DNA from: Metallosphaera tengchongensis
GTDB lineage: Archaea; Thermoproteota; Thermoprotei_A; Sulfolobales; Sulfolobaceae
DNA: 64,000 nt
NCBI RefSeq assembly: GCF_013343295.1
Contig: NZ_CP049074.1
Span: 1,779,501-1,843,500 of the forward strand
Direction of reading: 5' to 3'
The notes beneath the pieces are model-generated. The model was given only the letters and a program-made list of their open reading frames with translations. It was not told the origin of the DNA and ran no database searches. Position 1 is the first letter of the stretch. The number at the start of each line of letters is the position of its first letter. Below, piece after piece: positions 1-64,000 of the stretch. Position numbers and translations under genes: made by a program.

Positions 1-1
1 C

Positions 2-565
2 TCAGAGACGAAGGATTACATAAAGACCATGAGGGGGGTGGAGGCTGAACTGATGACTCCGGATCAAGGAGCGAGATATACAGATGAGTACACAATTGAG
101 CTGAACAAACTAGAACCCCTCGTCGCAGCCCCTTACAGCGTAGATAACGTGAAGACTGCTAGGGAAGAAAGTAAGGTACCAGTGGACCAGGTGTATATAG
201 GTTCCTGCACCAATGGTAGGATCTCCGACTTCAGAATGGCAGCAGAGATACTCAAGGGTAAAAAGGTCAAGGCGAGGTGCATAGCTATACCTTCCTCCTA
301 TGAGATGTTCAAGCAGGCTATGGAACTGGGATATATAGAGACGCTAGTCAATGCTGGGTGCATTGTAACTTACGGTACCTGCGGCCCCTGCTTGGGCGGG
401 CATTTTGGTGTTGCCGGTCCAGGCGAGGTAATAGTTTCTACAAGTTCCAGGAATTTCAGGGGAAGGATGGGAAGCAATGAGGCAAAGGTCTACCTATCCG
501 GACCCAGTGTGGCAGCTGCCTCAGCCGCAACTGGGTATATAACAGACCCGAGGGATCTACAATGA
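2..565 (+). CDS. leuC: 3-isopropylmalate dehydratase (or homoaconitase-type) large subunit, 3' part
   Basis: Aconitase-superfamily large subunit that isomerises 2- to 3-isopropylmalate in leucine synthesis (or the homologous step of AAA lysine synthesis). The gene enters the window already open: codons continue upstream of the first ATG (position 29) to base 2, so only about 187 C-terminal residues are visible. Counting from that ATG, the [4Fe-4S] ligands are visible: Cys60 in GSCTNGR and Cys118/Cys121 in GTCGPCLGG. The C-terminal [10 protein letters not shown] and PSVAAASA motifs are typical of the family. It overlaps leuD by ATGA, so the two subunits are translationally coupled. Which of the leucine and lysine pathways it serves cannot be decided from this part. 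Confidence 0.93.
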
Positions 566-1047
566 TAGTAGAGGGTCCGGTTCTTAAGTATGGTGACAAG
601 ATAGACACTGATATTATCATCCCAGCTCGTCATCTGAAGTATACCGACCCGGCCTATCTAGCACAGCATGCTATGGAGCCCATCGACCCGGAGTTTTATA
701 AGAAGGCTTCAAAGGGAGTAATTATAGTAGCTGGGAAAGTCTTTGGTATGGGCTCGTCAAGGGAGCAAGCTGCCATAGCCCTAAAAGCCGCGGGGGTGAA
801 AGTAGTTATAGCGGAGAGCTTTGCGAGGATATTCTACAGGAACTGTATTAACAACGGTCTTCCCCTCATAACGTTGCCCAACGCGACAAAGGAGATCAAT
901 GAGGGAGACATTGTAAAGGTGAACGTCGAGACCGGTGAAGTCCAGGTTAACGGAAGGACTCTGAAGGGGAAGGGAATTTCTGGAATGGCCTTGGATATCT
1001 TGAAGTCTGGAGGCATAATGGAATATTTGAAGAAAGTTTCGGCTTGA
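562..1047 (+). CDS. leuD: 3-isopropylmalate dehydratase small subunit
   Basis: Small (swivel-domain) subunit, 161 aa, the usual length of archaeal LeuD. Seen: [19 protein letters not shown] near the N-terminus, the substrate-loop region after it, the [10 protein letters not shown] motif around residue 60 and the [15 protein letters not shown] motif around residue 92. It pairs with the upstream large subunit to form the active site; the start is fixed by the ATGA overlap with leuC. The HLKYTD loop decides substrate preference between isopropylmalate and homoaconitate types, and I cannot assign it with certainty. Confidence 0.93.
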
Positions 1048-1097
1048 GGCAGAGACCCCACTGAAACAAATTAATTTTTATTTGATGAAACTAATAC

Positions 1098-1370
1098 ATG
1101 ATCATGGGAAAGTTTAGTATCGTTATTGTGTCCCTCCTATTTTGGTTTTTGGATTATCCTATCAGCGTGGGCATTCTGAGGGGAGTATACGGTGTAGATT
1201 CAACTCCTCAGTTACTCTTGTTTGGCGTAATTGACTACTTGGTTGAAGCGATTGCCACGTTGATCATGTATGGGGTTGCAAGGACCGTAAAGTTGCATCT
1301 CTTAAGACGAGTTAATGTTGATGCTAAGTTTCAAGGACTCACTAGAAATAAGGAAAGGCAAATAGGTTAA
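1098..1370 (+). CDS. small membrane protein, function unknown
   Basis: 90 aa with two hydrophobic segments (about residues 5-28 and 38-62) followed by a basic tail rich in Arg and Lys. The ATG sits about 25 bases after an AT-rich stretch containing TTTTTATTT (around 1074-1082), a plausible TATA box for a leaderless transcript, so it probably has its own promoter rather than being read with leuD. I do not recognise a family. The positively charged C-terminus is predicted to be cytoplasmic. Confidence 0.6.
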   Translation: MIMGKFSIVIVSLLFWFLDYPISVGILRGVYGVDSTPQLLLFGVIDYLVEAIATLIMYGVARTVKLHLLRRVNVDAKFQGLTRNKERQIG

Positions 1371-1761
1371 GGTTGAAGATTCTTGGTCTATAGGCGTCTA
1401 GTAGGAGAAAACCGAGTCCCCTGCTTAGGCAACATGAGCTCAAGATCCCTTATTTTGTGGATCGAATGTTAAGAATGGACCTCACGTCTGATGGAGTCCA
1501 GCGCTTCTGATTAAGAACGTGAAATCTTATTGAGATCCCTGGGTCGAACCCTAAGCTCAAGTAGTAAGACCTCAAGAGATGTAATTGTAATAGAAATAGA
1601 CGTCTAATCCCTTAGGTACCGTTCTTAATGACGTCGATTACGTCGTCGTACTCTATGTAGTCCTTCATTAGCGAGAGCCTAATCTCCTAGTTTGTAATCC
1701 TAATGCCAATTGGCAGAAGTTGGGAAAAACTATTAAACTTCTCACTGATATTATACAATAA
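1371..1761. other. 390-bp gap without a convincing gene; possible coding relic on the minus strand
   Basis: No intact ORF. On the minus strand around 1620-1690 a short open stretch reads EIRLSLMKDYIEYDDVIDVI and then stops, which could be the relic of a small antitoxin-like protein, but this is weak. An AT-rich ATTAAACTT at about 1732-1740 lies 26 bases before the next start codon and is the likely TATA box of the following gene. Confidence 0.35.
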
Positions 1762-2517
1762 ATGCAGAAAATTTTGATTTCTACAACATTAATGCTGGTT
1801 TCCTTCCTCATATTTCTAGCCTTCCCGAAAGGGGGAATAGCTATGTCCTTGTTGTCAGGTTCTATCTTTTGGGTTGGAGTCGGTCTCACCGTTCTCCCTA
1901 AAGTAGGTTGGGGAAAAGGGAAGCTCTTCCTTGTACCCTTTCTGGCATATTTTCTTTACCACTCCCTACTTTACAGCTTTACACTGACATTGTTGGAACC
2001 AGGCGGGTTAGCCCTCTTTAACTATCTGCACGGTTATCATTTCGGTTACGGATATGAGATCCCTCCCCCTCCCCAGTATTTTCTCCTGTGGGTATCCCAA
2101 AGTGTGGGAATTTGGTTCATTATAGGTAACTTCGAGGCAGACGTTGTTCCCTTCACGCTTTTTATGGGTCTCCTCCTGGGGGACCTAATGGGTCTAAACG
2201 TGAGTGAGATAACCAAGTTGAGGGGCGTTGGGATGAAGACAGCTACAGCTATAACGCTACCAAGCCTAGGGGTTGTCTCTGGAACGTCCTGCTGTCTAGC
2301 TTTACCTTCGCTTATCCTTTATAGCGTTGCCTTATCAGTCCCTGTAATTTCCTCAGAGGTCTTCTCCCTTCTCTCCTCAACTCCTTACTTCGTATTCGTG
2401 TACTTTGGACTACCTATCATGTCGGCAGTAATTCTTTACCTAAATCTTAGATTAGTAAGGCAAGTTAAGCTTAAGAAATCCTTACGAGATGGTACCTGTA
2501 CCAAAGTTCGAGATTGA
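1762..2517 (+). CDS. multi-pass membrane protein, function unknown
   Basis: 251 aa with about six to seven hydrophobic segments, the first starting at residue 4. A soluble loop near residues 95-115 contains GYHFGYGYEIPPPPQ. A GTSCCLALPSL segment around residue 175 (two adjacent cysteines between small residues, next to proline-kinked helices) is the most distinctive feature. No transporter signature was recognised. The start is supported by a TATA-like element 26 bp upstream (leaderless). The C-terminus is basic and cytoplasmic. Confidence 0.7.
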   Translation: MQKILISTTLMLVSFLIFLAFPKGGIAMSLLSGSIFWVGVGLTVLPKVGWGKGKLFLVPFLAYFLYHSLLYSFTLTLLEPGGLALFNYLHGYHFGYGYEIPPPPQYFLLWVSQSVGIWFIIGNFEADVVPFTLFMGLLLGDLMGLNVSEITKLRGVGMKTATAITLPSLGVVSGTSCCLALPSLILYSVALSVPVISSEVFSLLSSTPYFVFVYFGLPIMSAVILYLNLRLVRQVKLKKSLRDGTCTKVRD

Positions 2518-2743
2518 GATCTCCTAAGAATTTTCAACAGGTCTTCACTACGGCGAGGGATATTTTCACCACAGGACTGTGGGTATACCTCTAGTATATT
2601 ACACCCCTTCCAACCCGGAAAGATATGTACTTCTAATCGACAAAAATAAGCGTCTGGCAAGATCGATTTTGAACGAGCTCATTTAGCTCTAAAGAGGTCT
2701 AAGGGTTCACATATAAAAGTTAAAGGTAAATATTCCTTATAGT

Positions 2744-2857
2744 ATGATTTTATTAATAAAAAGAAGACATCACCTTGACGTTAATGACGCTTTAAACATA
2801 ATGAAACTGGGAGTAAAGAGGGTTACAGTCACGTTGAAAAACCTCTTTACTTTTTAG
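2744..2857 (+). CDS. possible 37-aa ORF, perhaps a gene relic
   Basis: A short ORF starting with MILLIKRRHHLDVNDALNIM and ending in a hydrophobic tail, located in a 450-bp gap. It follows an AT-rich stretch at 2712-2735 that could serve as promoter. Just upstream (2575-2690) another stop-limited stretch reads YTPSNPERYVLLIDKNKRLA in the plus direction. Both could be fragments of decayed genes. I recognise neither. Confidence 0.25.
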   Translation: MILLIKRRHHLDVNDALNIMKLGVKRVTVTLKNLFTF

Positions 2858-2895
2858 TTTCTTCTAACGGAGTAACTTCGTAAGGGGGAGCAACA

Positions 2896-2938
2896 CCTCA
2901 CACCTCTGTGGAACCCCCGCCATGGCTGGAGGTCATCT
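2896..2938 (+). repeat. degenerate copy of the dispersed TnpB-type hairpin repeat
   Basis: ACACCTCTGTGGAACCCCCG followed by GGCTGGAGGTCA aligns with the window-wide repeat (CCTC...GGGGAGGAGGTCAG), most closely with the copy at 36424. It lies in the leader of the next MFS gene, upstream of that gene's Shine-Dalgarno. Confidence 0.4.
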
Positions 2939-2964
2939 CGCAAAAAGAGGAGGGTTAACATTTC

Positions 2965-4095
2965 ATGAGGAGAAGGCTCTATCTATTGACCGGGTTTGTA
3001 GCTATGCTCTTCAACTCCACGTTACAATATTCATGGAACGCTTATGAGCCATTACTAATTAAAGGGTTTAACGCTACCCCGTCTAGGGTGGAGATAGCCT
3101 TTGCCCTATTTGTACTGTTCTCTACATCCTTTCAGGTCTTCAGCGGGAGATTCGCCGACATTTACGGACCCAAATCCGTTGGGGTTGCAGGCTCAGTCTG
3201 CTTATCAATAGGCTTGATTTTAGGATCTCTATCCCCCAATCTAACCACCTTTTATTTGGCTTGGACTCTTGGAAGTGTTGGCGAGGGCATAGTTTACGGC
3301 GTTTCACTTAACCTGGCGTTAAAGTGGTATCAGGAAAGACGTGGTCTGGCGTCAGGCCTAGTCTCCATGGGCTTCGGGTTAGGTGGAGCCATCGCCAACC
3401 CATTCATTGAGGCCTCAGGAAACTTCAGACTTCCAATGGGTGTGATCGGAACGCTGGCCCTAACCCTAGTGGTTCTTTTCTCCCTTTCCTCCTATCCCAA
3501 GGGTCAGGTAGGTGTTTCGCCTGGAAAGGTCTTAAAGGAACCAAGGTTCTGGACTATCTACTTATCCTTCACTTTCGCCTCCATTCCATTACTAGTCTTC
3601 TCAGCCTCCTTAACCCAAATTGCAAGTTATCTGAACTCCCTCTATTACACGTTGATAACCGTGGTCTTTCCAATAGTAAGCGGTACTGGAAGACCTCTCC
3701 TGGGGTACCTTACGGATAAGCTGGGAAGGCTGAGAGGCATAGATGTTGTTAACTTTTCCCTCCTTTTAGCTACTGTGTTTGCAGTGTTTGGTTACGCGGA
3801 AAAGAGTCCAACATATCTGATAGGGAGCGCTGTGGCCATAGGAATATTCGGCGGTTCCTCCTACACTCTCTACTCAGCCCTTGTGGGAGACATTTACGGA
3901 CCTAAGTATTCGACCTTAAACACCTCAATCCTCTACACAGGAAAGATAATATCAGGGGTTTTGGGCAGCTTTGCCTTTTCCACGCTCTTTGAATTCTCAC
4001 CTAAGCTAGGGCTGCTCTTCCTCTTAGGTTCTTCCATTACATCCATTCTTGTGCTAATGTTGTTGCACTTTAACATCGACGTCAGATCAAGATAG
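2965..4095 (+). CDS. MFS transporter, oxalate/formate-antiporter-like
   Basis: 376 aa, about 12 hydrophobic helices. The N-terminal half has the MFS loop motif GRFADIYGPKSVG (between TM2 and TM3), and the second half repeats it as GYLTDKLGRLRG. Overall layout resembles the OFA (oxalate/formate antiporter-like) group of monocarboxylate carriers. Unlike most genes here it has a clear Shine-Dalgarno, GAGGAGG, 10 bases before the ATG, so its mRNA has a leader, and that leader probably contains the degenerate repeat at 2896-2938. Substrate unknown. Confidence 0.85.
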   Translation: MRRRLYLLTGFVAMLFNSTLQYSWNAYEPLLIKGFNATPSRVEIAFALFVLFSTSFQVFSGRFADIYGPKSVGVAGSVCLSIGLILGSLSPNLTTFYLAWTLGSVGEGIVYGVSLNLALKWYQERRGLASGLVSMGFGLGGAIANPFIEASGNFRLPMGVIGTLALTLVVLFSLSSYPKGQVGVSPGKVLKEPRFWTIYLSFTFASIPLLVFSASLTQIASYLNSLYYTLITVVFPIVSGTGRPLLGYLTDKLGRLRGIDVVNFSLLLATVFAVFGYAEKSPTYLIGSAVAIGIFGGSSYTLYSALVGDIYGPKYSTLNTSILYTGKIISGVLGSFAFSTLFEFSPKLGLLFLLGSSITSILVLMLLHFNIDVRSR

Positions 4096-4127
4096 GAAAC
4101 CTTATTTCTAGATGTGGAGACATTGTT

Positions 4128-4182
4128 GGAAATGATGAGCCGTGTTTCAGCCTATCGGTGAAGATAAATCAAAATCTGAACA
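4128..4182 (+). ncRNA. candidate C/D-box sRNA (weak)
   Basis: ATGATGA (C box, 4132-4138), GTGAAGA (C'-like, 4158-4164) and CTGA (D box, 4176-4179) are spaced as in archaeal C/D guide RNAs, leaving an 11-nt guide before box D. No good D' box is seen, so this may be chance. Confidence 0.25.
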
Positions 4183-4303
4183 GTCGAGGGTTATCGCAAC
4201 GTTAAGGCTTCAAAGGTGCTCCCTCTGGAGGTAAAGACTATACTCTATGCATTACGTCAGTTAGGAAGAAGTCTCTTAGTCTGTTAATCATCTAAAACTA
4301 AAC

Positions 4304-4311
4304 TATTTAAT
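4304..4311 (+). promoter_or_regulatory. TATA box of the DHA2 exporter gene
   Basis: TATTTAAT centred 26-27 bases before the ATG at 4334. This spacing fits a leaderless transcript starting at the second ATG (4334) rather than the first (4325). Confidence 0.55.
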
Positions 4312-4333
4312 TTTACGTATAACAATGTATATC

Positions 4334-5776
4334 ATGAGAAGGAGTACAGTCCTTTTCGTACTAGTTCTAGGAACAATGATGGCGGCGATCGACTCTACTG
4401 TTGTCCTACTTGCCCTTCCTACGATTACAACTGACCTTAAAACAAATCTTGACCTGTCCATCTGGACCATTCTGATATACCTCCTAGTCGTGGCCGTGAT
4501 GACCACCCAGTTGGGTAGGATAGGAGATATCTTGGGGAGGTCGAGGATGTATAACTTGGGGTTTGCAATTTTTACGATCGGTTCAGCACTATGTGGCGTT
4601 TCCGCCTCGATTGAAGCCTTGGTGGCCTTTAGGGGTGTGCAGGCGTTCGGTGCATCAATGCTCCAGGCCAACTCAGGGGCAATAATTGCAGATACCTTCC
4701 CCTCAAACGAGAGGGGGAGAGCTTACGGTTACACTTCCATAGGCTGGAACGTAGGTGCGACCCTAGGGATAGTGGTCGGAGGTGTTCTCACCACTCTGGT
4801 GGGGTGGAGGTACATCTTCTTTATAAATCTCCCAATAGGTGCAGTGGCAATAGCTCTAGGCCTCAAATATATTAAGGACGTGGAGAGAGTTAAGGCAGGA
4901 TCTCTTGACGTCGTTGGCATGTCGCTTTTACTAGCTGGGCTATCCATGATAACTTATGGAGCGTCGGACGTTGCAGGAAGGGGAATTAACCTGCTCAATG
5001 GTGGTCTAATAATAGGAGGGGTAATTGTAGTTGCTCTGATGTTGATGTACGAGACTAGGGTTAAGAACCCCATACTCGACCTTAGGGCTTTCACCAATAG
5101 GGTTTTAGCCTTTTCGGTATTGGCCTCGTTCTTCCAAAGTACAGGTTACCTATCTGTGGTGTTCGTTGTGATAATGTATCTTCAAGGTATAAGGGGGTTG
5201 AGCCCACTGAACGCCTCACTACTGCTTGTTCCAGGGTACGTGGTCGCTAGCTCTCTGGGTCCCTTTGCAGGCAGACTATCCGATAAGATAGGGGCAAGGA
5301 TACCGGCTACCCTAGGAATTGCCATGATGATGGGGGCCATATTAATCTACCTTGGGTTGACTGTTAACACCCCTCTTTACGTAATTATCCTAGCCTCTGT
5401 TGTTGGAGGGCTTGGATCTGCGCTGTTTTACCCAGCCAACAACAGCGCAGTCATGGCAAACGCGAAGAAGGGGTTTTACGGCGGTGCAAGCGGTCTCCTG
5501 AGGACCTTGGCTAACCTAGGAACTCTGACCAGTTACGTGCTCACCATCACAGTAGCCTCTCTATCAATTCCCAGATACGTCGCTTTTGAGGTATTCTTGG
5601 GGACGAGTGATCTTTTGGGAGGGGTAGCCCAGTCCTTCCTTGTTGGAATTAAGTCGGCTCTGGTCATAGCGCTGGTAGTCCTGGCAGTGGGCATGGCACT
5701 CTCAGCATTCAGAGGTAAAGAGGAGAGAGTCAAGGTCGAAACTTCCAATCAAAAAGGAACAAACCAAAGGGCTTAA
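4334..5776 (+). CDS. MFS drug/proton antiporter, DHA2 (EmrB/QacA) family
   Basis: 480 aa, about 14 TM helices as in DHA2 exporters. Visible signatures: ALDSTVV-like motif D1 as [16 protein letters not shown] in TM1, [16 protein letters not shown] (motif A), [17 protein letters not shown] (motif B), and [13 protein letters not shown] after TM5. It probably exports a hydrophobic or anionic compound with proton influx. ATG 4334 is preferred to ATG 4325 because of the TATA spacing. It is similar in type to the gene at 30104 but has no linked MarR gene. It converges on the LOG-family gene, with only 6 bp between stops. Confidence 0.9.
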
Positions 5777-5782
5777 GGGAAG

Positions 5783-6301
5783 TTAAAGGTCCTTTCCGTA
5801 GTACCTCTTACAGATCGCTGCTCCTATTTTCTCTGGTTCGTCGACGTAAATAACTTCCCCCAAACCTCTCTGGTCAATTTTGTCAGGGAACGCCACGTTC
5901 AACCTATCGCTACTCTGTCCAGTGCCAGTTAAGACGTAAACTGTCTTACCCATGGCGTATGCCATCAGTATCTCAGTCATTGTGCCGGCTTCGCCCCCCA
6001 GGCTTACCATGATGTCCCCAGACCTAGCGATAATCACTGATCTACACCTAGGGTCACAGCCGGAGTCTATCCTAATTACCTCGTTTGGCATTATAACGTG
6101 CTCAGTACCCTCAGGGATTACTGCTACCACTTTATTTCCAAGGGAAAGAGCCTCGTCCGTGACCGTCCTCATTAGTCCCCAGTACCCACCTAAAATAAAT
6201 GTCTGGTTACTGCACTTGGTTAAGGTCCTGACGAACCTTCGTGCCTTCTCCTCCAATTCTGGGGAGGGCTCGGATCCCAGGGCAGCAATAGCAATTTGCA
6301 T
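5783..6301 (-). CDS. LOG-family / TIGR00725-type nucleotide-binding protein
   Basis: 172 aa Rossmann-like protein of the LOG (cytokinin-activating phosphoribohydrolase-like, formerly lysine decarboxylase-like) superfamily. Seen: an N-terminal beta strand MQIAIAALGS, GGYWGLM near residues 38-44, and LGGEAGTMTE at residues 101-110, which corresponds to the family GGxGTxxE catalytic motif with an extra residue. Members cleave nucleoside 5'-monophosphates to base and ribose 5-phosphate; the archaeal TIGR00725 group is not well characterised. The substrate is inferred only from the family. Confidence 0.8.
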   Translation of the reverse strand: MQIAIAALGSEPSPELEEKARRFVRTLTKCSNQTFILGGYWGLMRTVTDEALSLGNKVVAVIPEGTEHVIMPNEVIRIDSGCDPRCRSVIIARSGDIMVSLGGEAGTMTEILMAYAMGKTVYVLTGTGQSSDRLNVAFPDKIDQRGLGEVIYVDEPEKIGAAICKRYYGKDL

Positions 6302-6749
6302 GACTTGGTATCAAGTTCTTGGATTAAAAATTCTAATGTAGAAACTTGACCAACTCTCCTAGGTTATTGGACGGGTTGACCTATATCGACTGCTAGAGGC
6401 TCAGAACAGTTTGTCTTTAAGCACAAGCCCTTGTAAGTAGGTTCCCCGTTCTTTCCCTAGTCAGGATACTTCCCAAGGATAGGAACCTTAGCTGACCTCC
6501 TCTCCGTGCTAAAGGGCGAGGTCTGTTGTCCTTTTATCAGATCCTCCAATACGGAGAGTACTACAAACCTTCATGCTGTACAGTCAGAGAGTGAACCCCC
6601 TTGGTCAGGTGAAGTTATTGATCTTGAGCTTGAGACCATCTCCTTGACAAAATTTCTTTGATGACTAAACCTTCCCCGTGTTTCAAATAATCTATGAAGA
6701 CTAAACTATTTAGATAAACTATATTAACTAGGTTTAAGAGAAGAATGTA
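6302..6749. other. intergenic region between divergent genes
   Basis: No gene seen. Holds a minus-strand copy of the dispersed repeat (6492-6540) and, at 6719-6726, CTATATTA, a likely TATA box about 27 bp upstream of the protease start codon. Confidence 0.5.
6492..6540 (-). repeat. dispersed TnpB-type hairpin repeat, good copy
   Basis: Read on the minus strand: GATAAAAGGACAACAGACCT then CGCCCTTTAGCACGGAGAGG and AGGTCAG. It keeps both the upstream GATAAAAGG box and the hairpin-AGGTCAG end. Confidence 0.75.
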
Positions 6750-9700
6750 ATGTTTAAGAACTATCTAGGAATTGTTCTTGTTTTCGTCTTCATTTTTTCT
6801 ATTTGTATCACAGTAAATGTACTAAGCTATACTCAAAGCGGTCCTGACTACGTTGCGTACTCACCACATATAAAGTCCCTTCCCGGCAATACGGAGGTAA
6901 TAGCTACTATTTACCTGCCTCTTCGAAATCAGAACCTCCTTTTCTACTATTCAGAGGAGGTCTCCATGCCCGGATCCCCTCTCTATCACAAGTTCCTGAC
7001 GCAGTCTCAGGTGAGGTCCCTTTTCTACCCTACTCAAGAGTTTAACGACGTTATGAGTACCCTGAAGGCTCACGGGGTGAACGTGATCTTCGCAGTTGCT
7101 GACTCGGTCATAGTAGTTAAGGGCAGAGCGTCTCAACTCTCCTCGGTTTTGGGGGTTCGCTTCTTCCTCTATGACAACGGGACGAAATCCTACTATTTCA
7201 GCGAGGGGAACCCTCCCTTCCAGGGTACTGTTATAGGGAGTAATGTGTCAGCCCTCTTCTTCTCACACCCTTCAACGCTTGTAACCACCAAGAACGTAAT
7301 TAACCTAGAGAAGTCCATAGCCCAGGTCAACAGCACCTTTCCCGTTGAGGGGTACCCTGTGACTTACCTTAGGGGAGCTTACAACATCACGTCGCTCCTC
7401 TCAAGGGGTATAAACGGATCTGGATACACGGTCGGGATTTTGGACTTTTACGGCGACCCATACATCCAACAACAACTGGCGTACTTCGATAAGATATATG
7501 GTCTTCCAGCGCCTCCCAACTTCTCAATAATCCCCATAGGGCCTTACAACCCTAATCTAGGAATAAAAGCAGGGTGGGCTGGAGAGATAAGCCTAGATGT
7601 CGAGTCAGTTCACGCCATGTCCCCTGGGGCCAGCATTATTCTCTACATAGCCAACCCTAACCTACCCCTTTCCTCAATCATAGCCAACATAGTCTCCCAG
7701 GACAAGGTTGACGTGCTCTCCCAGAGCTTCTCAATTCCGGACGAGTTAATACCATCGTTGACAGGCTCCCTCTTCTATCAGTGCGTTGTTCTGACAGACC
7801 AGTATTACGCAATGGGTAACGCTGAGGGAATTACTTTCCTGGCTTCCAGTGGGGATGGAGGAGGGAGTGGCTACAGCGCAGGACCTTTGGGCTCTGTGGG
7901 TTACCCTTCCACTTCCCCCTTCGTCACTGCCTTAGGAGGTACAACTACTTACATTACCTTTGATGGGTACAGCTTTAACGTAACAGCGTGGTCTAACTAC
8001 GGCTTCGTTCCTCCTGATGCTAACTATGGAGGTAGCACTGGTGGAATAAGCCAAGTGGAGCCTAAGCCCTTCTATCAATGGTCTATCCCTACTCCTAAGG
8101 GTTACCCAAATGGGAGGGAGACTCCTGACGTGTCAGCTAACGCCGACGTATACCCAGGGATATTTATTGTCTGCCCAGGAAACGTTACAGCTATATCAGG
8201 GGGAACAAGCGAGGCATCGCCCCTTACCGCCGGTCTCCTCACCCTCGTCATGCAGTTCTCTGGTTCCAGGTTGGGAAACCTAAATCCCCTCCTTTACTCC
8301 CTGGCTAAGTCCTCTTACTCCTCAGTCTTTGTCCCCATAGAGTTTGGGTACAACATCCCGTGGGTCGCATCTTATGGCTATAACCTCGTGACGGGGTTGG
8401 GTCAACTGAACATCGGGAATTTGGCATATTTAACTAAGAGTCAGGCTCAGAAGGAGTTATCAGTTATGGTCAACGATTCTAACGTGTCTGTCCTCATCCC
8501 TGGGCAAACCCTAACGGTGACTGCTAACGTCACAATGAACGGGACAGTCTCTACTGGGTCATTTTTCGTTACCCTTGAGACGGTGGACGGGAACGTCTCG
8601 ACATCTAAGATGTCTTTTGACCCAAGTACTGGACTTTGGACTGCAACTCTCACTGTCCCACAGAACGATCAAGGTGTAACCTTTATCACAGTTTGGGGAG
8701 AATCCAATGGTCTTGAGGGGTACGGGTTGTTGGAGGCCTTCTCAGGGTATTTCGCCCAGTTCCTACCTCCTACTCCATTTTCACAGTTCCCGTCTCTTAC
8801 TCCATATTCTGTCCTATGGTCAGGTTTCGGAATACCTATTGTAGTTAACCTCACCACCCCTACTGGTGCCCTAGCTCCTAACATTACCTTGACGGCTGAG
8901 ATCTTTTCCTATAACATAACCAATAACTCTTACACCCTGGTAAACACGACCCAACTGAGCTTTAACCCAGCCTTGAATGCGTGGACTGGAATGATCCCAA
9001 GCAACATACCTGTTGGTCCAACTCTAGTTGAGATCCAGAACGCCTTCGGATACGTAGCCTTCTTCAACGGAGTAGGACTGTCGAACCTGTTCATACTTCC
9101 TCCAACTGTGGCAGAACCAGGTTCAGTTTACCCTGGTCAACCTGTGATAGTAACGGGATCTCTGACTCCACCGTCAAATATTCCCTCCCTAGCCACAGCC
9201 CAAAACCTAATGAGCGGGTCTAACCTGACGGCTGAGCTACTGTCTCCATCAGGGAAAGTAGTTTCCACAGCCCAAATACCCTACTCATTTAACCCGTTGA
9301 GCCCAGGTTATTTAGGCTACCTCTACGTTCCCAACAATGCGACTCCAGGGCTCTACACCATACTCCTCTTCTCCTCCTACTACTCCTATACCCTAGGTCA
9401 AGACATACCAGGGTTCTACTACGGTCAGATATACGTAGCAGGTAAGGTGAGTCCAATCCTCAATTTCTCCTCGAGGTACCTGCTCCAGGGCTCTGTTGTC
9501 AAGATATACGCTAAGATTAGTCAGGACGGATCGCCCATCAAGTTTGGAATGTTCTCAGCTACGGTGTTTCCAAACGTTCTAAGCTCAGTGTACAGCTTCT
9601 TGTCAAGCATAGTTGAGGTACCCTTATGGTATAACAGCACGTCAGGGATGTGGGAGGGAAACTTGACTCTACCTTCTCCAAACTCCCTCGGTAACTTGTC

Positions 9701-10586
9701 CTACCTAACCAACGGATATTACTCTCTTCCGTTCAAGGTCCTGGTGACCGGAGTGTCCGCCTATGGAGGGGATACAGCTACCGGCTTAAGCAGAGCTTCA
9801 CAGTTATTTGTGGAGCCCTACACACTAATCAAGAACGACCCCAGTTACACCCAAATACAAACCTATGACGTTGCGTTCCAGAACGACACCATAACTTTGG
9901 ACGGGAACATGTTTAATGACTTGTTCCTCGGCAACAACACGATTTTAGACAGCAACCTGGTCATTACGTCCTCTAATGACACTGGAACACTTCTCATTAA
10001 GGATTCCTCTGTTACGCTTATTGACGTCCAGGCGACGAGGATAAACGCCGTAAATAGCACAGTGAAGCTGGTGAGCTCATCTGTGGAGTACATCTCCCTC
10101 AACTCATCAAGGCTTCAGTCGATCCAGTCGAGCTACAGTAAGGTGTACCCCTCACCTCCTGTGATCTCAGTGGGTCTGAAACCATTCCAGAACCTGACTG
10201 GTACTATCTCCTTCCCAGTGACGGTTCAGGGAAGTTCCGTGAGTAACGTAACGGTTGAGCTTGACGGTGTCCCAATAGCTACCTATAACGAGAACGGTAC
10301 TCACTCTGTGACCTTGAACACTACGCTCTATCCTGACGGTAACCACGTGCTTACGGTCTTAGTGCAGCAAACGGACGGGGTTAGCTCAAAGGTATCCCTA
10401 GACCTACTCTTCCAGAACCAGTTAAGCGTCCTGACCCACACCGTCACGGTGTTCAACAATGTCACGCAACAGCACCTGAGGAGCCTTAGCTCAACATCAG
10501 CTGAGAGCTTGTACCTGGGGGTTATAGGATTAGTGGTCGGCCTAGTAGCCCTAGCTATAGCCCTGTTGTCATTAAGAAGAAAGTAG
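6750..10586 (+). CDS. giant extracellular S53 (sedolisin/kumamolisin-type) serine-carboxyl protease
   Basis: 1278 aa secreted acid protease. N-terminal hydrophobic signal (about residues 5-26); prodomain of the pro-kumamolisin type (about 35-190); S53 catalytic domain with the Glu/Asp pair E279 and D283 (EISLD), oxyanion Asp369 (SSGDGG) and nucleophile Ser487 in SGGTSEASP; then about 700 residues of beta-rich, Asn/Ser/Thr-rich modules with many N-x-S/T sequons, and a C-terminal TM helix (about 1252-1274) with a basic RRK end that anchors it in the membrane. All four catalytic residues are present, so it should be active at low pH. The ATG at 6750 is chosen because ATG 6745 is followed at once by a stop. 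Confidence 0.92.
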   Translation: MFKNYLGIVLVFVFIFSICITVNVLSYTQSGPDYVAYSPHIKSLPGNTEVIATIYLPLRNQNLLFYYSEEVSMPGSPLYHKFLTQSQVRSLFYPTQEFNDVMSTLKAHGVNVIFAVADSVIVVKGRASQLSSVLGVRFFLYDNGTKSYYFSEGNPPFQGTVIGSNVSALFFSHPSTLVTTKNVINLEKSIAQVNSTFPVEGYPVTYLRGAYNITSLLSRGINGSGYTVGILDFYGDPYIQQQLAYFDKIYGLPAPPNFSIIPIGPYNPNLGIKAGWAGEISLDVESVHAMSPGASIILYIANPNLPLSSIIANIVSQDKVDVLSQSFSIPDELIPSLTGSLFYQCVVLTDQYYAMGNAEGITFLASSGDGGGSGYSAGPLGSVGYPSTSPFVTALGGTTTYITFDGYSFNVTAWSNYGFVPPDANYGGSTGGISQVEPKPFYQWSIPTPKGYPNGRETPDVSANADVYPGIFIVCPGNVTAISGGTSEASPLTAGLLTLVMQFSGSRLGNLNPLLYSLAKSSYSSVFVPIEFGYNIPWVASYGYNLVTGLGQLNIGNLAYLTKSQAQKELSVMVNDSNVSVLIPGQTLTVTANVTMNGTVSTGSFFVTLETVDGNVSTSKMSFDPSTGLWTATLTVPQNDQGVTFITVWGESNGLEGYGLLEAFSGYFAQFLPPTPFSQFPSLTPYSVLWSGFGIPIVVNLTTPTGALAPNITLTAEIFSYNITNNSYTLVNTTQLSFNPALNAWTGMIPSNIPVGPTLVEIQNAFGYVAFFNGVGLSNLFILPPTVAEPGSVYPGQPVIVTGSLTPPSNIPSLATAQNLMSGSNLTAELLSPSGKVVSTAQIPYSFNPLSPGYLGYLYVPNNATPGLYTILLFSSYYSYTLGQDIPGFYYGQIYVAGKVSPILNFSSRYLLQGSVVKIYAKISQDGSPIKFGMFSATVFPNVLSSVYSFLSSIVEVPLWYNSTSGMWEGNLTLPSPNSLGNLSYLTNGYYSLPFKVLVTGVSAYGGDTATGLSRASQLFVEPYTLIKNDPSYTQIQTYDVAFQNDTITLDGNMFNDLFLGNNTILDSNLVITSSNDTGTLLIKDSSVTLIDVQATRINAVNSTVKLVSSSVEYISLNSSRLQSIQSSYSKVYPSPPVISVGLKPFQNLTGTISFPVTVQGSSVSNVTVELDGVPIATYNENGTHSVTLNTTLYPDGNHVLTVLVQQTDGVSSKVSLDLLFQNQLSVLTHTVTVFNNVTQQHLRSLSSTSAESLYLGVIGLVVGLVALAIALLSLRRK

Positions 10587-10610
10587 TTCTCCATCGCGTC
10601 CCTGTAACTA

Positions 10611-10640
10611 GTTTTTAAGTCAGCTCTTTTTTATGTTTTC
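10611..10640 (+). terminator. T-rich terminator of the protease gene
   Basis: GTTTTTAAG and CTCTTTTTTATG T-runs begin 25 bases after the stop codon. T-runs alone terminate archaeal RNA polymerase. Confidence 0.45.
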
Positions 10641-10759
10641 CAATAAAAATAGAGCTATTTCTTCATTTTCATTACCTGCCTGCCTTTAAGTCTCAATAAG
10701 ACGAAATTAGTAAGATAAACTTAGTGAAACCTTATATTAAACAGTAACCTACTCCGTAT

Positions 10760-11971
10760 ATGGATAAGCATGCGGATTACGTCATTATTGGAAGCGGAGT
10801 TGCGGGGTATCACGCCCTCACCGAGCTCCTATCTAAGAAAGTGATAATGATCACGTCTGATCAAGACTTCCCTTACGACAGGCCACCCTTGTCAAAGGAA
10901 TACCTTAGGGGAGAGGTGGAAAAGCCCTTCTTTAATCCCCCTGAGTTTTACGCGGAGCATAAAGTGGAGATCATGTTGAACACTGAAGTGGAGAGGATAG
11001 ATAACACCTCCAAGGAGGTCGTCCTGAAGGGTGGCAGGTCAGTATCCTTCGACAAAGCCCTTATAGCTACAGGTGGGAGACCAAGAAAACTTAACGTGTC
11101 TGGGGAGGAACTACCTGGGGTGAAATACCTGAGGTCATTAAGGGACTGCGACTCCATTAAGGAGAGTATTGCCAAGGGGGTCAAGAGACCTGTGATAGTA
11201 GGAGGAGGCTTCATAGGGATCGAGGTGGCGTCAAGTTTAGTTAAGCTCGGTTTAAGGCCCACCATAATCGAAGCGTTACCCCACATATGGACTTCATTCG
11301 TTAGGGAGGATATTTCAAAGCACGTGATGAGTTACCTACAGAGCAGAGGTATAGAGATAATTACTGGAGAAGGTGTTAAAGAGATCGTGGGGAGGAGCAA
11401 GGTGGAGGGGGTAGTGACTCAAGGGGGCAAGAGAGTTGATGGTGACCTAGTGTTGGTGGCAGTGGGGATACTCCCTAATGTGGAAGTCGCCCAAAGGAGC
11501 GGGATCGCAGTGGAGAATGGCATCCTGGCAGATGAACATCTGAGGACATCCTTTAAGGACGTTTACGTGGCAGGAGATGTAGCCAACGTGATGGATCCCA
11601 TAACTAAGAAGAGGAGGAGAATAGAGCATTGGAACAATGCCCAGTACACTGGGGTTATTGCTGCCAAGAACATGATGGGAGGGGAAGAGAAGTATGATTT
11701 CCTCTCCACTGTTTGGTCTGACATCTTTGATCTGCATATAGAATCTGCAGGGGAGACCAGGGAGTACGAAGATTACGTGCTGAGGGGTAACGTGGACTCC
11801 AACTCCTTTGTTTCAATCTACCTGAAGGGAGGAGAGGTTTGTGGATATGTAGCCTTCAACAGGGACGAGAGGGAACTCTCTACCCTCAACAACCTCATAG
11901 TAAAGAGGGTTCCAGTCTCCAACTTGAAGGAAAAACTGAAGGACCAGTCGTTCGACCTCTCATCAACGTGA
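10760..11971 (+). CDS. FAD-dependent NAD(P)H oxidoreductase, ferredoxin/rubredoxin-reductase type
   Basis: 403 aa class of the oxygenase-coupled reductases (BphA4/putidaredoxin reductase-like) and CoA-less NADH oxidases. FAD site IIGSGVAGYHA at residues 9-19, the diagnostic YDRPPLSKEYLRG around residue 38, NAD-binding VIVGGGFIGIEVASSL near 147, and the second FAD motif DVYVAGDVANV near 270. The redox cysteines of disulfide reductases are absent. A TATA-like CTTATATTAAA (10731-10741) lies 26 bp upstream, giving a leaderless message. No ferredoxin or oxygenase gene is next to it, so the electron acceptor is unknown. Confidence 0.87.
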   Translation: MDKHADYVIIGSGVAGYHALTELLSKKVIMITSDQDFPYDRPPLSKEYLRGEVEKPFFNPPEFYAEHKVEIMLNTEVERIDNTSKEVVLKGGRSVSFDKALIATGGRPRKLNVSGEELPGVKYLRSLRDCDSIKESIAKGVKRPVIVGGGFIGIEVASSLVKLGLRPTIIEALPHIWTSFVREDISKHVMSYLQSRGIEIITGEGVKEIVGRSKVEGVVTQGGKRVDGDLVLVAVGILPNVEVAQRSGIAVENGILADEHLRTSFKDVYVAGDVANVMDPITKKRRRIEHWNNAQYTGVIAAKNMMGGEEKYDFLSTVWSDIFDLHIESAGETREYEDYVLRGNVDSNSFVSIYLKGGEVCGYVAFNRDERELSTLNNLIVKRVPVSNLKEKLKDQSFDLSST

Positions 11972-12183
11972 CGTAACCGGACTTCCACGTGTGAAGTAAC
12001 TCCCGGATATGGGGCAAGTAGAGTAATTCGGTCAGTAGTTTTTTGTCGAACAGGAAATAGCAGATTTTAAGTTAGTGAGGGGTGAGATCATTATAACAAC
12101 ATAAACAATGCGAGTAAGGTACTGAGATCTAGGCTAGCGCTATATGTTCGCTGTCATCTCCTCTTATTTCTTGCCGGACACTT

Positions 12184-12228
12184 CATAAAGATAAACGAAG
12201 CCTCGCCATTCAGGGCGGGGAGTCAGAA
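12184..12228 (+). repeat. dispersed TnpB-type hairpin repeat, good copy
   Basis: CATAAAGATAAACGAAGCCT then CGCCATTCAGGGCGGGGAGT and CAG. It ends 15 bp before the start codon of the next gene, so it sits in that gene's promoter/leader. Confidence 0.75.
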
Positions 12229-12242
12229 ATATAGTTGGTAAG

Positions 12243-12824
12243 GTGAAGGTACAAAACAGAAGCTCTTGGGGGACAAGAAGTTTTGGTATTATATCCCCTG
12301 CCCTATTTAAGTCCACTGAAGGGAATACCAATTACATGTTGAGGACTGGTAATATCCTAGGTGCTTTTAGAAGCTCACTCCCAACTTTATTTAGTAGTGT
12401 AGTGGGGTCTGTACAGGGTCACCTTAAGCTCTCATCAATGCCTAATTTCAGCTCCGACTTCGCTCAAGCCTCTAGAGCGAGGAGCGGTAGGACAACTAAG
12501 GTCCCTTCCAGTCCTGAAGATAAGATAGACCTGGTCCTAAAGCAGATAACTGAGCTGAGGGAGGAGGTTAAAAAGATGCAAGATCTCCTCTCTCGGGGAA
12601 AGAGAGTTAATCACCTTCAGTTTGAGCAGGTATACGAAAGGGTCAGGGACAACCTAGGTTACGCCCACCTCCAAGCCATTAGAGTAGAACTGGGTGTAAG
12701 CAAAGAGGAGTTTTACTCTAACCTAAGGGACTACATTGAGGAGAACTACGACCTAATAGCAGGTGGAGATGAAGGTTACGTGAGGCGGGGTTCCATTTAC
12801 GGGATAATAAAGAGGAAGAGATGA
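12243..12824 (+). CDS. coiled-coil plus winged-helix-like protein, partner of the AAA+ ATPase
   Basis: 193 aa. The first 95 residues are Ser/Thr/Asn-rich and probably disordered; residues 98-122 form a charged heptad-like helix (KIDLVLKQITELREEVKKM); the C-terminal 70 residues look like a winged helix (EQVYERVRDNLGY, ELGVSKEEFYSNLRDYIEEN, then a beta wing with a basic end). It overlaps the ATPase gene by ATGA, so the two products are probably made together. The N-terminal start is uncertain: later ATGs exist at residues 32 and 66. I do not recognise a named family. Confidence 0.65.
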   Translation: MKVQNRSSWGTRSFGIISPALFKSTEGNTNYMLRTGNILGAFRSSLPTLFSSVVGSVQGHLKLSSMPNFSSDFAQASRARSGRTTKVPSSPEDKIDLVLKQITELREEVKKMQDLLSRGKRVNHLQFEQVYERVRDNLGYAHLQAIRVELGVSKEEFYSNLRDYIEENYDLIAGGDEGYVRRGSIYGIIKRKR

Positions 12825-14173
12825 GTACTATGATATGTTCAGTACCTAAAGTTACCGTAACAACCTGGAGTAGCGGTAACGTCATACTCGCAGGGCCAAC
12901 GTACAAAGGCTACCTGGAAAAAGCGCAACAAGTTGTGAGGAATAGGGACACCGCCTCCATAATCGGCCAACCTGGCATGGGTAAAACTACCATCCTCAAG
13001 AAGCTCCAGGAATCCGTTGGCCACACCATGTTTTTCCTGGATTTAGCAAGCAAGGGCTCCATTGAGGAGGAGTTCTGGAGCAAGGTGGACCCTAGCTCGT
13101 TGAGGGCTAAGACGTTACCTAAGTTAAAGGAGATTAGCGGAAAGTTGGGGTACGGTTTCTTGAAAAAGCTAATGGGCGTAAAGTTTGAGGATTGGCTCTC
13201 AAAGTCTTGCGGAAAGCTAGACAACTTGAACTTGAGACTTTATTGTTTGGATTACCCGAGGGACTTTGACGGAATGTTAAAGATGCTCTCCGACTACAGG
13301 CAGATTGAGGACGTAGGTCTTCTAATAGATGAAGTAAGGGAGTCACACATCCCCAAGATCCACAGGTTGATTAATGCTGGTCTGGGGATTCCAGTAGTTA
13401 TGGCTATCCCAACTGACTCCTACAGCAGGGTGACGGACCTCGCCATAAGGAGGAGATTAGACGAGAGTAGAATTTCCCTGGACAGAGCTCTCACAGGTGA
13501 GGACATTCGGGAAATAATAGACGCCTATTGCCACCCGCTGGTTGAGGACCTCTTCCCCATAGTAGCTTCCCTTTGGAACGGAGGGGAGCTTAACACTGTA
13601 AGTTCGATCCTTCAGTACGTGAAGTCCCAAGTGGAGGGTTTTGAGAAGGAATGCGCCGGGGATATATCCTGCGTAAGGGAGAAGCTAAAGAGCTCCCATT
13701 CCCTGAAGAACCCTGACGAGGACTCCAAGGAACTGGAGAAACTGGTGAGGGAGACGCTTTACTCCGAGGCTAAGGACTTGGGGATCAGCTACGTCCATAT
13801 GAGGGGTAAGAGGGTCGAATCCGGAGGGAAGTACCTGGTCGTAGGCCTTTTCTTCCTCAAGGACGATCTGGCCTATCTAGGAGAGGTGAAGCTAATGAAC
13901 GACGATAGGGACTCCGACGAGGAGGTGAAGTTACTTTCAGGAGTCAACACCGTTGAACACGATAAGAAGAACTACGTCGTAGGTGGAAGGTTTGTGATAA
14001 CAAACTCCTCCAAACTTGCGACAGAGGGCAACGTGACTAAGATACAAGTGTCCACTCTAGAGGTGGTCAGAGTCCTTCACGGAGATTCGGAAATGTTAAG
14101 GGAGATAGTGAGGAGTTTCCATGGTGCTCTTTTCCAATCTACTAGCTCCAAGGTAGCTGAGACTGTAGCTTGA
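12821..14173 (+). CDS. AAA+ ATPase (Orc/Cdc6-like fold) with a possible nuclease-like C-terminal domain
   Basis: 450 aa. Walker A GQPGMGKTT at residues 49-57, Walker B VGLLIDE at 165-171, a sensor-like strand VVMAIPTDS near 193, then RRRLDESRISLDRAL, as in the arginine/sensor-2 part of Orc/Cdc6-type AAA+ proteins, and a helical lid. From about 305 on a separate domain has an acidic D348/D349 followed by E355-V-K357 on a beta strand (AYLGEVKL), an arrangement like the D...ExK core of restriction-type nucleases. It is coupled to the upstream winged-helix protein. Function unknown; DNA remodelling or defence are both possible. Confidence 0.7.
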   Translation: MSTMICSVPKVTVTTWSSGNVILAGPTYKGYLEKAQQVVRNRDTASIIGQPGMGKTTILKKLQESVGHTMFFLDLASKGSIEEEFWSKVDPSSLRAKTLPKLKEISGKLGYGFLKKLMGVKFEDWLSKSCGKLDNLNLRLYCLDYPRDFDGMLKMLSDYRQIEDVGLLIDEVRESHIPKIHRLINAGLGIPVVMAIPTDSYSRVTDLAIRRRLDESRISLDRALTGEDIREIIDAYCHPLVEDLFPIVASLWNGGELNTVSSILQYVKSQVEGFEKECAGDISCVREKLKSSHSLKNPDEDSKELEKLVRETLYSEAKDLGISYVHMRGKRVESGGKYLVVGLFFLKDDLAYLGEVKLMNDDRDSDEEVKLLSGVNTVEHDKKNYVVGGRFVITNSSKLATEGNVTKIQVSTLEVVRVLHGDSEMLREIVRSFHGALFQSTSSKVAETVA

Positions 14174-14474
14174 ACAGTTTCCCATGATAAAAACATGATA
14201 CTATTTATTCCATCTCTGGGAGTAAATCATCTAAAACGTGATTGAGGGGTCAGGGTCGTCTTGGGAGAAGCCTCCGTGAAGAAAATCTCTAGAGAGCGTT
14301 AGTCGCTAACTTTGAATCTACCCATATCCACTGAAAGAAGGCATATATTCTTCCACATGTCAAGGGCATTCGAATTAGTCCCGGTCAAGATCATCACGCA
14401 TTGCTCCCCTCCATATCGTCTAAACCCCTAAAGGTGAGGGTTATCCCTTTTCTATTCCCACATCGAAAGTCATT
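14174..14474. other. 300-bp gap, promoter region only
   Basis: No ORF or clear RNA. Contains T-rich CTATTTATTCC just after the ATPase gene (possible terminator) and CCTTTTCTATT at about 14446, near the expected promoter position of the methyltransferase gene. Confidence 0.3.
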
Positions 14475-15026
14475 GTGTCATCTCTTTTCGAGAGCATACA
14501 TGCGTGGGACTACAAGCCTTACAGGAGAATGGGCGTAACGGTTGATGAGGAGTTGTTTTACAGTAAGATCCTTACTAAGTTTGTAGAGGTTATAAATCCC
14601 TCCAACGTCCTCGAAATAGGGTGCGGTAACTGTCTCTTTACTTTAACCTTGAAGACTATGCTCCCCAAGCTGAACCTCACTTCTCTAGATCTCTGGAACG
14701 ATGAAATAACAACTCAAGAGGTAAGAGGTTACCTGAGAGGTGTAGATCACCAACTGGTGCAGAACCTCTTTCCTCTTCCCTTCAGGGATGGGTTCTTCGA
14801 CTTAGTCTACGTCCCGCTATACTTCTACAACGTAACGAGAAATCTCAGAGAGGACTTATCCAAGGAAATCCATAGGGTAATAAAGTCCAATGGGTTTCTT
14901 ATCCTAATTGATTTGGAAATAGTGAGAAAAATGAGGAAGAGTTTCCTAAACGCCGGCTTTAAGGAAAGGGATTACAGGGTTAATCAGGGGATCTTTTTCT
15001 CGTTGATGGAAAAAACTTCGTCTTAA
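14475..15026 (+). CDS. class I SAM-dependent methyltransferase
   Basis: 183 aa. Motif I VLEIGCGNC at residues 45-53 binds SAM, followed by SLDLWND (motif II acidic residue), a PLPFRDGFFDLVYVP motif IV region and IHRVIKSNGFLILID (motif VI). Layout is that of UbiE/type-11 methyltransferases, but short. It starts with GTG; a TTG two bases earlier is out of frame. Substrate cannot be read from the sequence. It converges with the MFS gene, separated by 6 bp. Confidence 0.82.
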   Translation: MSSLFESIHAWDYKPYRRMGVTVDEELFYSKILTKFVEVINPSNVLEIGCGNCLFTLTLKTMLPKLNLTSLDLWNDEITTQEVRGYLRGVDHQLVQNLFPLPFRDGFFDLVYVPLYFYNVTRNLREDLSKEIHRVIKSNGFLILIDLEIVRKMRKSFLNAGFKERDYRVNQGIFFSLMEKTSS

Positions 15027-15032
15027 ATCCAC

Positions 15033-16415
15033 CTAAACAGCTCTCTCAGAGACCAAACTCTCACCAGAGGTTTCCTCAAGTCCACGCCCTTTGGTCTCCG
15101 GTATGGATAGGTAAGTTAAGACTGCTGCAACTATGGCCACTACGGAAAGGAAAGCTACTGAGAAGGCCTCACCGTACTCTTTAAATAGTGCAGGGAACAC
15201 GAAGGCAGTTAGCGCTGCACCCAATCTTCCTGACGCAACGGTCAGAGACTGGACGAACCCCCTTATCTTGGTAGGGGCTAGCTCAACCCCAAGGATCCCA
15301 GACGCAGACACGGATCCAGGTCCAGCTTGAGAACCGAAGTTTTGTAGACCGTACAGTATGAATGCTAACGATGGAGAAAAGGCCATTCCAGATGAGTTCC
15401 TATACAATGCGAAGGAGATCAAGGATATTGCCATAATGACGAATCCGATAACTTGAAGGGGTCTTCTACCTACCCTGTCAATTAGGGAAAGGGCAACTAA
15501 ACCACCAGGGATAGTGAAAGCGCCCTCTATGAGGAACTGGAACACGGCGGGACTTACCCCTAGGCTTTGGGCTATTAGGCTCGGACCGAAAAGTATCCCA
15601 GAATAGGCAACTATATCAAATAGAAACCAAAGCAGACATGCAGAAATAAAGAGCTTCCAGTTTTGGGCAAAATATGTGGTCCAGCCATTGTTGTCCTTAA
15701 GATCTTGTTTAACCTTTACTTCCTCTCCCGTTACTTCCTTTATCACTCTCTCAACTCCTTGAGTGTCTCCCCTTATCCTTCCAAGGAACCTAGCAGTCTC
15801 AGGTATCTTCCTCCTCAAATATATTACGGCAGCTGAGGGTACAGCTCCAGCAGCTAAGACGATCCTCCACACCAGATCAGGGGGGAAATGTAGTGCTTGC
15901 AATCCTAAATATAATGCTGCAGCTAGTGTGGCTCCGAAACCCCAGAACAGTCCGAACCCTAAGGCTATGGCTTTACCTCTGTCCTTAGCGTTTGCGTGTT
16001 CAGCCATTATCATCGGGGAAAGGACGTAATCGGCCCCTACTCCCACTCCCAAAAGGAATCTTACGAGTATGAGCTCTGTAGGACTCGTAACAAACGCCTG
16101 AAGCAGGGCGCCCACTGTCATGAGCGTTACGTCGAGTCCATAAAACTTCTTTCTTCCCATGTTGGATAGGAAGCCGAAGATAATAGCTCCAATGGCAGCT
16201 CCAATCAACGCGGAACCAGAGATCGCTCCAGTCAAGGTTACGTAGTCTGGCGACTTCGGAGTGATCCCAAACTCTCCCAACACCAGTAGGAGGACTATTC
16301 CAATGGAGGAAAGATCATAACCATCGGTAAAAACTCCCATCCCTGTAGTTACGAGAGACTTCAGGTGGAAAAAGGAAAATTTCTTTTCGTCAAGCGGCTT
16401 AAATATGTCTTTCAT
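15033..16415 (-). CDS. MFS transporter, sugar/phosphate/aromatic-acid:proton symporter type
   Basis: 460 aa, 12 TM helices. Starts with a cytoplasmic leader and MGVFTDGYDLSSIGIVLLLV, the D-x-x-D-L motif of phosphate and aromatic acid symporters. FGFLSNMGRKKFYGLD (loop 2-3), GVGVGADYVLSPMIMAE in TM4-5, IDRVGRRPLQVIG (loop 8-9) and PETKGRGLEE at the C-terminus are classical sugar-porter-family signatures. Likely imports an organic acid, sugar or phosphate with protons, which fits an acidophile. An AT-rich region at 16440-16500 holds the promoter. Confidence 0.88.
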   Translation of the reverse strand: MKDIFKPLDEKKFSFFHLKSLVTTGMGVFTDGYDLSSIGIVLLLVLGEFGITPKSPDYVTLTGAISGSALIGAAIGAIIFGFLSNMGRKKFYGLDVTLMTVGALLQAFVTSPTELILVRFLLGVGVGADYVLSPMIMAEHANAKDRGKAIALGFGLFWGFGATLAAALYLGLQALHFPPDLVWRIVLAAGAVPSAAVIYLRRKIPETARFLGRIRGDTQGVERVIKEVTGEEVKVKQDLKDNNGWTTYFAQNWKLFISACLLWFLFDIVAYSGILFGPSLIAQSLGVSPAVFQFLIEGAFTIPGGLVALSLIDRVGRRPLQVIGFVIMAISLISFALYRNSSGMAFSPSLAFILYGLQNFGSQAGPGSVSASGILGVELAPTKIRGFVQSLTVASGRLGAALTAFVFPALFKEYGEAFSVAFLSVVAIVAAVLTYLSIPETKGRGLEETSGESLVSERAV

Positions 16416-16562
16416 GACAGTAGTTAAGTTTACGGAGATATAGGAATTATCTCTTTAGAGTTATTATTATTATATAGTAACTATAGACCCATATAGTCAA
16501 CGGGACATATATAGATTGTAGATTTAGATAATCAATCGTCCCCACATTTTATTTAAAAGATC

Positions 16563-17402
16563 TTAGGATATATCCTCAAAGTTGAGTACTGAACCCACTC
16601 CTGCTTCTTGATATTTCTCTCCAGCCAGTACCTTGGCTAAGTTACCGCTACAGTGGGCTGGGCTTATCTTGATCACCTCAGTCTTTAGTCTATCCATGAC
16701 CTCCTGCACCTCCTTAGGATCTGAGGACAGTAAATGAAGCCCACCTACAGTTCCAATCACCTTCCTAACCCCCGTAACCTCCCTAGCGTGGTTAAGGACG
16801 TTCAGAATGCCTGAGTGGCCGCAACCGGTCACAATTACCAACCCCTTATCCTTGACGTTGATGTAAAGGGCCGTGTCGTCGAGCATAAGGTCGGGCGCGA
16901 GTCCCGCATCAGTGGCCTTGTACATCCCCTTCACGTACCTAGGAAAACCGTAGTTCTTCACCTCTCCGCTAAACATTATCCCACTGGCGAACTCAATGGG
17001 TTCCCTGGTCAAGATTGGTCTAAATTCCTCATCTATGGCCACTGGGAGACCGATGTACTCCATCTTGTCCCTCCAGTTTATGAATTTCCTGTCGAAAATA
17101 CCTGGGTGAGCGAGGATGACCTTACCCCTCAGTTTACGTCTTAATTCTTCGTTTCTTAACCCACCTGTGTGATCAAGATGTCCGTGACTCAGGACTAAGT
17201 AGTCAACGCTCTCAAGGTCTATTCCTAGGGCCCTCGAGTTGTGGAGTAAAGGTATGCCTGAGTTTCCAACGTCGTAAAGTATCTTTGCATTATCTGTTTC
17301 AATGTACGCTGAAAACCCCCACTCGCCCATGAGGGGTGGCATTAGCGTGGAAGAGAAGTTATCGCTAAGAATAGTAATGGATAGTCTAGAGACAGTCTTC
17401 AT
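16563..17402 (-). CDS. metallo-beta-lactamase-fold hydrolase, MptE/RFAP-synthase-like
   Basis: 279 aa. Zinc-binding LSHGHLDHTGG at residues 71-81, an upstream YDVGNSG, a downstream GCGHSGILNV (third histidine region) and a C-terminal PAHCSG. This set is typical of the archaeal MBL group annotated as dihydropterin-aminobenzene phosphate (RFAP) synthase-like and of related phosphodiesterases, e.g. in methanopterin-type cofactor synthesis; the true substrate is unknown. A TATA-like GATATAAAG (17424-17432) is 26 bp upstream of the ATG. Confidence 0.82.
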   Translation of the reverse strand: MKTVSRLSITILSDNFSSTLMPPLMGEWGFSAYIETDNAKILYDVGNSGIPLLHNSRALGIDLESVDYLVLSHGHLDHTGGLRNEELRRKLRGKVILAHPGIFDRKFINWRDKMEYIGLPVAIDEEFRPILTREPIEFASGIMFSGEVKNYGFPRYVKGMYKATDAGLAPDLMLDDTALYINVKDKGLVIVTGCGHSGILNVLNHAREVTGVRKVIGTVGGLHLLSSDPKEVQEVMDRLKTEVIKISPAHCSGNLAKVLAGEKYQEAGVGSVLNFEDIS

Positions 17403-17509
17403 ATTCTGTATTTTTGTCTTAGCCTCTTTATATCTTTGACAGAGGTTTTAGATTGAAAAGCCCCTTCAAATTTTTGTTAAAGACCTTTAATTCAGTTGGT
17501 TTCAAGGTT

Positions 17510-17830
17510 ATCTTACTAGGGGTTTGGGTCTCACCGGATTTGAAGTCGTTTGGTATCAACCCTCAACCCTTGGGCTTCACAGGAGTCGTGCGGGGAGCTC
17601 GCTCTCACCTCCTCCGCCCCAAGGGGTGACCTCGACCCACCTAGGAAAGGGGGAACACGGAAACCTTTGACTGTCTATATGTTTTACCAGCCTTTCGGGA
17701 TACAGGCCCACACCTGGGGCTAGACTTCTTTGCGGTTTATAAAGTCTTCAACAACCCAGATCATATAGACATGATGGTCTCACTGAAACTGTTCGCTACG
17801 GCATCACATCTCTAGTCACCAAGGGAGGAT
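17510..17830 (-). pseudogene. tnpB C-terminal tail remnant, copy A
   Basis: Reading the minus strand, the sequence passes through SPRCGPVSRKAGK (zinc-ribbon remnant), then RWVEVTP, a gap, and the ending of the same tail found intact at 46300-46530. It has several frameshifts and stops. It is closely similar at the nucleotide level to copies at 44960-45275, 46285-46535 and 59395-59690. Only the last third of tnpB is present. The rest of the 17403-18065 gap (up to the promoter CTTAAAAG at 18034) holds nothing I can name. Confidence 0.7.
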
Positions 17831-18065
17831 GTAAAACGTAGGTAATAAGCCCCTATAGACTAAGCAATAGACAGTGGGTGTATCCATAGGCTTACCCTTC
17901 GAGAATGAGACAAATTGAGTCATACGCCTAAGGGGATGAAGAGGATTCCCTGCTTAGGGCTTAAATTAAGTATCCAAAGTGGTATTTCCACCTGTCCTAA
18001 CCACGTAAACCCATTTACAGGATAAGTTCTAACGCTTAAAAGTCCGGCTTTTGATCCATTAGTCA

Positions 18066-18800
18066 ATGGAAAGAATTTATGCGTCTGACCTCCTTCAGAC
18101 CAGTCCGCCTACAACCAACTATGTAGACCTCGTCATGGACTCAAGTGAGGTGAAAGCGCTATTCGACATTCTAGTAATGTACAAGAAGGTCTCCCTTCAC
18201 CCCTTACCCAACACACTCAAGGACACCCTAGAACTGGGAGGAAGTCTCAGGGAAAGCGGTGTCTTCGTCTCAATAGAAAACTCTCCTTTCTCATTTGAGA
18301 GAAAACTCAGGAGGAGCAGTCCAATACCCTTCAACCTTAAAACTCTACCAAACTACGCAGAGATGACGTGGAGGGTCGACCCTGCAATTGGGGTGGAAGC
18401 TGTTGAAAGTAAAAACGGTGATAGCTATGTCATAGGGATAGACTTCCCCATCCCCGATCCTAGAACCGGCGTTTTAGGGTACATTCTGAACAAGAGAACT
18501 TACATCGTTATGGACAGATATGAGGAGAAGGTATCTTCAGGTAAGGTAGTAGGGGAACTGGGAGGAGAAACCTACTTAGTTAGACCTAACCGCTGGATGA
18601 CGGATCTAGTAACGTTGAGGATCCAAGGTATGGAAGCCGGTAAGGTTCTTGTGAACTCCAACGAGCTGTTCTGCAGACCTTTAGGGTCTTACTTCATCCC
18701 TGTAAATAGGGAGGAGGTGTTTAAGATTCTAATTTCCTTGAGGATGCGGAACAGTCAATTCTCCCTTGACTGCTTAAAGTTTATAGGTGAGCTGGCTTGA
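18066..18800 (+). CDS. unknown protein in operon with a ParA/MinD-like ATPase
   Basis: 244 aa soluble protein, no TM segments or cysteine clusters (two cysteines only). Mixed alpha/beta. Notable strands YVIGIDFPIPDPRTGVLGY (around 120-138) and a C-terminal helix with SLDCLKFIGELA. I do not recognise it. A TATA-like CTTAAAAG at 18034-18041 lies 28 bp before the ATG, so the operon starts here. Its last codons overlap the TTG start of the ATPase (TTGA), meaning coupled translation and a likely joint function. Confidence 0.65.
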   Translation: MERIYASDLLQTSPPTTNYVDLVMDSSEVKALFDILVMYKKVSLHPLPNTLKDTLELGGSLRESGVFVSIENSPFSFERKLRRSSPIPFNLKTLPNYAEMTWRVDPAIGVEAVESKNGDSYVIGIDFPIPDPRTGVLGYILNKRTYIVMDRYEEKVSSGKVVGELGGETYLVRPNRWMTDLVTLRIQGMEAGKVLVNSNELFCRPLGSYFIPVNREEVFKILISLRMRNSQFSLDCLKFIGELA

Positions 18801-19303
18801 GAATCGCAGTTGTCGGAAGGAAAGGAGGGACCGGGAAGTCGACAGTAGCTATCTACACCTTGTTTAAATTGAAGGAGATGAAGTATAGGGTATGGTTAGA
18901 AGACTTCAGCGTCAGTAAGACTTCCAGCGAGTACCTGAAGAAGGTCGGTTTCAGGGGAGATCCAAAGCCCAAGTTCACAATTCTGGACTCTCCTCCGAGC
19001 GACGTCCAGAGGGATCTGACAATACTGGTCTCAGAACCTCAAGTGCTATGGATGGAGAAGGACAACGCAGACGTTTTGGTACTGAACAAGGTTTCTCCGC
19101 TCCCTGACAGGTTCATGGAAGAGGTGAAGTTAGCCCAGGCAAATGTTGGGAGGTTCAAGCAGGTCTTCATGGTTCCTTTCAGCGGCGCTCTCTTCTCAGG
19201 GGAACTGACAACTGAGCCCTCCTTGGACAGAGTTGTCATGGGTATTTTGGGACAGGAAAAGGGTAGCCTGATCCTTCCAATGGAGAGCTTTCATAATGTT
19301 TAG
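18797..19303 (+). CDS. short ParA/MinD/CooC-like P-loop ATPase
   Basis: 168 aa, starting at TTG inside the stop of the previous gene. Deviant Walker A GRKGGTGKST (residues 7-16, signature Lys9) and switch/Walker A' region FTILDSPPSD near residue 57. The family is usually 220-290 aa; here the region after the switch is shortened, but the strand VLVLNKVSP (NK-x base-recognition-like) is kept. Such ATPases drive partitioning, positioning or metal-centre insertion; none can be chosen here. It overlaps a further 28-aa ORF at its stop. Confidence 0.8.
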   Translation: MRIAVVGRKGGTGKSTVAIYTLFKLKEMKYRVWLEDFSVSKTSSEYLKKVGFRGDPKPKFTILDSPPSDVQRDLTILVSEPQVLWMEKDNADVLVLNKVSPLPDRFMEEVKLAQANVGRFKQVFMVPFSGALFSGELTTEPSLDRVVMGILGQEKGSLILPMESFHNV

Positions 19304-19382
19304 ACTGGGAAGACTGAAAGAGTTGGACGGCGGATTCAAGGTAAAACTGAGCTCCTTTCAGCATGTCGCTCCCCATCCGTAG
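19296..19382 (+). CDS. 28-aa ORF overlapping the end of the ATPase gene
   Basis: Starts with ATG inside the last codons of the ATPase gene (ATGTTTAG) and encodes MFRLGRLKELDGGFKVKLSS plus eight residues. The 8-bp overlap is the same operon style as its neighbours, so it may be a real small third gene or the stump of a longer one that has been lost. Confidence 0.35.
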   Translation: MFRLGRLKELDGGFKVKLSSFQHVAPHP

Positions 19383-19432
19383 TTATTAACGACCGTTCCT
19401 AAAGCCGTAAAAGATAAAATTTTCAAAAGATG

Positions 19433-19445
19433 TGCAAGTTTTGCA
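19433..19445 (+). promoter_or_regulatory. palindrome upstream of the SBP56 TATA box
   Basis: TGCAA-GTT-TTGCA, a 5-bp inverted repeat, ends 14 bp before the TATA-like TTTATTATA (19459-19467), itself about 25 bp before the ATG. Position suits an activator or repressor site; regulator unknown. Confidence 0.4.
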
Positions 19446-19486
19446 TATATAACAAAGTATTTATTATACACATTTAACTTGATAAT

Positions 19487-20866
19487 ATGGGGATATCCTT
19501 CAAGTTAGACCCGACGTTTTATCCCTCAGCGAAAGAGGCTATGAGAGCTAAAGCCGAAGATCTAGCGTACGTAGCGTGCCTATATGAGGGAACAGGTATA
19601 GGTAAACCCGACTACGTTGCAGTCATTGACGTGAATCCGAACTCCCCAACTTACTCCCAAGTTGTAGGGAAGGTTCAACTACCTTACGTGGGGGACGAAC
19701 TTCACCACTTCGGATGGAACGCCTGTAGTTCATCGTTATGTCCAAACGGTAAACCCGGGCTAGAGAGGAGATATCTCATAGTCCCTGGGCTCAGGTCATC
19801 CAGAATATACGTGATCGATGTTAAGGAGGATCCGAAGAACCCAAGAATAGTAAAGGTCATAGAACCAACGGAAGTTACGGAAAAGTCCAAGTATAGCCGG
19901 TTGCACACAGTTCATTGCGGTCCCAACGGTATTTACATAAGTGCTTTCGGAAACCCTGAAGGGGAAGCCCCAGGGGGGATTCTGGTCCTGGATCACTATA
20001 GCTTTGAAGTGTTGGGGAGATGGGAGATTGATAGGGGCGATCAAAGCCTAGCATATGATTTTTGGTGGAACCTTCCCAACGGTGTTATGGTGACAAGCGA
20101 GTGGTCAGTTCCTAACGTCATTGAGGATGGTCTCAAACTTGACCACCTCAAGGAGAGGTACGGGAATAGGATACACTTCTGGGATCTAGAAAGAAGGAAG
20201 AAAGTCCACTCCCTAACTTTTGGGGAGGAGAACAGGATGGCCCTTGAGCTCAGGCCATTTCACGACCCATCCAAGATGATGGGTTTCGTCAATTTAGTAG
20301 TGAGCCTAAAGGACTTGAGCAGCTCCATATGGCTGTGGTACCAAGAGCAGGGAAAATGGGAAGCTCAAAAGGTCATTGAGATCCCTGCGGAGAAGCCTGA
20401 GGGCAACGTGCCAGAAATTTTGAAGCCCTTCGGTATGGTCCCACCCCTGGTCACGGATATAGACCTTTCCTTGGACGATAGATTCCTATACCTAAGCTGT
20501 TGGGGGACTGGTGAGGTGAGAAAGTACGATGTGACCGACCCATTCAAACCGATCCTCGTGGGGAAGGTCAGGCTCGGTGGGATTGGGAGAGGAGAACCTC
20601 ATCCCTCGACCTCAGAGCTATCTGGGGGACCCCAGATGTTGGAGGTGAGTAGGGACGGAAGGAGGGTCTACGTGACCAATTCCCTTTATAGCTCATGGGA
20701 TAACCAATTTTACCCAGATGGAATAAGAGGATGGATGGCTAAGTTGAACTCTGAGGACGGACTATCGGTAGAGAGGGGCTTCCTTGTGGATTTCGGAGAT
20801 GCTAGGGCTCACCAGGTCAGACTGAGGGGAGGAGATGCTTCTTCTGACTCCTATTGCTATCCTTAG
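19487..20866 (+). CDS. selenium-binding protein 56 family / methanethiol oxidase
   Basis: 459 aa beta-propeller protein. Conserved SBP56 features: CLYEGTG near the N-terminus, LHHFGWNACSS (around residue 68-80, His and Cys that bind metal or Se), RYLIVPGLRSSRIYVID, THTVHCGPNGIYISA-like stretch and C-terminal GGPQMLEVSRDGRRVYVTNSLYSSWD. Family members convert methanethiol with O2 to formaldehyde, H2S and peroxide, with copper; in Sulfolobales the physiological role is unproven. Leaderless promoter. The 3' end overlaps a membrane-protein gene by 32 bp. Confidence 0.92.
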   Translation: MGISFKLDPTFYPSAKEAMRAKAEDLAYVACLYEGTGIGKPDYVAVIDVNPNSPTYSQVVGKVQLPYVGDELHHFGWNACSSSLCPNGKPGLERRYLIVPGLRSSRIYVIDVKEDPKNPRIVKVIEPTEVTEKSKYSRLHTVHCGPNGIYISAFGNPEGEAPGGILVLDHYSFEVLGRWEIDRGDQSLAYDFWWNLPNGVMVTSEWSVPNVIEDGLKLDHLKERYGNRIHFWDLERRKKVHSLTFGEENRMALELRPFHDPSKMMGFVNLVVSLKDLSSSIWLWYQEQGKWEAQKVIEIPAEKPEGNVPEILKPFGMVPPLVTDIDLSLDDRFLYLSCWGTGEVRKYDVTDPFKPILVGKVRLGGIGRGEPHPSTSELSGGPQMLEVSRDGRRVYVTNSLYSSWDNQFYPDGIRGWMAKLNSEDGLSVERGFLVDFGDARAHQVRLRGGDASSDSYCYP

Positions 20867-21353
20867 CGTGTCCGTGCTAGATGGGCTAAACCCTTTCAAG
20901 GGAGGGTTTTTCTCGTTGTACTTCAGGAGGACGGGTCAAAAGTGGGCATCGTTGGCGTGCCCACCCATGTACACTCTTTTAGCATACTCCTTTTCCTTTG
21001 TCTTCATGTCACTGAAGTTGAGCTCATGGAATTCCTATTGGGGAATCTCCATGGTACTGCTACTCTGCGCAATAACTAGGATAGTAAATTACAGGTATCA
21101 CGTTAACCTGGACGTAAGAGTTTCAATGACGAGCATGGTAAGAAGGTCTCTCCTTTACTCCATAATGGATCTGGACTTCCTTATCGGTGGGGTGGCCCTT
21201 CTCTTAGGGGTTAGGTACTTTCTACCGTTTTTGATAACAAACGTGTTGAGCAGGTACCTAGGGTCTCTACTAGCTCACAGACTGTTCAGGACAAACTTTG
21301 AGATTTTGACTTCAATATCAATTGCGCTAGTTGCCCTGAGCATCCTAGCTTAA
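20835..21353 (+). CDS. membrane protein overlapping the SBP56 gene, function unknown
   Basis: 172 aa, about five hydrophobic segments; N-terminal LDGLNPFKGGFF resembles the cytoplasmic loop of small ion exporters but I cannot name a family. The start lies 32 bp inside SBP56, directly after GGGGAGGAG, which is unusually close for a ribosome site; an in-frame GTG at 20868 is the alternative. The tight overlap suggests co-expression with SBP56, perhaps to move its substrate, product or metal. Confidence 0.65.
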   Translation: MLLLTPIAILSVSVLDGLNPFKGGFFSLYFRRTGQKWASLACPPMYTLLAYSFSFVFMSLKLSSWNSYWGISMVLLLCAITRIVNYRYHVNLDVRVSMTSMVRRSLLYSIMDLDFLIGGVALLLGVRYFLPFLITNVLSRYLGSLLAHRLFRTNFEILTSISIALVALSILA

Positions 21354-21439
21354 ACTTTCTATTCACGACCTAATCCATTTGAGGGAAAGTCAATGCGTTA
21401 AAGGAAAAGTTTCAGAGTTTTTGGACCCTCAAGGGTTCA

Positions 21440-22075
21440 CTATCCCATCAGTTCCTCCATAGGCTCATGCTCTCTCTTTTCCACTATCACGATGGACGAT
21501 ATCACGACCAACGCTAGGACGTCCAAAAAGACCGTAACGTCTATCAGCAAGGGAGGAGGGATCAGGAATATTCCCAAAGCTACTAGGGCGTTCTCTAGCT
21601 CAACATATCCGAGAATGTGGGCAACTGTGGATTTTCTAGACGCAATAAGGAACATCCCTTGGAAGAACAGGATAAAAGGTACGGATATCTCCACTACGTT
21701 GACGCCAGGGAACACCCTAGATAGAACCAGAAATGTTATCACTAGGGAGGCAGAAAAGAAGAAGACTGTGTTAAGCACAAAGGTTGAAGTAATCCCCCTT
21801 ATCTTTTCCCTTTCCCAATTCCTAAACTTAGCGACCCTTAGAAGAACCATGGGTGTCAGTAAAGACCTAGTTAGAATGATGATCCCTCCTAGAACGAGTA
21901 GGTCTTCCTGTTTATACACTATACCCAAGACCGTTGAGAGAAGAGCAACCACTGAGGACTGTATCCCTATACCCTTGATGGACGGTACAGGGAACGCTTG
22001 ACCTTGTATATATAAAGCTGTTACTGGTAGCAGAAAGGAGATGATAACTATCCCTTGCTGCAACTGGTCAACCAT
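21440..22075 (-). CDS. Ehr complex membrane subunit, HyfE/NuoK-like
   Basis: 211 aa, six to seven TM helices, last gene of the six-gene complex I-like operon. Length and helix pattern match HyfE, whose C-terminal part is NuoK-like; the helix with HILGYVELENALVALGI holds the conserved membrane glutamates (YVELEN) used in proton transfer by NuoK/HyfE. It overlaps the HyfC-like gene by 8 bp. In the assembled complex it would connect the H-subunit to the antiporter-like subunits. Confidence 0.8.
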   Translation of the reverse strand: MVDQLQQGIVIISFLLPVTALYIQGQAFPVPSIKGIGIQSSVVALLSTVLGIVYKQEDLLVLGGIIILTRSLLTPMVLLRVAKFRNWEREKIRGITSTFVLNTVFFFSASLVITFLVLSRVFPGVNVVEISVPFILFFQGMFLIASRKSTVAHILGYVELENALVALGIFLIPPPLLIDVTVFLDVLALVVISSIVIVEKREHEPMEELMG

Positions 22076-23012
22076 TGTCTATCACCGTGAGAATTAACGA
22101 GATGATGGAGAGGACCAAAGCCACTGTCAGAAAGTCCTGTACTTTGAACAGTCTGAACTTAGCTAGCGAAGTCTCTATGACGACCGTCAAGACAATGAGG
22201 AATATCCACTTTGCGAACATTATACCCAAATCCAACACGGCGCCCAATGGACCGGTAAGGAGACCCCATGGTAACATAAATACATTGAGGAAGACTGACC
22301 CCAACAAATAAGACTTCATGTAACTCCCCCATTTTAGGAGAGACAGTCTAGACCCAGAGTACTCGTAAATCAGCGAGTCATCTATTATACCCATCTCAGC
22401 CAATCCTGAGCTTTCGAGAGGTAACCTCCCCGTTTCGAATAGCCATAGCATGAAAAAGGCTACAGTCGCTGATATGTGGGGCAGAAGGAGGTAATTTCCC
22501 AAGGACTGCACGAATTCCATGGTAACGTAAGGGTTGTTGGTACCAGTTATTAGCGCTACTGCAATGAACACTGAGAAAAGGGTTGCCTCCCCGAGGTAGG
22601 AGAAGGAAAGGACTCTGCTGACGCCTAGGGTAACTAGGTTACTGGAGCTTTCCATAGCCTCGTAAACTTTTATGAAAGCAGCTAAAGAGAAAAGTAATGC
22701 TCCCCCTAGGAAGTCCACTGTAGGTGTTAGAAACACAGGTCTAGGGTAAACTACTGGTATCACGAACGATATAATGACATAAATAGAGAACACTAAGTAT
22801 GGACCGTAGATGAACAATACCCCTGCATTACCTGGTAGCAGGAACTCCTTCTTGAAGAGTTTAGTTATGTCGTAGTAGGGTTGAAATATACTTGGACCTC
22901 TCCTTCCCTCCACAGTAGCCTTCAGTCTCTCCATTATCCCAGCATAGAGAGGGGATAGAAGGATTGTCCCTAGAACTTGAGCTAGAGTCTCCACTACTGT
23001 AGCCAGGATCAT
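22068..23012 (-). CDS. Ehr complex membrane subunit, HyfC/NuoH-like
   Basis: About 314 aa from the ATG at 23012, which overlaps the previous stop (ATGA); the longer reading upstream is rejected. Eight TM helices. Seen: GIMERLKATVEGRRGPSIFQ, the well-conserved cytoplasmic loop that binds the hydrophilic arm in NuoH/HyfC/EchB (ERLK..xGRxGP), YDITKLFKKE, and GRLPLESSGLAEMG in place of the NuoH R-x-PFDLxEAE-E motif. This is the subunit that links redox chemistry to proton pumping. Confidence 0.87.
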   Translation of the reverse strand: MILATVVETLAQVLGTILLSPLYAGIMERLKATVEGRRGPSIFQPYYDITKLFKKEFLLPGNAGVLFIYGPYLVFSIYVIISFVIPVVYPRPVFLTPTVDFLGGALLFSLAAFIKVYEAMESSSNLVTLGVSRVLSFSYLGEATLFSVFIAVALITGTNNPYVTMEFVQSLGNYLLLPHISATVAFFMLWLFETGRLPLESSGLAEMGIIDDSLIYEYSGSRLSLLKWGSYMKSYLLGSVFLNVFMLPWGLLTGPLGAVLDLGIMFAKWIFLIVLTVVIETSLAKFRLFKVQDFLTVALVLSIISLILTVIDNG

Positions 23013-24730
23013 AGCGTCACCACCAGGATGAGGATAATGAAAGCTAATATCATGTAGACCATGTACCATGACAACGAACTGTTCATGTAAACCCTTGAGA
23101 AGACCCTAGAGAACCTTGAGTAAATCTTGGATAAGGAGACGATGGCAATCCAGAAAACGTCCGCACTGGTCTCAAGAGCATCTCCTACTTTAGTCCTTAG
23201 GATAGTCCTAAGCATCAACCTGATGTTGTTAGCTATTCCAAAAGACGTGTAAGTTAGCTTGTTACCTGATCCGTTATCCCAAGGCTCTACCCTCCTTGTT
23301 TTACTCTTGCCGAAAACGAGAACAACGGCGGAGGGTACTACTATTAGCAAAACAAGTACGTATATTGGAGATATTCCACCGAAGGAGCCTTGGGAGTAAC
23401 TAGAGACTAACACAGATCTTCCAAACATTCCGAGGTTCGGAATGGAAGCGGAAGCAGGGGAAATGACATAGCTCAGGAGAGCTAGGATCGGCATAAGCAT
23501 TCCAATCAGTGCAATTAACCTTCCCTTACCAGTCCCCTTTGGTCTAACTAGGGAGGTGAAAGAGGCGAACCTTGCCATAGCTCCAGCGGCAAACCCCTCC
23601 CCTAAGCCTATTAAGACTCCCGCTATCAAGGGGTCAAGTGCAAGCACTCCCTTTAAGGAGATACTTTCCATGAACAAGGTCTCCAAGAGAGACCAAACAG
23701 CTACTCCTCCTATAGTGGGTAAAAGACCAGACATCGAGGCGGTCAACAACACAGTCCCTAATTCAAGAGGAAGGCTTTTTTCCGTCGTTAAGTTGGACAT
23801 AGACTCACCCTTAACATATCCAGTCACCAGAAATAGACCGGTCTTTGCCAGGGAATGGGCTATAACGTAAACCGATAAGCTGAAGAAGGCGAAAGCTCTC
23901 AACAGCGCGTCGTTGGTCAGCTCAATTGAACCTAGGGCAGCCAATATGGCCCCGTTATTTTCTATCGTACTGAAGGCTAGCATGCCCTTAACGTGATCAG
24001 ATACGTAGGAGTAAAGTGCCCCAAATAATACGGAGAAAGCGCCAGTAAGGGTCAAGAACAAGCCTACCCCATCCGATTGGGGGCTAAGGCTCATCATCTT
24101 GAATATCCCGTATATTCCTGTGAGGGTCATTGAGGCGCTTAACACGGAGGATAGACTGGGCTTAGCGTTACCGTGGGCTAATGGAAGCCACTCTACTACC
24201 AAGAACGGAAATACTCCGGTTTTAAGGAGGCAGGTTTCACTCTTCTGTCCTTTGGAGAACTCAGTACGGTATTTCTAATTACCGGTTTCCTGTTTGCGTA
24301 TCTAGATACTGGAACCCTCAAGTTTGAAGAGATAAACAATACTCTTCCGCTATGGTTTACCACGTTAGGGTGGTTTCCATTCCCTCTTATAGTACCCAAT
24401 AGATGCGTAAGCAAAGACAGTCATTACTTCCCAGCCCGTGAGAAATTGTAGATAGTTTTTGGAGAGTAGGGTTACCATTATCCCTAGTACAGTACCTGAG
24501 AAAGTTAGGGAATACCACCTCTCTTGTTCATGAAACGCAGAGAAGATTGAGGAGAGAAGCCACACCGAGCCGGAAACGAGATAAAAGACCTTGAATTCCC
24601 CTGCACTCAGCCCATATATGATAAAGAACAATGATGCTATGGCTGTAGAAGTGAACGAGACCTTAGCTTTCCAGAGGGAGATGATAAGGGAGAAAATCAT
24701 GATTCCTAATGCAATAAGCTCTGGAGTCAA
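23009..24730 (-). pseudogene. Ehr complex antiporter-like subunit (HyfB/NuoL/N-type), disrupted by an internal inversion
   Basis: Minus-strand N-terminal part (24730-24365, 121 aa, TTG start) ends ...LTGWEVMTVFAYASIGYYKRE and then stops; the minus-strand C-terminal part resumes as LLKTGVFPFLVVEWLPLAHG (the canonical TM7 Lys and WLPxAH motif) and runs to 23009 (about 397 aa). The missing middle, KEAGFTLLSFGELSTVFLIT and onward to PLWFTTLG, is present but on the plus strand (24225-24370). Flipping that block would restore one open antiporter gene of about 570 aa. So either the gene is broken in this chromosome, or it is switchable, or the assembly caught one orientation. Confidence 0.85.
24225..24370 (+). 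other. inverted coding segment inside the antiporter gene
   Basis: Plus-strand frame encodes KEAGFTLLSFGELSTVFLIT, GFLFAYLDTGTLKFEEINNT and LPLWFTTLG, the TM5-TM6 part of a NuoL/N-type subunit, opposite to the flanking gene. An imperfect inverted repeat lies near both ends: 24180-24196 and, inverted, 24371-24387 (AATGGAARCCACYCTA, about 15 of 17 matching). Confidence 0.8.
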
Positions 24731-25338
24731 ATCCCTTCCCCTCCCTTGGCCTTTACTAGAGCTCTGAGGATTGATTCAGGAGTTGGAGGACATCCAGGAA
24801 TAAGGACGTCACCGCGCACATCGGGTGGGACCCCCATGACTCCTCCACTCAACGCACACACTCCGAGGAGAATTATGAGCTTTGGCTCTGGCATGGCATC
24901 ATATGCCCTTCTCAGGACTTCCTCCATTCTTGGTGACAGAACTCCCATAACAACCAGAGCGTCAGCGTGTCTAGGAGTATTTGTGAAGAATATCCCAAAC
25001 CTCGTCATGTCGTACTGGGGAGAAGAGATAAGCCTAAGCTCTACGTTACATCCACCACACGTTCCAACGTCAATGGGATACAGATAAAAGGACTTCTTAA
25101 AGGTTGGCTCCTCTTTCTCCACCTTGAATCCTAAGGGTTTACCTGTCGGAGACAACGCGGTTTCGCAATGCCTGCAGAATACGCATTTGTTTGGATACCA
25201 CTCTCCTCCACTTATGGCACCAGTGGGACATTTCACTTCCCCTTTTTCCCTCCACTCTAAGGTAGAGGGCCAAAGCACCTCCGGAAATCTCTTTTCTGTG
25301 ACGACTCCCTTCTTAATCCCTCTAAGGAACCAGTTCAA
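24727..25338 (-). CDS. Ehr small subunit: NuoB/HyfI-like with a one-cluster ferredoxin-like N-terminus
   Basis: 203 aa, TTG start overlapping the previous stop (TTGA). Residues 75-203 are NuoB/HyfI-like: CGGCNVE (adjacent cluster-N2 cysteines replaced by the hydrogenase C-G-G-C form), GVCALSGG and PGCPPTPESILRAL. The N-terminus carries C37-P followed by C52-x2-C55-x2-C58, exactly the ligand set of one [4Fe-4S] cluster of a 2[4Fe-4S] ferredoxin, so it looks like the end of a HyfH/NuoI subunit fused to HyfI. No separate NuoI gene is in the operon, so this fusion probably supplies the electron-entry cluster. Confidence 0.85.
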   Translation of the reverse strand: MNWFLRGIKKGVVTEKRFPEVLWPSTLEWREKGEVKCPTGAISGGEWYPNKCVFCRHCETALSPTGKPLGFKVEKEEPTFKKSFYLYPIDVGTCGGCNVELRLISSPQYDMTRFGIFFTNTPRHADALVVMGVLSPRMEEVLRRAYDAMPEPKLIILLGVCALSGGVMGVPPDVRGDVLIPGCPPTPESILRALVKAKGGEGI

Positions 25339-26444
25339 GATAAGGACACCTCCAGCTCAGATATCCATATCCCGAAACTCTCCCAATTGAAAGGGAAGTC
25401 AGTGAATATGTTCCCTCGCATGGTCCTCAGGAAGAGCTGACTGTTTACCCTAGACGGAGGAAACAAATGTAACTCCTTTACTTTCCCTTGATCCAGTTGG
25501 ATTAAGTACGCTAAATCGCCCGAAGGACTCTCCACTCTTCCCAATCCAGTCCCTGATCCCTTAGGAATATCATAGCGTACAGGTTTAAACTCTAAACCTT
25601 CTAGGATTTCCATGGAAACCTCTATCTCCCTCAACCTAACCATCATTCTGCTGAACGCGTCTCCATCTTTTTCAACTACTATCCTAAAGCCATAGTTCGT
25701 GTATTTGAGATCTGGAACCTCTGATCTAGCGTCGTAATTCATACCAGCTCCTCTAGCAGCAGGTCCGATGGCCCACTCCTCCCTCACTATACCGTTCCCC
25801 TGTAGTCTGTCAATGAATATTCTGTTGTTTGTAAGATCCCAAATTTCCTCTAAGTCTATTTTTGGTACCTCTAACTTCTGACATCTGGTTCCACCGAGGA
25901 AGTTAGCACCTAGGAAATATCTATGCCCGCACGACTTGGAAATTGCTCTGTTAACCTCCTCAATGTAATATAGGAGCCTGTACGAGGGTACGAGGAAGGA
26001 CGCTGCCTCCGCGAGCCTCTGGATAACAAGGAGGTGATTTCTCACCCTTTCGAGTTCCAGCTGAGCTATCCTAGACTCCAGGACCTCCTCTGGAGGGTTT
26101 ACATCCAAGGCATCTTCGACTGCTGACAGAAAGGCGATAGTATGGGACGCAGAAAAAGGCACGTTAATTCTCTCAACTTTCATGAGGACCTCATCCGGGG
26201 CGAGGTCCCTGACCCTAATTTCCCTGGGCTTGTAACTTAATCTTTCAATCTTTTCAATGGACTCTCCGTAAGTGAGAATTTCAAACGCTACGCTCTCCAG
26301 TAAACCTCCGGTTGATGGACCGTAAAGAAAATTAAAGGACCCATAGCCACCTTCTACCTGTAAATTTGGTGGATACCTACACGGTCCCTCCGTTAGGCCT
26401 TCTGATGTGAGACAGTAAGGTCCCAAATCACCCACAATCCTCAA
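25335..26444 (-). CDS. Ehr large subunit: [NiFe]-hydrogenase-like (HyfG/NuoCD) without Ni-binding cysteines
   Basis: 369 aa, TTG start with TTGA overlap. Homologous to the large subunits of group 4 [NiFe] hydrogenases and NuoD: SxGLxEGPxR-like start, ERVRNHLLVIQRLAE, GANFLGGTRCQ, ARGAGMNYDAR and a IPKGSGTGLGRVESPSG segment. At the L1 site, where hydrogenases have RxCGxCxxxH, it reads R92-I-N-V-P-F-S-A-S-H101, both cysteines lost, and the last 30 residues contain no cysteine, so the L2 CxxC is also gone. It therefore cannot hold a NiFe centre. Context with HyfF/B/C/E/I marks it as an energy-converting hydrogenase-related (Ehr) complex, not complex I. Confidence 0.88.
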   Translation of the reverse strand: MRIVGDLGPYCLTSEGLTEGPCRYPPNLQVEGGYGSFNFLYGPSTGGLLESVAFEILTYGESIEKIERLSYKPREIRVRDLAPDEVLMKVERINVPFSASHTIAFLSAVEDALDVNPPEEVLESRIAQLELERVRNHLLVIQRLAEAASFLVPSYRLLYYIEEVNRAISKSCGHRYFLGANFLGGTRCQKLEVPKIDLEEIWDLTNNRIFIDRLQGNGIVREEWAIGPAARGAGMNYDARSEVPDLKYTNYGFRIVVEKDGDAFSRMMVRLREIEVSMEILEGLEFKPVRYDIPKGSGTGLGRVESPSGDLAYLIQLDQGKVKELHLFPPSRVNSQLFLRTMRGNIFTDFPFNWESFGIWISELEVSLS

Positions 26445-27742
26445 GGCAGACCACCAACAAGCAGATATATTCCTATGGTAAGGGGTACAAGAGCGGTCAT
26501 GAGAGCTAAGACACTTAGAGATTTACCCTCTTGCCCTTTCCAATTACCCTTGAAGATCATTCTAGAAACGTGATAGTTAACTGAGATAAACGCTAGGGCC
26601 AAGGATAGCAAAGTTACGAAGAATTGAGCAACCATATGGCTCCCAAGAACGTTGTATAGTATCAAGAATTCCCCAAAGAAATTTGCAAAGGGAGGGGCTC
26701 CGGTGACTGCGAGAGATGACATAAGAAGTCCGGCAGAGGTCATAGGAGAGGAGATGAGTCCATACTCGTTGATTTGCTTCGAGCCCACGGTTCTCATTAT
26801 GGCGCCGGAAGCGTAGAATGCGCCAGCCTTGGCGAAGGCGTGAGAGACTAGGAGTATAGCAATTCCCATGGTAGACGAAGTTGATATTCCCAGGATGGCT
26901 ACCCCCATGTTCTCTATGGTTGAGTAGGCGAACATTCTTTTGTAATACCTTTGACCTGCCATCATTAGTGACGCAACTAAGACGGAAATGGTTGCGGTCC
27001 AACTGTAAACTGATTGAAGGGGTGCTATGACGTATATTAAGTGAAGGATGTAAACTGCCACAGGCAGTAGGACTCCAGAGAACATTGCACTTACGGCTGG
27101 AGGAGCTTCGCTGTGAGCGTCAGGGAGCCAGGTGTTAACTGGAAATAACCCAGCTTTCGTCCCAAACCCCATTAGCGCAATAACTGACGCTAAGGCGAAA
27201 AGAGGAGAAGCGTGGGGGTAGAGAATAGACGAGATCTGCAAGGTGTGGAGTCCAAAATAAAGCAGGATCAAAGATATGAAGGCGAAGGTTATTCCAGTGG
27301 ACACTATTATCACATATCTCCAGCCCGCCTCTAGAGCCTCCTGCGTCCCTTCATGAGTGACGAGCAACACTGAGGAGATGGTGGTTGCCTCCAACCCAAC
27401 CCACATGAGCCCTAAGTTGTTCACGATAAGTGTAAAGAACATGGAGGCAGAAAACATGTTCATGAAGTAGAAATAGTTCCTCTCCCTTAACTTGTCCACT
27501 CTCTCGTATATCACGGAGTATACGGTAGAGGAGAAGTAAACACTAGCCACCATAACGAGGAAGTACCATGTGAACCTAGTCACGTAAAGGGTAGGTGTGA
27601 ATACTGGTAGGTCAAAGTATGAGATCAAGGAAAGCGTGAGGGTCAAAACTGACGAGGCTAAACTTGAGTACTTAACTTTCCAAATAAATACGTTACTTAA
27701 GAGCGGGACTATTACCAGCAGGGCTTCAGTTAAACCATTCAA
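26441..27742 (-). CDS. Ehr complex antiporter-like subunit, HyfF/NuoM-like
   Basis: 433 aa, about 13 TM helices, first gene of the operon. Contains MWVGLEATTISSVLL (TM5 Glu of the proton channel), GTKAGLFPVNTWLPDAHSEA (TM7 Lys plus WLPDAHSEAP), SAMFSGVLLPVAVYIL and a second-half Lys in SHAFAKAGAFYASG. These are the proton-translocation residues of NuoL/M/N and HyfF. The ATG at 27742 is preceded within one base by a 25-bp hairpin (27743-27767). The gene seems intact. Confidence 0.9.
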   Translation of the reverse strand: MNGLTEALLVIVPLLSNVFIWKVKYSSLASSVLTLTLSLISYFDLPVFTPTLYVTRFTWYFLVMVASVYFSSTVYSVIYERVDKLRERNYFYFMNMFSASMFFTLIVNNLGLMWVGLEATTISSVLLVTHEGTQEALEAGWRYVIIVSTGITFAFISLILLYFGLHTLQISSILYPHASPLFALASVIALMGFGTKAGLFPVNTWLPDAHSEAPPAVSAMFSGVLLPVAVYILHLIYVIAPLQSVYSWTATISVLVASLMMAGQRYYKRMFAYSTIENMGVAILGISTSSTMGIAILLVSHAFAKAGAFYASGAIMRTVGSKQINEYGLISSPMTSAGLLMSSLAVTGAPPFANFFGEFLILYNVLGSHMVAQFFVTLLSLALAFISVNYHVSRMIFKGNWKGQEGKSLSVLALMTALVPLTIGIYLLVGGLP

Positions 27743-27767
27743 CCTATCTCACCGTTCATGAGATAGG
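27743..27767 (-). other. perfect hairpin abutting the Ehr operon start codon
   Basis: CCTATCTCA-CCGTTCA-TGAGATAGG, a 9-bp perfect inverted repeat with a 7-nt loop. It follows, on the minus strand, a tnpB-tail-like remnant (27768-27865), so it may be the right-end hairpin of a lost element; it now forms the leader of the operon. Confidence 0.65.
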
Positions 27768-27865
27768 CGTCATCAGCCCTCACACATCCGGCGGTTTGGA
27801 CCCGAAGTCCAGGGGGACGCCATCCCCTACTCCTGTAGGAGCGACTCTCTTACAGAACATGGTCT
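27768..27865 (-). pseudogene. possible tnpB C-terminal tail remnant of another family
   Basis: Minus-strand frame RVAPTGVGDGVPLDFGSKPP followed by DV and a stop resembles the Pro/Gly-rich tails after the zinc ribbon of archaeal TnpB proteins. Short, so the assignment rests mainly on its context next to hairpins at 27743 and 27944. Confidence 0.4.
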
Positions 27866-27943
27866 TAAAAAACTAACGGCTAGGGCCCTGTTAACTCGCA
27901 TTCACCAGTATCTTGTTCCGCGGAGATATCCCTGTGTTATCTG

Positions 27944-27995
27944 TCTGACCTCCTCCCCGCCCTAAAAGGCGAAATTTGCCGTTCTATTATCATAT
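27944..27995 (-). repeat. dispersed TnpB-type hairpin repeat, good copy
   Basis: Minus strand: GATAATAGAACGGCAAATTT then CGCCTTTTAGGGCGGGGAGG and AGGTCAGAC. Near-consensus hairpin. It lies between the VapBC promoter and the Ehr operon. Confidence 0.8.
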
Positions 27996-28093
27996 AGAAG
28001 GGTAAACCTAACCCTCTATGGGGGTCATTTGGGTACGTGGAGTATAACTTACAGTGCAGTTAAACTTAAATTATAGTTAAACTAACCCTACAT

Positions 28094-28333
28094 ATGGAAG
28101 TGAAGGTATACAAGAAAGGAATAGTTGTGTTACCATTGAGCGTCAGGGAGAGGATCAACATAAGGGAGGGATCCAGGTTGGAGGTGGAAATAGTTGATAA
28201 CGCCATAGTCCTCAGACCAAAGTCTACTCTACTTGAGGCTTTCGGTGTTGATGATAAGGAAACTGGGAAGAGGCTAGTTAAGGAATTGGAAGAAGATAGG
28301 AGAGTTGAAATTGAAAAAGAGAGTAGTTATTGA
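28094..28333 (+). CDS. vapB: AbrB/SpoVT-type antitoxin of a VapBC pair
   Basis: 79 aa. N-terminal swapped-hairpin domain: MEVKVYKKGIVVLPLSVRER then GSRLEVEIVDNAIVLRPK, as in archaeal AbrB-like VapB; the C-terminal helix (residues 50-79, acidic and basic) would bind the toxin. TATA-like TTAAATTATAG is about 26 bp upstream. VapB binds its toxin and represses the operon in this family. It overlaps vapC by 29 bp or slightly less. Confidence 0.87.
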   Translation: MEVKVYKKGIVVLPLSVRERINIREGSRLEVEIVDNAIVLRPKSTLLEAFGVDDKETGKRLVKELEEDRRVEIEKESSY

Positions 28334-28724
28334 CACTGGTTTCTTTTTCATCTATTTTTCTGGTTTAAACGATAGGGCAAAGGAGCTGATGATAGAAATC
28401 TATAACGGAAGTTCGTTGGCCATGACTACTGACCTCAACTTAACTGAATTTTTCTACAATTATTCAAAAATAAAAGGGGCAGAGGCCAGTAAGGTAAAGA
28501 CTTCATTGATATTGGGTTCGCCCATCAAAGTAGTTCCAACCGATAAGGATTTGGCCTTGAGGGCTGGCCAACTAAAGGTTCAAAGCAGTTTCCTTTCCAT
28601 TGTAGACTGCTATGTAATATCCTTAGCTGAAAGGGAGGGTGCAAAGATCTATACGACTGACTCCGGAATCAAGAAGGTGTACGCAAACACCGTTTTGTTG
28701 TTGGAGGATAGCGAGCCACGGTAA
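28305..28724 (+). CDS. vapC: PIN-domain ribonuclease toxin of a VapBC pair
   Basis: 139 aa PIN domain. Acidic metal-binding residues visible: D10 in VVIDTGFFF, E in LNLTEFFYNY, D in SIVDCYVISLAE and D in YTTDSGIKK. TTG start at 28305, or TTG 28311. Presumed Mg-dependent RNase kept silent by the upstream VapB; Sulfolobales carry many such pairs, some linked to heat stress. Confidence 0.88.
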   Translation: MKLKKRVVIDTGFFFIYFSGLNDRAKELMIEIYNGSSLAMTTDLNLTEFFYNYSKIKGAEASKVKTSLILGSPIKVVPTDKDLALRAGQLKVQSSFLSIVDCYVISLAEREGAKIYTTDSGIKKVYANTVLLLEDSEPR

Positions 28725-28783
28725 ACTTCCCCAGGGATGCCAATAGGAATAGGGTCTAAATACCTCTACAGAAGATTATACCT

Positions 28784-29680
28784 ATGATAATCTCATTAGA
28801 GAAACTTCCTGAGGAATGTGGTTCTATACTTAGAGAGTTCGAGGTTAGGGACTCTGATGTGGAGCCTTACCTTCAAGATGCCGAAGTTCTCATGACGTGG
28901 CCTAGTAAGGCAGCGAGCTTTATCTCAAAAATGCCTAAACTAAGGGTGATCCAGACCTTCTCTGCTGGTGTCGATGACCTTCCCTTCCAGTACCTCAATG
29001 GTGTAACTGTACTATCCAACGCAGGCGCGTACTCAACTTCAGTGGCTGAACATGCGTGGGCTCTAGCCCTCTCCTTGGCAAAGGGGGTCAATTCCAAGAG
29101 GAGGGGCTCGACTTACTCTGTGACAGGTAGAGTAGCCTTGATCGTAGGTGCTGGGGGTATAGGGTCGGAGATTGCTAGGATTGCGATGCGGGGTTTTTCC
29201 ATGAAGGTAATAGGTATCTCCAGGTCATTCAGGAGACCGGAGTTCTTCGACGAGAGGTTGACTCCAGACCAACTGCCAAGAGTCATATCGAATGCAGATT
29301 TCGTCTTTGTCTCTCTTCCATTAAACAGATATACGAGGGGTATCTTGAACTATGAGGTTCTAAAGGCCATGAAGGAGTATACCATACTGGTGAATGTAGG
29401 TAGAGCTGAGACCATAGTGGAGGAGGACATCTTTAGGCTCCTCAAAGAGAGGGACGACCTTAGGTTCGGTACTGACGTATTTTGGAGAAAGGAAGGTAAG
29501 GAGAACTTCGAAAGTCCTCTTTGGTCACTACCGAACTTCGCCGGAACACTTCACACTGCAGGAGCTTCAGCTAGTGGGGAGACATTAAGGCAAGCTATGA
29601 TAAGCGCGTGCAAAAACCTAGCTACGTACTTGAGGGAGGGAAAATCGGATAACTTGGTAAAGTTGGAGGACTACCTTTGA
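28784..29680 (+). CDS. D-2-hydroxyacid dehydrogenase (glyoxylate/phosphoglycerate dehydrogenase type)
   Basis: 298 aa, slightly shorter than the usual 310-330. NAD-binding GAGGIGSE at residues 122-129, catalytic Arg in NVGRAETI, Glu in the following EEDIFRLL region, and catalytic His in LHTAGASAS. PFQYLNGVTVLSNAGAYS matches the substrate-loop. It reduces a 2-keto acid to the D-hydroxy acid or runs in reverse; exact substrate unknown. Own promoter region in the 60 bp after vapC. Confidence 0.87.
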   Translation: MIISLEKLPEECGSILREFEVRDSDVEPYLQDAEVLMTWPSKAASFISKMPKLRVIQTFSAGVDDLPFQYLNGVTVLSNAGAYSTSVAEHAWALALSLAKGVNSKRRGSTYSVTGRVALIVGAGGIGSEIARIAMRGFSMKVIGISRSFRRPEFFDERLTPDQLPRVISNADFVFVSLPLNRYTRGILNYEVLKAMKEYTILVNVGRAETIVEEDIFRLLKERDDLRFGTDVFWRKEGKENFESPLWSLPNFAGTLHTAGASASGETLRQAMISACKNLATYLREGKSDNLVKLEDYL

Positions 29681-29908
29681 CGATTTTAGGGTCTGGTCAG
29701 CCAAGTGAGGGATCGTCTACACCCCGTTTAAGCTTTTTGTGTCTGTCCAAGCTGATGAAACAAGGGATGGTTTCGTACATGACTACTTGGGGGAAGTTGG
29801 ACTCCATCTCATAATCCGGGAGGGTTTGAGGAAATAACGTGAAGATGGATCTGAACTCCGTACCAATGGGGAGTCCACTGAGCCAGATTTTTGGCTTGTT
29901 CCCCTCAA

Positions 29909-29960
29909 TTAATAAAAAGAACGGTGAACCTCGTCCTTTGGGGAAAGGAGGAGGTCAGAC
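29909..29960 (+). repeat. dispersed TnpB-type hairpin repeat, good copy
   Basis: AATTAATAAAAAGAACGGTG then AACCTCGTCCTTTGGGGAAA and GGAGGAGGTCAGAC. Lies in the 420-bp gap (29681-30103) before the MFS-marR operon; the rest of that gap has no gene. Confidence 0.75.
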
Positions 29961-30073
29961 AAGCGTGCATAGGACCTCAACCCAGTCGGAAGTTCCTAAA
30001 CACTACTTTTTTCTTAATCCCAACCGTCGAAGACGTGGAGAGAAAAGTGATCAGAAACTTGTCCTAGCGAAAG

Positions 30074-30092
30074 ATTAAATAACTAATAGTTA
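30074..30092 (+). promoter_or_regulatory. TATA box with overlapping palindrome: likely MarR operator
   Basis: ATTAAAT (TATA-like, about 27 bp before the ATG at 30104) runs into TAACTA-A-TAGTTA (30080-30092), a perfect 6-bp inverted repeat between TATA box and start site. A repressor bound here would block the promoter. The MarR protein encoded at the end of this operon is the natural candidate. Confidence 0.6.
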
Positions 30093-30103
30093 GATCATTA
30101 ATT

Positions 30104-31792
30104 ATGCAATACAAATGGGTAGCACTCAGTAACACGACCCTAGGAGTTCTAATGGCTACAATTAACGGTACCATCACCATAATTTCCTTGCCTGCAATAT
30201 TTAGAGGAATTGGGATCAACCCATTAGCCCCTACTTCCTTCCAGTACCTCCTTTGGATACTTCTAGGTTACAATGTGGTGACAGCTTCCCTCCTACTATC
30301 CTTCGGCAGGCTCTCAGACATATACGGTAGGGTTAGGTTATACAACCTTGGCTTTGTTATCTTTACGGTTGGTTCTATACTTCTCTCCATGACCTTCGGA
30401 ACAGGGGACGTAGCAGCCCTCCAATTGGTGTTGTTCAGGATAATCCAGGGGATAGGGGGAGCTTTCCTTATGGCTAACAGTGCAGCAATACTAACTGACG
30501 TGTTCCCCTTAAACGAGAGGGGGAGGGCACTCGGAATAAACCAGGTAGCAGCCCTGGCAGGATCTTTAATAGGGTTGATCCTAGGGGGCATCCTCTCAGT
30601 CATAGACTGGAGGTACGTCTTTCTGGTTAACGTGCCAGTGGGTGTGTTCGGAACGCTTTGGAGTTACCTTAAGTTGAAGGAGACCAGTCAGAGAGTCGGC
30701 GAAGGAATAGACCTGGTAGGCAACGTGGTCTACGCGTTGGGTTTAACCCTAGTGTTGATAGGAGTGACTTACGCCCTTATGCCCTACGGAAACTCGGAGA
30801 CCGGGTGGGGTAACCCCTCAGTCCTAGCCTCCCTAATTTCTGGGTTAGCACTTTTGGCTTCTTTCCCATACATCGAGACCAAGGTCAGGTACCCCATGTT
30901 TAGGATGGAGCTCTTTAAGATAAGGCTGTTCACTGCGGCTAACTTTGCCGGTTTCCTCAGATCCGTAGGCTACGGTGGACTCATGATCATGATAGTTATC
31001 TTTCTCCAGGGTATATGGCTACCTCTCCACGGTTATTCCTTCTCCTCCACTCCATTCTGGGCTGGGATATACACTATACCCCTTATGCTGGGCTTTGTGT
31101 CTGCAGGTCCAGTAAGCGGATGGCTATCGGACAAGTTCGGCTCTAGGGGGTTAGCCACGGCCGGGATGCTGATCGTTGGAGCGGGGTTTTTAGCGCTTTC
31201 TACCTTACCCTATGACTTCAGTTACCCTGTCTTCGGTTCAATTATCTTTATGATAGGGGTCGGGAACGGAATGTTTGCGTCCCCTAACACCTCATCGATA
31301 ATGAGTAGCGTTCCTGCGAAGCACAGGGGGGCTGCGTCAGGGATGAGGTCCACCCTCCAGAACACCGGACAGACGGTCAGCATAGCCATCTTTTTTACCA
31401 TTGTTATTCTATCATTGAGCAGCTCGTTGGGACCTTCCATTTCTAACGCCTTAGTGCAGGCAGGAGCGCCACAACTGGCGTCCTATGTGTCAAGGGTTCC
31501 TGTTACAGGTGCGTTATTCGCCGCTTTCCTGGGGTACGATCCAGTTAAAACCATCCTGACGTCCCTTCCACCCTCTGTGGTCTCCCAAATACCCTCATCT
31601 GTAATCCAATTGATAGAGCAGAGGACCTGGTTCCCTCAGGCGATTGCACCTAGCTTCATGTCAGCAATGAGGGAGGCCTTCTACTTCGGGGCCTTGCTAT
31701 CCTTCATAGCAGCAGTGACTTCCGCCATGAGGGGCAAAACTAAAATATTGGAGGAGGTTGTTCAATATGATGCAGAGAAAAAGAGAAATTGA
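30104..31792 (+). CDS. MFS drug/proton antiporter, DHA2 (EmrB/QacA) family, MarR-linked
   Basis: 562 aa, 14 TM helices. Motif D1-like [20 protein letters not shown] in TM1 (Asp replaced by Asn compared with the paralogue at 4334), [18 protein letters not shown] (motif A), [17 protein letters not shown] (motif B), [13 protein letters not shown], and a large extracytoplasmic loop near residues 440-515. It is followed by an overlapping MarR-family gene, a standard arrangement for inducible multidrug efflux. Leaderless from the palindromic promoter. Confidence 0.9.
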
Positions 31793-32213
31793 GGTCTTAA
31801 TTAGGATCTCCAGAATCTACAGGGCCATGAAGAGGGAGTTCAACAGGAGGCTAGAGTCCCACGGCATGACGTACGTTGACTTTCTCATACTCATGAGCGT
31901 AAAGGAGTCCCCTAAGTCCATGGTGTATCTTGCCCGTGACGTCCTAATGACGCAGGCAGGGGTCACTGCAGCGGTCGATAGGCTAGAGGAGAGGGGGTTC
32001 GTTAGGAGGGAAAGGGACAGGCAGGACAGAAGGATAATAAATATAACCATCACAGAGGAGGGAGTGAAGGCCACGGAGGAGGCCATTAAAATCTACGAGG
32101 AGATGGCTGAGGAGCTTCTTAGGGACATGAGCCAAGAGGAGAAGACTAAACTCATAGACCTCTTAGACGTCCTTTACGAGAAGATAAACAAGGAGGAAAA
32201 AGCAGTGGAGTGA
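31767..32213 (+). CDS. MarR-family transcriptional regulator
   Basis: About 148 aa from the ATG at 31767, overlapping the end of the transporter gene; a TTG at 31758 would add three residues. Winged helix: [40 protein letters not shown] (recognition helix), [20 protein letters not shown] (wing, with the DxRxxxxxxT pattern of MarR). Long dimerising helices at both ends. Expected to repress its own operon until a toxic compound binds it. Confidence 0.9.
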
Positions 32214-32271
32214 GCCTTAACCTGATTTCATAGGATCGCAGTGTGCGCAGTATGTCAGCCCTCCTACTCCT

Positions 32272-33807
32272 TTATGAGGTCTCAGCCTTACCGTAACCTC
32301 CACCCCCTGGAGTCTCCAACACGACCTCCTCTCCAGGCCTTAGGGTTATTGAGAACTTACTGGGCATTTCCTCTCCTGACACAGTCACCCTAGCCGGTTT
32401 ACCCCTTTCACCGCCGTTAAGTCCCCAGGGACCTACCTTGAACCTGTCAGCAATTACGGAGAGCTTTGTCTCATGGAGTACCCTAAATCCCCTCACTATA
32501 CCATCACCTCCTCTGTACTTTCCCATCCCTCCACTCCCCTCCCTTATCTTGTAACTGGTGAAGAGTAAGGGAAATTGCCTCTCTGCGACCTCTATGGGAG
32601 TGTTCATGGTGTTGGTCATGTTAACCTGTACAGCATCCTCCCCTTTTCCGTTGGGTCTTCCCCCATTACCTCCTCCCACCGTCTCATAATACGACCATAA
32701 CTTTCCGTCCACTTCTCCTCCCATCATTACGTTCATCATAGTACCACTGGAAGCCGCCGGAACCCTCTCTGGCAATACCTTTGATAAAGCCAGGAAGACC
32801 ACATCAGCTATCCTCTGAGAGGTCTCCACGTTTCCTGCCCCGACTGCAGACGGTCTCTTTGGGTTTACAAGGGAGCCCACAGGGGCTGACACCTCGACAT
32901 TTCTGTAAAAACCTTCGTTTGTCTCAACGTCACCGATTAAGGTCCTGACAGCGAAAGTCACTGAGGAATAAGTAACCCCGAGGACAGCGTTAAGAGGGCC
33001 CTTAATCTGTTGGGAAGTACCATGGAAGTCAGCCTTAACCTTCTCGCCTACCTCCACAGTAACTCTAATTTTAAGGAAGTCCTCCCACTCTAGGTAGTCC
33101 TCAGCTTCGAAGGCACCCTTAGTCCATCTCCCTATCTCCTTTTTTGTAATGATATCTGAATGTTCTATCCCTCTCTTCCATCCCTCTTCTACCCTTTCCG
33201 CCCCATATTTCTCCAATAACTCTTGTACCCTAGCAATCCCCAGTCTGTTGGACGCAACCTGAGCTTTGAGGTCTCCTAATGAGTAATGAGGTACCTTAAA
33301 GTTTTCCTCGATGAGATCCAGGACGTCCCTATTTAACTCCCCTCTTTTCACGAACTTTAAGGGGGGTATTATCACGCCCTCCTCGTACAGAGTTGAGGCA
33401 TTGGGGTTTAAACTGCCTGGAAGCGGACCTCCAACATCTACGTGGTGTGCCTTATTCACCACGTATCCTATCAATCTCCCTCTGAAGATTGGGGAAAGCA
33501 ACCCTACGTCGTTGAGATGTGTCCCTGAAATGTAGGGGTCGTTGAAAATCACTGAGTCACCCTGCTCCAACTCCACCCCCTCTTTGTCCAAGTAGTTCAG
33601 GACGTTCCTAACTCCAATCCTAAAGGAGCCAAGGTGCACCGGTATGTGCTCTGCCTGGGCCACAATTTCCCCATCCCGGTTGACTAAAGCGCAACTGTGG
33701 TCCATTCTCTCCCTAATGTTAGGGGAGAATGCGCTTCTCTTCAATGCTATCCCCATTTCCTCCGCTATGAATACCGTGGCCTTGTTCAATATCTCCCATC
33801 GCGTCAC
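32272..33807 (-). CDS. hyuB: hydantoinase/oxoprolinase B subunit (HyuB family)
   Basis: 511 aa, GTG start directly after the hyuA stop. Family features: [20 protein letters not shown] near residue 32, [49 protein letters not shown] and a C-terminal [10 protein letters not shown]. With HyuA it forms an ATP-dependent N-methylhydantoinase/5-oxoprolinase or acetone-carboxylase-like enzyme. No gamma-type small subunit is present, so a hydantoin or oxoproline-type amide is more likely than acetone. Confidence 0.9.
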
Positions 33808-33808
33808 T

Positions 33809-35758
33809 TCACTCCTCCTCCAAGATTAGAGATCCGGTCTCGTGAACCCTAGCCTTCCATCCATCCTTTACTATCACCGTTGAACTATATTCCTCAAGGA
33901 TAGCAGGTCCTTCCACTACATAACCTACCGGTAACTGTTCCCTTTTCATAACCCTCACATTCACCCAGTTTTCTAGGAACGCTTCCCTCCACTTTACCTC
34001 AGGGGTACCTGATCTAGGTGGGGAGGGGAGAGATAGTGGCAACCCTGGGGATATGGCAAAGCTCCTTATGGTCACTACCTCGATAGGTCTATCCATTACG
34101 AAACCGTAAACTGAGTTATGGACTCTTTGGAACTCCTCCTCCACCTTTTCGGGGTCGTTAACAGGTATAGTAAGTTCCCACCCTTGGCCCTCATATCTCA
34201 CTTCAGCGTATCTCAAGAAGTTGGACGCATCCGGGTGTTTGCTCTTTAGGTTTCTCTCCAGTTCTTCGAAACCTCTCTCCAAGTCCTTTGGGTAGGACAT
34301 GGAGGCCTCAAATTTTCGGTCAGCGAAGAGCATACCCAGAGCGCTGAACAGGCCCGGGAACGGTGGGATAACGACCCTAGTGATCCCAATCTCCTCAGCT
34401 AGATCAACTGCGAACTGGGGTCCTGCACCCCCGAAGGCAAAGAGAGTGAACCCGGAAGGATCGTGACCCCTTTCCACAGTAACTAGTCTGATTGCCCTGG
34501 CCATCTCAAGGGTAGCCAAGGAGACCGATTCCACGGAGACCTCAACTGGATCCCCCAGCTCTCTTAATCCCCTTAGGGAGAGGTTTGGATCTAACTTAAG
34601 GTCTCCAGAGATGACATCGGGTATCCTACCCAAGACTAGGTTGGCGTCCGTGAGGGTCGGCCTATCGCCCCCCTTACCGTAACACATTGGGCCTGGGTCT
34701 GCACCTGAACTAAGGGGACCTACCCTCAAACCCCCTCCCTCATCCCTCCAAATCACAGTCCCTCCGCCTGCAGATACCTCAGCTAAATCAACGAATGGAA
34801 ACTTCACAGGATACCCTGTCCCCTTAACTAACCTCCCGTGATGTGTCCTGCCGCCCACCTCGTAGTCCTGGGTCACCTCCACACGATAATCAAAAATGGT
34901 TCCAGCCTTGGCTGTAGTACCTCCCATATCGAAACCTATCGAGTTGGGAATGCCCATGATCCTGGATAAGATGGAAGTTCCTATAATTCCAGCTGCTGGC
35001 CCGGACTCAATAATTTGAACGGGTCTCTCCACGGTTTCGTTCACGTCTATGAGACCCCCTGAACTTGCCATGACGTAAATGGTCGGATTTCCAAACTGTC
35101 TCAAACCCTCTTCAAGGGACGTTAGGTACCTCCTAATTACGGGCATCAACAATGAGTTCAAAACTGTAGTCGAGGTTCTCTCGTACTCCCTTGGAATTGG
35201 GCATACCTCGTAGGAGGTAGACACGTATTGGAAGTACTTCAGGGAAATCTCCTTCGCTCTCCTCTCGTGGGAGGGATTCAGATAGGAGTGCAGGAAGGAT
35301 ATGGCTATGACGGACGCTCCCCTCTCCTTAGCAGCCTTGAGGCCCTCCTCCACGGTGAGCTCGGACATGGGGGTCAGTACATCCCCAGAGGCTGAGATCC
35401 TCTCCTCGATTTCGAACCTCATGTCCCTAGGTACAAGCGGGACTGGTTTTCTAAAGAAAAGGTTGTAAAGCTCAGGTCTAGTCTGCCTCCCTATTTCTAT
35501 TACATCTCTGAAGCCCTTGGTGGTCAGAAGTGCGACTTTAGGCAGGTTCAATCTCATTTGCCCCAGAATGGCGTTGGTAGCTAAGGTAGTGGCGTGGACG
35601 AGGTACCTAACCCCTTTGAAACTTGCTAAACCCTGAATTACGCCAACCTCTGGGTTCTCCGGAGTAGTCGGACCCTTATACGTGAAGAAATTGCCTCTTT
35701 CGTCTACGCCTACTATATCTGTAAATGTGCCACCAACGTCTACGGAGACGGTTAACAT
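33809..35758 (-). CDS. hyuA: hydantoinase/oxoprolinase A subunit (HyuA family, ATP-binding)
   Basis: 649 aa. N-terminal [18 protein letters not shown] (phosphate-binding, ASKHA-like), [25 protein letters not shown] followed by [12 protein letters not shown] (second phosphate loop), and a large central [15 protein letters not shown]. Complete compared with the 650-700 aa norm. It is the first gene of the hyuAB operon. The region 35775-35790 has a T-rich TATA-like element about 27 bp upstream of the ATG. Likely cleaves a cyclic amide using ATP. Confidence 0.9.
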
Positions 35759-36135
35759 TACACAATTTACAAACGTGACCTAAAAAACGTTGGGTATTGA
35801 GTAGACGGTGAACTGTAGGACTAGGGAGAGACGTCTACTGAATATTCTATCCTAATTCCAGTCCGGTTTGCCATTGGAGAATCAGGTTTCATTAACTGTA
35901 AGCCATTACGTGGGCCTTCGTGTTTCTACCACATAGAGGTAACCCCTAATACTTAAGGATCGCATCAATTATCTAATCGCCTAAGGGATAAATCGCGGCT
36001 AAGTCTTTAGCCTCGTTTAACTGGTATTAACCAAGAAGCCTATTTTCACTGAGACTCAAAACAATACGTCATGGAGACCTAGAATGGTCATCAATGGACG
36101 AAATCTTTTTACTCCATTATTCCCACCTTTCACAT
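35759..36135. other. intergenic region with two divergent promoters
   Basis: No gene. The left end carries the hyuA promoter; TTTTTA near 36108 lies 26-28 bp upstream of ATG 36136. Nothing identifiable between 35820 and 36060. Confidence 0.4.
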
Positions 36136-36387
36136 ATGAGCGTGGAGGAGATCTACAACAAATTAAGGAATGATAGGGAGTTCATAGAGAAGCTAGCTGA
36201 GGCGTTGGCTGACAAGGTAGTTGTCCAGAGACTGGAGGAACTAAGCTTAAAGGTGGAGAAGCTGGCACAAGAGCAGATAAAGCTCGGGGAGGAGTTTAAT
36301 CAAAAGTTCGATAAGCTCAACTCTGAGGTCATCGGGCTAAATCAAAAGTTCGATAAGCTCAACGAGAAGGTAGGGAAGAACAACTAA
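36136..36387 (+). CDS. short coiled-coil protein, probably truncated relative of a DUF3782/nuclease-type family
   Basis: 83 aa from ATG 36136 (a longer reading begins at 36094, but the TATA spacing and the family-like start MSVEEIYNKLRNDREFIEKL favour this one). An N-terminal helical module is followed by heptads and a repeated NQKFDKLN (twice). Larger archaeal proteins with this N-terminus carry a PD-(D/E)xK nuclease-like domain after the coiled coil; here the protein stops after the repeat, so it looks like the stump of one or a stand-alone oligomeriser. Confidence 0.55.
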   Translation: MSVEEIYNKLRNDREFIEKLAEALADKVVVQRLEELSLKVEKLAQEQIKLGEEFNQKFDKLNSEVIGLNQKFDKLNEKVGKNN

Positions 36388-36423
36388 CCTAACTCCCGTA
36401 AAGGGGAGTAACGCTTTATACCT

Positions 36424-36460
36424 CAGTGGAACCTTTTTTAGGGCAGGGAGGAGGTCAGAT
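36424..36460 (+). repeat. dispersed TnpB-type hairpin repeat, partial copy
   Basis: CAGTGGAACCTTTTTTAGGG then CAGGGAGGAGGTCAGAT. The 5' arm of the hairpin is eroded. Lies between two convergent genes. Confidence 0.65.
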
Positions 36461-36481
36461 ACGTTGCGCATGGGAGAAACG

Positions 36482-37570
36482 TTATCTCCCCACGGTTTTC
36501 CTAACGTTTCTCTCAAAGGGAGGGTAGATGACCCCTCTCTCTGTAATGATGGCAGTAACGTATTTAGGTGGAGTTACGTCGAACACTGGGTTGTATACCT
36601 CGACTCCCTCTGGGGCTATGGGGACTCCCCTCACAGTTCTAACCTCATTGGGATCCCTCTCCTCTATTCTTATATCCTCAACTTTATTCTTAAGATCGAA
36701 TGTCGTCACTGGGGCCAGCACGTAGAAGGGTATGCCTAACTCCTTAGCGATAACTGCCTCCTTAAAGGTTCCTATCTTATTGTAGACGTGACCGTCCGAG
36801 AGGATTCTGTCCGCCCCAACCATCACTGAGTTGACCATACCCTTAAACATGACCAGACCTACCGCAGTATCAGTTATGAGCTTTACCGGTATCCCCTCCT
36901 TCATTAGCTCGTAAACGGTTAACCTGCTGCCCTGGAGCCAAGGTCTTGTCTCAGGAGCAATTACGGACACCTTAATTCCTAAGGCGTGAGCGACCTTGAC
37001 GGGAGCTAGAGCCGTGCCTACTCCCGTACCCGTAGCTAGGCCGCCAGCGTTACACTGAGTCAGGACAGTGTCGCCTTCGTCGATCTTCTCCAGTCCGTAG
37101 ATACCCATCTGTAACTCTGCCTCCAGTTCCTGGTCGAAAATCCTCCTAGCCTCGGCCTTCAGTTCAGCTAAGAGCTCCTCTACCCTCCTTACCTTCCCTT
37201 CCTCAACTAACTTCTTGGATAGGGAAAGCATGTGCGAAGTAGCCCAGCTCAGGTTAACTGCGGTGGGCCTGGAGGAGTCTAGGACAGACTTAGCCTTGAA
37301 CAGGGAGCCCATCGCCTCCTCTAGGCTTGAGGACTTGAGTATAGCGGTGATCATTCCATATGCTGCTGTTATGCCTATGGCAGGCGCCCCTCTTACCTTC
37401 ATGGTCTTAATGGCATACGCTACCTCCTCTGGAGTCCTGACCTTCACGAACACAGTTTCAAAGGGAAGGGCGCTTTGGTCGAGGAGAACCAATGAGTTGT
37501 CTTGTTCCTCCCATGAAATAGGGATGAGCTTCGGCTTAAAGATCTCCTTGAGCTCGTTGAGCGAGGGCAT
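36482..37570 (-). CDS. mtnA: MtnA/aIF2B-type isomerase: methylthioribose-1-phosphate isomerase
   Basis: 362 aa. Conserved [15 protein letters not shown] (phosphate-binding), catalytic Cys in [29 protein letters not shown], and [18 protein letters not shown] with the catalytic Asp. All signature residues of MtnA (isomerises 5-methylthioribose 1-phosphate to the ribulose form in methionine salvage) are present. In archaea related enzymes also act on ribose 1,5-bisphosphate, but those lack the long N-terminal domain seen here. Confidence 0.9.
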
Positions 37571-37786
37571 GGTAAATAAATGGACTTATGATATAAAACA
37601 TTTTGTCATCTGGACCATTTCATGTTGAGGTCTAAGCTTCAGTTAAGGTTTACCAGTTGACAACCCATGGAAGTACTCGTTGAGTCAGGAGTGCTCAAAA
37701 TTGTACAGAGTAGACCAAATTGAATTTGTTTAGAAGGCGATTTTCCACAGAAAAATTTTATTTAAAAGTAACTGGAGATTATTTTT

Positions 37787-39109
37787 ATGACAGATTTTGA
37801 TGTGATCGTGATCGGAGCTGGCGGAGCAGGTTACACGTCAGCCTTCGAATTGTCCAGGGGAGGACTCAAGGTTCTCATGCTTGACCCCAAGGGGGTGCTA
37901 GGGGGAAACTGCCTCTATGAGGGTTGCATTCCCTCCAAGACCTTATGGTACGGTTCCTCTTTTTTGAGTAAGGCAAGGAAACTCCCTTTCCTGAAGCTCT
38001 CAGTTGACTTTTCAAAGGTCGTGGAGTGGAAGGACAAGGTTCAAGAACTCAGGTTCAGGCAACACGATGAAGAGCTAAGGGAACACCAAAACGTAACTTT
38101 CTTGGCAAAGGACGGCGTCTTACTAGACACAAATCACGTGAAAGTTGAGGATAAGGCCTTCAGTGCCAAGTGGATCGTGGTAGCAACGGGAGCCTATCCG
38201 TTTGTCCCGGAAGGATTTCAGGACGGAATTACTACCCATGAACTCCTTAAACCTGGGACTACGTTCAGGGAAGTCCCGGAGACCTTAGCCATAGTTGGGG
38301 GAGGGTACATTGGGGTGGAGATGTCTTCCATCTTCGCCAAGTTCGGCTCTAAGGTAACCCTTTACGCTTCCCACCTTTTGAACGTCTCTGAGGAGATCCA
38401 AGGATTGCTTGAGGCCAGACTGAAGGAATTGGGTGTGGAAATAGTGAAGGACAGGAGTAAGGGGGTGAAAAGGGACGGGGACAGGAAACTAGTGGTCACA
38501 GAAAAGGAGTCGAAGGGATTCCAGGAGGTTCTGGTGGCAGTAGGGAGGAGACCCATGACTTCTCCGGTCTCAGGCGTTTTGCCCTTAGGAAAGAAGGGGG
38601 AGGTCCAAGTGGATTATGGGATGAGGAGCTCAGTCCCTAACATCTTCGCCCCCGGAGACGTGAACGGGAGGCACATGCTATTCCACGTTGCGGTACTGGA
38701 GGGATGGGTTACAGCACAGAACATCCTTGAGGGAGGGAGAGAGGTGGTTGAGATGGACTACAACGCGGTGCCCTATGCAGTGTACAGCGACCCGCAGGTG
38801 GCGTGGACAGGGATGTGGAAGGAAGACGCAATGAAATTAGGATTTAACGTGGAGGTAAGGAGGTATGACCTCTCCAAGGACTCCAGAGCACAGATTGATG
38901 GAGAACCTGAGGGGTGGATTGACATAGTGTTGGAGAGCGGAAGCAGGAGGCTATTGGGGGCTCAGGTAGTGGGCGAGGACGCTGACCTTCTCATAGGAGA
39001 GCTTTCCCTGGCGGTAGGTCAGAGACTCACTAGCTACGACCTGTCTAGGTTTAGCCAACCCCATCCGACCCAGCTTGAGGACATAACAACGCTCATGAGG
39101 AGGTACTAA
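37787..39109 (+). CDS. dihydrolipoamide dehydrogenase-like pyridine nucleotide-disulfide oxidoreductase
   Basis: 440 aa. FAD site VIVIGAGGAGYTSAFEL (7-23), redox-active C42-x4-C47 in GGNCLYEGCIPSKTL, NAD site LAIVGGGYIGVEMSSIF, third motif IFAPGDVNGRHML, and C-terminal SQPHPTQLED with the catalytic His-Glu pair. Family members oxidise dihydrolipoamide or reduce other disulfides or mercury; no 2-oxoacid dehydrogenase genes are next to it, and no extra metal-binding cysteines as in MerA are seen. TATA TTTTATTTAAAA is about 26 bp upstream (leaderless). Confidence 0.87.
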   Translation: MTDFDVIVIGAGGAGYTSAFELSRGGLKVLMLDPKGVLGGNCLYEGCIPSKTLWYGSSFLSKARKLPFLKLSVDFSKVVEWKDKVQELRFRQHDEELREHQNVTFLAKDGVLLDTNHVKVEDKAFSAKWIVVATGAYPFVPEGFQDGITTHELLKPGTTFREVPETLAIVGGGYIGVEMSSIFAKFGSKVTLYASHLLNVSEEIQGLLEARLKELGVEIVKDRSKGVKRDGDRKLVVTEKESKGFQEVLVAVGRRPMTSPVSGVLPLGKKGEVQVDYGMRSSVPNIFAPGDVNGRHMLFHVAVLEGWVTAQNILEGGREVVEMDYNAVPYAVYSDPQVAWTGMWKEDAMKLGFNVEVRRYDLSKDSRAQIDGEPEGWIDIVLESGSRRLLGAQVVGEDADLLIGELSLAVGQRLTSYDLSRFSQPHPTQLEDITTLMRRY

Positions 39110-39115
39110 GTCAGT

Positions 39116-39131
39116 CTTCTAAAGTTAGAAG
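39116..39131 (+). terminator. hairpin after the Lpd-like gene
   Basis: CTTCTA-AAGT-TAGAAG, perfect 6-bp stem, 7 bases after the stop codon. Confidence 0.4.
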
Positions 39132-39285
39132 GCGAGATCCTTTGAACGACTCCGTGGATCGGTTTTAAGTGTGTTCATCCTTATCATGTGGAGGGCTGTT
39201 TTTAGGTTTACCCAGATTGACTGGGGCTTACCTCAGTGTATCGAACAACAGGATGCCAAGCTTAGGCGATTTCCTGCCATTAGAG

Positions 39286-39330
39286 TTTACAAAGTAGGGA
39301 AAGCCTAGCCCTGGCGGGGAGGAGGTCAGC
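39286..39330 (+). repeat. dispersed TnpB-type hairpin repeat, good copy with 5' extension
   Basis: TTTACAAAGTAGGGAAAGCC then TAGCCCTGGCGGGGAGGAGG and TCAG. The TTTACAAAGTAGGGAAAGCC extension is shared with the copy at 44822-44866 (minus) and, more loosely, 56479-56524. Confidence 0.75.
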
Positions 39331-39468
39331 TGGTAAAAATTTAGTGTCAATCAAACGCCTTTTCCACACTAAGGCTGTCACTGAGGCTCGTTAAAAAGGT
39401 TCGTTTAAGTCAACTCTCAAGAGTTAGATTGAAGACATGTTTAATAACTCAGAACCAGACGAAATCTT

Positions 39469-40017
39469 ATGTTCTGGAGAAAGAAAGATAAGAAAGAGAA
39501 GGAAAACCGTAAGATCCAGGACGACGAGCCCACTAGAGAAATAAGAGTTGACCCTGATAGCACCGAGTTTCATGAGTTCGATGAGCTGTTTGACAACCTT
39601 ACTAGACTGACCGAGGAAATGTTTAAGACAGTAATGGATCCCAACTCTGGGTTCACTACCTACACCAGGAGGGTGACAATGGGTCCTGACGGAAAACCTA
39701 GAGTCGAGGAATTCGTAAATGGCACTCCAGTGGGTCAAGTTTTGCAGGAAGGGGACGCTGAAGTACCAGACGTGGAGGTCGTTGAGTCAGGGGATAAGGT
39801 CATAGCGACCGTGGAGGTTCAGGGCTCCTCTAAGGAACAAGTTAAGGCGACTCTGAAGAACAACGTCAAGCTCATAGTTGAGACAAAGGGTGGTAGGACG
39901 GAGGTCAACCTCCCTGGACCTGTGGAACCCTTGTCAGCTAAGCTGAACAACGGTGTACTAGTTTGCACCTTTAAGAAGAACTACTCCAATTCCGAGCAGG
40001 TCATAAAGGTAGAATAA
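39469..40017 (+). CDS. Hsp20/alpha-crystallin-type small heat-shock protein
   Basis: 182 aa. A long charged N-terminus (Lys/Glu-rich to residue 25), a helix FDELFDNLTRLTEEMFKTVM, then an alpha-crystallin-like beta domain from about residue 95: DVEVVESGDKVIATVEVQGS, KEQVKATLKNNVKLIVETKG, and LSAKLNNGVLVCTFKK. There is no clear I-x-I/V tail, only IKVE at the end, so oligomerisation may differ from standard Hsp20. The group with a GPDGKPRVEEF segment is common in archaea. Confidence 0.82.
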   Translation: MFWRKKDKKEKENRKIQDDEPTREIRVDPDSTEFHEFDELFDNLTRLTEEMFKTVMDPNSGFTTYTRRVTMGPDGKPRVEEFVNGTPVGQVLQEGDAEVPDVEVVESGDKVIATVEVQGSSKEQVKATLKNNVKLIVETKGGRTEVNLPGPVEPLSAKLNNGVLVCTFKKNYSNSEQVIKVE

Positions 40018-40018
40018 G

Positions 40019-40648
40019 TCAAATTTTGACAACCCTTTTCCCGTTCTCCAGGATCATACTATCCGCTGTCACGGTCAGAGGCACGTATGGGTAATGACTC
40101 CCGAAGACCAACTTATCCTTCGGGAAAGTCCCAACCATGTCCTCCGGAAGAGATGAGGTGTCCCCAAACACGTTAGGTAACCTCATGAGCTCCTTCGCTT
40201 CCATAACGTAATTGGGGTACCCTGAACCTAGGAGAACAACAGTGAGTTTAAACTCCTTCAGGACATTCGAAAGGTGGTTCGGATTTCCCTTTCCTCTACC
40301 AGTGTAAACGAATAGAGGTAAATCATGATCCTCAGCGAACTGGTAAACTTCCGTTGCGTCCTGAAGGTGGAAATCGTGGTTTATGGGGTTCAAGACTATT
40401 CCAACAATCCCCCTGTCCAACTGTCTGCCCAGCTCAACTTTGGCTGGAACCCTACACCTAGGGTTATATATGCCTAGTTGTAGGTAGTCCTTTCCCTTGT
40501 TCCATAGATACTGTTGATAAAAACCGTCCACGCAACATTGACAAGAGTACTTGTACGCGGGATTGAGCACTACGAGATCAAAAATGTCTTTAGTCTCTCT
40601 TCCAACCACTCCCCTAATTCCCAAATGCTGATGCAGGTCAATCTTCAA
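40019..40648 (-). CDS. amidohydrolase-2-like TIM-barrel metal-dependent hydrolase
   Basis: 209 aa, short for the family. N-terminal DLHQHLG gives the metal-binding H-x-H; a FVYTGRGKGN strand and VFGSHYPYVPL near the C-terminus replace the usual catalytic Asp strand (FGSDxP becomes FGSHYP), so a key residue is changed. A cysteine-rich stretch (CQCC near residue 36) is unusual. It may be a divergent or inactive member. Related in type to the gene at 42740. Confidence 0.7.
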   Translation of the reverse strand: MKIDLHQHLGIRGVVGRETKDIFDLVVLNPAYKYSCQCCVDGFYQQYLWNKGKDYLQLGIYNPRCRVPAKVELGRQLDRGIVGIVLNPINHDFHLQDATEVYQFAEDHDLPLFVYTGRGKGNPNHLSNVLKEFKLTVVLLGSGYPNYVMEAKELMRLPNVFGDTSSLPEDMVGTFPKDKLVFGSHYPYVPLTVTADSMILENGKRVVKI

Positions 40649-40903
40649 CGTTTTCCGTAAAAATTTTGTTTCGGAATTAGAAAGCCTTTCGTATCTTTCA
40701 GTCCCTGTAGTTCCTGGGTCTTAAGGAGAGGAGGTCCTTCATCTAGATAATGGGATAGCGAGTTTTAACGTATGTGGCAGAGCTCAAACAGACCTTCATA
40801 ATTACATAGTACTTTAAAACCCTCATAGATCACGCGGAACTATGATTGTCATGGACAACGTATCTTGAGAAATCCTTAAGTATTACACATGAGAGTATAC
40901 ATT

Positions 40904-40999
40904 ATGCAAAAACTTGTCCTCAAGAAAAGGGAGGAAAGGGTAGAGGAAAAGGAGACAGTCATAGACTTCAGGGATATGAACCTCAGAGGTCTAGACTGA
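40904..40999 (+). CDS. 31-aa microprotein coupled to the following gene
   Basis: MQKLVLKKREERVEEKETVI and eleven more residues, highly charged, ending in a TGA that overlaps the ATG of the next gene region (TGAATG). An ATG at 40889 is also in frame, but TTAAGTATT (about 40877) lies 26 bp before 40904, favouring the shorter form. Likely a real small gene whose translation delivers ribosomes to the 368-aa gene. Confidence 0.5.
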   Translation: MQKLVLKKREERVEEKETVIDFRDMNLRGLD

Positions 41000-42106
41000 A
41001 TGTTGAAAGAAGAGGATTTTTTAGATTTCCAACACTACACGAGGTATAGGTTAGCTCAGAGGCTGAAAAGGAAGGTTCTAGAGATAGGGGAATATAGGTT
41101 ATACCTCCTAGGTGGGCAGTCTAGGAGAGGGGATGCCTACGTCATGGGGCGGGACTCCTCGACCGGGAAGTACTTCGTAATGCAGGTCTTCTCCAGCTTT
41201 CGCTACCTTGACAAGGGGCCGGAACAGATCACTGAGAGGGATCTTCGAGCCATGATGGGCTTTGACTATCATGCCTACGAGAACTTCAAGTACAGGGACG
41301 GGATAGTCATCAGGTTGCAGGGAGACCTCGTGATGAGAGTGGAGAGGTCCTTTGAACGCACTAGGCTCTCTGAGAGCGACGACCTATGGTTTCTCCCATC
41401 CTTTACCCTGCTGATGAACCAGTTCATTAGGGATAGGCTGTATCAGGAGCCTGATCTGGTACGGTTGGAAAGGTTAGTAACAATTTACTCGGAGATCATG
41501 AACTTCTTGACTGGATCAGTCCTCCCAAGGGAGTCCTTGAGGAAGGTTCTCTCCATAAAGAGGGAACTAGAGTCTAGAATTTCCGAGATCTCAGAGTTTC
41601 CGACCGTGGAGGTTAAGCTTAGAGTCCGGACTAGGAGACGCCCCAAGGATCGCGGGGAGAAGGACAGTTCCGGGTTTCCGTTAGTGGAGATCGAAAACGT
41701 TACCAGGGATAATGATTCAGAATGGCTGGGGAATAGACTTGGGTCAATTATATTCGTGGACGCGTATAGCCCAAACGTTAAGATGGCTAACGTTAGCTTC
41801 CTAGACGTAAATAGAGGTCTAGATATGTATAGGAGGGACCTGGTTAAGAGGTACAGGGAGGAGTACGTTGAGTTCATCAAGTCCAAGGAAGAGCGGTTGA
41901 ACATCATGTTGGGTCACTACACAACGCCACACTCTGTGAGGATGAAGGGAGTGTACATTAGGGGTTCCATGAGTCCCACTGTTCTAGTGTTGGAGCCAGG
42001 GAGTGTAACCTTGACCCATCCAGAGCACGGAACGGAGGAGTACTTCATCCCTAAACCATCCCTGGTCAGCTTCGAGCTTATGGGTAATAACATGAACTTT
42101 TTCTGA
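41000..42106 (+). CDS. 368-aa protein of unknown function
   Basis: Soluble, basic and Arg-rich. First part (1-105) alpha/beta with YRLYLLGGQSRRGDAYVMGR and TGKYFVMQVFSSFRYLD; a central helical stretch (110-215) with RELESRISEISE; then an Arg/Lys-rich linker (VRTRRRPKDRGEKD), and a C-terminal part with FVDAYSPNVKMANVSFLDVN and GVYIRGSMSPTVLVLEPGSV. No cysteine clusters, P-loop or TM helix. I do not recognise it. ATG 41000 directly follows the stop of the microprotein gene. Confidence 0.7.
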   Translation: MLKEEDFLDFQHYTRYRLAQRLKRKVLEIGEYRLYLLGGQSRRGDAYVMGRDSSTGKYFVMQVFSSFRYLDKGPEQITERDLRAMMGFDYHAYENFKYRDGIVIRLQGDLVMRVERSFERTRLSESDDLWFLPSFTLLMNQFIRDRLYQEPDLVRLERLVTIYSEIMNFLTGSVLPRESLRKVLSIKRELESRISEISEFPTVEVKLRVRTRRRPKDRGEKDSSGFPLVEIENVTRDNDSEWLGNRLGSIIFVDAYSPNVKMANVSFLDVNRGLDMYRRDLVKRYREEYVEFIKSKEERLNIMLGHYTTPHSVRMKGVYIRGSMSPTVLVLEPGSVTLTHPEHGTEEYFIPKPSLVSFELMGNNMNFF

Positions 42107-42139
42107 AGGGTAGTACCATACCTGACTCTCTCGACCGTA

Positions 42140-42188
42140 TAATGGTAAAGGAAGGACAAGCCTCGCCCTTTGTGGAGGGAAGTTAGCA
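42140..42188 (+). repeat. dispersed TnpB-type hairpin repeat
   Basis: ATAATGGTAAAGGAAGGACA then AGCCTCGCCCTTTGTGGAGG and GAAGTTAG; 34 bp after the stop of the 368-aa gene. Confidence 0.7.
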
Positions 42189-42339
42189 TTGTGAGGTAAT
42201 GTCAACTGGACGGACTGTGCCAGGCGGAATAGGTTGAAAAAGGGAAGATAAACCCCGACTTTCAAGGTTATGTGAAGGTCTCTAAATGACGGAAAAGTCC
42301 TCGCTTCATAAAACGACTCCCCTATGCTCAACTTAGTAA

Positions 42340-42715
42340 AGATGTGGGTCGGAGCGATCGCTCATGCAATGCGAGAGGAATGCGTCTGAGCGGTAGTAGC
42401 TGGGCTATTCCCAAGCAGCTACCGACAGAAGAAACCTGGGACGTTAGCACGCACGACACCAAAGCTGTGGAGCGAAGTGGACTTCGAGAGGAGGCAGTAG
42501 TCCTTCCAGGACAAGAGAGTAGAGTTCAAAGGTACCTGAGACAAATGCGGCGAGGAGTACAAAGGCGTATTAGGCTAAGCTAATACTCAAGCTGTCCTAC
42601 TGATGGACAACCAGGCCTGGTCATCCTTCTTTCCTTGCTGAAGCAAAGGAAAAACCTTCCACCCTTCCCAATAAAACCGTTGCATCAGATCTACTTCGGC
42701 CTTCGAAAAGTGTTT
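42340..42715 (+). pseudogene. tnpB N-terminal fragment, degenerate
   Basis: Across frameshifts the plus strand reads ANTQAVLLMDNQAWSSFF and then SLLKQRKNLPPFPIKPL, matching the TnpB region in which a Q-V-L...D-x-W-x-SFF helix is followed by K...LPP...KPP. Upstream, 42430-42560 reads RTTPKLWSEVDFERRQ and KCGEEYKGVL. The open frame of this relic runs into the amidohydrolase gene and creates a false long N-terminus there. Confidence 0.55.
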
Positions 42716-42739
42716 ATGACTCCTCTCATTAGTTTAAGT

Positions 42740-43552
42740 ATGATAGATTTTCACTTCCACGCCCCCGTGAAAGAGTTCCTCCAATACTTGGGGGAATATG
42801 CCGAGTCAGCCATTAGGTACTTCAACGCCAAGGTTGAGCTGAGGGACCTCAAGGAAACCCTTGACCAATTCAACTCCCTTGGAGTGGAGAGGTTTGTGGT
42901 CCTTCCCATAGACTCGACTTCCTTCCTTGGAAGGAAGATACCCAACGAACTGGTAAATAGGATCAGAGATGATAGGGTGATCAAGTTCATATCCGTCGAT
43001 CCTCTCAAGGCTAACTCCCTGGAGGAGCTAAAAAGGTACATCAAGGAGATGGAACCTGTAGGAGTTAAGTTTCACCCTCAGCTCCAGGGGTTTCACCCAT
43101 TAGACGAGAGGGCGCTCAAGTTGTACGAATACCTTGACAGTCTCGGAACGGTCGCAGTATTTCACACAGGTACTTCAGGTATAGGTGCAGGGGTTAGGTC
43201 TGGAATCAGGCTCGACTACGGGAGACCAATCTATCTAGACGAAGTAGCTGTTAGGTTCCCGAATCTTAAGATAGTTATGGCGCACTTCGGCTGGCCGTGG
43301 ACAGAAGAGGGAATAGCAGTTGCGCTCCACAAGCCCAACGTGTACCTAGATCTGTCAGGTTGGGCACCCAAGTACATACCTAAGGTATTATGGGACAACG
43401 TAAAGAGGCTCCAGGATAAGGTTCTTTTCGGATCTGACTTCCCCCTCGTTAGCCCCGAGAGATGGCTCAGGGAGTTCAACGAGTTAAACATACCTGGAGA
43501 TGTTAAAGACAAGATCCTGAGTAGTAACGCCAGGAAGTTGGTGGAAAGGTAA
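42740..43552 (+). CDS. amidohydrolase-2 family metal-dependent hydrolase
   Basis: 270 aa from the ATG at 42740. Metal-binding IDFHFHAP at the N-terminus, VGVKFHPQLQGFHPLD (His on strand 4), TVAVFHTGTSGIG, IVMAHFGWPW (next His) and VLFGSDFPLVSPE with the catalytic Asp: a complete amidohydrolase-2 (decarboxylase/lactonase-like) set. An open frame extends 35 codons upstream but encodes tnpB debris, and TATA-like GTTTATG (about 42711) lies 28 bp before 42740. Substrate unknown. Confidence 0.87.
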   Translation: MIDFHFHAPVKEFLQYLGEYAESAIRYFNAKVELRDLKETLDQFNSLGVERFVVLPIDSTSFLGRKIPNELVNRIRDDRVIKFISVDPLKANSLEELKRYIKEMEPVGVKFHPQLQGFHPLDERALKLYEYLDSLGTVAVFHTGTSGIGAGVRSGIRLDYGRPIYLDEVAVRFPNLKIVMAHFGWPWTEEGIAVALHKPNVYLDLSGWAPKYIPKVLWDNVKRLQDKVLFGSDFPLVSPERWLREFNELNIPGDVKDKILSSNARKLVER

Positions 43553-43558
43553 GGGGGA

Positions 43559-43605
43559 CAACTGGCAAAGGGAGGACAAGCCTCGCCCTTAGGAGATGCC
43601 AGTTG
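43559..43605 (+). repeat. dispersed hairpin repeat enclosed by a perfect 9-bp inverted repeat
   Basis: CAACTGGCA (43559-43567) and TGCCAGTTG (43597-43605) flank AAGGGAGGACAAGCCTCGCC CTTAGGAGA. Placed 6 bp after the amidohydrolase stop, so it could also act as a terminator. Confidence 0.7.
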
Positions 43606-43649
43606 GATGCAATAGTTTTACCACTATGTTTTCAACTTCAACTGAATTC

Positions 43650-43945
43650 CTCCTTGTCTGCGGGCCCGTACCGTAGACTGCAGTACTGGGTCGGATGACA
43701 GGCAAAAAACGGACTTAAGTAGTCTTCTTTGACCCACACTACTCCTCTACTCGCTGCCATAAATGCGGTAAAAAGATGAAAGAGGCTGCCCACAGGTATT
43801 CCCGCCGTCCATACTGTTATGAGGTTGGCTGCGACGTCACCGCAGTCATGGACCTCTATGGGAGGGATCTGAGCCTCTCGACTACCACAACTGATGGATG
43901 TGACTCCATACCGGTGGGGGGGGTCAAGACAGCCTGTCCCTAAAC
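43650..43945 (+). pseudogene. tnpB C-terminal half (zinc ribbon), inverted relative to its N-terminal half
   Basis: Plus strand: VVFFDPHYSSTRCHKCGKKM (C-x2-C of the zinc ribbon), KEAAHRYSRRPYCYEVGCDV (second C..C and the RDV region), TAVMDLYGRDLSLSTTTTDG and a stop. The upstream part has frameshifts (LQYWV, RMTGKKRT). The RuvC-associated R-D is changed to C-D, so the relic is inactive. Confidence 0.85.
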
Positions 43946-44830
43946 TCTCCCGGAAGCTTCTTCACATTTTTGATGAGGTCGTTGAGGTCTTCAAGGGAGA
44001 TGGATGAGACGGTTAATGAGTTAGCTGTGTCTACTAACCACTTACCTTCTTTAGCGAGTCCTCTAAGACGTCCCTAGCTCTCTTGTGGTGAGACCTTATC
44101 CTGCGTAGGACCCTGTCCTCTTTCCACTCTTCTCGTACTTCTGTAGGGACTCAGCTAGCGACTTGTTGTGGTGGGCGTCCTCCAAACGTGTTGGGATCTT
44201 GACGTACTTTTCGTCGCCTTTACCTACAACTAGTTCAGCCATGATGTCGACTGCGACACTGTCTCTAGCTTTAGGCCATTTCCAGTCCTTCAGGATAGTG
44301 ACCTTCAAGTACGCTTTACCATCCCTCAGCGCTGACCTGGCCTCCATCACTTCCCAGTCCTTGTACTCCGATAAGTCCCTTGGATAACCTTCTATATGTA
44401 TTGCGCCGACTCCCGCTACCCTTAAGCTCATCTTGTTGAAGTTAGTTGAAAACGGTAGGACTGGGGTTAACCACATAGAGACGTTAAGTACACTCGGGTA
44501 CCTACCGCGTTTAGGGTTGTTTAACCATGACTTGTACTTTGCGATTGCATCTCTATGGCAGTCTTGGGCGACTTTAGACGGTAGGACGACTTCTCTCGGT
44601 GTTCAGTAATTACCTTTGTGTGTATCTTTTACTTTTAACAACTTCTTTGGCTTGTTCTCCCTTAACCAGTTGAGGATGAAACGTAGGCCTTTTCCATAGT
44701 TTGAGACAACGCTGAGCAGAAAGGCGGTGGGGGAAACCTTTATTGGAACTGTGGCTCTGGTTCCATTCCCACTCTTTTTAGCCCTTACGCCATAAATAGA
44801 AATAGAAAAAAAGTCTATGCCATTTGCCAT
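43935..44830 (-). pseudogene. tnpB N-terminal and middle part
   Basis: Minus strand, one frame from 44830 to 44096 with a single internal stop: ISIYGVRAKKSGNGTRATVP, RFILNWLRENKP, LPSKVAQDCHRDAIAKYKSW, then WLTPVLPF, DSVAVDIMAELVVGKG (RuvC Asp present), IPTRLEDAHH and SLAESLQKYE; after a frameshift, LEDLNDLIKNVKKLPGEFRD. It ends exactly where the plus-strand fragment (43650-43945) would continue. Product would have been an IS200/IS605 RNA-guided nuclease, ancestor of Cas12. Confidence 0.88.
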
Positions 44831-44866
44831 CCCGCTGGGCGAGGCTTTCCCTACTTTGTAAACAAC
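44822..44866 (-). repeat. dispersed hairpin repeat over the tnpB pseudogene start
   Basis: Minus strand GTTTACAAAGTAGGGAAAGC then CTCGCCCAGCGGGATGGCAA; its end overlaps the pseudogene ATG. Shares its 5' extension with the copy at 39286. Confidence 0.65.
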
Positions 44867-44959
44867 ACGGCGTAGTTAAGCTATTGACTATTATTATAGT
44901 CTAGATCTTTTTGAAAGCCCTATTCCATGATTCCCCTATTCTCTAATTTCCACTTGGTT

Positions 44960-45275
44960 ACTGTAGCGAAGCCGTAGTCAGCAGTTTCCGTGAGACCATT
45001 AAGTCTATATAACCTGGAATGTTGAGGACTTTATATACTGCAAAGGCAAACGTGGGGTCTTGCCCCAGATGTGGGCCTGTATCCCGAAAGGCTGGCAAGG
45101 CATATGAATAGTCCAAGATGTGCAGGTTCCCCCACTTAGATAACATACCGTCTAGGTGGGTCTGGGTTTATCCCGCTAATGGGGCGGGGGAGGATGAAGG
45201 AAAACCTGCTCGACTCCCGTGAAGCCCAAGGGTTGAGGATTGATATCAAGTATGAGATCCGATGAGACCCAAACC
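44960..45275 (+). pseudogene. tnpB C-terminal tail remnant, copy F
   Basis: Plus strand reads, with frameshifts, SCPRCGPVSRKAGKAYE, then IPLMGRGRMKENLLDSREAQ and GLRIDIKYEIR plus stop at about 45264. Nucleotide similarity to copies A, G and H spans about 280 bp from the GTTTCCGTGAGACCAT box to beyond the stop. After the stop comes GAGACCCAAACCCCTTAAGG, probably the element end. Confidence 0.75.
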
Positions 45276-45460
45276 CCTTAAGGGAGGAGTTATGAGTTTA
45301 ACTTTTAGAGGAAGCTCAGAATCTACTTCTCCTCGGTTATTCCTCTCACTCTCCATCCATGCCTTAGGAGCTAGGCTTTCCTCTGTCATCCTGAAATTCA
45401 GAGCTTGAAGAGGATCCTTTCCTTGAAATTCCCCACTAATAGTGAATAACACTTTTAGGT

Positions 45461-45478
45461 AAATAAATTGATTTATTT
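45461..45478 (+). promoter_or_regulatory. perfect AT palindrome directly before the MBL start codon
   Basis: AAATAAAT-TG-ATTTATTT, 8-bp inverted repeat ending one base before ATG 45480. May be an operator over the transcription start or simply AT-rich promoter DNA. Confidence 0.4.
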
Positions 45479-45479
45479 T

Positions 45480-46199
45480 ATGATGATATTCAGACAGCTC
45501 ATATCTAAAACGGGAGGGTGTGTAACATACGTTCTAGGTTGTACTCAGGCTGGTGAGCTCATAGTCGTTGATCCAAAGTTAGATATGGTGGACCAAGTGC
45601 TTGCTCTATCGGAGGGCCTTAAGATGAGGATATCCTATATAATTGATACGCATACCCATGCCGATCACGTTTCTGGATCTAAGAAGCTCTCGGAAATCAC
45701 CAAGGCTAACTTGTACATGCATGAGGCTACGAAAGTCAAGTTTGCAGAGAAGGTACGAGATGGCGAGCTTATAGTTGCTGGTAATACCAAAATTAAGTTC
45801 ATCCACACCCCGGGACATACCCCTGACAGTGCTTCCCTTTTGATAACTGATGTGAGGAGAGGCGACGAACCTTGGGCTGTCCTCACTGGGGATACCCTTT
45901 TCGTCGGTACAGTAGGAAGGATCGATATTGTTGGGGAGAACGCGGCTGAACGCCTCTTTGAAAGTCTGCAGAGGTTGAAGACCTTACCGGACTACGTGGA
46001 AGTTTACCCTGCACATATATCTGGTTCTGTATGCGGTTTCGGCCTTAGCGGTAAACCTTCATCTACCATAGGCTTTGAGAGGAGATATAACACCTTGTTT
46101 AGGTTGGAGGATAAAGAGAAATTCGTGAATAACTTAAGGTCCGCTAAGGCCTACAGACCAAAGGAGTTTGATGACAATATAAGGATGAACCTTGGTTAG
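45480..46199 (+). CDS. MBL-fold persulfide dioxygenase (ETHE1-like) / glyoxalase II family
   Basis: About 239 aa from ATG 45480. Metal site DTHTHADHVSGSKKL (T-H-x-H-x-D-H), IHTPGHTPDSASL, GDTLFVGTVGRID and the ETHE1-type PAHISGSVCGFGLSGKPSST followed by IGFERR. The absence of a C-terminal glyoxalase II domain and the SGKPSSTIGFE motif point to persulfide (glutathione-persulfide-type) dioxygenase activity, converting sulfane sulfur to sulfite with O2. This suits a sulfur-oxidising thermoacidophile. Not in an operon. Confidence 0.87.
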   Translation: MMIFRQLISKTGGCVTYVLGCTQAGELIVVDPKLDMVDQVLALSEGLKMRISYIIDTHTHADHVSGSKKLSEITKANLYMHEATKVKFAEKVRDGELIVAGNTKIKFIHTPGHTPDSASLLITDVRRGDEPWAVLTGDTLFVGTVGRIDIVGENAAERLFESLQRLKTLPDYVEVYPAHISGSVCGFGLSGKPSSTIGFERRYNTLFRLEDKEKFVNNLRSAKAYRPKEFDDNIRMNLG

Positions 46200-46212
46200 C
46201 GCATCAAGTTGC

Positions 46213-46248
46213 GTTCAACTACTCCATATAGTTCAACTACTCCATATA
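46213..46248 (+). repeat. two tandem 18-bp units
   Basis: GTTCAACTACTCCATATA occurs twice back to back, then GTTGG; followed by AGTTG-GTCGTA-CAACT, a small hairpin, 40-60 bp after the MBL stop. Confidence 0.6.
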
Positions 46249-46284
46249 GTTGGTCGTACAACTTTAGAGCTATAAAATGCCACA

Positions 46285-46535
46285 GGGGTTTGGCTTTCAT
46301 CGGATCTCATACTTGATATCAACCCTCAACCCTTGGGCTTCACGGGAGTCGAGCAGGTTTTCCTTCATCCTCCTCCGCCCCATTAGCGGGATAACCCCGA
46401 CCCACTTAGACGGAGTACCGTGTAAGTGGGGGAACCTGCACATTCTCAGGTAGATGTTCAATGACGCGTTCAACTGCCTGTCTAGTCTGGACCCACACCT
46501 CTAGCATTCAAAGGCCTTACCTACCTTTCGGGATA
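46285..46535 (-). pseudogene. tnpB C-terminal tail remnant, copy G (best preserved)
   Basis: One open minus-strand frame of about 68 codons: RCGSRLDRQLNASLNIYLRM (end of zinc ribbon plus RuvC-III-like D-x-N), CRFPHLHGTPSKWVGVIPLM, GRRRMKENLLDSREAQGLRV, DIKYEIR, stop. Starts immediately downstream of the trmB-type gene. Upstream tnpB sequence is missing. Confidence 0.8.
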
Positions 46536-46556
46536 GAGGTCAGTTGTTCAACAGGA

Positions 46557-47267
46557 CTACTGCACGACCTCAGGTTCACTAGGGACGTATATAAACCTGG
46601 ACGAGTTAAACGAAAATTTGAAATGTTCTATTGAATGGACTATACATCCTGGACAGCTCTCTACGGTGAGGTAACTCTCATCTGTGAAGATGACGCTTAC
46701 CTCATCGTCGAATATTAAGTATTTAGCTCCAATTGTGTCGCTTACCCTGATGTCACCTCTTAAATTTTTCACTCTCTTAACGTCTCCTTGGTCTACAACG
46801 AGCGTCAGGTCCCCTTGGAACCTCTCAAGGGCCTTCACTAGCCAGCCAGGAATTCCACGATAGACTCCCTTAATCGTCTTTGACTCGGAGATTCTGGTCT
46901 TAATGAAATTCATTACCTGCCTCCTTCCTTGAATAACTCCAGGGTTCTCCCCTCTTTTTATCTTAACAGCATTACGGATCTCGCTCTTTATTTCGTCAAC
47001 CTGATTAATCACGCTTTCCTTGTAATTTTCAAAGCTTAGGTTTGGATCAACCAACCTTATTCTCTTCGGCCTAGAGTTTATCACCTTCACAAACCCTTTC
47101 TTCTCTAGCCTTGATACTACTTCATACGTCTTTTGGTAAGGAACACCAGACACCTCAGAGAGGGTTTTCATCTTCGTTTCACAGAGGCTAACTATGGCTG
47201 AATAAACCTTGCTCTCGTAATTGGAGAAACCTATCCTCACCAGTTTCTCCTCCAATTCACCACTCAT
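46557..47267 (-). CDS. TrmB-family transcriptional regulator
   Basis: 236 aa. Winged helix at 8-75: NYESKVYSAIVSL, TLSEVSGVPYQKTYEVVSRL (recognition helix) and EKKGFVKVINSRPKRIRLVD, the TrmB pattern, then a helix and an effector-type domain with VYRGIPGWLVKALERF and a C-terminal HSIEHFKFSFNSS. It is divergent to an MFS gene 42 bp away, and an 8-bp palindrome covers its start codon, so it probably controls itself and the transporter, perhaps in response to a sugar or the transported compound. Confidence 0.85.
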   Translation of the reverse strand: MSGELEEKLVRIGFSNYESKVYSAIVSLCETKMKTLSEVSGVPYQKTYEVVSRLEKKGFVKVINSRPKRIRLVDPNLSFENYKESVINQVDEIKSEIRNAVKIKRGENPGVIQGRRQVMNFIKTRISESKTIKGVYRGIPGWLVKALERFQGDLTLVVDQGDVKRVKNLRGDIRVSDTIGAKYLIFDDEVSVIFTDESYLTVESCPGCIVHSIEHFKFSFNSSRFIYVPSEPEVVQ

Positions 47268-47274
47268 GGTGAAT
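47255..47274 (+). promoter_or_regulatory. palindromic operator in the trmB-type/MFS divergent region
   Basis: ATTCACCA-CTCA-TGGTGAAT, perfect 8-bp inverted repeat, covers the ATG of the TrmB-type gene and lies 35 bp before the MFS ATG. A related half site ATTCATCATACATGAA overlaps the MFS start. Confidence 0.6.
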
Positions 47275-47309
47275 AATTCTAATCTATTTCTTAAAAGGAT
47301 TCATCATAC

Positions 47310-48458
47310 ATGAAAATATCTTTTCACGTTTTCACGGTGATGGTCTTTCTCACTGGACTATTCTTGGGAGTACTTAGGCTAGCGTATCCAGTTATTGAGA
47401 TCAACTCCTACTCATATGTCCTTTACTCCCTCATAGTGTTCGGGGTCGTTAAGTCCATAATGAACTATGTTTCTGGCCACCTCTCGGACTTTATTGGAAG
47501 AAAGAAAGTCCTCCTTCTTGGATGGTTGGCAGCATTGCCCATATCAGTATTTGGTCTGTTCAGGAGCTCCGAGGTCTTGATTTTACTTACAGCTTTTCTG
47601 GGGGTTAACCAAGCCCTCACTTGGACGACCACTGTTACGTCACAGATAGACCTCACTGGAAAGAAAAGGGCAGGTTTGGCTGCTGGATTTAACGAGACTT
47701 TCGGATATTTAGGAGTTGCCCTTGGAAACTTCATCGCGGGAATTCTTATCGAAAGTGAAATCTCCCCTTACCTCTTCCTGCTCTTTACCTCGCTACTGGC
47801 ACTCTCCATAGGTAGCTCTGTAAGGGAAACTAAGCCAAGCCAAGGCGTTACCTCTAGGCTCAGCCTCACATCTCCCCTATTAATTGGAATGGCTGGGCTC
47901 CTGGAAAAATTTGTTGATGCGTTCTTTTGGGTTCTGGTTCCCCTCTACCTGTATCTAGAGAAACAGAGTCCTCTGGAAATAGCCACTATAGTTACAATAT
48001 ATTCCATGAGTTGGGCTAGCCTTCAGACACCAATGGGGCACATCAGCGATGTGAGGGGAAGGACTGGAATCATCTTAATTGGGTTTACCTTAATGTCTAT
48101 TGGGGTAGCGTCCTTTCCGCTCAATTATTACCTATCAGCCTTGATTTCAGGAATTGGGATGGCCATGGTTTATCCAACTCTGATTGCCCTCGTTAATGAC
48201 GATGCCGACATCGCTGTTAGGGGGAGGGCTCTGGGAGTTTATAGGCTACTGAGAGACGGCGGATACGCCATTGCCGGGTTGTTCTTCTTCTTTACTTACC
48301 ACACCCCTTCGTGGTCAATCGTGGTTGTAGTTATGTGTCAAATCCTGGCAATGATTACAATCTCATGGCGTTCAAGGATAAGGATTTCTCAGAAGATTGA
48401 CCTGTTAAAATCCAAATTATTCTCAAAAGGAAACGGAAATTACCGAGGTTGGTCTTAG
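47310..48458 (+). CDS. MFS transporter controlled by a divergent TrmB-type regulator
   Basis: 382 aa, 12 TM helices. GHLSDFIGRKKVLLLGWL (loop 2-3 motif A) and GHISDVRGRTGIILIGF (loop 8-9), with NQALTWTTTVTSQIDLTGKK around residue 100 as in MFS sugar or metabolite exporters. The basic C-terminus (SKLFSKGNGNYRGWS) is cytoplasmic. Leaderless or near-leaderless: TCTTAAAAG is about 20-25 bp upstream. Substrate unknown. Confidence 0.87.
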   Translation: MKISFHVFTVMVFLTGLFLGVLRLAYPVIEINSYSYVLYSLIVFGVVKSIMNYVSGHLSDFIGRKKVLLLGWLAALPISVFGLFRSSEVLILLTAFLGVNQALTWTTTVTSQIDLTGKKRAGLAAGFNETFGYLGVALGNFIAGILIESEISPYLFLLFTSLLALSIGSSVRETKPSQGVTSRLSLTSPLLIGMAGLLEKFVDAFFWVLVPLYLYLEKQSPLEIATIVTIYSMSWASLQTPMGHISDVRGRTGIILIGFTLMSIGVASFPLNYYLSALISGIGMAMVYPTLIALVNDDADIAVRGRALGVYRLLRDGGYAIAGLFFFFTYHTPSWSIVVVVMCQILAMITISWRSRIRISQKIDLLKSKLFSKGNGNYRGWS

Positions 48459-48489
48459 AGTTCCGTCGAGGGGCAGAGATCCTGTAACT

Positions 48490-49128
48490 CTAGCTCCCGT
48501 AAGCTAATTCCTTAGCCCTCTCTAGCACCTTAACTAACATTTCATTGGTCAACCTCCCTGTGTTTACGTTCCTGGGACTGGGGTGGTAGGAGCCTAAAAC
48601 CCAGACTCCGTTTATTAGGACTTGAGCTCCATGGGAGAACTTAGCGGATGGAACAACGTAACCTAGGCCTCGAAAGGCATCCAGGAGAGAGTCCCACGCT
48701 AGCTTGCCCAAGGCTACGTAGACTCTAACGTTTTTAAGTAAAGTTATCTCCTCCTTCAGGTATTCCAAACAGTTCTCAATCTCCTGCCTTGTTGGTCTGT
48801 TCTCAGGAGGGGCACACTTCACAGCAGAGGTAATGTATACCTTAAGCACCAGCCCGTCATCTCTCGACTCTGATGTCGGTTTGTTGGCTAAGCCAGTATC
48901 ATGCAGGGCCCTCGTCAAGTTGTTGGCGCTCCTATCTCCAGTGAACATCCTCCCAGTCCTGTTCCCTCCGTGTCCTGCCGGAGCTAGACCGACTAGAGCT
49001 ATCCTGGAGAATGGATCACCGTTAGGGGGAACAGGTCTTCTCCAATAACCTTGGGGAAAGGACTCCCTATACTGGACTAGCCTGTGGCACTTTCTACAGG
49101 AGACTAACCTGTTAACGAAACTTTCCAT
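48490..49128 (-). CDS. type B (UdgB-like, family 5) uracil-DNA glycosylase with Fe-S cluster
   Basis: 212 aa from ATG 49128; a TTG 17 codons upstream is possible but adds no conserved sequence. Cluster cysteines C11-x2-C14 (SCRKCHRL) plus VKCAPPENRP and IENC; motif A GLAPAGHGGNRTGRMFTGD (an Ala where family 4 has the Glu/Asn), motif 3 GSYHPSPRNVNTG. It removes uracil, and in this family hypoxanthine, from DNA, important at high temperature and acidity. Confidence 0.9.
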   Translation of the reverse strand: MESFVNRLVSCRKCHRLVQYRESFPQGYWRRPVPPNGDPFSRIALVGLAPAGHGGNRTGRMFTGDRSANNLTRALHDTGLANKPTSESRDDGLVLKVYITSAVKCAPPENRPTRQEIENCLEYLKEEITLLKNVRVYVALGKLAWDSLLDAFRGLGYVVPSAKFSHGAQVLINGVWVLGSYHPSPRNVNTGRLTNEMLVKVLERAKELAYGS

Positions 49129-49186
49129 GTGGATGTGAGAGTTAGGAAGATCAAAAGGTTTCCCTAGGACTGAGGACAATTTGATG

Positions 49187-49225
49187 ACTTCACAAAGGAA
49201 GCCTCGCCTTTGGGGAGGAAGTCAG
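49187..49225 (+). repeat. dispersed TnpB-type hairpin repeat
   Basis: GACTTCACAAAGGAAGCCTC then GCCTTTGGGGAGGAAGTCAG. Note GACTTC...GAAGTC, a 6-bp outer stem around the hairpin. 60 bp before the thioesterase start. Confidence 0.75.
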
Positions 49226-49287
49226 TTGTGAGGGACACGTAATAGGTTAGAATTAGCTTTAATTGAGGAATCGAGCTCTTCTAAACA

Positions 49288-49662
49288 ATGCAGAAGAGAA
49301 GCCCCTTCGTGGAGCATCTAAACATTAACGTGGAGGAAGTTAGGGATGGATATGCAAGAGTTTCCTCCATTGTCTCAGAGGTTCACCTCAACACTCACGG
49401 GAGCGCCCACGGTTCCTTCCTTTTCGCCTTGGCTGACACTGCCTTCGAATACGTGAGCAACTTCTCGAGGGACTCCGTAGCCCTCCACATGGACGTGGAC
49501 TTTAGGAGACCAGCGTTTAAAGGAGAGAGGGTAACCGCTGAGGCCTACCTAGAGAGCTCAGGGAAGACAACCTCTTTGTATAGAATTTTGGTTAAGAACT
49601 CGGAAGGAAAGGTCTTAGCGTACTTGACAGCCCTAGCTTACCATCTAGACGGGAGGAATTAG
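49288..49662 (+). CDS. PaaI-type hotdog thioesterase
   Basis: 124 aa, one hotdog domain. VHLNTHGSAHGSFLFALADT (H-G-G-x-x-F-x-x-A-D region with the catalytic Asp), then DVDFRRPAFKGERVTAEA, and SLYRILVKNSEGKVLAYLTA. Hydrolyses an acyl-CoA, in the PaaI group often phenylacetyl-CoA-type thioesters. It is read after the repeat at 49187; no operon partner. Confidence 0.87.
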   Translation: MQKRSPFVEHLNINVEEVRDGYARVSSIVSEVHLNTHGSAHGSFLFALADTAFEYVSNFSRDSVALHMDVDFRRPAFKGERVTAEAYLESSGKTTSLYRILVKNSEGKVLAYLTALAYHLDGRN

Positions 49663-50046
49663 TGAGTTGTTCGTGGATGCTTGTGAGTTAAGCCCACCGG
49701 CATGGTTAGGATCGTTGGAGGACATTTAGGTGCGGTTCTTCTTTTAACTTTGTTGTCTAACCCGCTATATACCCTTCTTAAGAGTTGTCACGACTTAGTA
49801 AGAGTCTGCACGACATTGTAAATATTTAAAAGCTTAATTATCAAAAATACATGCTTTTAAAAAACCTTAGTCCGTAATACAAACTGTTATCCTGCTAGTG
49901 AAATTAAAACATAACATTCTCATCGCTGAAGTATTTAATACTTTTAAGCAATAACCCCCATCTGCAAATATAGAAAAGGACATATACTGTGTATTACAGA
50001 TGAAATATTAAAAATGAACTTTTAATAGAAAAGAAAATTGAGAAAA
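49663..50046. other. AT-rich non-coding region before the small membrane peptide
   Basis: From about 49780 the base composition drops sharply to AT-rich, unlike either flank, and stays so to about 51480. No ORF here; several TATA-like runs (AATATTTAAAAGC at 49819, TATTTAATAC at 49930). Confidence 0.5.
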
Positions 50047-50184
50047 ATGAGGTTAAATCCAATCCAAATCTATAACATTGGGAAGGTAGTTGCGCTGGTG
50101 GGGAGCGCCACGCTTTTGTTATTGGCAGCTCATGGGATAATTATACACGCAGGGGTTGCAGATAATCCTGTAGGCTCAGGATAA
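50047..50184 (+). CDS. 45-aa single-span membrane peptide
   Basis: MRLNPIQIYNIGKVVALVGS then ATLLLLAAHGIIIHAGVADN and PVGSG. One TM helix (about 13-37) with two histidines, short tails. Preceded by AT-rich promoter-like DNA and followed by a T-run (AATTTTTTACC) that would terminate transcription. Too short for standard gene callers. Could be a respiratory-complex accessory peptide, a toxin/bacteriocin-like peptide or a regulator of its neighbour; none is proven. Confidence 0.5.
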   Translation: MRLNPIQIYNIGKVVALVGSATLLLLAAHGIIIHAGVADNPVGSG

Positions 50185-50322
50185 ATTTTTTACCAGCTGG
50201 GATTACTTTTTCTTAAAATAAAATAATTTTTATTCTTGAATTTAGATTTATTCGTGTTTTCCTTGTTGGGATGATTAGGGAAATCCTTTAATAGATGCGA
50301 ATAAGAGTAAATTGTTAGATTG

Positions 50323-51375
50323 ATGGCTAAATACGATTCTAGGGTTATAGCAAGGGTTCTTCAGTACGTTCAGCATCTGGGTGATTTAAACCCTAGAATT
50401 ATAGGTGCGTTATCTGGGGTCAGAAATGCTGAAGAAATACTGGGAAATTTAAGAAATTTGTATGGGCTCAATCCACTAGCGAGATGGGAAGCCCTTGGGC
50501 TCGATTATTTTTATATAGAGATGAAAGCAAATCCTAAGATTTCTTTACTGGATTTATATAACGTTATGGATGGTCATCTGGTTTTAATAGCTAGGAACGA
50601 CCGTTATCCCGAAAGGATAAAGTCGCTATTTTATTTTCCAACAGGTATTGAATTTCAGTCTTTATTCGAAAAAATGGTGGATAACTATATTATATCTGAA
50701 TATTCAATCCATAAAATGAAAAAGATAATGTACTATGCGATGGATTTTTCTGAGCTCGATTTCGTGTCATTGAGGTTTAAGAAGAGCATTGTGGATTATC
50801 CAAGAGATCCATTAGAACTTCCAAATATTTCCGATGGTTTCAAGCCGGACTGGTTAGATTTATTTATAATAGGCAAAAAACAAGAAATAAATACAATTTC
50901 ACTAAAAGAAATAGCAAAATTAGCCGGTGTTCCCTATAGAAATGCTCTCTATCATTACCAAAAACATGTAATAGGAAAAGGTCTCGTAAGAGGAAACGCA
51001 TTCAGAATCAAAGACTTACAAAATATAAGGGTAATATTGACGTTTGGTAAAAATGAAGAAGTTATTAAAGATTTGTCTAAAATCCTGACTTTATCTTACG
51101 CTTTCGAAACGTCGGATAACAAGGTTATTGCTAATGTGTATTGCGATGACTACTTCCTAGGGGATGTGTTGGATTACATCTCTTACACTATGTGGAAGCA
51201 TAAACATAATATAGACGTTTCAGTTCATGCGTTTCTTCCGAGGTTCAAATACTTGCTAACTGCTTCAATACCTTATGAACACTATGACAAGCATGGTAAA
51301 TGGGTAGTTAATAAAGGACTGATTTCCGAAAAGATCGATTCGTTGAGTAAAAAAATCGAATTATTGCAGTTTTAG
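50323..51375 (+). CDS. HTH transcriptional regulator of unknown family in an AT-rich island
   Basis: 350 aa from ATG 50323 (a TTG precedes it). CCTTTAATAG at about 50285 is the likely TATA box. The N-terminal part resembles a winged helix, and a clear second HTH lies near 195-225: ISLKEIAKLAGVPYRNALYH, YQKHVIGKGLVRGNAFRI. A C-terminal domain with repeated strands (VILTFGKNEEVIKDLSKILT; VIANVYCDDYFLGDVLDYIS) looks like an effector-binding RAM/ACT-type fold. Codon use is much more AT-rich than in neighbouring genes, a sign of recent transfer. Confidence 0.65.
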   Translation: MAKYDSRVIARVLQYVQHLGDLNPRIIGALSGVRNAEEILGNLRNLYGLNPLARWEALGLDYFYIEMKANPKISLLDLYNVMDGHLVLIARNDRYPERIKSLFYFPTGIEFQSLFEKMVDNYIISEYSIHKMKKIMYYAMDFSELDFVSLRFKKSIVDYPRDPLELPNISDGFKPDWLDLFIIGKKQEINTISLKEIAKLAGVPYRNALYHYQKHVIGKGLVRGNAFRIKDLQNIRVILTFGKNEEVIKDLSKILTLSYAFETSDNKVIANVYCDDYFLGDVLDYISYTMWKHKHNIDVSVHAFLPRFKYLLTASIPYEHYDKHGKWVVNKGLISEKIDSLSKKIELLQF

Positions 51376-51515
51376 GATACATGTGTTTTTAAGATATAAT
51401 TAACTGTATACTTAGTCTAATTATCGCTTTATCTTCTCATACCTTTGGCTCACTGAAAATTCGATTACTTGGTTTATTTGCAAAAAGATTTAAAGTTGCA
51501 CGTAAACTCCATCTT

Positions 51516-52427
51516 ATGTCAATCTGTCCGGTCTGTAGGTTTAGATCCAACAACTGGGGAGATGTGGCCTCTCACATCCACGACATGACGTCAAGGAGCG
51601 ATCCCCCTCACGTCATGTGGTTGAACAGGAACCTCTCCTCTAGGGAGGTCTCATCCCAGGAACTGGCTGGGACTTTGGAGGATTACTTCTCCCTGAAAGG
51701 GGGCCTATCTTCCTGGATAAGGGGGAAGGTAATAGAGAAGATTTACGGGGAGAGACCTCACCCCTTCATACTGGCCATGCAGAAACCAAACAGGGCGGTC
51801 CTTCTAGGGTACGTGATAGAACACAGGCACTTCCTTAGGAACTGGATAAGGGTGCTCTCAATGATAGTCTACAAGACCGACAAGGACGACGTGGCGAGAT
51901 ATGAGCTGGAGAACATAAGCCAGGAGTTCTTAGGGAACGGGTCTCCACCGCACTACGAACTACTCATAAGGATGGGGGAGAGTCTGGGGCTCACCAGAGA
52001 CGAGATCATGTCCTACGACCCATTACCTTCAACCTCCTCCTCCATTAAGGTGTGGAGGAACATAGCCGAAACCAGAAGTTGGGTGGAGACCATGGCCTCC
52101 ATGCACAGTATGGAGTTAATCGCTGACAAGAGTCTGAGGAACTACGGTAGTAAAATGCACTACTTCAACCCGTCAATCCTCACAGACCAGGATTACCCAG
52201 ACGCGGTGAAGAAGTTCCTGGCCGAGGGCTATAACGCTGACGAATACCACGCTTGGAAGGCCCTCGAACTCGTGGAGAAGTACTCCCAAGAGCTTGGGGT
52301 CGTTGAAGACGTACAAGTTTCATTCCTAAGGTCCTTGGACGCCCTCTCCAAGTACCTTATGGCGAGGCTTGAGAGGGCCATGGAGTTCGACCCTAACCTC
52401 ATTAAGTTCGTGGAGGCGGTAACATGA
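51516..52427 (+). CDS. zinc-finger protein with TenA/PqqC-like (heme-oxygenase-fold) body
   Basis: 303 aa. N-terminal C2H2-type finger: C4-x2-C7-x12-H20 with H22/H32 nearby ([20 protein letters not shown]). The rest is all-helical: [45 protein letters not shown]...[12 protein letters not shown] and [20 protein letters not shown], a Glu/His spacing like the metal-binding helices of TenA/PqqC/CADD-type di-iron enzymes. Its stop overlaps the start of the next gene (ATGA). Reaction unknown; the finger-oxidase fusion is unusual. Confidence 0.65.
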
Positions 52428-52741
52428 AGGTAATAACTAACGGAAGGGAGACTGGTAAGAAAGAGACAGGATGTGCCCTCTGCGGTGGCACTTGGGGGTC
52501 TTACTATGAAGATGTTGAAGACCAAAGCATGTTCTTCTGTTGCGACCTCTGTGCAAAGGCATTCATCAACACAGTGAACGAGGTTAAAAAGAGGACGGGG
52601 TGGGATCACCTGGATCAGCTGGAGCTTAAGGGCAACTATTATACCGGTAGGACATGCGTAGCCAGAAGGGAGGGCAAGGAGTACAAGTTTTACGTGAAGT
52701 TCAATGATGAAGCGGACATAGAGACCTTCAGAGAGTTGTAG
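52424..52741 (+). CDS. Ta0938-like small zinc-binding protein
   Basis: 105 aa. Two cysteine pairs: C17-A-L-C20 ([20 protein letters not shown]) and [13 protein letters not shown] near residue 39, a TRASH-like treble-clef arrangement, followed by a beta-rich half with [13 protein letters not shown]. This resembles the structurally characterised Thermoplasma protein Ta0938. Coupled by ATGA to the zinc-finger/TenA-like gene, so the two likely act together, for instance in metal supply to the partner or in binding it. Confidence 0.65.
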
Positions 52742-52779
52742 GTAAAATTGTCTATCCATACGTTCATACTGGCACCGCA

Positions 52780-52995
52780 ATGGTGTTCCGGGTCAAGTGT
52801 GAGGACTCGGTCCTCAGCTGCTCACATGGTTTCAGGGCAAGGTTCATAGAACTCTTAGAACACAACGAATGTGGTCGTGTCACCAGCTTTAAGAGTAGAG
52901 GTACTACGTTGATTCTCCACTTTTACCCTTTTTCCCACAAGGATTTGCGTAGAAAAGGGTTTTCAATGGAATTAGATTATCGTGATCCTGCGTAG
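52780..52995 (+). CDS. small protein of unknown function
   Basis: 71 aa: MVFRVKCEDSVLSCSHGFRA, then RFIELLEHNECGRVTSFKSR and a basic tail. Starts 38 bp after the Ta0938-like gene and may be the third gene of that operon. Three cysteines, predicted alpha/beta. No homologue recognised; could also be a chance ORF. Confidence 0.4.
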   Translation: MVFRVKCEDSVLSCSHGFRARFIELLEHNECGRVTSFKSRGTTLILHFYPFSHKDLRRKGFSMELDYRDPA

Positions 52996-53120
52996 AGGAT
53001 GACAGCTGAAGGGACGGAGTTGGACTTAGTCTCAGTAGGGAATGTGCCCCATCGAAGTAAGACTCGAGTTAGAAACTTCTGGAGAGAAGCAAGGATTCAG
53101 ACACAACTAGTTAGCTAACA

Positions 53121-53172
53121 AGATCAAAAAAGACAAGGGAAGCCTCACCCTTTAGGGCAGGGAGGAAGTCAG
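53121..53172 (+). repeat. dispersed TnpB-type hairpin repeat, near-consensus copy
   Basis: AGATCAAAAAAGACAAGGGA then AGCCTCACCCTTTAGGGCAG and GGAGGAAGTCAG, one of the best hairpins. Lies 115 bp before the CAP-domain gene. Confidence 0.8.
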
Positions 53173-53287
53173 TATCGTTAAGATGCGGGATTTAGCTCCT
53201 ATTTGTTGCTATCATTCTCACCTTTACTACTTAGAGTGTCCCACGGGTATGAGAGCAGTTATTAGACCATCTTCATAGAAGATAACT

Positions 53288-54100
53288 ATGTCCTTGGTAA
53301 GGACCCTTGTGGATTACATTAACAAGATCAGGAGTGATCACGGAATACAACCTGTGAAGTACGCTAACTCGGGAGCTTCCAACTTCAGGGCCAATTACAT
53401 GCTCAAGGAGAACATTTTCAGTCATTATGACAAGGAGGGGGTGAACCCAGTCTACTATTTCACAAGGGCTGGGAACTATTTCGGGATGGAAGAAGCAATA
53501 GGCTACACCTTTAGCATCTTTCCCCGGTTCAAGGACGGCGTTTCAGTCGTAAACGTCTCCAAGGACCTCATTCACCAAATGGTTTATGACGATCAGGAGA
53601 GTAACTGGGGTCACAGGGACACACTGCTCAACCCCTGCGCCAACTATTCAGACGTCTCTGTAGCCTGGGACTCAAGGAGGGTCTTCCTTGTGATCACCAT
53701 GATATCTGCGTGGGTTAACTGGGGGGTTAATCCATCCATAAGGGACTCAGTCTTCTACGCTAAGGGAAGGGTGAGGGTAATGAGCCCTGAATCAGTTATA
53801 ATATTTCAGGACGAGCCTAATCCCTCTTACGTCTCTAGGCGGTACTACGACTTAGGAAGGCCTATTGAGGGCGTCCTCCCACCAGGACTCTTTTTCCGCG
53901 ACTTGAGGACAATTCGACCGTATACCTGGAAAATGGGAGAGGAAATGGAACTTAAGTTTCCCCTTCAGCTAACCGGCGGTGTATATACAGTAGTTGTCAA
54001 CGCTAGGGACTCTAGGAGGGTCAAGTGGAAACCTCTCTCCGGGAGGGATCCTGAGCTATGTTCGATCCTTACCTTCTCCTTTAAGGTTCCCCAAAAATGA
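53288..54100 (+). CDS. CAP-superfamily (SCP/PR-1-like) domain protein without signal peptide
   Basis: 270 aa. Residues 1-140 form a CAP domain: LVDYINKIRSDHGIQPVKYA (INxxR start), NIFSHYDKEGVNPVYYFTRA (catalytic-like SHYD), ESNWGHRDTLLNPCANYSDV (NW..H..) and SVAWDSRRVFLVITM. The C-terminal 130 residues are a beta-rich module ending FSFKVPQK. CAP proteins are normally secreted, but this one starts directly at the domain with no signal sequence, so it may be cytoplasmic, use another export route, or have an upstream start that was missed. Confidence 0.8.
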   Translation: MSLVRTLVDYINKIRSDHGIQPVKYANSGASNFRANYMLKENIFSHYDKEGVNPVYYFTRAGNYFGMEEAIGYTFSIFPRFKDGVSVVNVSKDLIHQMVYDDQESNWGHRDTLLNPCANYSDVSVAWDSRRVFLVITMISAWVNWGVNPSIRDSVFYAKGRVRVMSPESVIIFQDEPNPSYVSRRYYDLGRPIEGVLPPGLFFRDLRTIRPYTWKMGEEMELKFPLQLTGGVYTVVVNARDSRRVKWKPLSGRDPELCSILTFSFKVPQK

Positions 54101-54299
54101 AGTTGTGAAGTAGGTATCATTGTATTCAAAATCCACTATCCTCACTGAGACTATCCCACAGATCCAATCCTTATTTAAACTATAAACGACAGTTTTCGGA
54201 TCCCTTCACCCTAATGAAAAAACTCGTTCCTTACCTGGAGGGGCCAGCCGAGACCCCTCGAATGAACCTCTCGTTAATTTCGGGGCCTATCAAAAAGGT

Positions 54300-55820
54300 T
54301 TACTTAACTGTCTCGGTCTCCTTAAGTCCTGACCTAACCCCCCAGAAGAAGAACCCTAAGGAAGCTACAGCTGTTATTAACGAAGCGGTCAAGAAAGGTA
54401 TTATGGACAGAGCCCCGTCACTGCCTATGTAAGTGATGAGAGTTATGAAGGCGATGTAGGCGATGTACCATACGGAGTTCCTTACATTCCCAATTATTTT
54501 ATATTTTAAAGAAAATATTAGTACAGCTATAAAGATTAGAAGGATAGCATAAGGGACTGATGGCCAACCGCTCCAAAACGCTATGAGCGAGGAGGAGATG
54601 AAGGCTAAGGGCGCGGTTAGGGCCCCTCCTGGCAACTTGTACCCTATCTTCCCCCTATTCCTTAACACCTGCATTGAGACCGGGTTTAGGGCGAAGGCTA
54701 TGTAGCCAGCTACCACAGAGTCCGTTATGTCGCCGTATATGGTGGGCACTGGCGCTGCTAGGAAAGTAACTATTGCCCCCACTATGCCGAAAACTATGAG
54801 GGCCCAGTAGGGCACAGAGTAAGTCTGATGGAGTTGCTTCATCTTGTCTGATACTATGTCGCTTCTCCCCATGGCCAGCAAAACCCTGGTCCCTCCCCCT
54901 AGATAGATGTAGCCAACTACGAAGGGTCCAAGTATTGCTACGAGGAGAGCCAAAGGTATCAGGGTTGACGCTTTCTCGGCGCTTGCTATATCCACGAACG
55001 GATTTCCTGGAAGAGTGGAGATTGCAGTCCAGTTCCCTGGGTTTATACCCAATCCCTTCCAGTCGAGACCACCAACGAATACGAGGGCAAACAGAACGTA
55101 GATCAGGCTCTGTCCCAGTATGGTAAACATTATGGCCTTGCCTAACATGGAGCTTTTCTTCGACTCCTCTGCGTAATCTGGGATTACCCTTATCCCACCG
55201 AAGGCGAACATAGCTATTGGGATAGCGCTGAACATTCCAGCTAATCCATAAGGAGCGAAACCGCCATAGGCGGTGAAGTTCTGCGGTCTAAAGACCACCG
55301 CCAGGGTACCGAAGGCTAACGCCAGATAGATTGCGAGCTTTACGAGGCCTAGCCCAGAGGTAGTCTTTCCAAAAAATTTTACTCCAAAGTAATTAAAAGG
55401 AATGAACAAGAGGATGAGGAGGACACCTACCGCAGACCCTAGAAGACTCGGAGCCCCGGTTGAAGTTAAAAGTTGGGGGAAGAAGAAGCTCAATCCCTCC
55501 ACGACAGCCAGGGCCTCGATAGGAGGAATAAAGAGGTACCACAGGAGGTTCGCAAAGGCCCCAATGGCGTTGGTCAGCTTTCCGTGGCTGTACAGGCTAT
55601 ACCTAGCTGGTCCTCCTGCCTCCGGATAGTTGACCGAGAGCTCTGAATAGGTCAGCCCCACGAAGGTATAGAATATGGCACCGACCACCCATGAGAGCAC
55701 TAGGGCTGGACCGGCTACGCTAGCCATTCCCGCTGAGGAAAAAAGGACTCCAGTCCCTACTGCACCCACTACTCCAATTACAACCAATTGAAAAAGGGTT
55801 AACTCTTTTTTTAGAGACAT
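54300..55820 (-). CDS. APC-superfamily amino-acid/polyamine permease
   Basis: 506 aa from ATG 55820; the open frame goes 34 codons further but TATA-like CTTATAAAG lies about 26 bp upstream of 55820. Twelve to fourteen TM helices. GVVGAVGTGVLFSSAGMASV (TM1 G-x-G-x-G substrate loop), ALVLSWVVGAIFYTFVGLTY, SELSVNYPEAGGPARYSLYS (YPxAGGxY motif) and FAFGGIRVIPDYAEESKKSS (TM6 and the following loop). Imports amino acids or similar with protons. Confidence 0.9.
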   Translation of the reverse strand: MSLKKELTLFQLVVIGVVGAVGTGVLFSSAGMASVAGPALVLSWVVGAIFYTFVGLTYSELSVNYPEAGGPARYSLYSHGKLTNAIGAFANLLWYLFIPPIEALAVVEGLSFFFPQLLTSTGAPSLLGSAVGVLLILLFIPFNYFGVKFFGKTTSGLGLVKLAIYLALAFGTLAVVFRPQNFTAYGGFAPYGLAGMFSAIPIAMFAFGGIRVIPDYAEESKKSSMLGKAIMFTILGQSLIYVLFALVFVGGLDWKGLGINPGNWTAISTLPGNPFVDIASAEKASTLIPLALLVAILGPFVVGYIYLGGGTRVLLAMGRSDIVSDKMKQLHQTYSVPYWALIVFGIVGAIVTFLAAPVPTIYGDITDSVVAGYIAFALNPVSMQVLRNRGKIGYKLPGGALTAPLAFISSSLIAFWSGWPSVPYAILLIFIAVLIFSLKYKIIGNVRNSVWYIAYIAFITLITYIGSDGALSIIPFLTASLITAVASLGFFFWGVRSGLKETETVK

Positions 55821-56007
55821 GAAGAAAGTATAATAAACTACTTTATAAGAGTTACTAAAATAAACTATAGAAAATTCTATATTTAACAATGATGACGCGA
55901 GGTTATATTGAAAAGTTGACAAATAGGTACGGATTAAGTTGACACATTTTAAAGGTTAACAGGAAGAATTTTAAATATCTAAAAATATAAAAGACAAAAA
56001 CTTACGC

Positions 56008-56331
56008 TCACTTTCCTTTTTCCTTTGGATGACCTATCGAGGGGGCACTCTTCAACACGTCTATTGCCCTATCAACTGGTATGGCCAAATAGGACCTTGT
56101 CCTCACTGTGCCCCTACTGTTCAGCTCTATTATCGCCTTCAAGAATTTTTCGGGATCGTCCACCTCCACAACGTTTATGAAGTCTATGTCCCCAAAAACC
56201 AAGTATTGTTCCTTGACCTTTGCACCAACTTTGGCGAGCTCCTCATTCACGAGTTTTATCCTCTCAGGTTTTTCGGCAACTGTCTCAGCCCCCTTATCGG
56301 TCAAACTGGATATTACGATGAAGACTGTCAT
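56008..56331 (-). CDS. GYD-domain protein
   Basis: About 107 aa from ATG 56331. TVFIVISSLTDKGAETVAEK, then YLVFGDIDFINVVEVDDPEK (the G-x-x-D-F-V core of GYD domains) and ELNSRGTVRTRSYLAIPVDR. GYD proteins are small ferredoxin-fold proteins of unknown function, often standing alone in archaea. Nothing in the neighbours tells its job. Confidence 0.72.
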   Translation of the reverse strand: MTVFIVISSLTDKGAETVAEKPERIKLVNEELAKVGAKVKEQYLVFGDIDFINVVEVDDPEKFLKAIIELNSRGTVRTRSYLAIPVDRAIDVLKSAPSIGHPKEKGK

Positions 56332-56478
56332 TATAGATATTATTGTGAATCGAATCATATAAGCATTTCCTATAGACTGTCACTAATCTTAAGTCCCAGA
56401 CTGTCTCTCTTATAATGACCTGAACACGCCTACACTCGTTGTACATCAATGTAAAATAGAGGCACAGGCAGAGGAGAG

Positions 56479-56524
56479 GTTTACAAGATAGGGAAACCTC
56501 CACCATGGCGGGGAGGAAGTCAGA
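56479..56524 (+). repeat. dispersed TnpB-type hairpin repeat
   Basis: GTTTACAAGATAGGGAAACC then TCCACCATGGCGGGGAGGAA and GTCAG. Abuts the end of the ZIP gene (stop at 56527). Confidence 0.7.
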
Positions 56525-56526
56525 TC

Positions 56527-57264
56527 TCAAGGTAATAAGTTCACAAGGAAAGTAATCACGATCCCAATGGCTATACCCACCTCAGCCACGTTCCTTAGGG
56601 ACTGGTCCGAGTGCTTAACCATCCCCTTGTACATTTCTAAGGCGACGAAGAGGATTCCTCCCATGGCTAAAGCGTTAAACACCACAACAAGGGGCGTTGA
56701 GGCTAAAACGTAAGATAGCAGCGAACCTAGGAGTGTGGGGCTTCCGCCCAACAAGTACATGTAGAGTAGGTAAGTTCTCTCCTTCTCCACTCCCGTCTTA
56801 AGGAAAGGTGAGGCTATGGGGAAGCCCTCGGTTACGTTCTGTAAAGTCAGCCCCACGACCAACGGGATCAGAACTGTCGACAAGCCTAGTCGCAGGGAGC
56901 CCCCTATGGCGAGGCCTTCGGTGAAATTCTGGAGACCTATACCTAGGGATATGATGAGGGAAACGGTTTCAGCGTACTTCTCGTTTGAAACCCCTGAGAC
57001 TCTCATGGATGAGTAAAGATGAAACCCAAAGTAGGAAAGTACAAAGGGGACTATAAAGAGAAAGGATAGGATAGGGCTATCGTCTAGGAGGGTATAAGTC
57101 CCTGAAAATATGTCCATGATCAAGTAGATAAGTATCCCTAATGCTATCCCGTTGAACAGCTGGTACCTCCTGCCTGACATCTTCCTGAAGGCTAAGGGGT
57201 AGGTAACTAAAATTGAGTACGCAACTAGGGACGACATCAGAAACAACTGAATCAACTGCATCAT
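56527..57264 (-). CDS. ZIP-family divalent metal transporter
   Basis: About 245 aa from ATG 57264, eight TM helices. Two signature helices: GIGLQNFTEGLAIGGSL (TM4, the H-N-x-x-E-G motif with Gln for His) and LVVGLTLQNVTEGFPIASP (TM5). The loss of the TM4/TM5 His to Gln is seen in the archaeal/bacterial GufA-like group. Takes up zinc or iron. A TATA-like CTTTTATAC at 57291-57299 supports this start over the longer reading, and a long palindrome lies just upstream of it. Confidence 0.85.
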   Translation of the reverse strand: MMQLIQLFLMSSLVAYSILVTYPLAFRKMSGRRYQLFNGIALGILIYLIMDIFSGTYTLLDDSPILSFLFIVPFVLSYFGFHLYSSMRVSGVSNEKYAETVSLIISLGIGLQNFTEGLAIGGSLRLGLSTVLIPLVVGLTLQNVTEGFPIASPFLKTGVEKERTYLLYMYLLGGSPTLLGSLLSYVLASTPLVVVFNALAMGGILFVALEMYKGMVKHSDQSLRNVAEVGIAIGIVITFLVNLLP

Positions 57265-57300
57265 GGCGCTCAACCACTCATTCTCCCCGACGTATAAAAG

Positions 57301-57334
57301 TTTTACGCCTGGTCGTAAACGCCAGATCGTAAAA
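57301..57334 (-). promoter_or_regulatory. palindrome upstream of the ZIP transporter promoter
   Basis: TTTTACGcCTGG...CCAGatCGTAAAA: arms TTTTACG/CGTAAAA and CTGG/CCAG, 34 bp in all, immediately upstream of BRE/TATA of the ZIP gene. Candidate site for a metal-responsive regulator. Confidence 0.5.
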
Positions 57335-57408
57335 TCGTTCAAGTAGTTAAAAGATTGACCACTTGCTTGTGGGAGGACGCCAGGGTCGTCCTAAGGATCA
57401 GTTCAACC

Positions 57409-59268
57409 TTACTTGGACAACACGTCTCTAAGTTCATTAAGGACGTCTGGGCTGTCGAGGGTGGATGTGTCACCGAGCTCATCGTTCTGAAGTATGGCCC
57501 TCACTAGTCTCCTCATTATCTTCCCGCTCTTGGTCTTGGGCAACTTGGAGACTAGGACAACCCTGTCCACGATGACTCCAGCGTTCCTCAGGAAAGCCTT
57601 CACGTCCTGTTCTAACCTCTCGCTCCTCTCTAAGCCGGCCCTTGGGACTACTAAGACCACTATCCTCATTGAGCCGTCCCTCTCGTATCCCACGGCCGTT
57701 GCCTCAGCCACAGAGGGGTGGTTTGCTGCTATGCTCTCCACTTCCATGGTCCCTATCCTCTCTCCTTCCTTGGTAATTACATCGTCTGCCCTACCTATCA
57801 CGTATAGGTAACCCTCTTCGTCGACGTAGCCGTAGTCCCCAGTGTAGAAGTACCCTGGGAACCTGGACCAGTAGGTCTTGACCATCCTCTCGTGGTTAGG
57901 GTCGTTATACATCTTCGCCATAGCCGGGTTTACGGAATTTAGGACTATGTACCCCTTCCTCATGGGTGGGAGTGGGTTTCCGTCGTCGTCCACTACAGCG
58001 AAACTGGAACCAGGGAAGGTAATCCCTGCTGACCCAGGTTTGTACGGGACTTCCCCAAGGCCCATGGGGGTCGCGGCTATGGGTAGTAGGTGTTCTGTCA
58101 TCCAATAGGCGTCAGCTATGTAAACGTCCCTCAACCTGTCCCTGAGCCACTTCCTGGCTCCAGTATTTAGCGGTTCCCCGGTGTTTAGGACTGCCCTTAG
58201 TGAGGAGACATCTCCTGAGTTTATGGACTCTTCCCCTAAACTCTTGAGGGTGTAGAGGGTGGTTGTTGAGCTCCACACCAGGTTTACCCCAAACCTTTCC
58301 ACTACCCTCGAGAACAGGTCAGCCTTATGTCCCACGTAACCCTCAAAGAGGACCCCTGTTAGACCCATCACTGGGATGGTGTAAAGGTTTGCCATGGGCC
58401 ATACAGGCCATCCGAGCTCTGATATGGTCCACCAGACGTCTCCCTTCCTGGGCTTTAGCAGGGCGTCAAACGACCAGTTCAGTGCCACCAGGTAACCCCC
58501 ATTTGTATGGTAAAGCCCCTTGGGTCTTCCAGTGGTACCAGAGGTGTAGTACACAGTGGCTGGCTCGTTCGACTCCATTGCCTCGGGGTCCACGAAGACC
58601 CTGCCCCTCGGCTTTACGTCATCGTATATCACATCCCTCTCAGTGGTGTCCACTTCCCCTCTCTTTACTACGAGGACTTTCTCCACTGGGGTCTTAAACT
58701 TCTCCAACAGGCTGTCAACGACCCTCTTCACCTCTATCTCCTTGCCATTCCTGGTGGTAGAGGAAGCTATCACCATGACCCTAGACCTGCAGTCGTTGAG
58801 CCTGTAAGCCAAAGTGTCCTCACTTAAGCCCAGGTAGTGTATTACCAACACTCCTCCTAGTCTGTGTACAGCAAGGGAGAAGTAGACCGCCTCGGGTATA
58901 CTTGGCATAATCAGTGAGACAGAGTCCCCTCTCTTCACCCCAAGTTCCTTGAGGACGTGAGAGGCCCTGTTGACCTCGCAGTAGAGGTCCCTATACGAGA
59001 CTGTCCTGGTGTCTCCCCTCTCGCTCATCCAGTAAAAAGCAACTCCATCAGGGTTAACCCTATAATGCCTATCTACCGCGTTGTAGGCTATGTTGAGCAG
59101 ACCCCCCACGAACCAACTGTCATTTGGGGGTCTCCCCTCAAGGATTACCTTGGGCTTCCGGAACCACTCTAGGTACCACGCCCTGTGGGCCCAGAACCTC
59201 TCAGGCTCTATCTTAGCCTCCTCAGCGAGCCTCCTTATCTTATCTAGAGAGAAAATTTCGACATTCAT
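57409..59268 (-). CDS. AMP-forming acyl-CoA synthetase (acetyl/propionyl-CoA synthetase type)
   Basis: 619 aa. WFVGGLLNIAYNAVDRHYRV (ACS-type N-terminus N-x-x-Y-N-x-x-D-R-H), TVYYTSGTTGRPKGLYHTNG (P-loop-like A3), WPVWPMANLYTIPVMG, YYTGDYGYVDEEGYLYVIGR (A7) and LPKTKSGKIMRRLVRAIL (A10 Lys). Activates a short organic acid to acyl-CoA via acyl-adenylate; acetate, propionate or 3-hydroxypropionate are possible in Sulfolobales, where such enzymes also serve carbon fixation. AT-rich AAATATTTAAG upstream is the promoter. Confidence 0.9.
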   Translation of the reverse strand: MNVEIFSLDKIRRLAEEAKIEPERFWAHRAWYLEWFRKPKVILEGRPPNDSWFVGGLLNIAYNAVDRHYRVNPDGVAFYWMSERGDTRTVSYRDLYCEVNRASHVLKELGVKRGDSVSLIMPSIPEAVYFSLAVHRLGGVLVIHYLGLSEDTLAYRLNDCRSRVMVIASSTTRNGKEIEVKRVVDSLLEKFKTPVEKVLVVKRGEVDTTERDVIYDDVKPRGRVFVDPEAMESNEPATVYYTSGTTGRPKGLYHTNGGYLVALNWSFDALLKPRKGDVWWTISELGWPVWPMANLYTIPVMGLTGVLFEGYVGHKADLFSRVVERFGVNLVWSSTTTLYTLKSLGEESINSGDVSSLRAVLNTGEPLNTGARKWLRDRLRDVYIADAYWMTEHLLPIAATPMGLGEVPYKPGSAGITFPGSSFAVVDDDGNPLPPMRKGYIVLNSVNPAMAKMYNDPNHERMVKTYWSRFPGYFYTGDYGYVDEEGYLYVIGRADDVITKEGERIGTMEVESIAANHPSVAEATAVGYERDGSMRIVVLVVPRAGLERSERLEQDVKAFLRNAGVIVDRVVLVSKLPKTKSGKIMRRLVRAILQNDELGDTSTLDSPDVLNELRDVLSK

Positions 59269-59394
59269 AAGATACTTTCGAATATTGTACTTAAATATTT
59301 TTTCACTAATTTTTTACTAAAAATCAAATAAAGTTCCTGAAGGTCTATAGTGGACTGAGAAGTTGAGGAAAGAGGCGACGTAGTCACGAGAGAC

Positions 59395-59690
59395 GGAGCT
59401 TGTGTCTCACCGGATTTCATGTCGTTTGATATCTATCCTCAACCCTTGACACGGGGATCAAGCAGACCCTTTGCTCTCATCCCTTCAGTTCCAAGGGGTG
59501 ACCCCAGCCCACTTGACGGTAGGGGAACGCACATCTTGGACTGTCCGTATCTCTTACCTACCTTTCTGGACTCAGACCCACACCTAAGGCAAGACCTTTA
59601 GCGGTATATAAAGCTCTCAACACCCAGATTATATGGACATGACGGTCTCACGGAAACTGTTGACTACGGCGGGTTTCTCCCATATGGAGG
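59395..59690 (-). pseudogene. tnpB C-terminal tail remnant, copy H
   Basis: Minus strand follows the same tail as copies A, F and G: GTTTCCGTGAGACCGTCATG box, zinc-ribbon remnant (RCGSESRKVGK-like), W-G-x-x-x-P-L and the EIR-stop region, with many frameshifts. Lies in the 460-bp gap (59269-59731) between the acyl-CoA synthetase and the HAD gene. Confidence 0.65.
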
Positions 59691-59731
59691 GAGGAGATAA
59701 CATGAGCCTCCTTGGTCTGGATAACGTTAGC

Positions 59732-60337
59732 TCAGGCCTTCTCCCGTAACCAAAGGAAGAGCCCTTTTAGGTCCTTAACAAGGAGATCGACCTCAAACCC
59801 CAACGGGTCCAGTTTAACCCCCCTTCTATTCAGATATATGGCTCCCATCCCAGCGTTTTTAGCGCCCATCAGGTCGAAGGGATTTGAGGAAACGAGAAAG
59901 GCAGGCTCCCCTACGTTCTCAACGAAGTGTCTATACACCTTGGGCGAGGGTTTGTAGGCCTTAACCTCCTCCGCGCTGAAAATCCCCTTGAAAAGGTTTA
60001 GGATACCTTCCCTCCTCAAGCGATCCTTGACCTCCTCTACTGACCCGTTGCTTAAAGCAAAGATGTCAGCGAGTGAAGAGATTTCATTGAGGTAAGACAC
60101 GTCCGTGAAAGCCTTCAGGTCTCTCCATTTCTCCATCATGGTATGGTAGTCCCCAAGCTTGCCCTCTGCCTCCAGGTAGTACGTCATGGCCTTCTCTGTT
60201 ACTTCATGAAAAGGGACAAACTTCCCCATAACGGTCAACAGCCAAGTGTACTCCAACTGCTTCCTCCTAAACTCGTAGGGCAGCGTCGACAAGTCCAGGA
60301 TAGTCCCAAACACGTCAAAAGCTAACCTCAACCTCAT
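59732..60337 (-). CDS. HAD-superfamily hydrolase, haloacid-dehalogenase type II
   Basis: About 201 aa from ATG 60337. Motif I AFDVFGTILDL with nucleophile Asp8 (D-x-F-G-T, as in L-2-haloacid dehalogenases), cap helices 15-95, motif II FALSNGSVEE (Ser/Asn), motif III Lys in KAYKPSPKVYRHF and motif IV FLVSSNPFDLMGAKNAGM (Asn/Asp). Dehalogenase or phosphatase; the native substrate is unknown. Confidence 0.85.
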   Translation of the reverse strand: MRLRLAFDVFGTILDLSTLPYEFRRKQLEYTWLLTVMGKFVPFHEVTEKAMTYYLEAEGKLGDYHTMMEKWRDLKAFTDVSYLNEISSLADIFALSNGSVEEVKDRLRREGILNLFKGIFSAEEVKAYKPSPKVYRHFVENVGEPAFLVSSNPFDLMGAKNAGMGAIYLNRRGVKLDPLGFEVDLLVKDLKGLFLWLREKA

Positions 60338-60377
60338 GCTCCATCCGAGCATAGAAGTTTAGAAAGAAAGGTTTTAA

Positions 60378-60402
60378 ACTTTTTAAAGGGCGGGGAGGTC
60401 TT
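60378..60402 (+). repeat. possible half copy of the dispersed hairpin repeat
   Basis: CTTTTTAAAGGGCGGGGAGG then TCTTG keeps only the 3' arm. Between here and 60568 there is also AACGC-ATTA-GCGTT (60513-60526). Confidence 0.35.
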
Positions 60403-60567
60403 GAACCTATTAACACGGAGATCCTCTCAACGCTAGACTTATCCGACTCCATCAGAGGTGTGGAAAGTCCTCTGGGTTTTCCTCTGCCGCTACGGACTCC
60501 AGGCTATCGAGTGGACAACGCATTAGCGTTATCTGATAGTGGAAAGGAGGAGTCACCACTATGATGA

Positions 60568-60613
60568 AAATGATAAAAAGAGTAGCAAACCTCGTCATGT
60601 TGGGAGGAAGTCG
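60568..60613 (+). repeat. dispersed TnpB-type hairpin repeat
   Basis: AATGATAAAAAGAGTAGCAA then ACCTCGTCATGTTGGGAGGA and AGTCGG, 57 bp before the thioesterase gene. Confidence 0.65.
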
Positions 60614-60669
60614 GGGGGAACCGTCTTACCCTTCGCAAAGTTTTAAGATTTAAAACACGAAGGGTTTTC

Positions 60670-61068
60670 ATGGTCTCCCAATACGTTTTCCAAGATATAG
60701 TCAGGGTTTATGACACTGACGCCCAGGGTATAGCCCACTACGCAGCGTATTATAGGTTTTTCACCAATACCATAGAAAAGTTCTTTCAAGAGAGAGTAGG
60801 TGTCCCTTATCCGATTGTTGACGAGAACCTTTGGTTCGTGATCGTGGAATCTGAGGCTAAATACCTGAAGCCTGTGAGGCTAGGAGAGAGGTTAACGGTT
60901 TTAATGGAACCTGAGAAGGTATCTGAGAAGGTTCTAAAGTTCAAACTGAAGATACTGAGGGATGGAGATACTACCACTGAAGGATACCTTGTCCAAGTAG
61001 CGATTAACCCAAAGGTGTGGAAGTCAGTGGAGATCCCCAAGACTATAACAGACAGGGTAACCCTATGA
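60670..61068 (+). CDS. 4-hydroxybenzoyl-CoA/YbgC-type hotdog thioesterase
   Basis: 132 aa. DIVRVYDTDAQGIAHYAAYY (Y-x-D-T-D-x-x-G-x-x-H-x-x-Y-Y; catalytic Asp17), FTNTIEKFFQERVGVPYPIV, ESEAKYLKPVRLGERLTVLM and VQVAINPKVWKSVEIPK. All family residues present. Hydrolyses an acyl-CoA; in-window partner could be the acyl-CoA synthetase but the two are not in one operon. Confidence 0.87.
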   Translation: MVSQYVFQDIVRVYDTDAQGIAHYAAYYRFFTNTIEKFFQERVGVPYPIVDENLWFVIVESEAKYLKPVRLGERLTVLMEPEKVSEKVLKFKLKILRDGDTTTEGYLVQVAINPKVWKSVEIPKTITDRVTL

Positions 61069-61190
61069 GCTGGGATTCAACTCTTTTAGTAGAGCCATCT
61101 CAGCTCCGGTCGTGACTTGAGGAGTGGTCAGGTCCCGAAGTCAAACCTGAGACCAGGAATAACCGTAGGATCTTGCTGGGTAGGTCTCCA

Positions 61191-61463
61191 TCAGGTCTCG
61201 TGAGTCTCTTGAAACTTTTCATTTCCAAGCCTATACGTGACGGTCACTTCCGAGACGTCAGGGACGTCTAGTGGAATTTCTTTCCTAGCTACGACTTCCT
61301 CGTTAACTGGGATGCTATGGGATACATACTTGATCACAGTACCGTCCTCTATGGACGAGACGTGTAACCTATACTTGACTTCCAACTGTAGTAGGAATAC
61401 CGGTTCGTCAGCAGTGTTCTCGATTACTAACTTATCGCCCTCGACTTTTACTTTCAGTCTCAT
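61191..61463 (-). CDS. small beta-rich protein of unknown function
   Basis: 90 aa from ATG 61463 (MRLKVKVEGDKLVIENTADE). Alternating beta strands with no cysteines, resembling an Ig-like or arrestin-like sandwich (ENTADEPVFLLQLEVKYRLH; VSEVTVTYRLGNEKFQ). No family recognised. An AT-rich TTATAATAATA lies immediately upstream. Confidence 0.55.
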   Translation of the reverse strand: MRLKVKVEGDKLVIENTADEPVFLLQLEVKYRLHVSSIEDGTVIKYVSHSIPVNEEVVARKEIPLDVPDVSEVTVTYRLGNEKFQETHET

Positions 61464-61569
61464 TATAATAATATTCACACCATAGCCTTAAAACTTTACT
61501 GAGCAAACGCTAAGGTTAAAGGATGAGGGTCAGGAGAAAAGAGGTGGCTAAAAAGGTCAATACTAGGAT

Positions 61570-61610
61570 CCCTACTTCCTCCCAGCCCTGAAGGACAAGG
61601 TTTCGCTCCA
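61570..61610 (-). repeat. dispersed TnpB-type hairpin repeat
   Basis: Minus strand: GGTGGAGCGAAACCTTGTCC then TTCAGGGCTGGGAGGAAGTA GGG. Located in the gap 61464-61758, which has no other content I can name. Confidence 0.6.
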
Positions 61611-61758
61611 CCCTGTAACAAGCTCAAGTTTAGCTGGCTTCTTTAGAGGATCTACACCGAGTTCTTAAGACCCATATTCTCTGAGCGGGAGGGTCTCCGT
61701 CGGTTTTCAGTCTATGAAGCCCCCGTTATTCTCCATCAACTTTTTACCTTAACCTCAC

Positions 61759-62571
61759 CTAGCTTAGACCTGCCTGCCTCAGCAGAATCTTAACTACACT
61801 CTTCCCTAACCTGTCCCCTGTGAACTTAGCCTCGAAGTTGTTGACCTCGACCCACGTCTTCAGGTCTTGGTATCCCAACTTCCTTAGGGCCTGTTCTACC
61901 TCCGGGAAATCCTCCACTCTCACCATTTCCTCCTCCATAAAGGTGGCGGCCCAGAGCTCCAAAACCCTCTCCAGTTCTTTCAACGGTTCCAGACTATCAT
62001 CTACCCTTAAGTCAACGTACTTTCCCACGGTCCTAGGGTCTATTTCTCCCTCGCCCCTTTCTTCCTTCTTGACAACAGTGATGGCAGCGCTTTGCTTGCC
62101 CCTCCTATCCCCTCCTTTCCTCTCACCAGCTTTTAATGCCCTCATTATCCTTTCGTATATCTTACCCTTTCCCTCAACCTCCTTAGCCATAGCTTCCAGG
62201 ACATCTTCACCTGTTAGGATGTTCCCTTGCACGGCGAAGTTTGATCCAACTATGTGCCCTGCGTATGGGTAGCACTCTCTCCCAGTGAAAGAGTGGGAGT
62301 TTCCCTTAGAGTCCACAACCCCCAACTGTCTCCTTTCGCGCATGGGGTCAGACCCAGTCAAGATCCTAACTACGTCGCTAGCGCTAGTGCCCCTCTCAAG
62401 GAGCTCCAGTCCCTTGGGCCCGTACTCTAGGTTAGCCAGAGCTTGAGTGGCCAAAGCCCCTGCACCGGGTCTAAGCCATGGGACGAAAGCCCCCACGGCC
62501 AGAAACTTACTAGCTACTCCTACTCCCCAGGCTTCCTCCTCCGGATCATATACTACTACCGAAAATGTCAA
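61759..62571 (-). CDS. DUF1028 family protein (Ntn-hydrolase-like)
   Basis: 270 aa. TFSVVVYDPEEEAWGVGVAS (Thr2 would be the N-terminal nucleophile after Met removal), LAVGAFVPWLRPGAGALATQ, ALANLEYGPKGLELLERG, RRQLGVVDSKGNSHSFTGRE and HIVGSNFAVQGNILTGEDVL are all typical of DUF1028. The fold is that of N-terminal nucleophile hydrolases; the reaction is not known. Its C-terminal 70 residues include a peptidoglycan-independent helical extension common in the family. Confidence 0.85.
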   Translation of the reverse strand: MTFSVVVYDPEEEAWGVGVASKFLAVGAFVPWLRPGAGALATQALANLEYGPKGLELLERGTSASDVVRILTGSDPMRERRQLGVVDSKGNSHSFTGRECYPYAGHIVGSNFAVQGNILTGEDVLEAMAKEVEGKGKIYERIMRALKAGERKGGDRRGKQSAAITVVKKEERGEGEIDPRTVGKYVDLRVDDSLEPLKELERVLELWAATFMEEEMVRVEDFPEVEQALRKLGYQDLKTWVEVNNFEAKFTGDRLGKSVVKILLRQAGLS

Positions 62572-62662
62572 TTATTTCCCCACGTTAATGTTGTGAATGG
62601 GGAAAATATACGTTGTCCAGAATTTGGACTTCTCGGTTAGAAGTTGACCACCCGGTTTCCTT

Positions 62663-63964
62663 ATGGAGTTATGTAAACCTAATTCTCTCACTGAAACTGC
62701 TTATCACGGCCTTTACGACCTGATCGGGTATGTCTTGAGTCTTACCCATGATCTCGCTCCAGGGGTACGTCTGAAAAACAGTTTTAACCAACATTTCAGA
62801 CTAGATCAGGTGATCTTAACCTCAGACCCTTCCACGTTCCACTCCTTACCTCCTTTACCCAAGAGGCTGTTGCCCAACTTCGTGAAGGGGAGGAAGTACC
62901 CTCCCTACGGATTGAGGAAGATAGAAAGTCTGACTGGAGGTATCATAATCCCTCCAGAAAAACTGGAGTTACACGTAAAGGACGGAACCCTCCTAGGGGT
63001 TTACGCCAACGACCCTCTTGGGATGTCTGAGGTATCTAAAGGTTTAGAGACCGTATTCGGGGAACCCCCTGGACACGTCGCCTCATTCCGGGAGTTCTCG
63101 GAAAAGGTCAGGACGTTAAAGGGGAGGTTTAACTTGAAGGTGGTGGTTGGAGGTCCAGGGAGTTGGGAGCTATCGCTTAATTCGCCAGACTGGATAGACG
63201 TTCTTTTGGTCGGAGAGGCTGAGTTAACGTTACCTAAGATATTGACGGAAGAGTCTAGAGGAGTCTTCTTCGGGGAGAAGACCCATAAGTTCTTTCCAAT
63301 TAAGGCACCTTCGGCGATGGCTGAAGTGGAGGTTAAGCGAAAGGACAGGAAGGTACCCCTTGAGGTGGTCGAGGAGGAAATGAAGGTCCAGTCGACGCAG
63401 GGGATGGTCAACCTCATTTCCGATGACCTTTTCTCTTACGGTGAGGGGCTAATCCCTTTACTGTCCCTTGGTAAGAAGTATGGGAAGGTACTGTTCTCAC
63501 AGATAACTCTTCAGTCCTCGTCAGAGGTCGACCTGGGGAAGGTAAGGGAGGTTCTAGGCCTAAACCCTAAGGACTGGAGGTCCCCAGTCCTCTCCGAGGG
63601 TAAAGGGTCGTGCACGATAGGGGAGTTGGACATGAAGGTCATGGGAGAGCTCAATAGGAACTTCATATACCCCATGGTCTACGTACATGAGGAGAGGGTT
63701 CCCGAGTTCGCCCAGTTCAAGAGTATTATCATCCCCCTCCCTACCTCTCAGAGGTACTACGAGGTCCTGTACAGGAGCTGGGTACACAACAGGAGAGTCG
63801 CTAACCTGAGACTCGGACGGATTTTAGACTACGTCCTTTACAAGAACGCTGTTACAAATGGAGAGTACATCAGGAGGCTGAAGTTGAGGGGGATTCACCT
63901 GGTCAACCTCCTCCTCATCGTCCTGGGTTACCTAGTGAACGAGCTGACCTCCCCCTTGCCCTAA
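62663..63964 (+). CDS. B12-binding/radical-SAM-like protein lacking the CxxxCxxC cluster motif
   Basis: 433 aa. Resembles archaeal radical SAM proteins with an N-terminal cobalamin-binding-like region (PPYGLRKIESLTGGIIIPPE; LLGVYANDPLGMSEVSKGLE; LKVVVGGPGSWELS; WIDVLLVGEAELTLPKI) followed by the barrel (PLEVVEEEMKVQSTQGMVNL; ISDDLFSYGEG). Where the [4Fe-4S] loop should be, sequence runs M219-AEVEVKRKDRKVPLEV with no cysteine; the whole protein has only two cysteines. The reading frame is intact, so this is a pseudoenzyme or a very recent loss. Its last residues (ELTSPLP) are encoded by the repeat at 63943. Confidence 0.75.
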   Translation: MELCKPNSLTETAYHGLYDLIGYVLSLTHDLAPGVRLKNSFNQHFRLDQVILTSDPSTFHSLPPLPKRLLPNFVKGRKYPPYGLRKIESLTGGIIIPPEKLELHVKDGTLLGVYANDPLGMSEVSKGLETVFGEPPGHVASFREFSEKVRTLKGRFNLKVVVGGPGSWELSLNSPDWIDVLLVGEAELTLPKILTEESRGVFFGEKTHKFFPIKAPSAMAEVEVKRKDRKVPLEVVEEEMKVQSTQGMVNLISDDLFSYGEGLIPLLSLGKKYGKVLFSQITLQSSSEVDLGKVREVLGLNPKDWRSPVLSEGKGSCTIGELDMKVMGELNRNFIYPMVYVHEERVPEFAQFKSIIIPLPTSQRYYEVLYRSWVHNRRVANLRLGRILDYVLYKNAVTNGEYIRRLKLRGIHLVNLLLIVLGYLVNELTSPLP

Positions 63965-63990
63965 AGGGCTAGGTTTACTGTCCGTTTATC
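63943..63990 (-). repeat. dispersed TnpB-type hairpin repeat overlapping a coding end
   Basis: Minus strand: AGATGATAAACGGACAGTAA then ACCTAGCCCTTTAGGGCAAG and GGGGAGGTCAG. It covers the last seven codons and stop of the radical-SAM-like gene. Confidence 0.8.
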
Positions 63991-64000
63991 ATCTGGATTA

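What the first reader, a model, noticed from the sequence alone, without database searches (positions are those of the whole stretch)
43650..44830. A second in-place inversion: tnpB split into two convergent halves
The minus-strand half (44830 to 43935) ends at ...KKLPGEFRDRL and the next expected part (LQYWV through the zinc ribbon to the stop) lies directly beside it on the plus strand (43650-43945). This is the same type of lesion as in the Ehr antiporter, 20 kb away. Two such events in one window suggest a genome-wide process making short inversions, possibly linked to the hairpins or to short inverted repeats.
Basis: partly seen in the sequence, partly recalled or inferred. Interest (0 to 1): 0.7.

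Follow-up and report, generated by a model that had tools for sequence, protein, structure and literature searches.

The report
Small flipped segment inside dead tnpB
In this heat-loving archaeon a dead transposon gene has had its last ~265 bases flipped in place, and the same kind of small flip turned up at five other places in the genome, which suggests a recurring error of DNA repair or copying rather than a programmed switch.

Summary
Window 43668-43931 (+) is the 3' end (last RuvC motif, zinc ribbon, stop) of the same IS200/IS605-type tnpB copy whose body lies at 43929-44866 (-). The copy's right-end motif (GGAGGAATTCAG, 43642-43653) lies just beyond the flipped piece and still points the same way as the body, so the flip is internal to one element. 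That argues strongly against independent insertions. The Ehr-type antiporter inversion 19.5 kb away (~24228-24372) is also real. A scan of 920 kb (42%) of this Metallosphaera genome, using repeat families as reporters, gave four more in-place inversions of ~145-645 bp, all in tnpB copies of two families. A higher rate than in relatives is only suggestive (binomial p 0.016-0.13, depending on how ambiguous cases are counted). The proposed link to hairpins or short inverted repeats is not supported: junction inverted repeats are 3-6 bp, no more than chance (combined p 0.28), breakpoints share no motif, and several junctions show small losses or unmatched bases. Best explanation: spontaneous microinversions by end-joining-type repair or local template switching, visible mainly in dead DNA.

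The parts
43929..44866 (-). Left end plus first ~3/4 of a decayed tnpB (body), in original orientation
   Evidence: 79.8% identity over 944 bp to L002, matches to 15 other copies; left end shared at ~44861-44866; stops and frameshifts
43668..43931 (+). Inverted 3' part of the same tnpB: last RuvC motif, zinc ribbon, stop
   Evidence: 77.8% identity over 270 bp to L002 on the strand opposite to the body; frameshifted
43642..43653 (-). Right-end terminus of the element (GGAGGAATTCAG; family GGAGGAAGTCAG), not inverted
   Evidence: Alignment of right ends of paralogues; pattern search
43654..43667 (.). Outer junction: ~14 bp matching neither side well
43929..43932 (.). Inner junction; ~10-12 bp of the family sequence between body and tail not found
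   Evidence: L002 positions 1490 and 1501 flank the gap; q960/q973 in L006
24228..24372 (+). Sister event: inverted ~145-bp segment inside the Ehr-type antiporter gene (gene 24745-23012, minus)
   Evidence: tblastn of four Metallosphaera homologues, DNA alignment, relatives' stretches

Best explanation
One IS200/IS605-type tnpB element was inserted on the minus strand. A ~265-bp stretch, from just after ...EFRDRL to the base of the right-end hairpin, was later cut out and rejoined (or recopied) in reverse at the same place. The inverted piece carries the last RuvC motif and the zinc ribbon, so the gene cannot make TnpB. This is one of a recurring class of spontaneous microinversions in this genome: at least six of ~145-645 bp in the 42% examined. 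Most likely they arise when two nearby breaks are repaired by end joining that needs almost no homology, or by local template switching; they persist mainly in DNA that is not under selection. Shown: the inversion, its confinement to one element, the recurrence and the lack of junction repeats. Inferred: the repair mechanism and the order of inversion and gene decay.
For: Collinear paralogues. Right-end terminus in body orientation just outside the flipped piece. Five other in-place inversions: Ehr, L007/L133 with both flanks collinear, L167, L193 and L183. Junction inverted repeats 3-6 bp, combined p 0.28. Missing or unmatched bases at junctions, e.g. 28 and 46 bp of L080 sequence at L007 and ~9 bp at Ehr. 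End joining with very short homology and small indels, without a known Ku, is reported for the related Saccharolobus islandicus (PMC12019639).
Against: No un-inverted allele of the same locus is available (the family is absent from the other Metallosphaera genomes searched), so exact scars are inferred from 70-80% identical paralogues. L193 has a 6-bp junction repeat (p 0.03) and L167 an apparent ~11-bp duplication, which fit template switching rather than simple rejoining.
Confidence: 0.75

Rival explanations
1. Two independent tnpB insertions in opposite orientation, each truncated, happen to abut.
For: Such neighbours exist in these genomes: L099 and L137 carry opposed tnpB tails.
Against: In L099 and L137 the opposed parts cover overlapping ranges of the gene; in the window they are complementary to within ~12 bp, share the nearest copy L002, and the right-end terminus faces the body's way.
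Confidence: 0.03
2. Reversible programmed inversion (inverton or phase-variable segment) run by a recombinase at inverted repeats.
For: Segment sizes fit, and in the Ehr gene the flanks and the flipped piece are still open frames.
Against: No inverted repeat above chance at any junction, no shared motif, bases lost or altered at junctions, and several targets are dead genes.
Confidence: 0.06
3. Assembly artefact: local mis-orientation in the reference.
For: Only one assembly of this genome was available; no reads could be examined.
Against: Six sites with different sizes; junctions with missing or unmatched bases rather than clean flips; the inversions do not sit between long repeats, where assemblers err; a similar candidate exists in another genus (L140).
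Confidence: 0.06
4. TnpB nuclease activity causes the breaks, so tnpB loci are hot spots for inversion.
For: All five repeat-family inversions are in tnpB copies, which make up 35% of the diverged repeat DNA (0.348^5 = 0.005).
Against: The other repeats include working genes in which an inversion would be removed by selection, so the comparison is biased. The Ehr inversion is not in a tnpB. Breakpoints lie at different places in the gene.
Confidence: 0.08

Closest known systems
Microinversions described between human and chimpanzee (PMC8755829)
   Same: Short segment reversed in place without other rearrangement
   Different: Those are 17-33 nt and all flanked by inverted repeats; these are ~145-645 bp with no such repeats
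Invertons / conservative site-specific inversion (e.g. PMC5903667, PMC11892184, abstracts only)
   Same: In-place inversion of a short segment
   Different: Invertons flip between inverted repeats by a recombinase and are reversible; no repeats here, and reversibility could not be tested
Primase (PriSL)-mediated end joining in Saccharolobus islandicus (PMC12019639)
   Same: A repair route in the same archaeal family that needs almost no homology and leaves small indels, as at these junctions
   Different: The paper reports repair of breaks with small indels; the term 'inversion' does not occur in its text
IS200/IS605-type tnpB elements
   Same: The host gene is a member: intact relatives match the TNB domain and solved TnpB/Cas12f chains
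   Different: This copy is dead: decayed and with its 3' quarter inverted

Membership tests
In-place microinversion | Segment reversed at its original position with both flanks collinear with uninverted relatives | tested here: met
   Body and right-end terminus in place, tail reversed
In-place microinversion | Flanking inverted repeats, as in the human/chimpanzee set | tested here: not met
   Longest junction repeat 5 bp in the window copy, p 0.11; all events combined p 0.28
Inverton | Inverted repeats at both ends of the segment acting as recombination sites | tested here: not met
Inverton | Both orientations present in the population | not testable with these tools
   No reads available
IS200/IS605-type tnpB element | TnpB with RuvC motifs and zinc ribbon | tested here: met
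   Intact family members L079/L080: PF07282 E 6e-21 and solved TnpB/Cas12f chains; window copy homologous in two parts
IS200/IS605-type tnpB element | Conserved left and right ends | tested here: met
   Left end at ~44861-44866 and right-end terminus at 43642-43653

The most novel reading that the evidence does not exclude
This Metallosphaera lineage has an unusually active process that makes 0.1-0.7 kb inversions without flanking repeats, perhaps from homology-poor end joining, and its decayed tnpB copies act as a natural recorder of it.
Probability: 0.3. Interest if true: 0.62.

Novelty: new member of a known kind. Interest (0 to 1): 0.4.

Why it matters
Short inversions inside genes are easily missed: they look like truncated or split genes. 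Multi-copy dead tnpB elements can be read as recorders of such events, which gives a way to measure how archaea without known Ku-type end joining mis-repair DNA. It also warns that some truncated genes in Sulfolobales annotations, such as the antiporter here, may be recent local inversions.

Tried and rejected
Independent insertions: rejected (complementary ranges, common sister, right-end orientation). Hairpin or inverted-repeat cause: junction repeats at chance level. The 21-nt inverted repeat 43568-43588 / 44837-44857 pairs the element's left end with a left-end-like motif outside the element; neither arm is at a breakpoint. Rfam search of 42000-47500: nothing. Synteny with other Metallosphaera stretches: too few shared genes for a gene-based rate in the window, and only Ehr was found. 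Orthologous locus in other species: none. G001 candidate L118/L229: a 1.25-kb, 94%-identical piece beside a 61%-identical flank, a different kind of event and not counted as accepted. L170/L198: overlapping matches between two copies only, not counted.

Full report
WHAT IS THERE. The window lies at G000:C1:1779501-1843500 of a 2,176,897-bp single-contig genome. Its genus set includes genomes whose lengths are those I recall for M. sedula and M. cuprina, so the genus is Metallosphaera. By elimination it may be M. tengchongensis, but the paper on that species lists 2.10 Mb, so the species is not settled. Window 43929-44866 carries, on the minus strand, the left end and the first three quarters of a tnpB gene. 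Window 43668-43931 carries the last quarter on the plus strand. In the closest paralogue, L002, the two parts are collinear and 10 bp apart. Both parts contain stops and frameshifts, whereas intact 382-aa relatives (L079, L080) match the Cas12f1-like TNB domain and solved TnpB/Cas12f chains.

WHY IT IS ONE ELEMENT. The right end of this family finishes in GGAGGAAGTCAG. In the window GGAGGAATTCAG lies at 43642-43653 on the minus strand, the orientation of the body, just outside the reversed piece. So left end, body and right-end terminus are in place and only the tail between them is reversed. True neighbouring insertions look different: in L099 and L137 the opposed parts repeat the same region of the gene.

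RECURRENCE. The Ehr-type antiporter lesion is real: ~145 bp (24228-24372) is reversed within a gene otherwise collinear with 571-590-aa homologues. A second copy of the same tnpB family, L007/L133, has its middle ~640 bp reversed between collinear 5' and 3' parts. An all-against-all comparison of 920 kb of this genome (42%) found these two tnpB cases plus three in a second tnpB family (OrfB_IS605 Pfam match): L167 4100-4515, L193 ~12076-12240 and L183 ~13160-13302. L183 rests on comparison with L171 and L167 only and is the weakest of the set. All single-partner hits are normal copies paired with these derived loci.

IS THE RATE UNUSUAL? With the same strict scan, stretches of G010 (400 kb), G017 (400 kb) and pooled G003/G004/G005 (240 kb) gave none, and G001 (500 kb) one doubtful case. 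Per kb of diverged repeat DNA this is 5 in 130 kb against 0 in 169 kb for the within-genome sets (p 0.016). Counting the doubtful G001 case gives p 0.06; adding a candidate ~980-bp inversion in G010 (L140; complementary parts 725 bp apart, so outside the scan's gap limit) gives p 0.13. The stretches were chosen with knowledge of tnpB positions in G000 and G010, so this is a suggestion and not a measured rate difference.

MECHANISM. The best inverted repeat at the junctions is 3-6 bp within 8 bp of each breakpoint; against random positions in the same sequence the combined p is 0.28. Breakpoints fall at different places in the gene and share no motif that I could see. Sequence is missing or unmatched at several junctions: ~12 bp at the inner and ~14 bp at the outer junction of the window copy, 28 and 46 bp of L080 sequence at L007, ~9 bp at Ehr, ~31 bp at one side of L167. 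These lengths are approximate because the paralogues are 70-80% identical. The pattern fits rejoining of two nearby breaks with little homology, or local template switching. S. islandicus primase supports such end joining and no Ku homologue is known there (PMC12019639). Which of the two acted is not shown.

COMPARISON. Definite microinversions between human and chimpanzee are 17-33 nt and all flanked by inverted repeats (PMC8755829); these are larger and lack such repeats. Invertons need recombination-site repeats, which were tested and not met. My literature search found no report of this pattern in archaea, but the library is partial. From memory, intragenic invertons have been reported in bacteria; that paper was not held.

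LIMITS. No reads, no sister strain, 42% of the genome, and reporters that are mostly dead tnpB. The link to tnpB itself (all five repeat-family events) may only reflect that dead DNA tolerates inversions.

Noticed in passing
window 23012-24745: The Ehr-type antiporter gene with the inversion still has open frames on both sides and in the flipped piece, so this inversion looks recent.
   Followed up: partly
window 45066-45282 and ~46284-46443 (opposite strand): A ~215-bp repeat with at least 25 copies in the genome, no Rfam match; two opposed copies flank a metallo-beta-lactamase-like gene at 45468-46199.
   Followed up: no
window 27945, 29947, 36447, 39318, 49214, 53161, 56512, 60603: Right-end-like GGAGGAAGTCAG motifs, 11 in the window against 0.6 expected: probably short IS605-end remnants or miniature elements between genes.
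   Followed up: no
window 43568-43588: A solitary left-end-like motif on the + strand just outside the element, with about ten other ~28-bp matches in the genome.
   Followed up: partly
L140 1680-3626 (G010:C1 ~1406180-1408126): In another genus, a tnpB tail (+) and body (-) with complementary ranges 725 bp apart, with an apparent HTH-type gene between: candidate ~980-bp inversion.
   Followed up: partly
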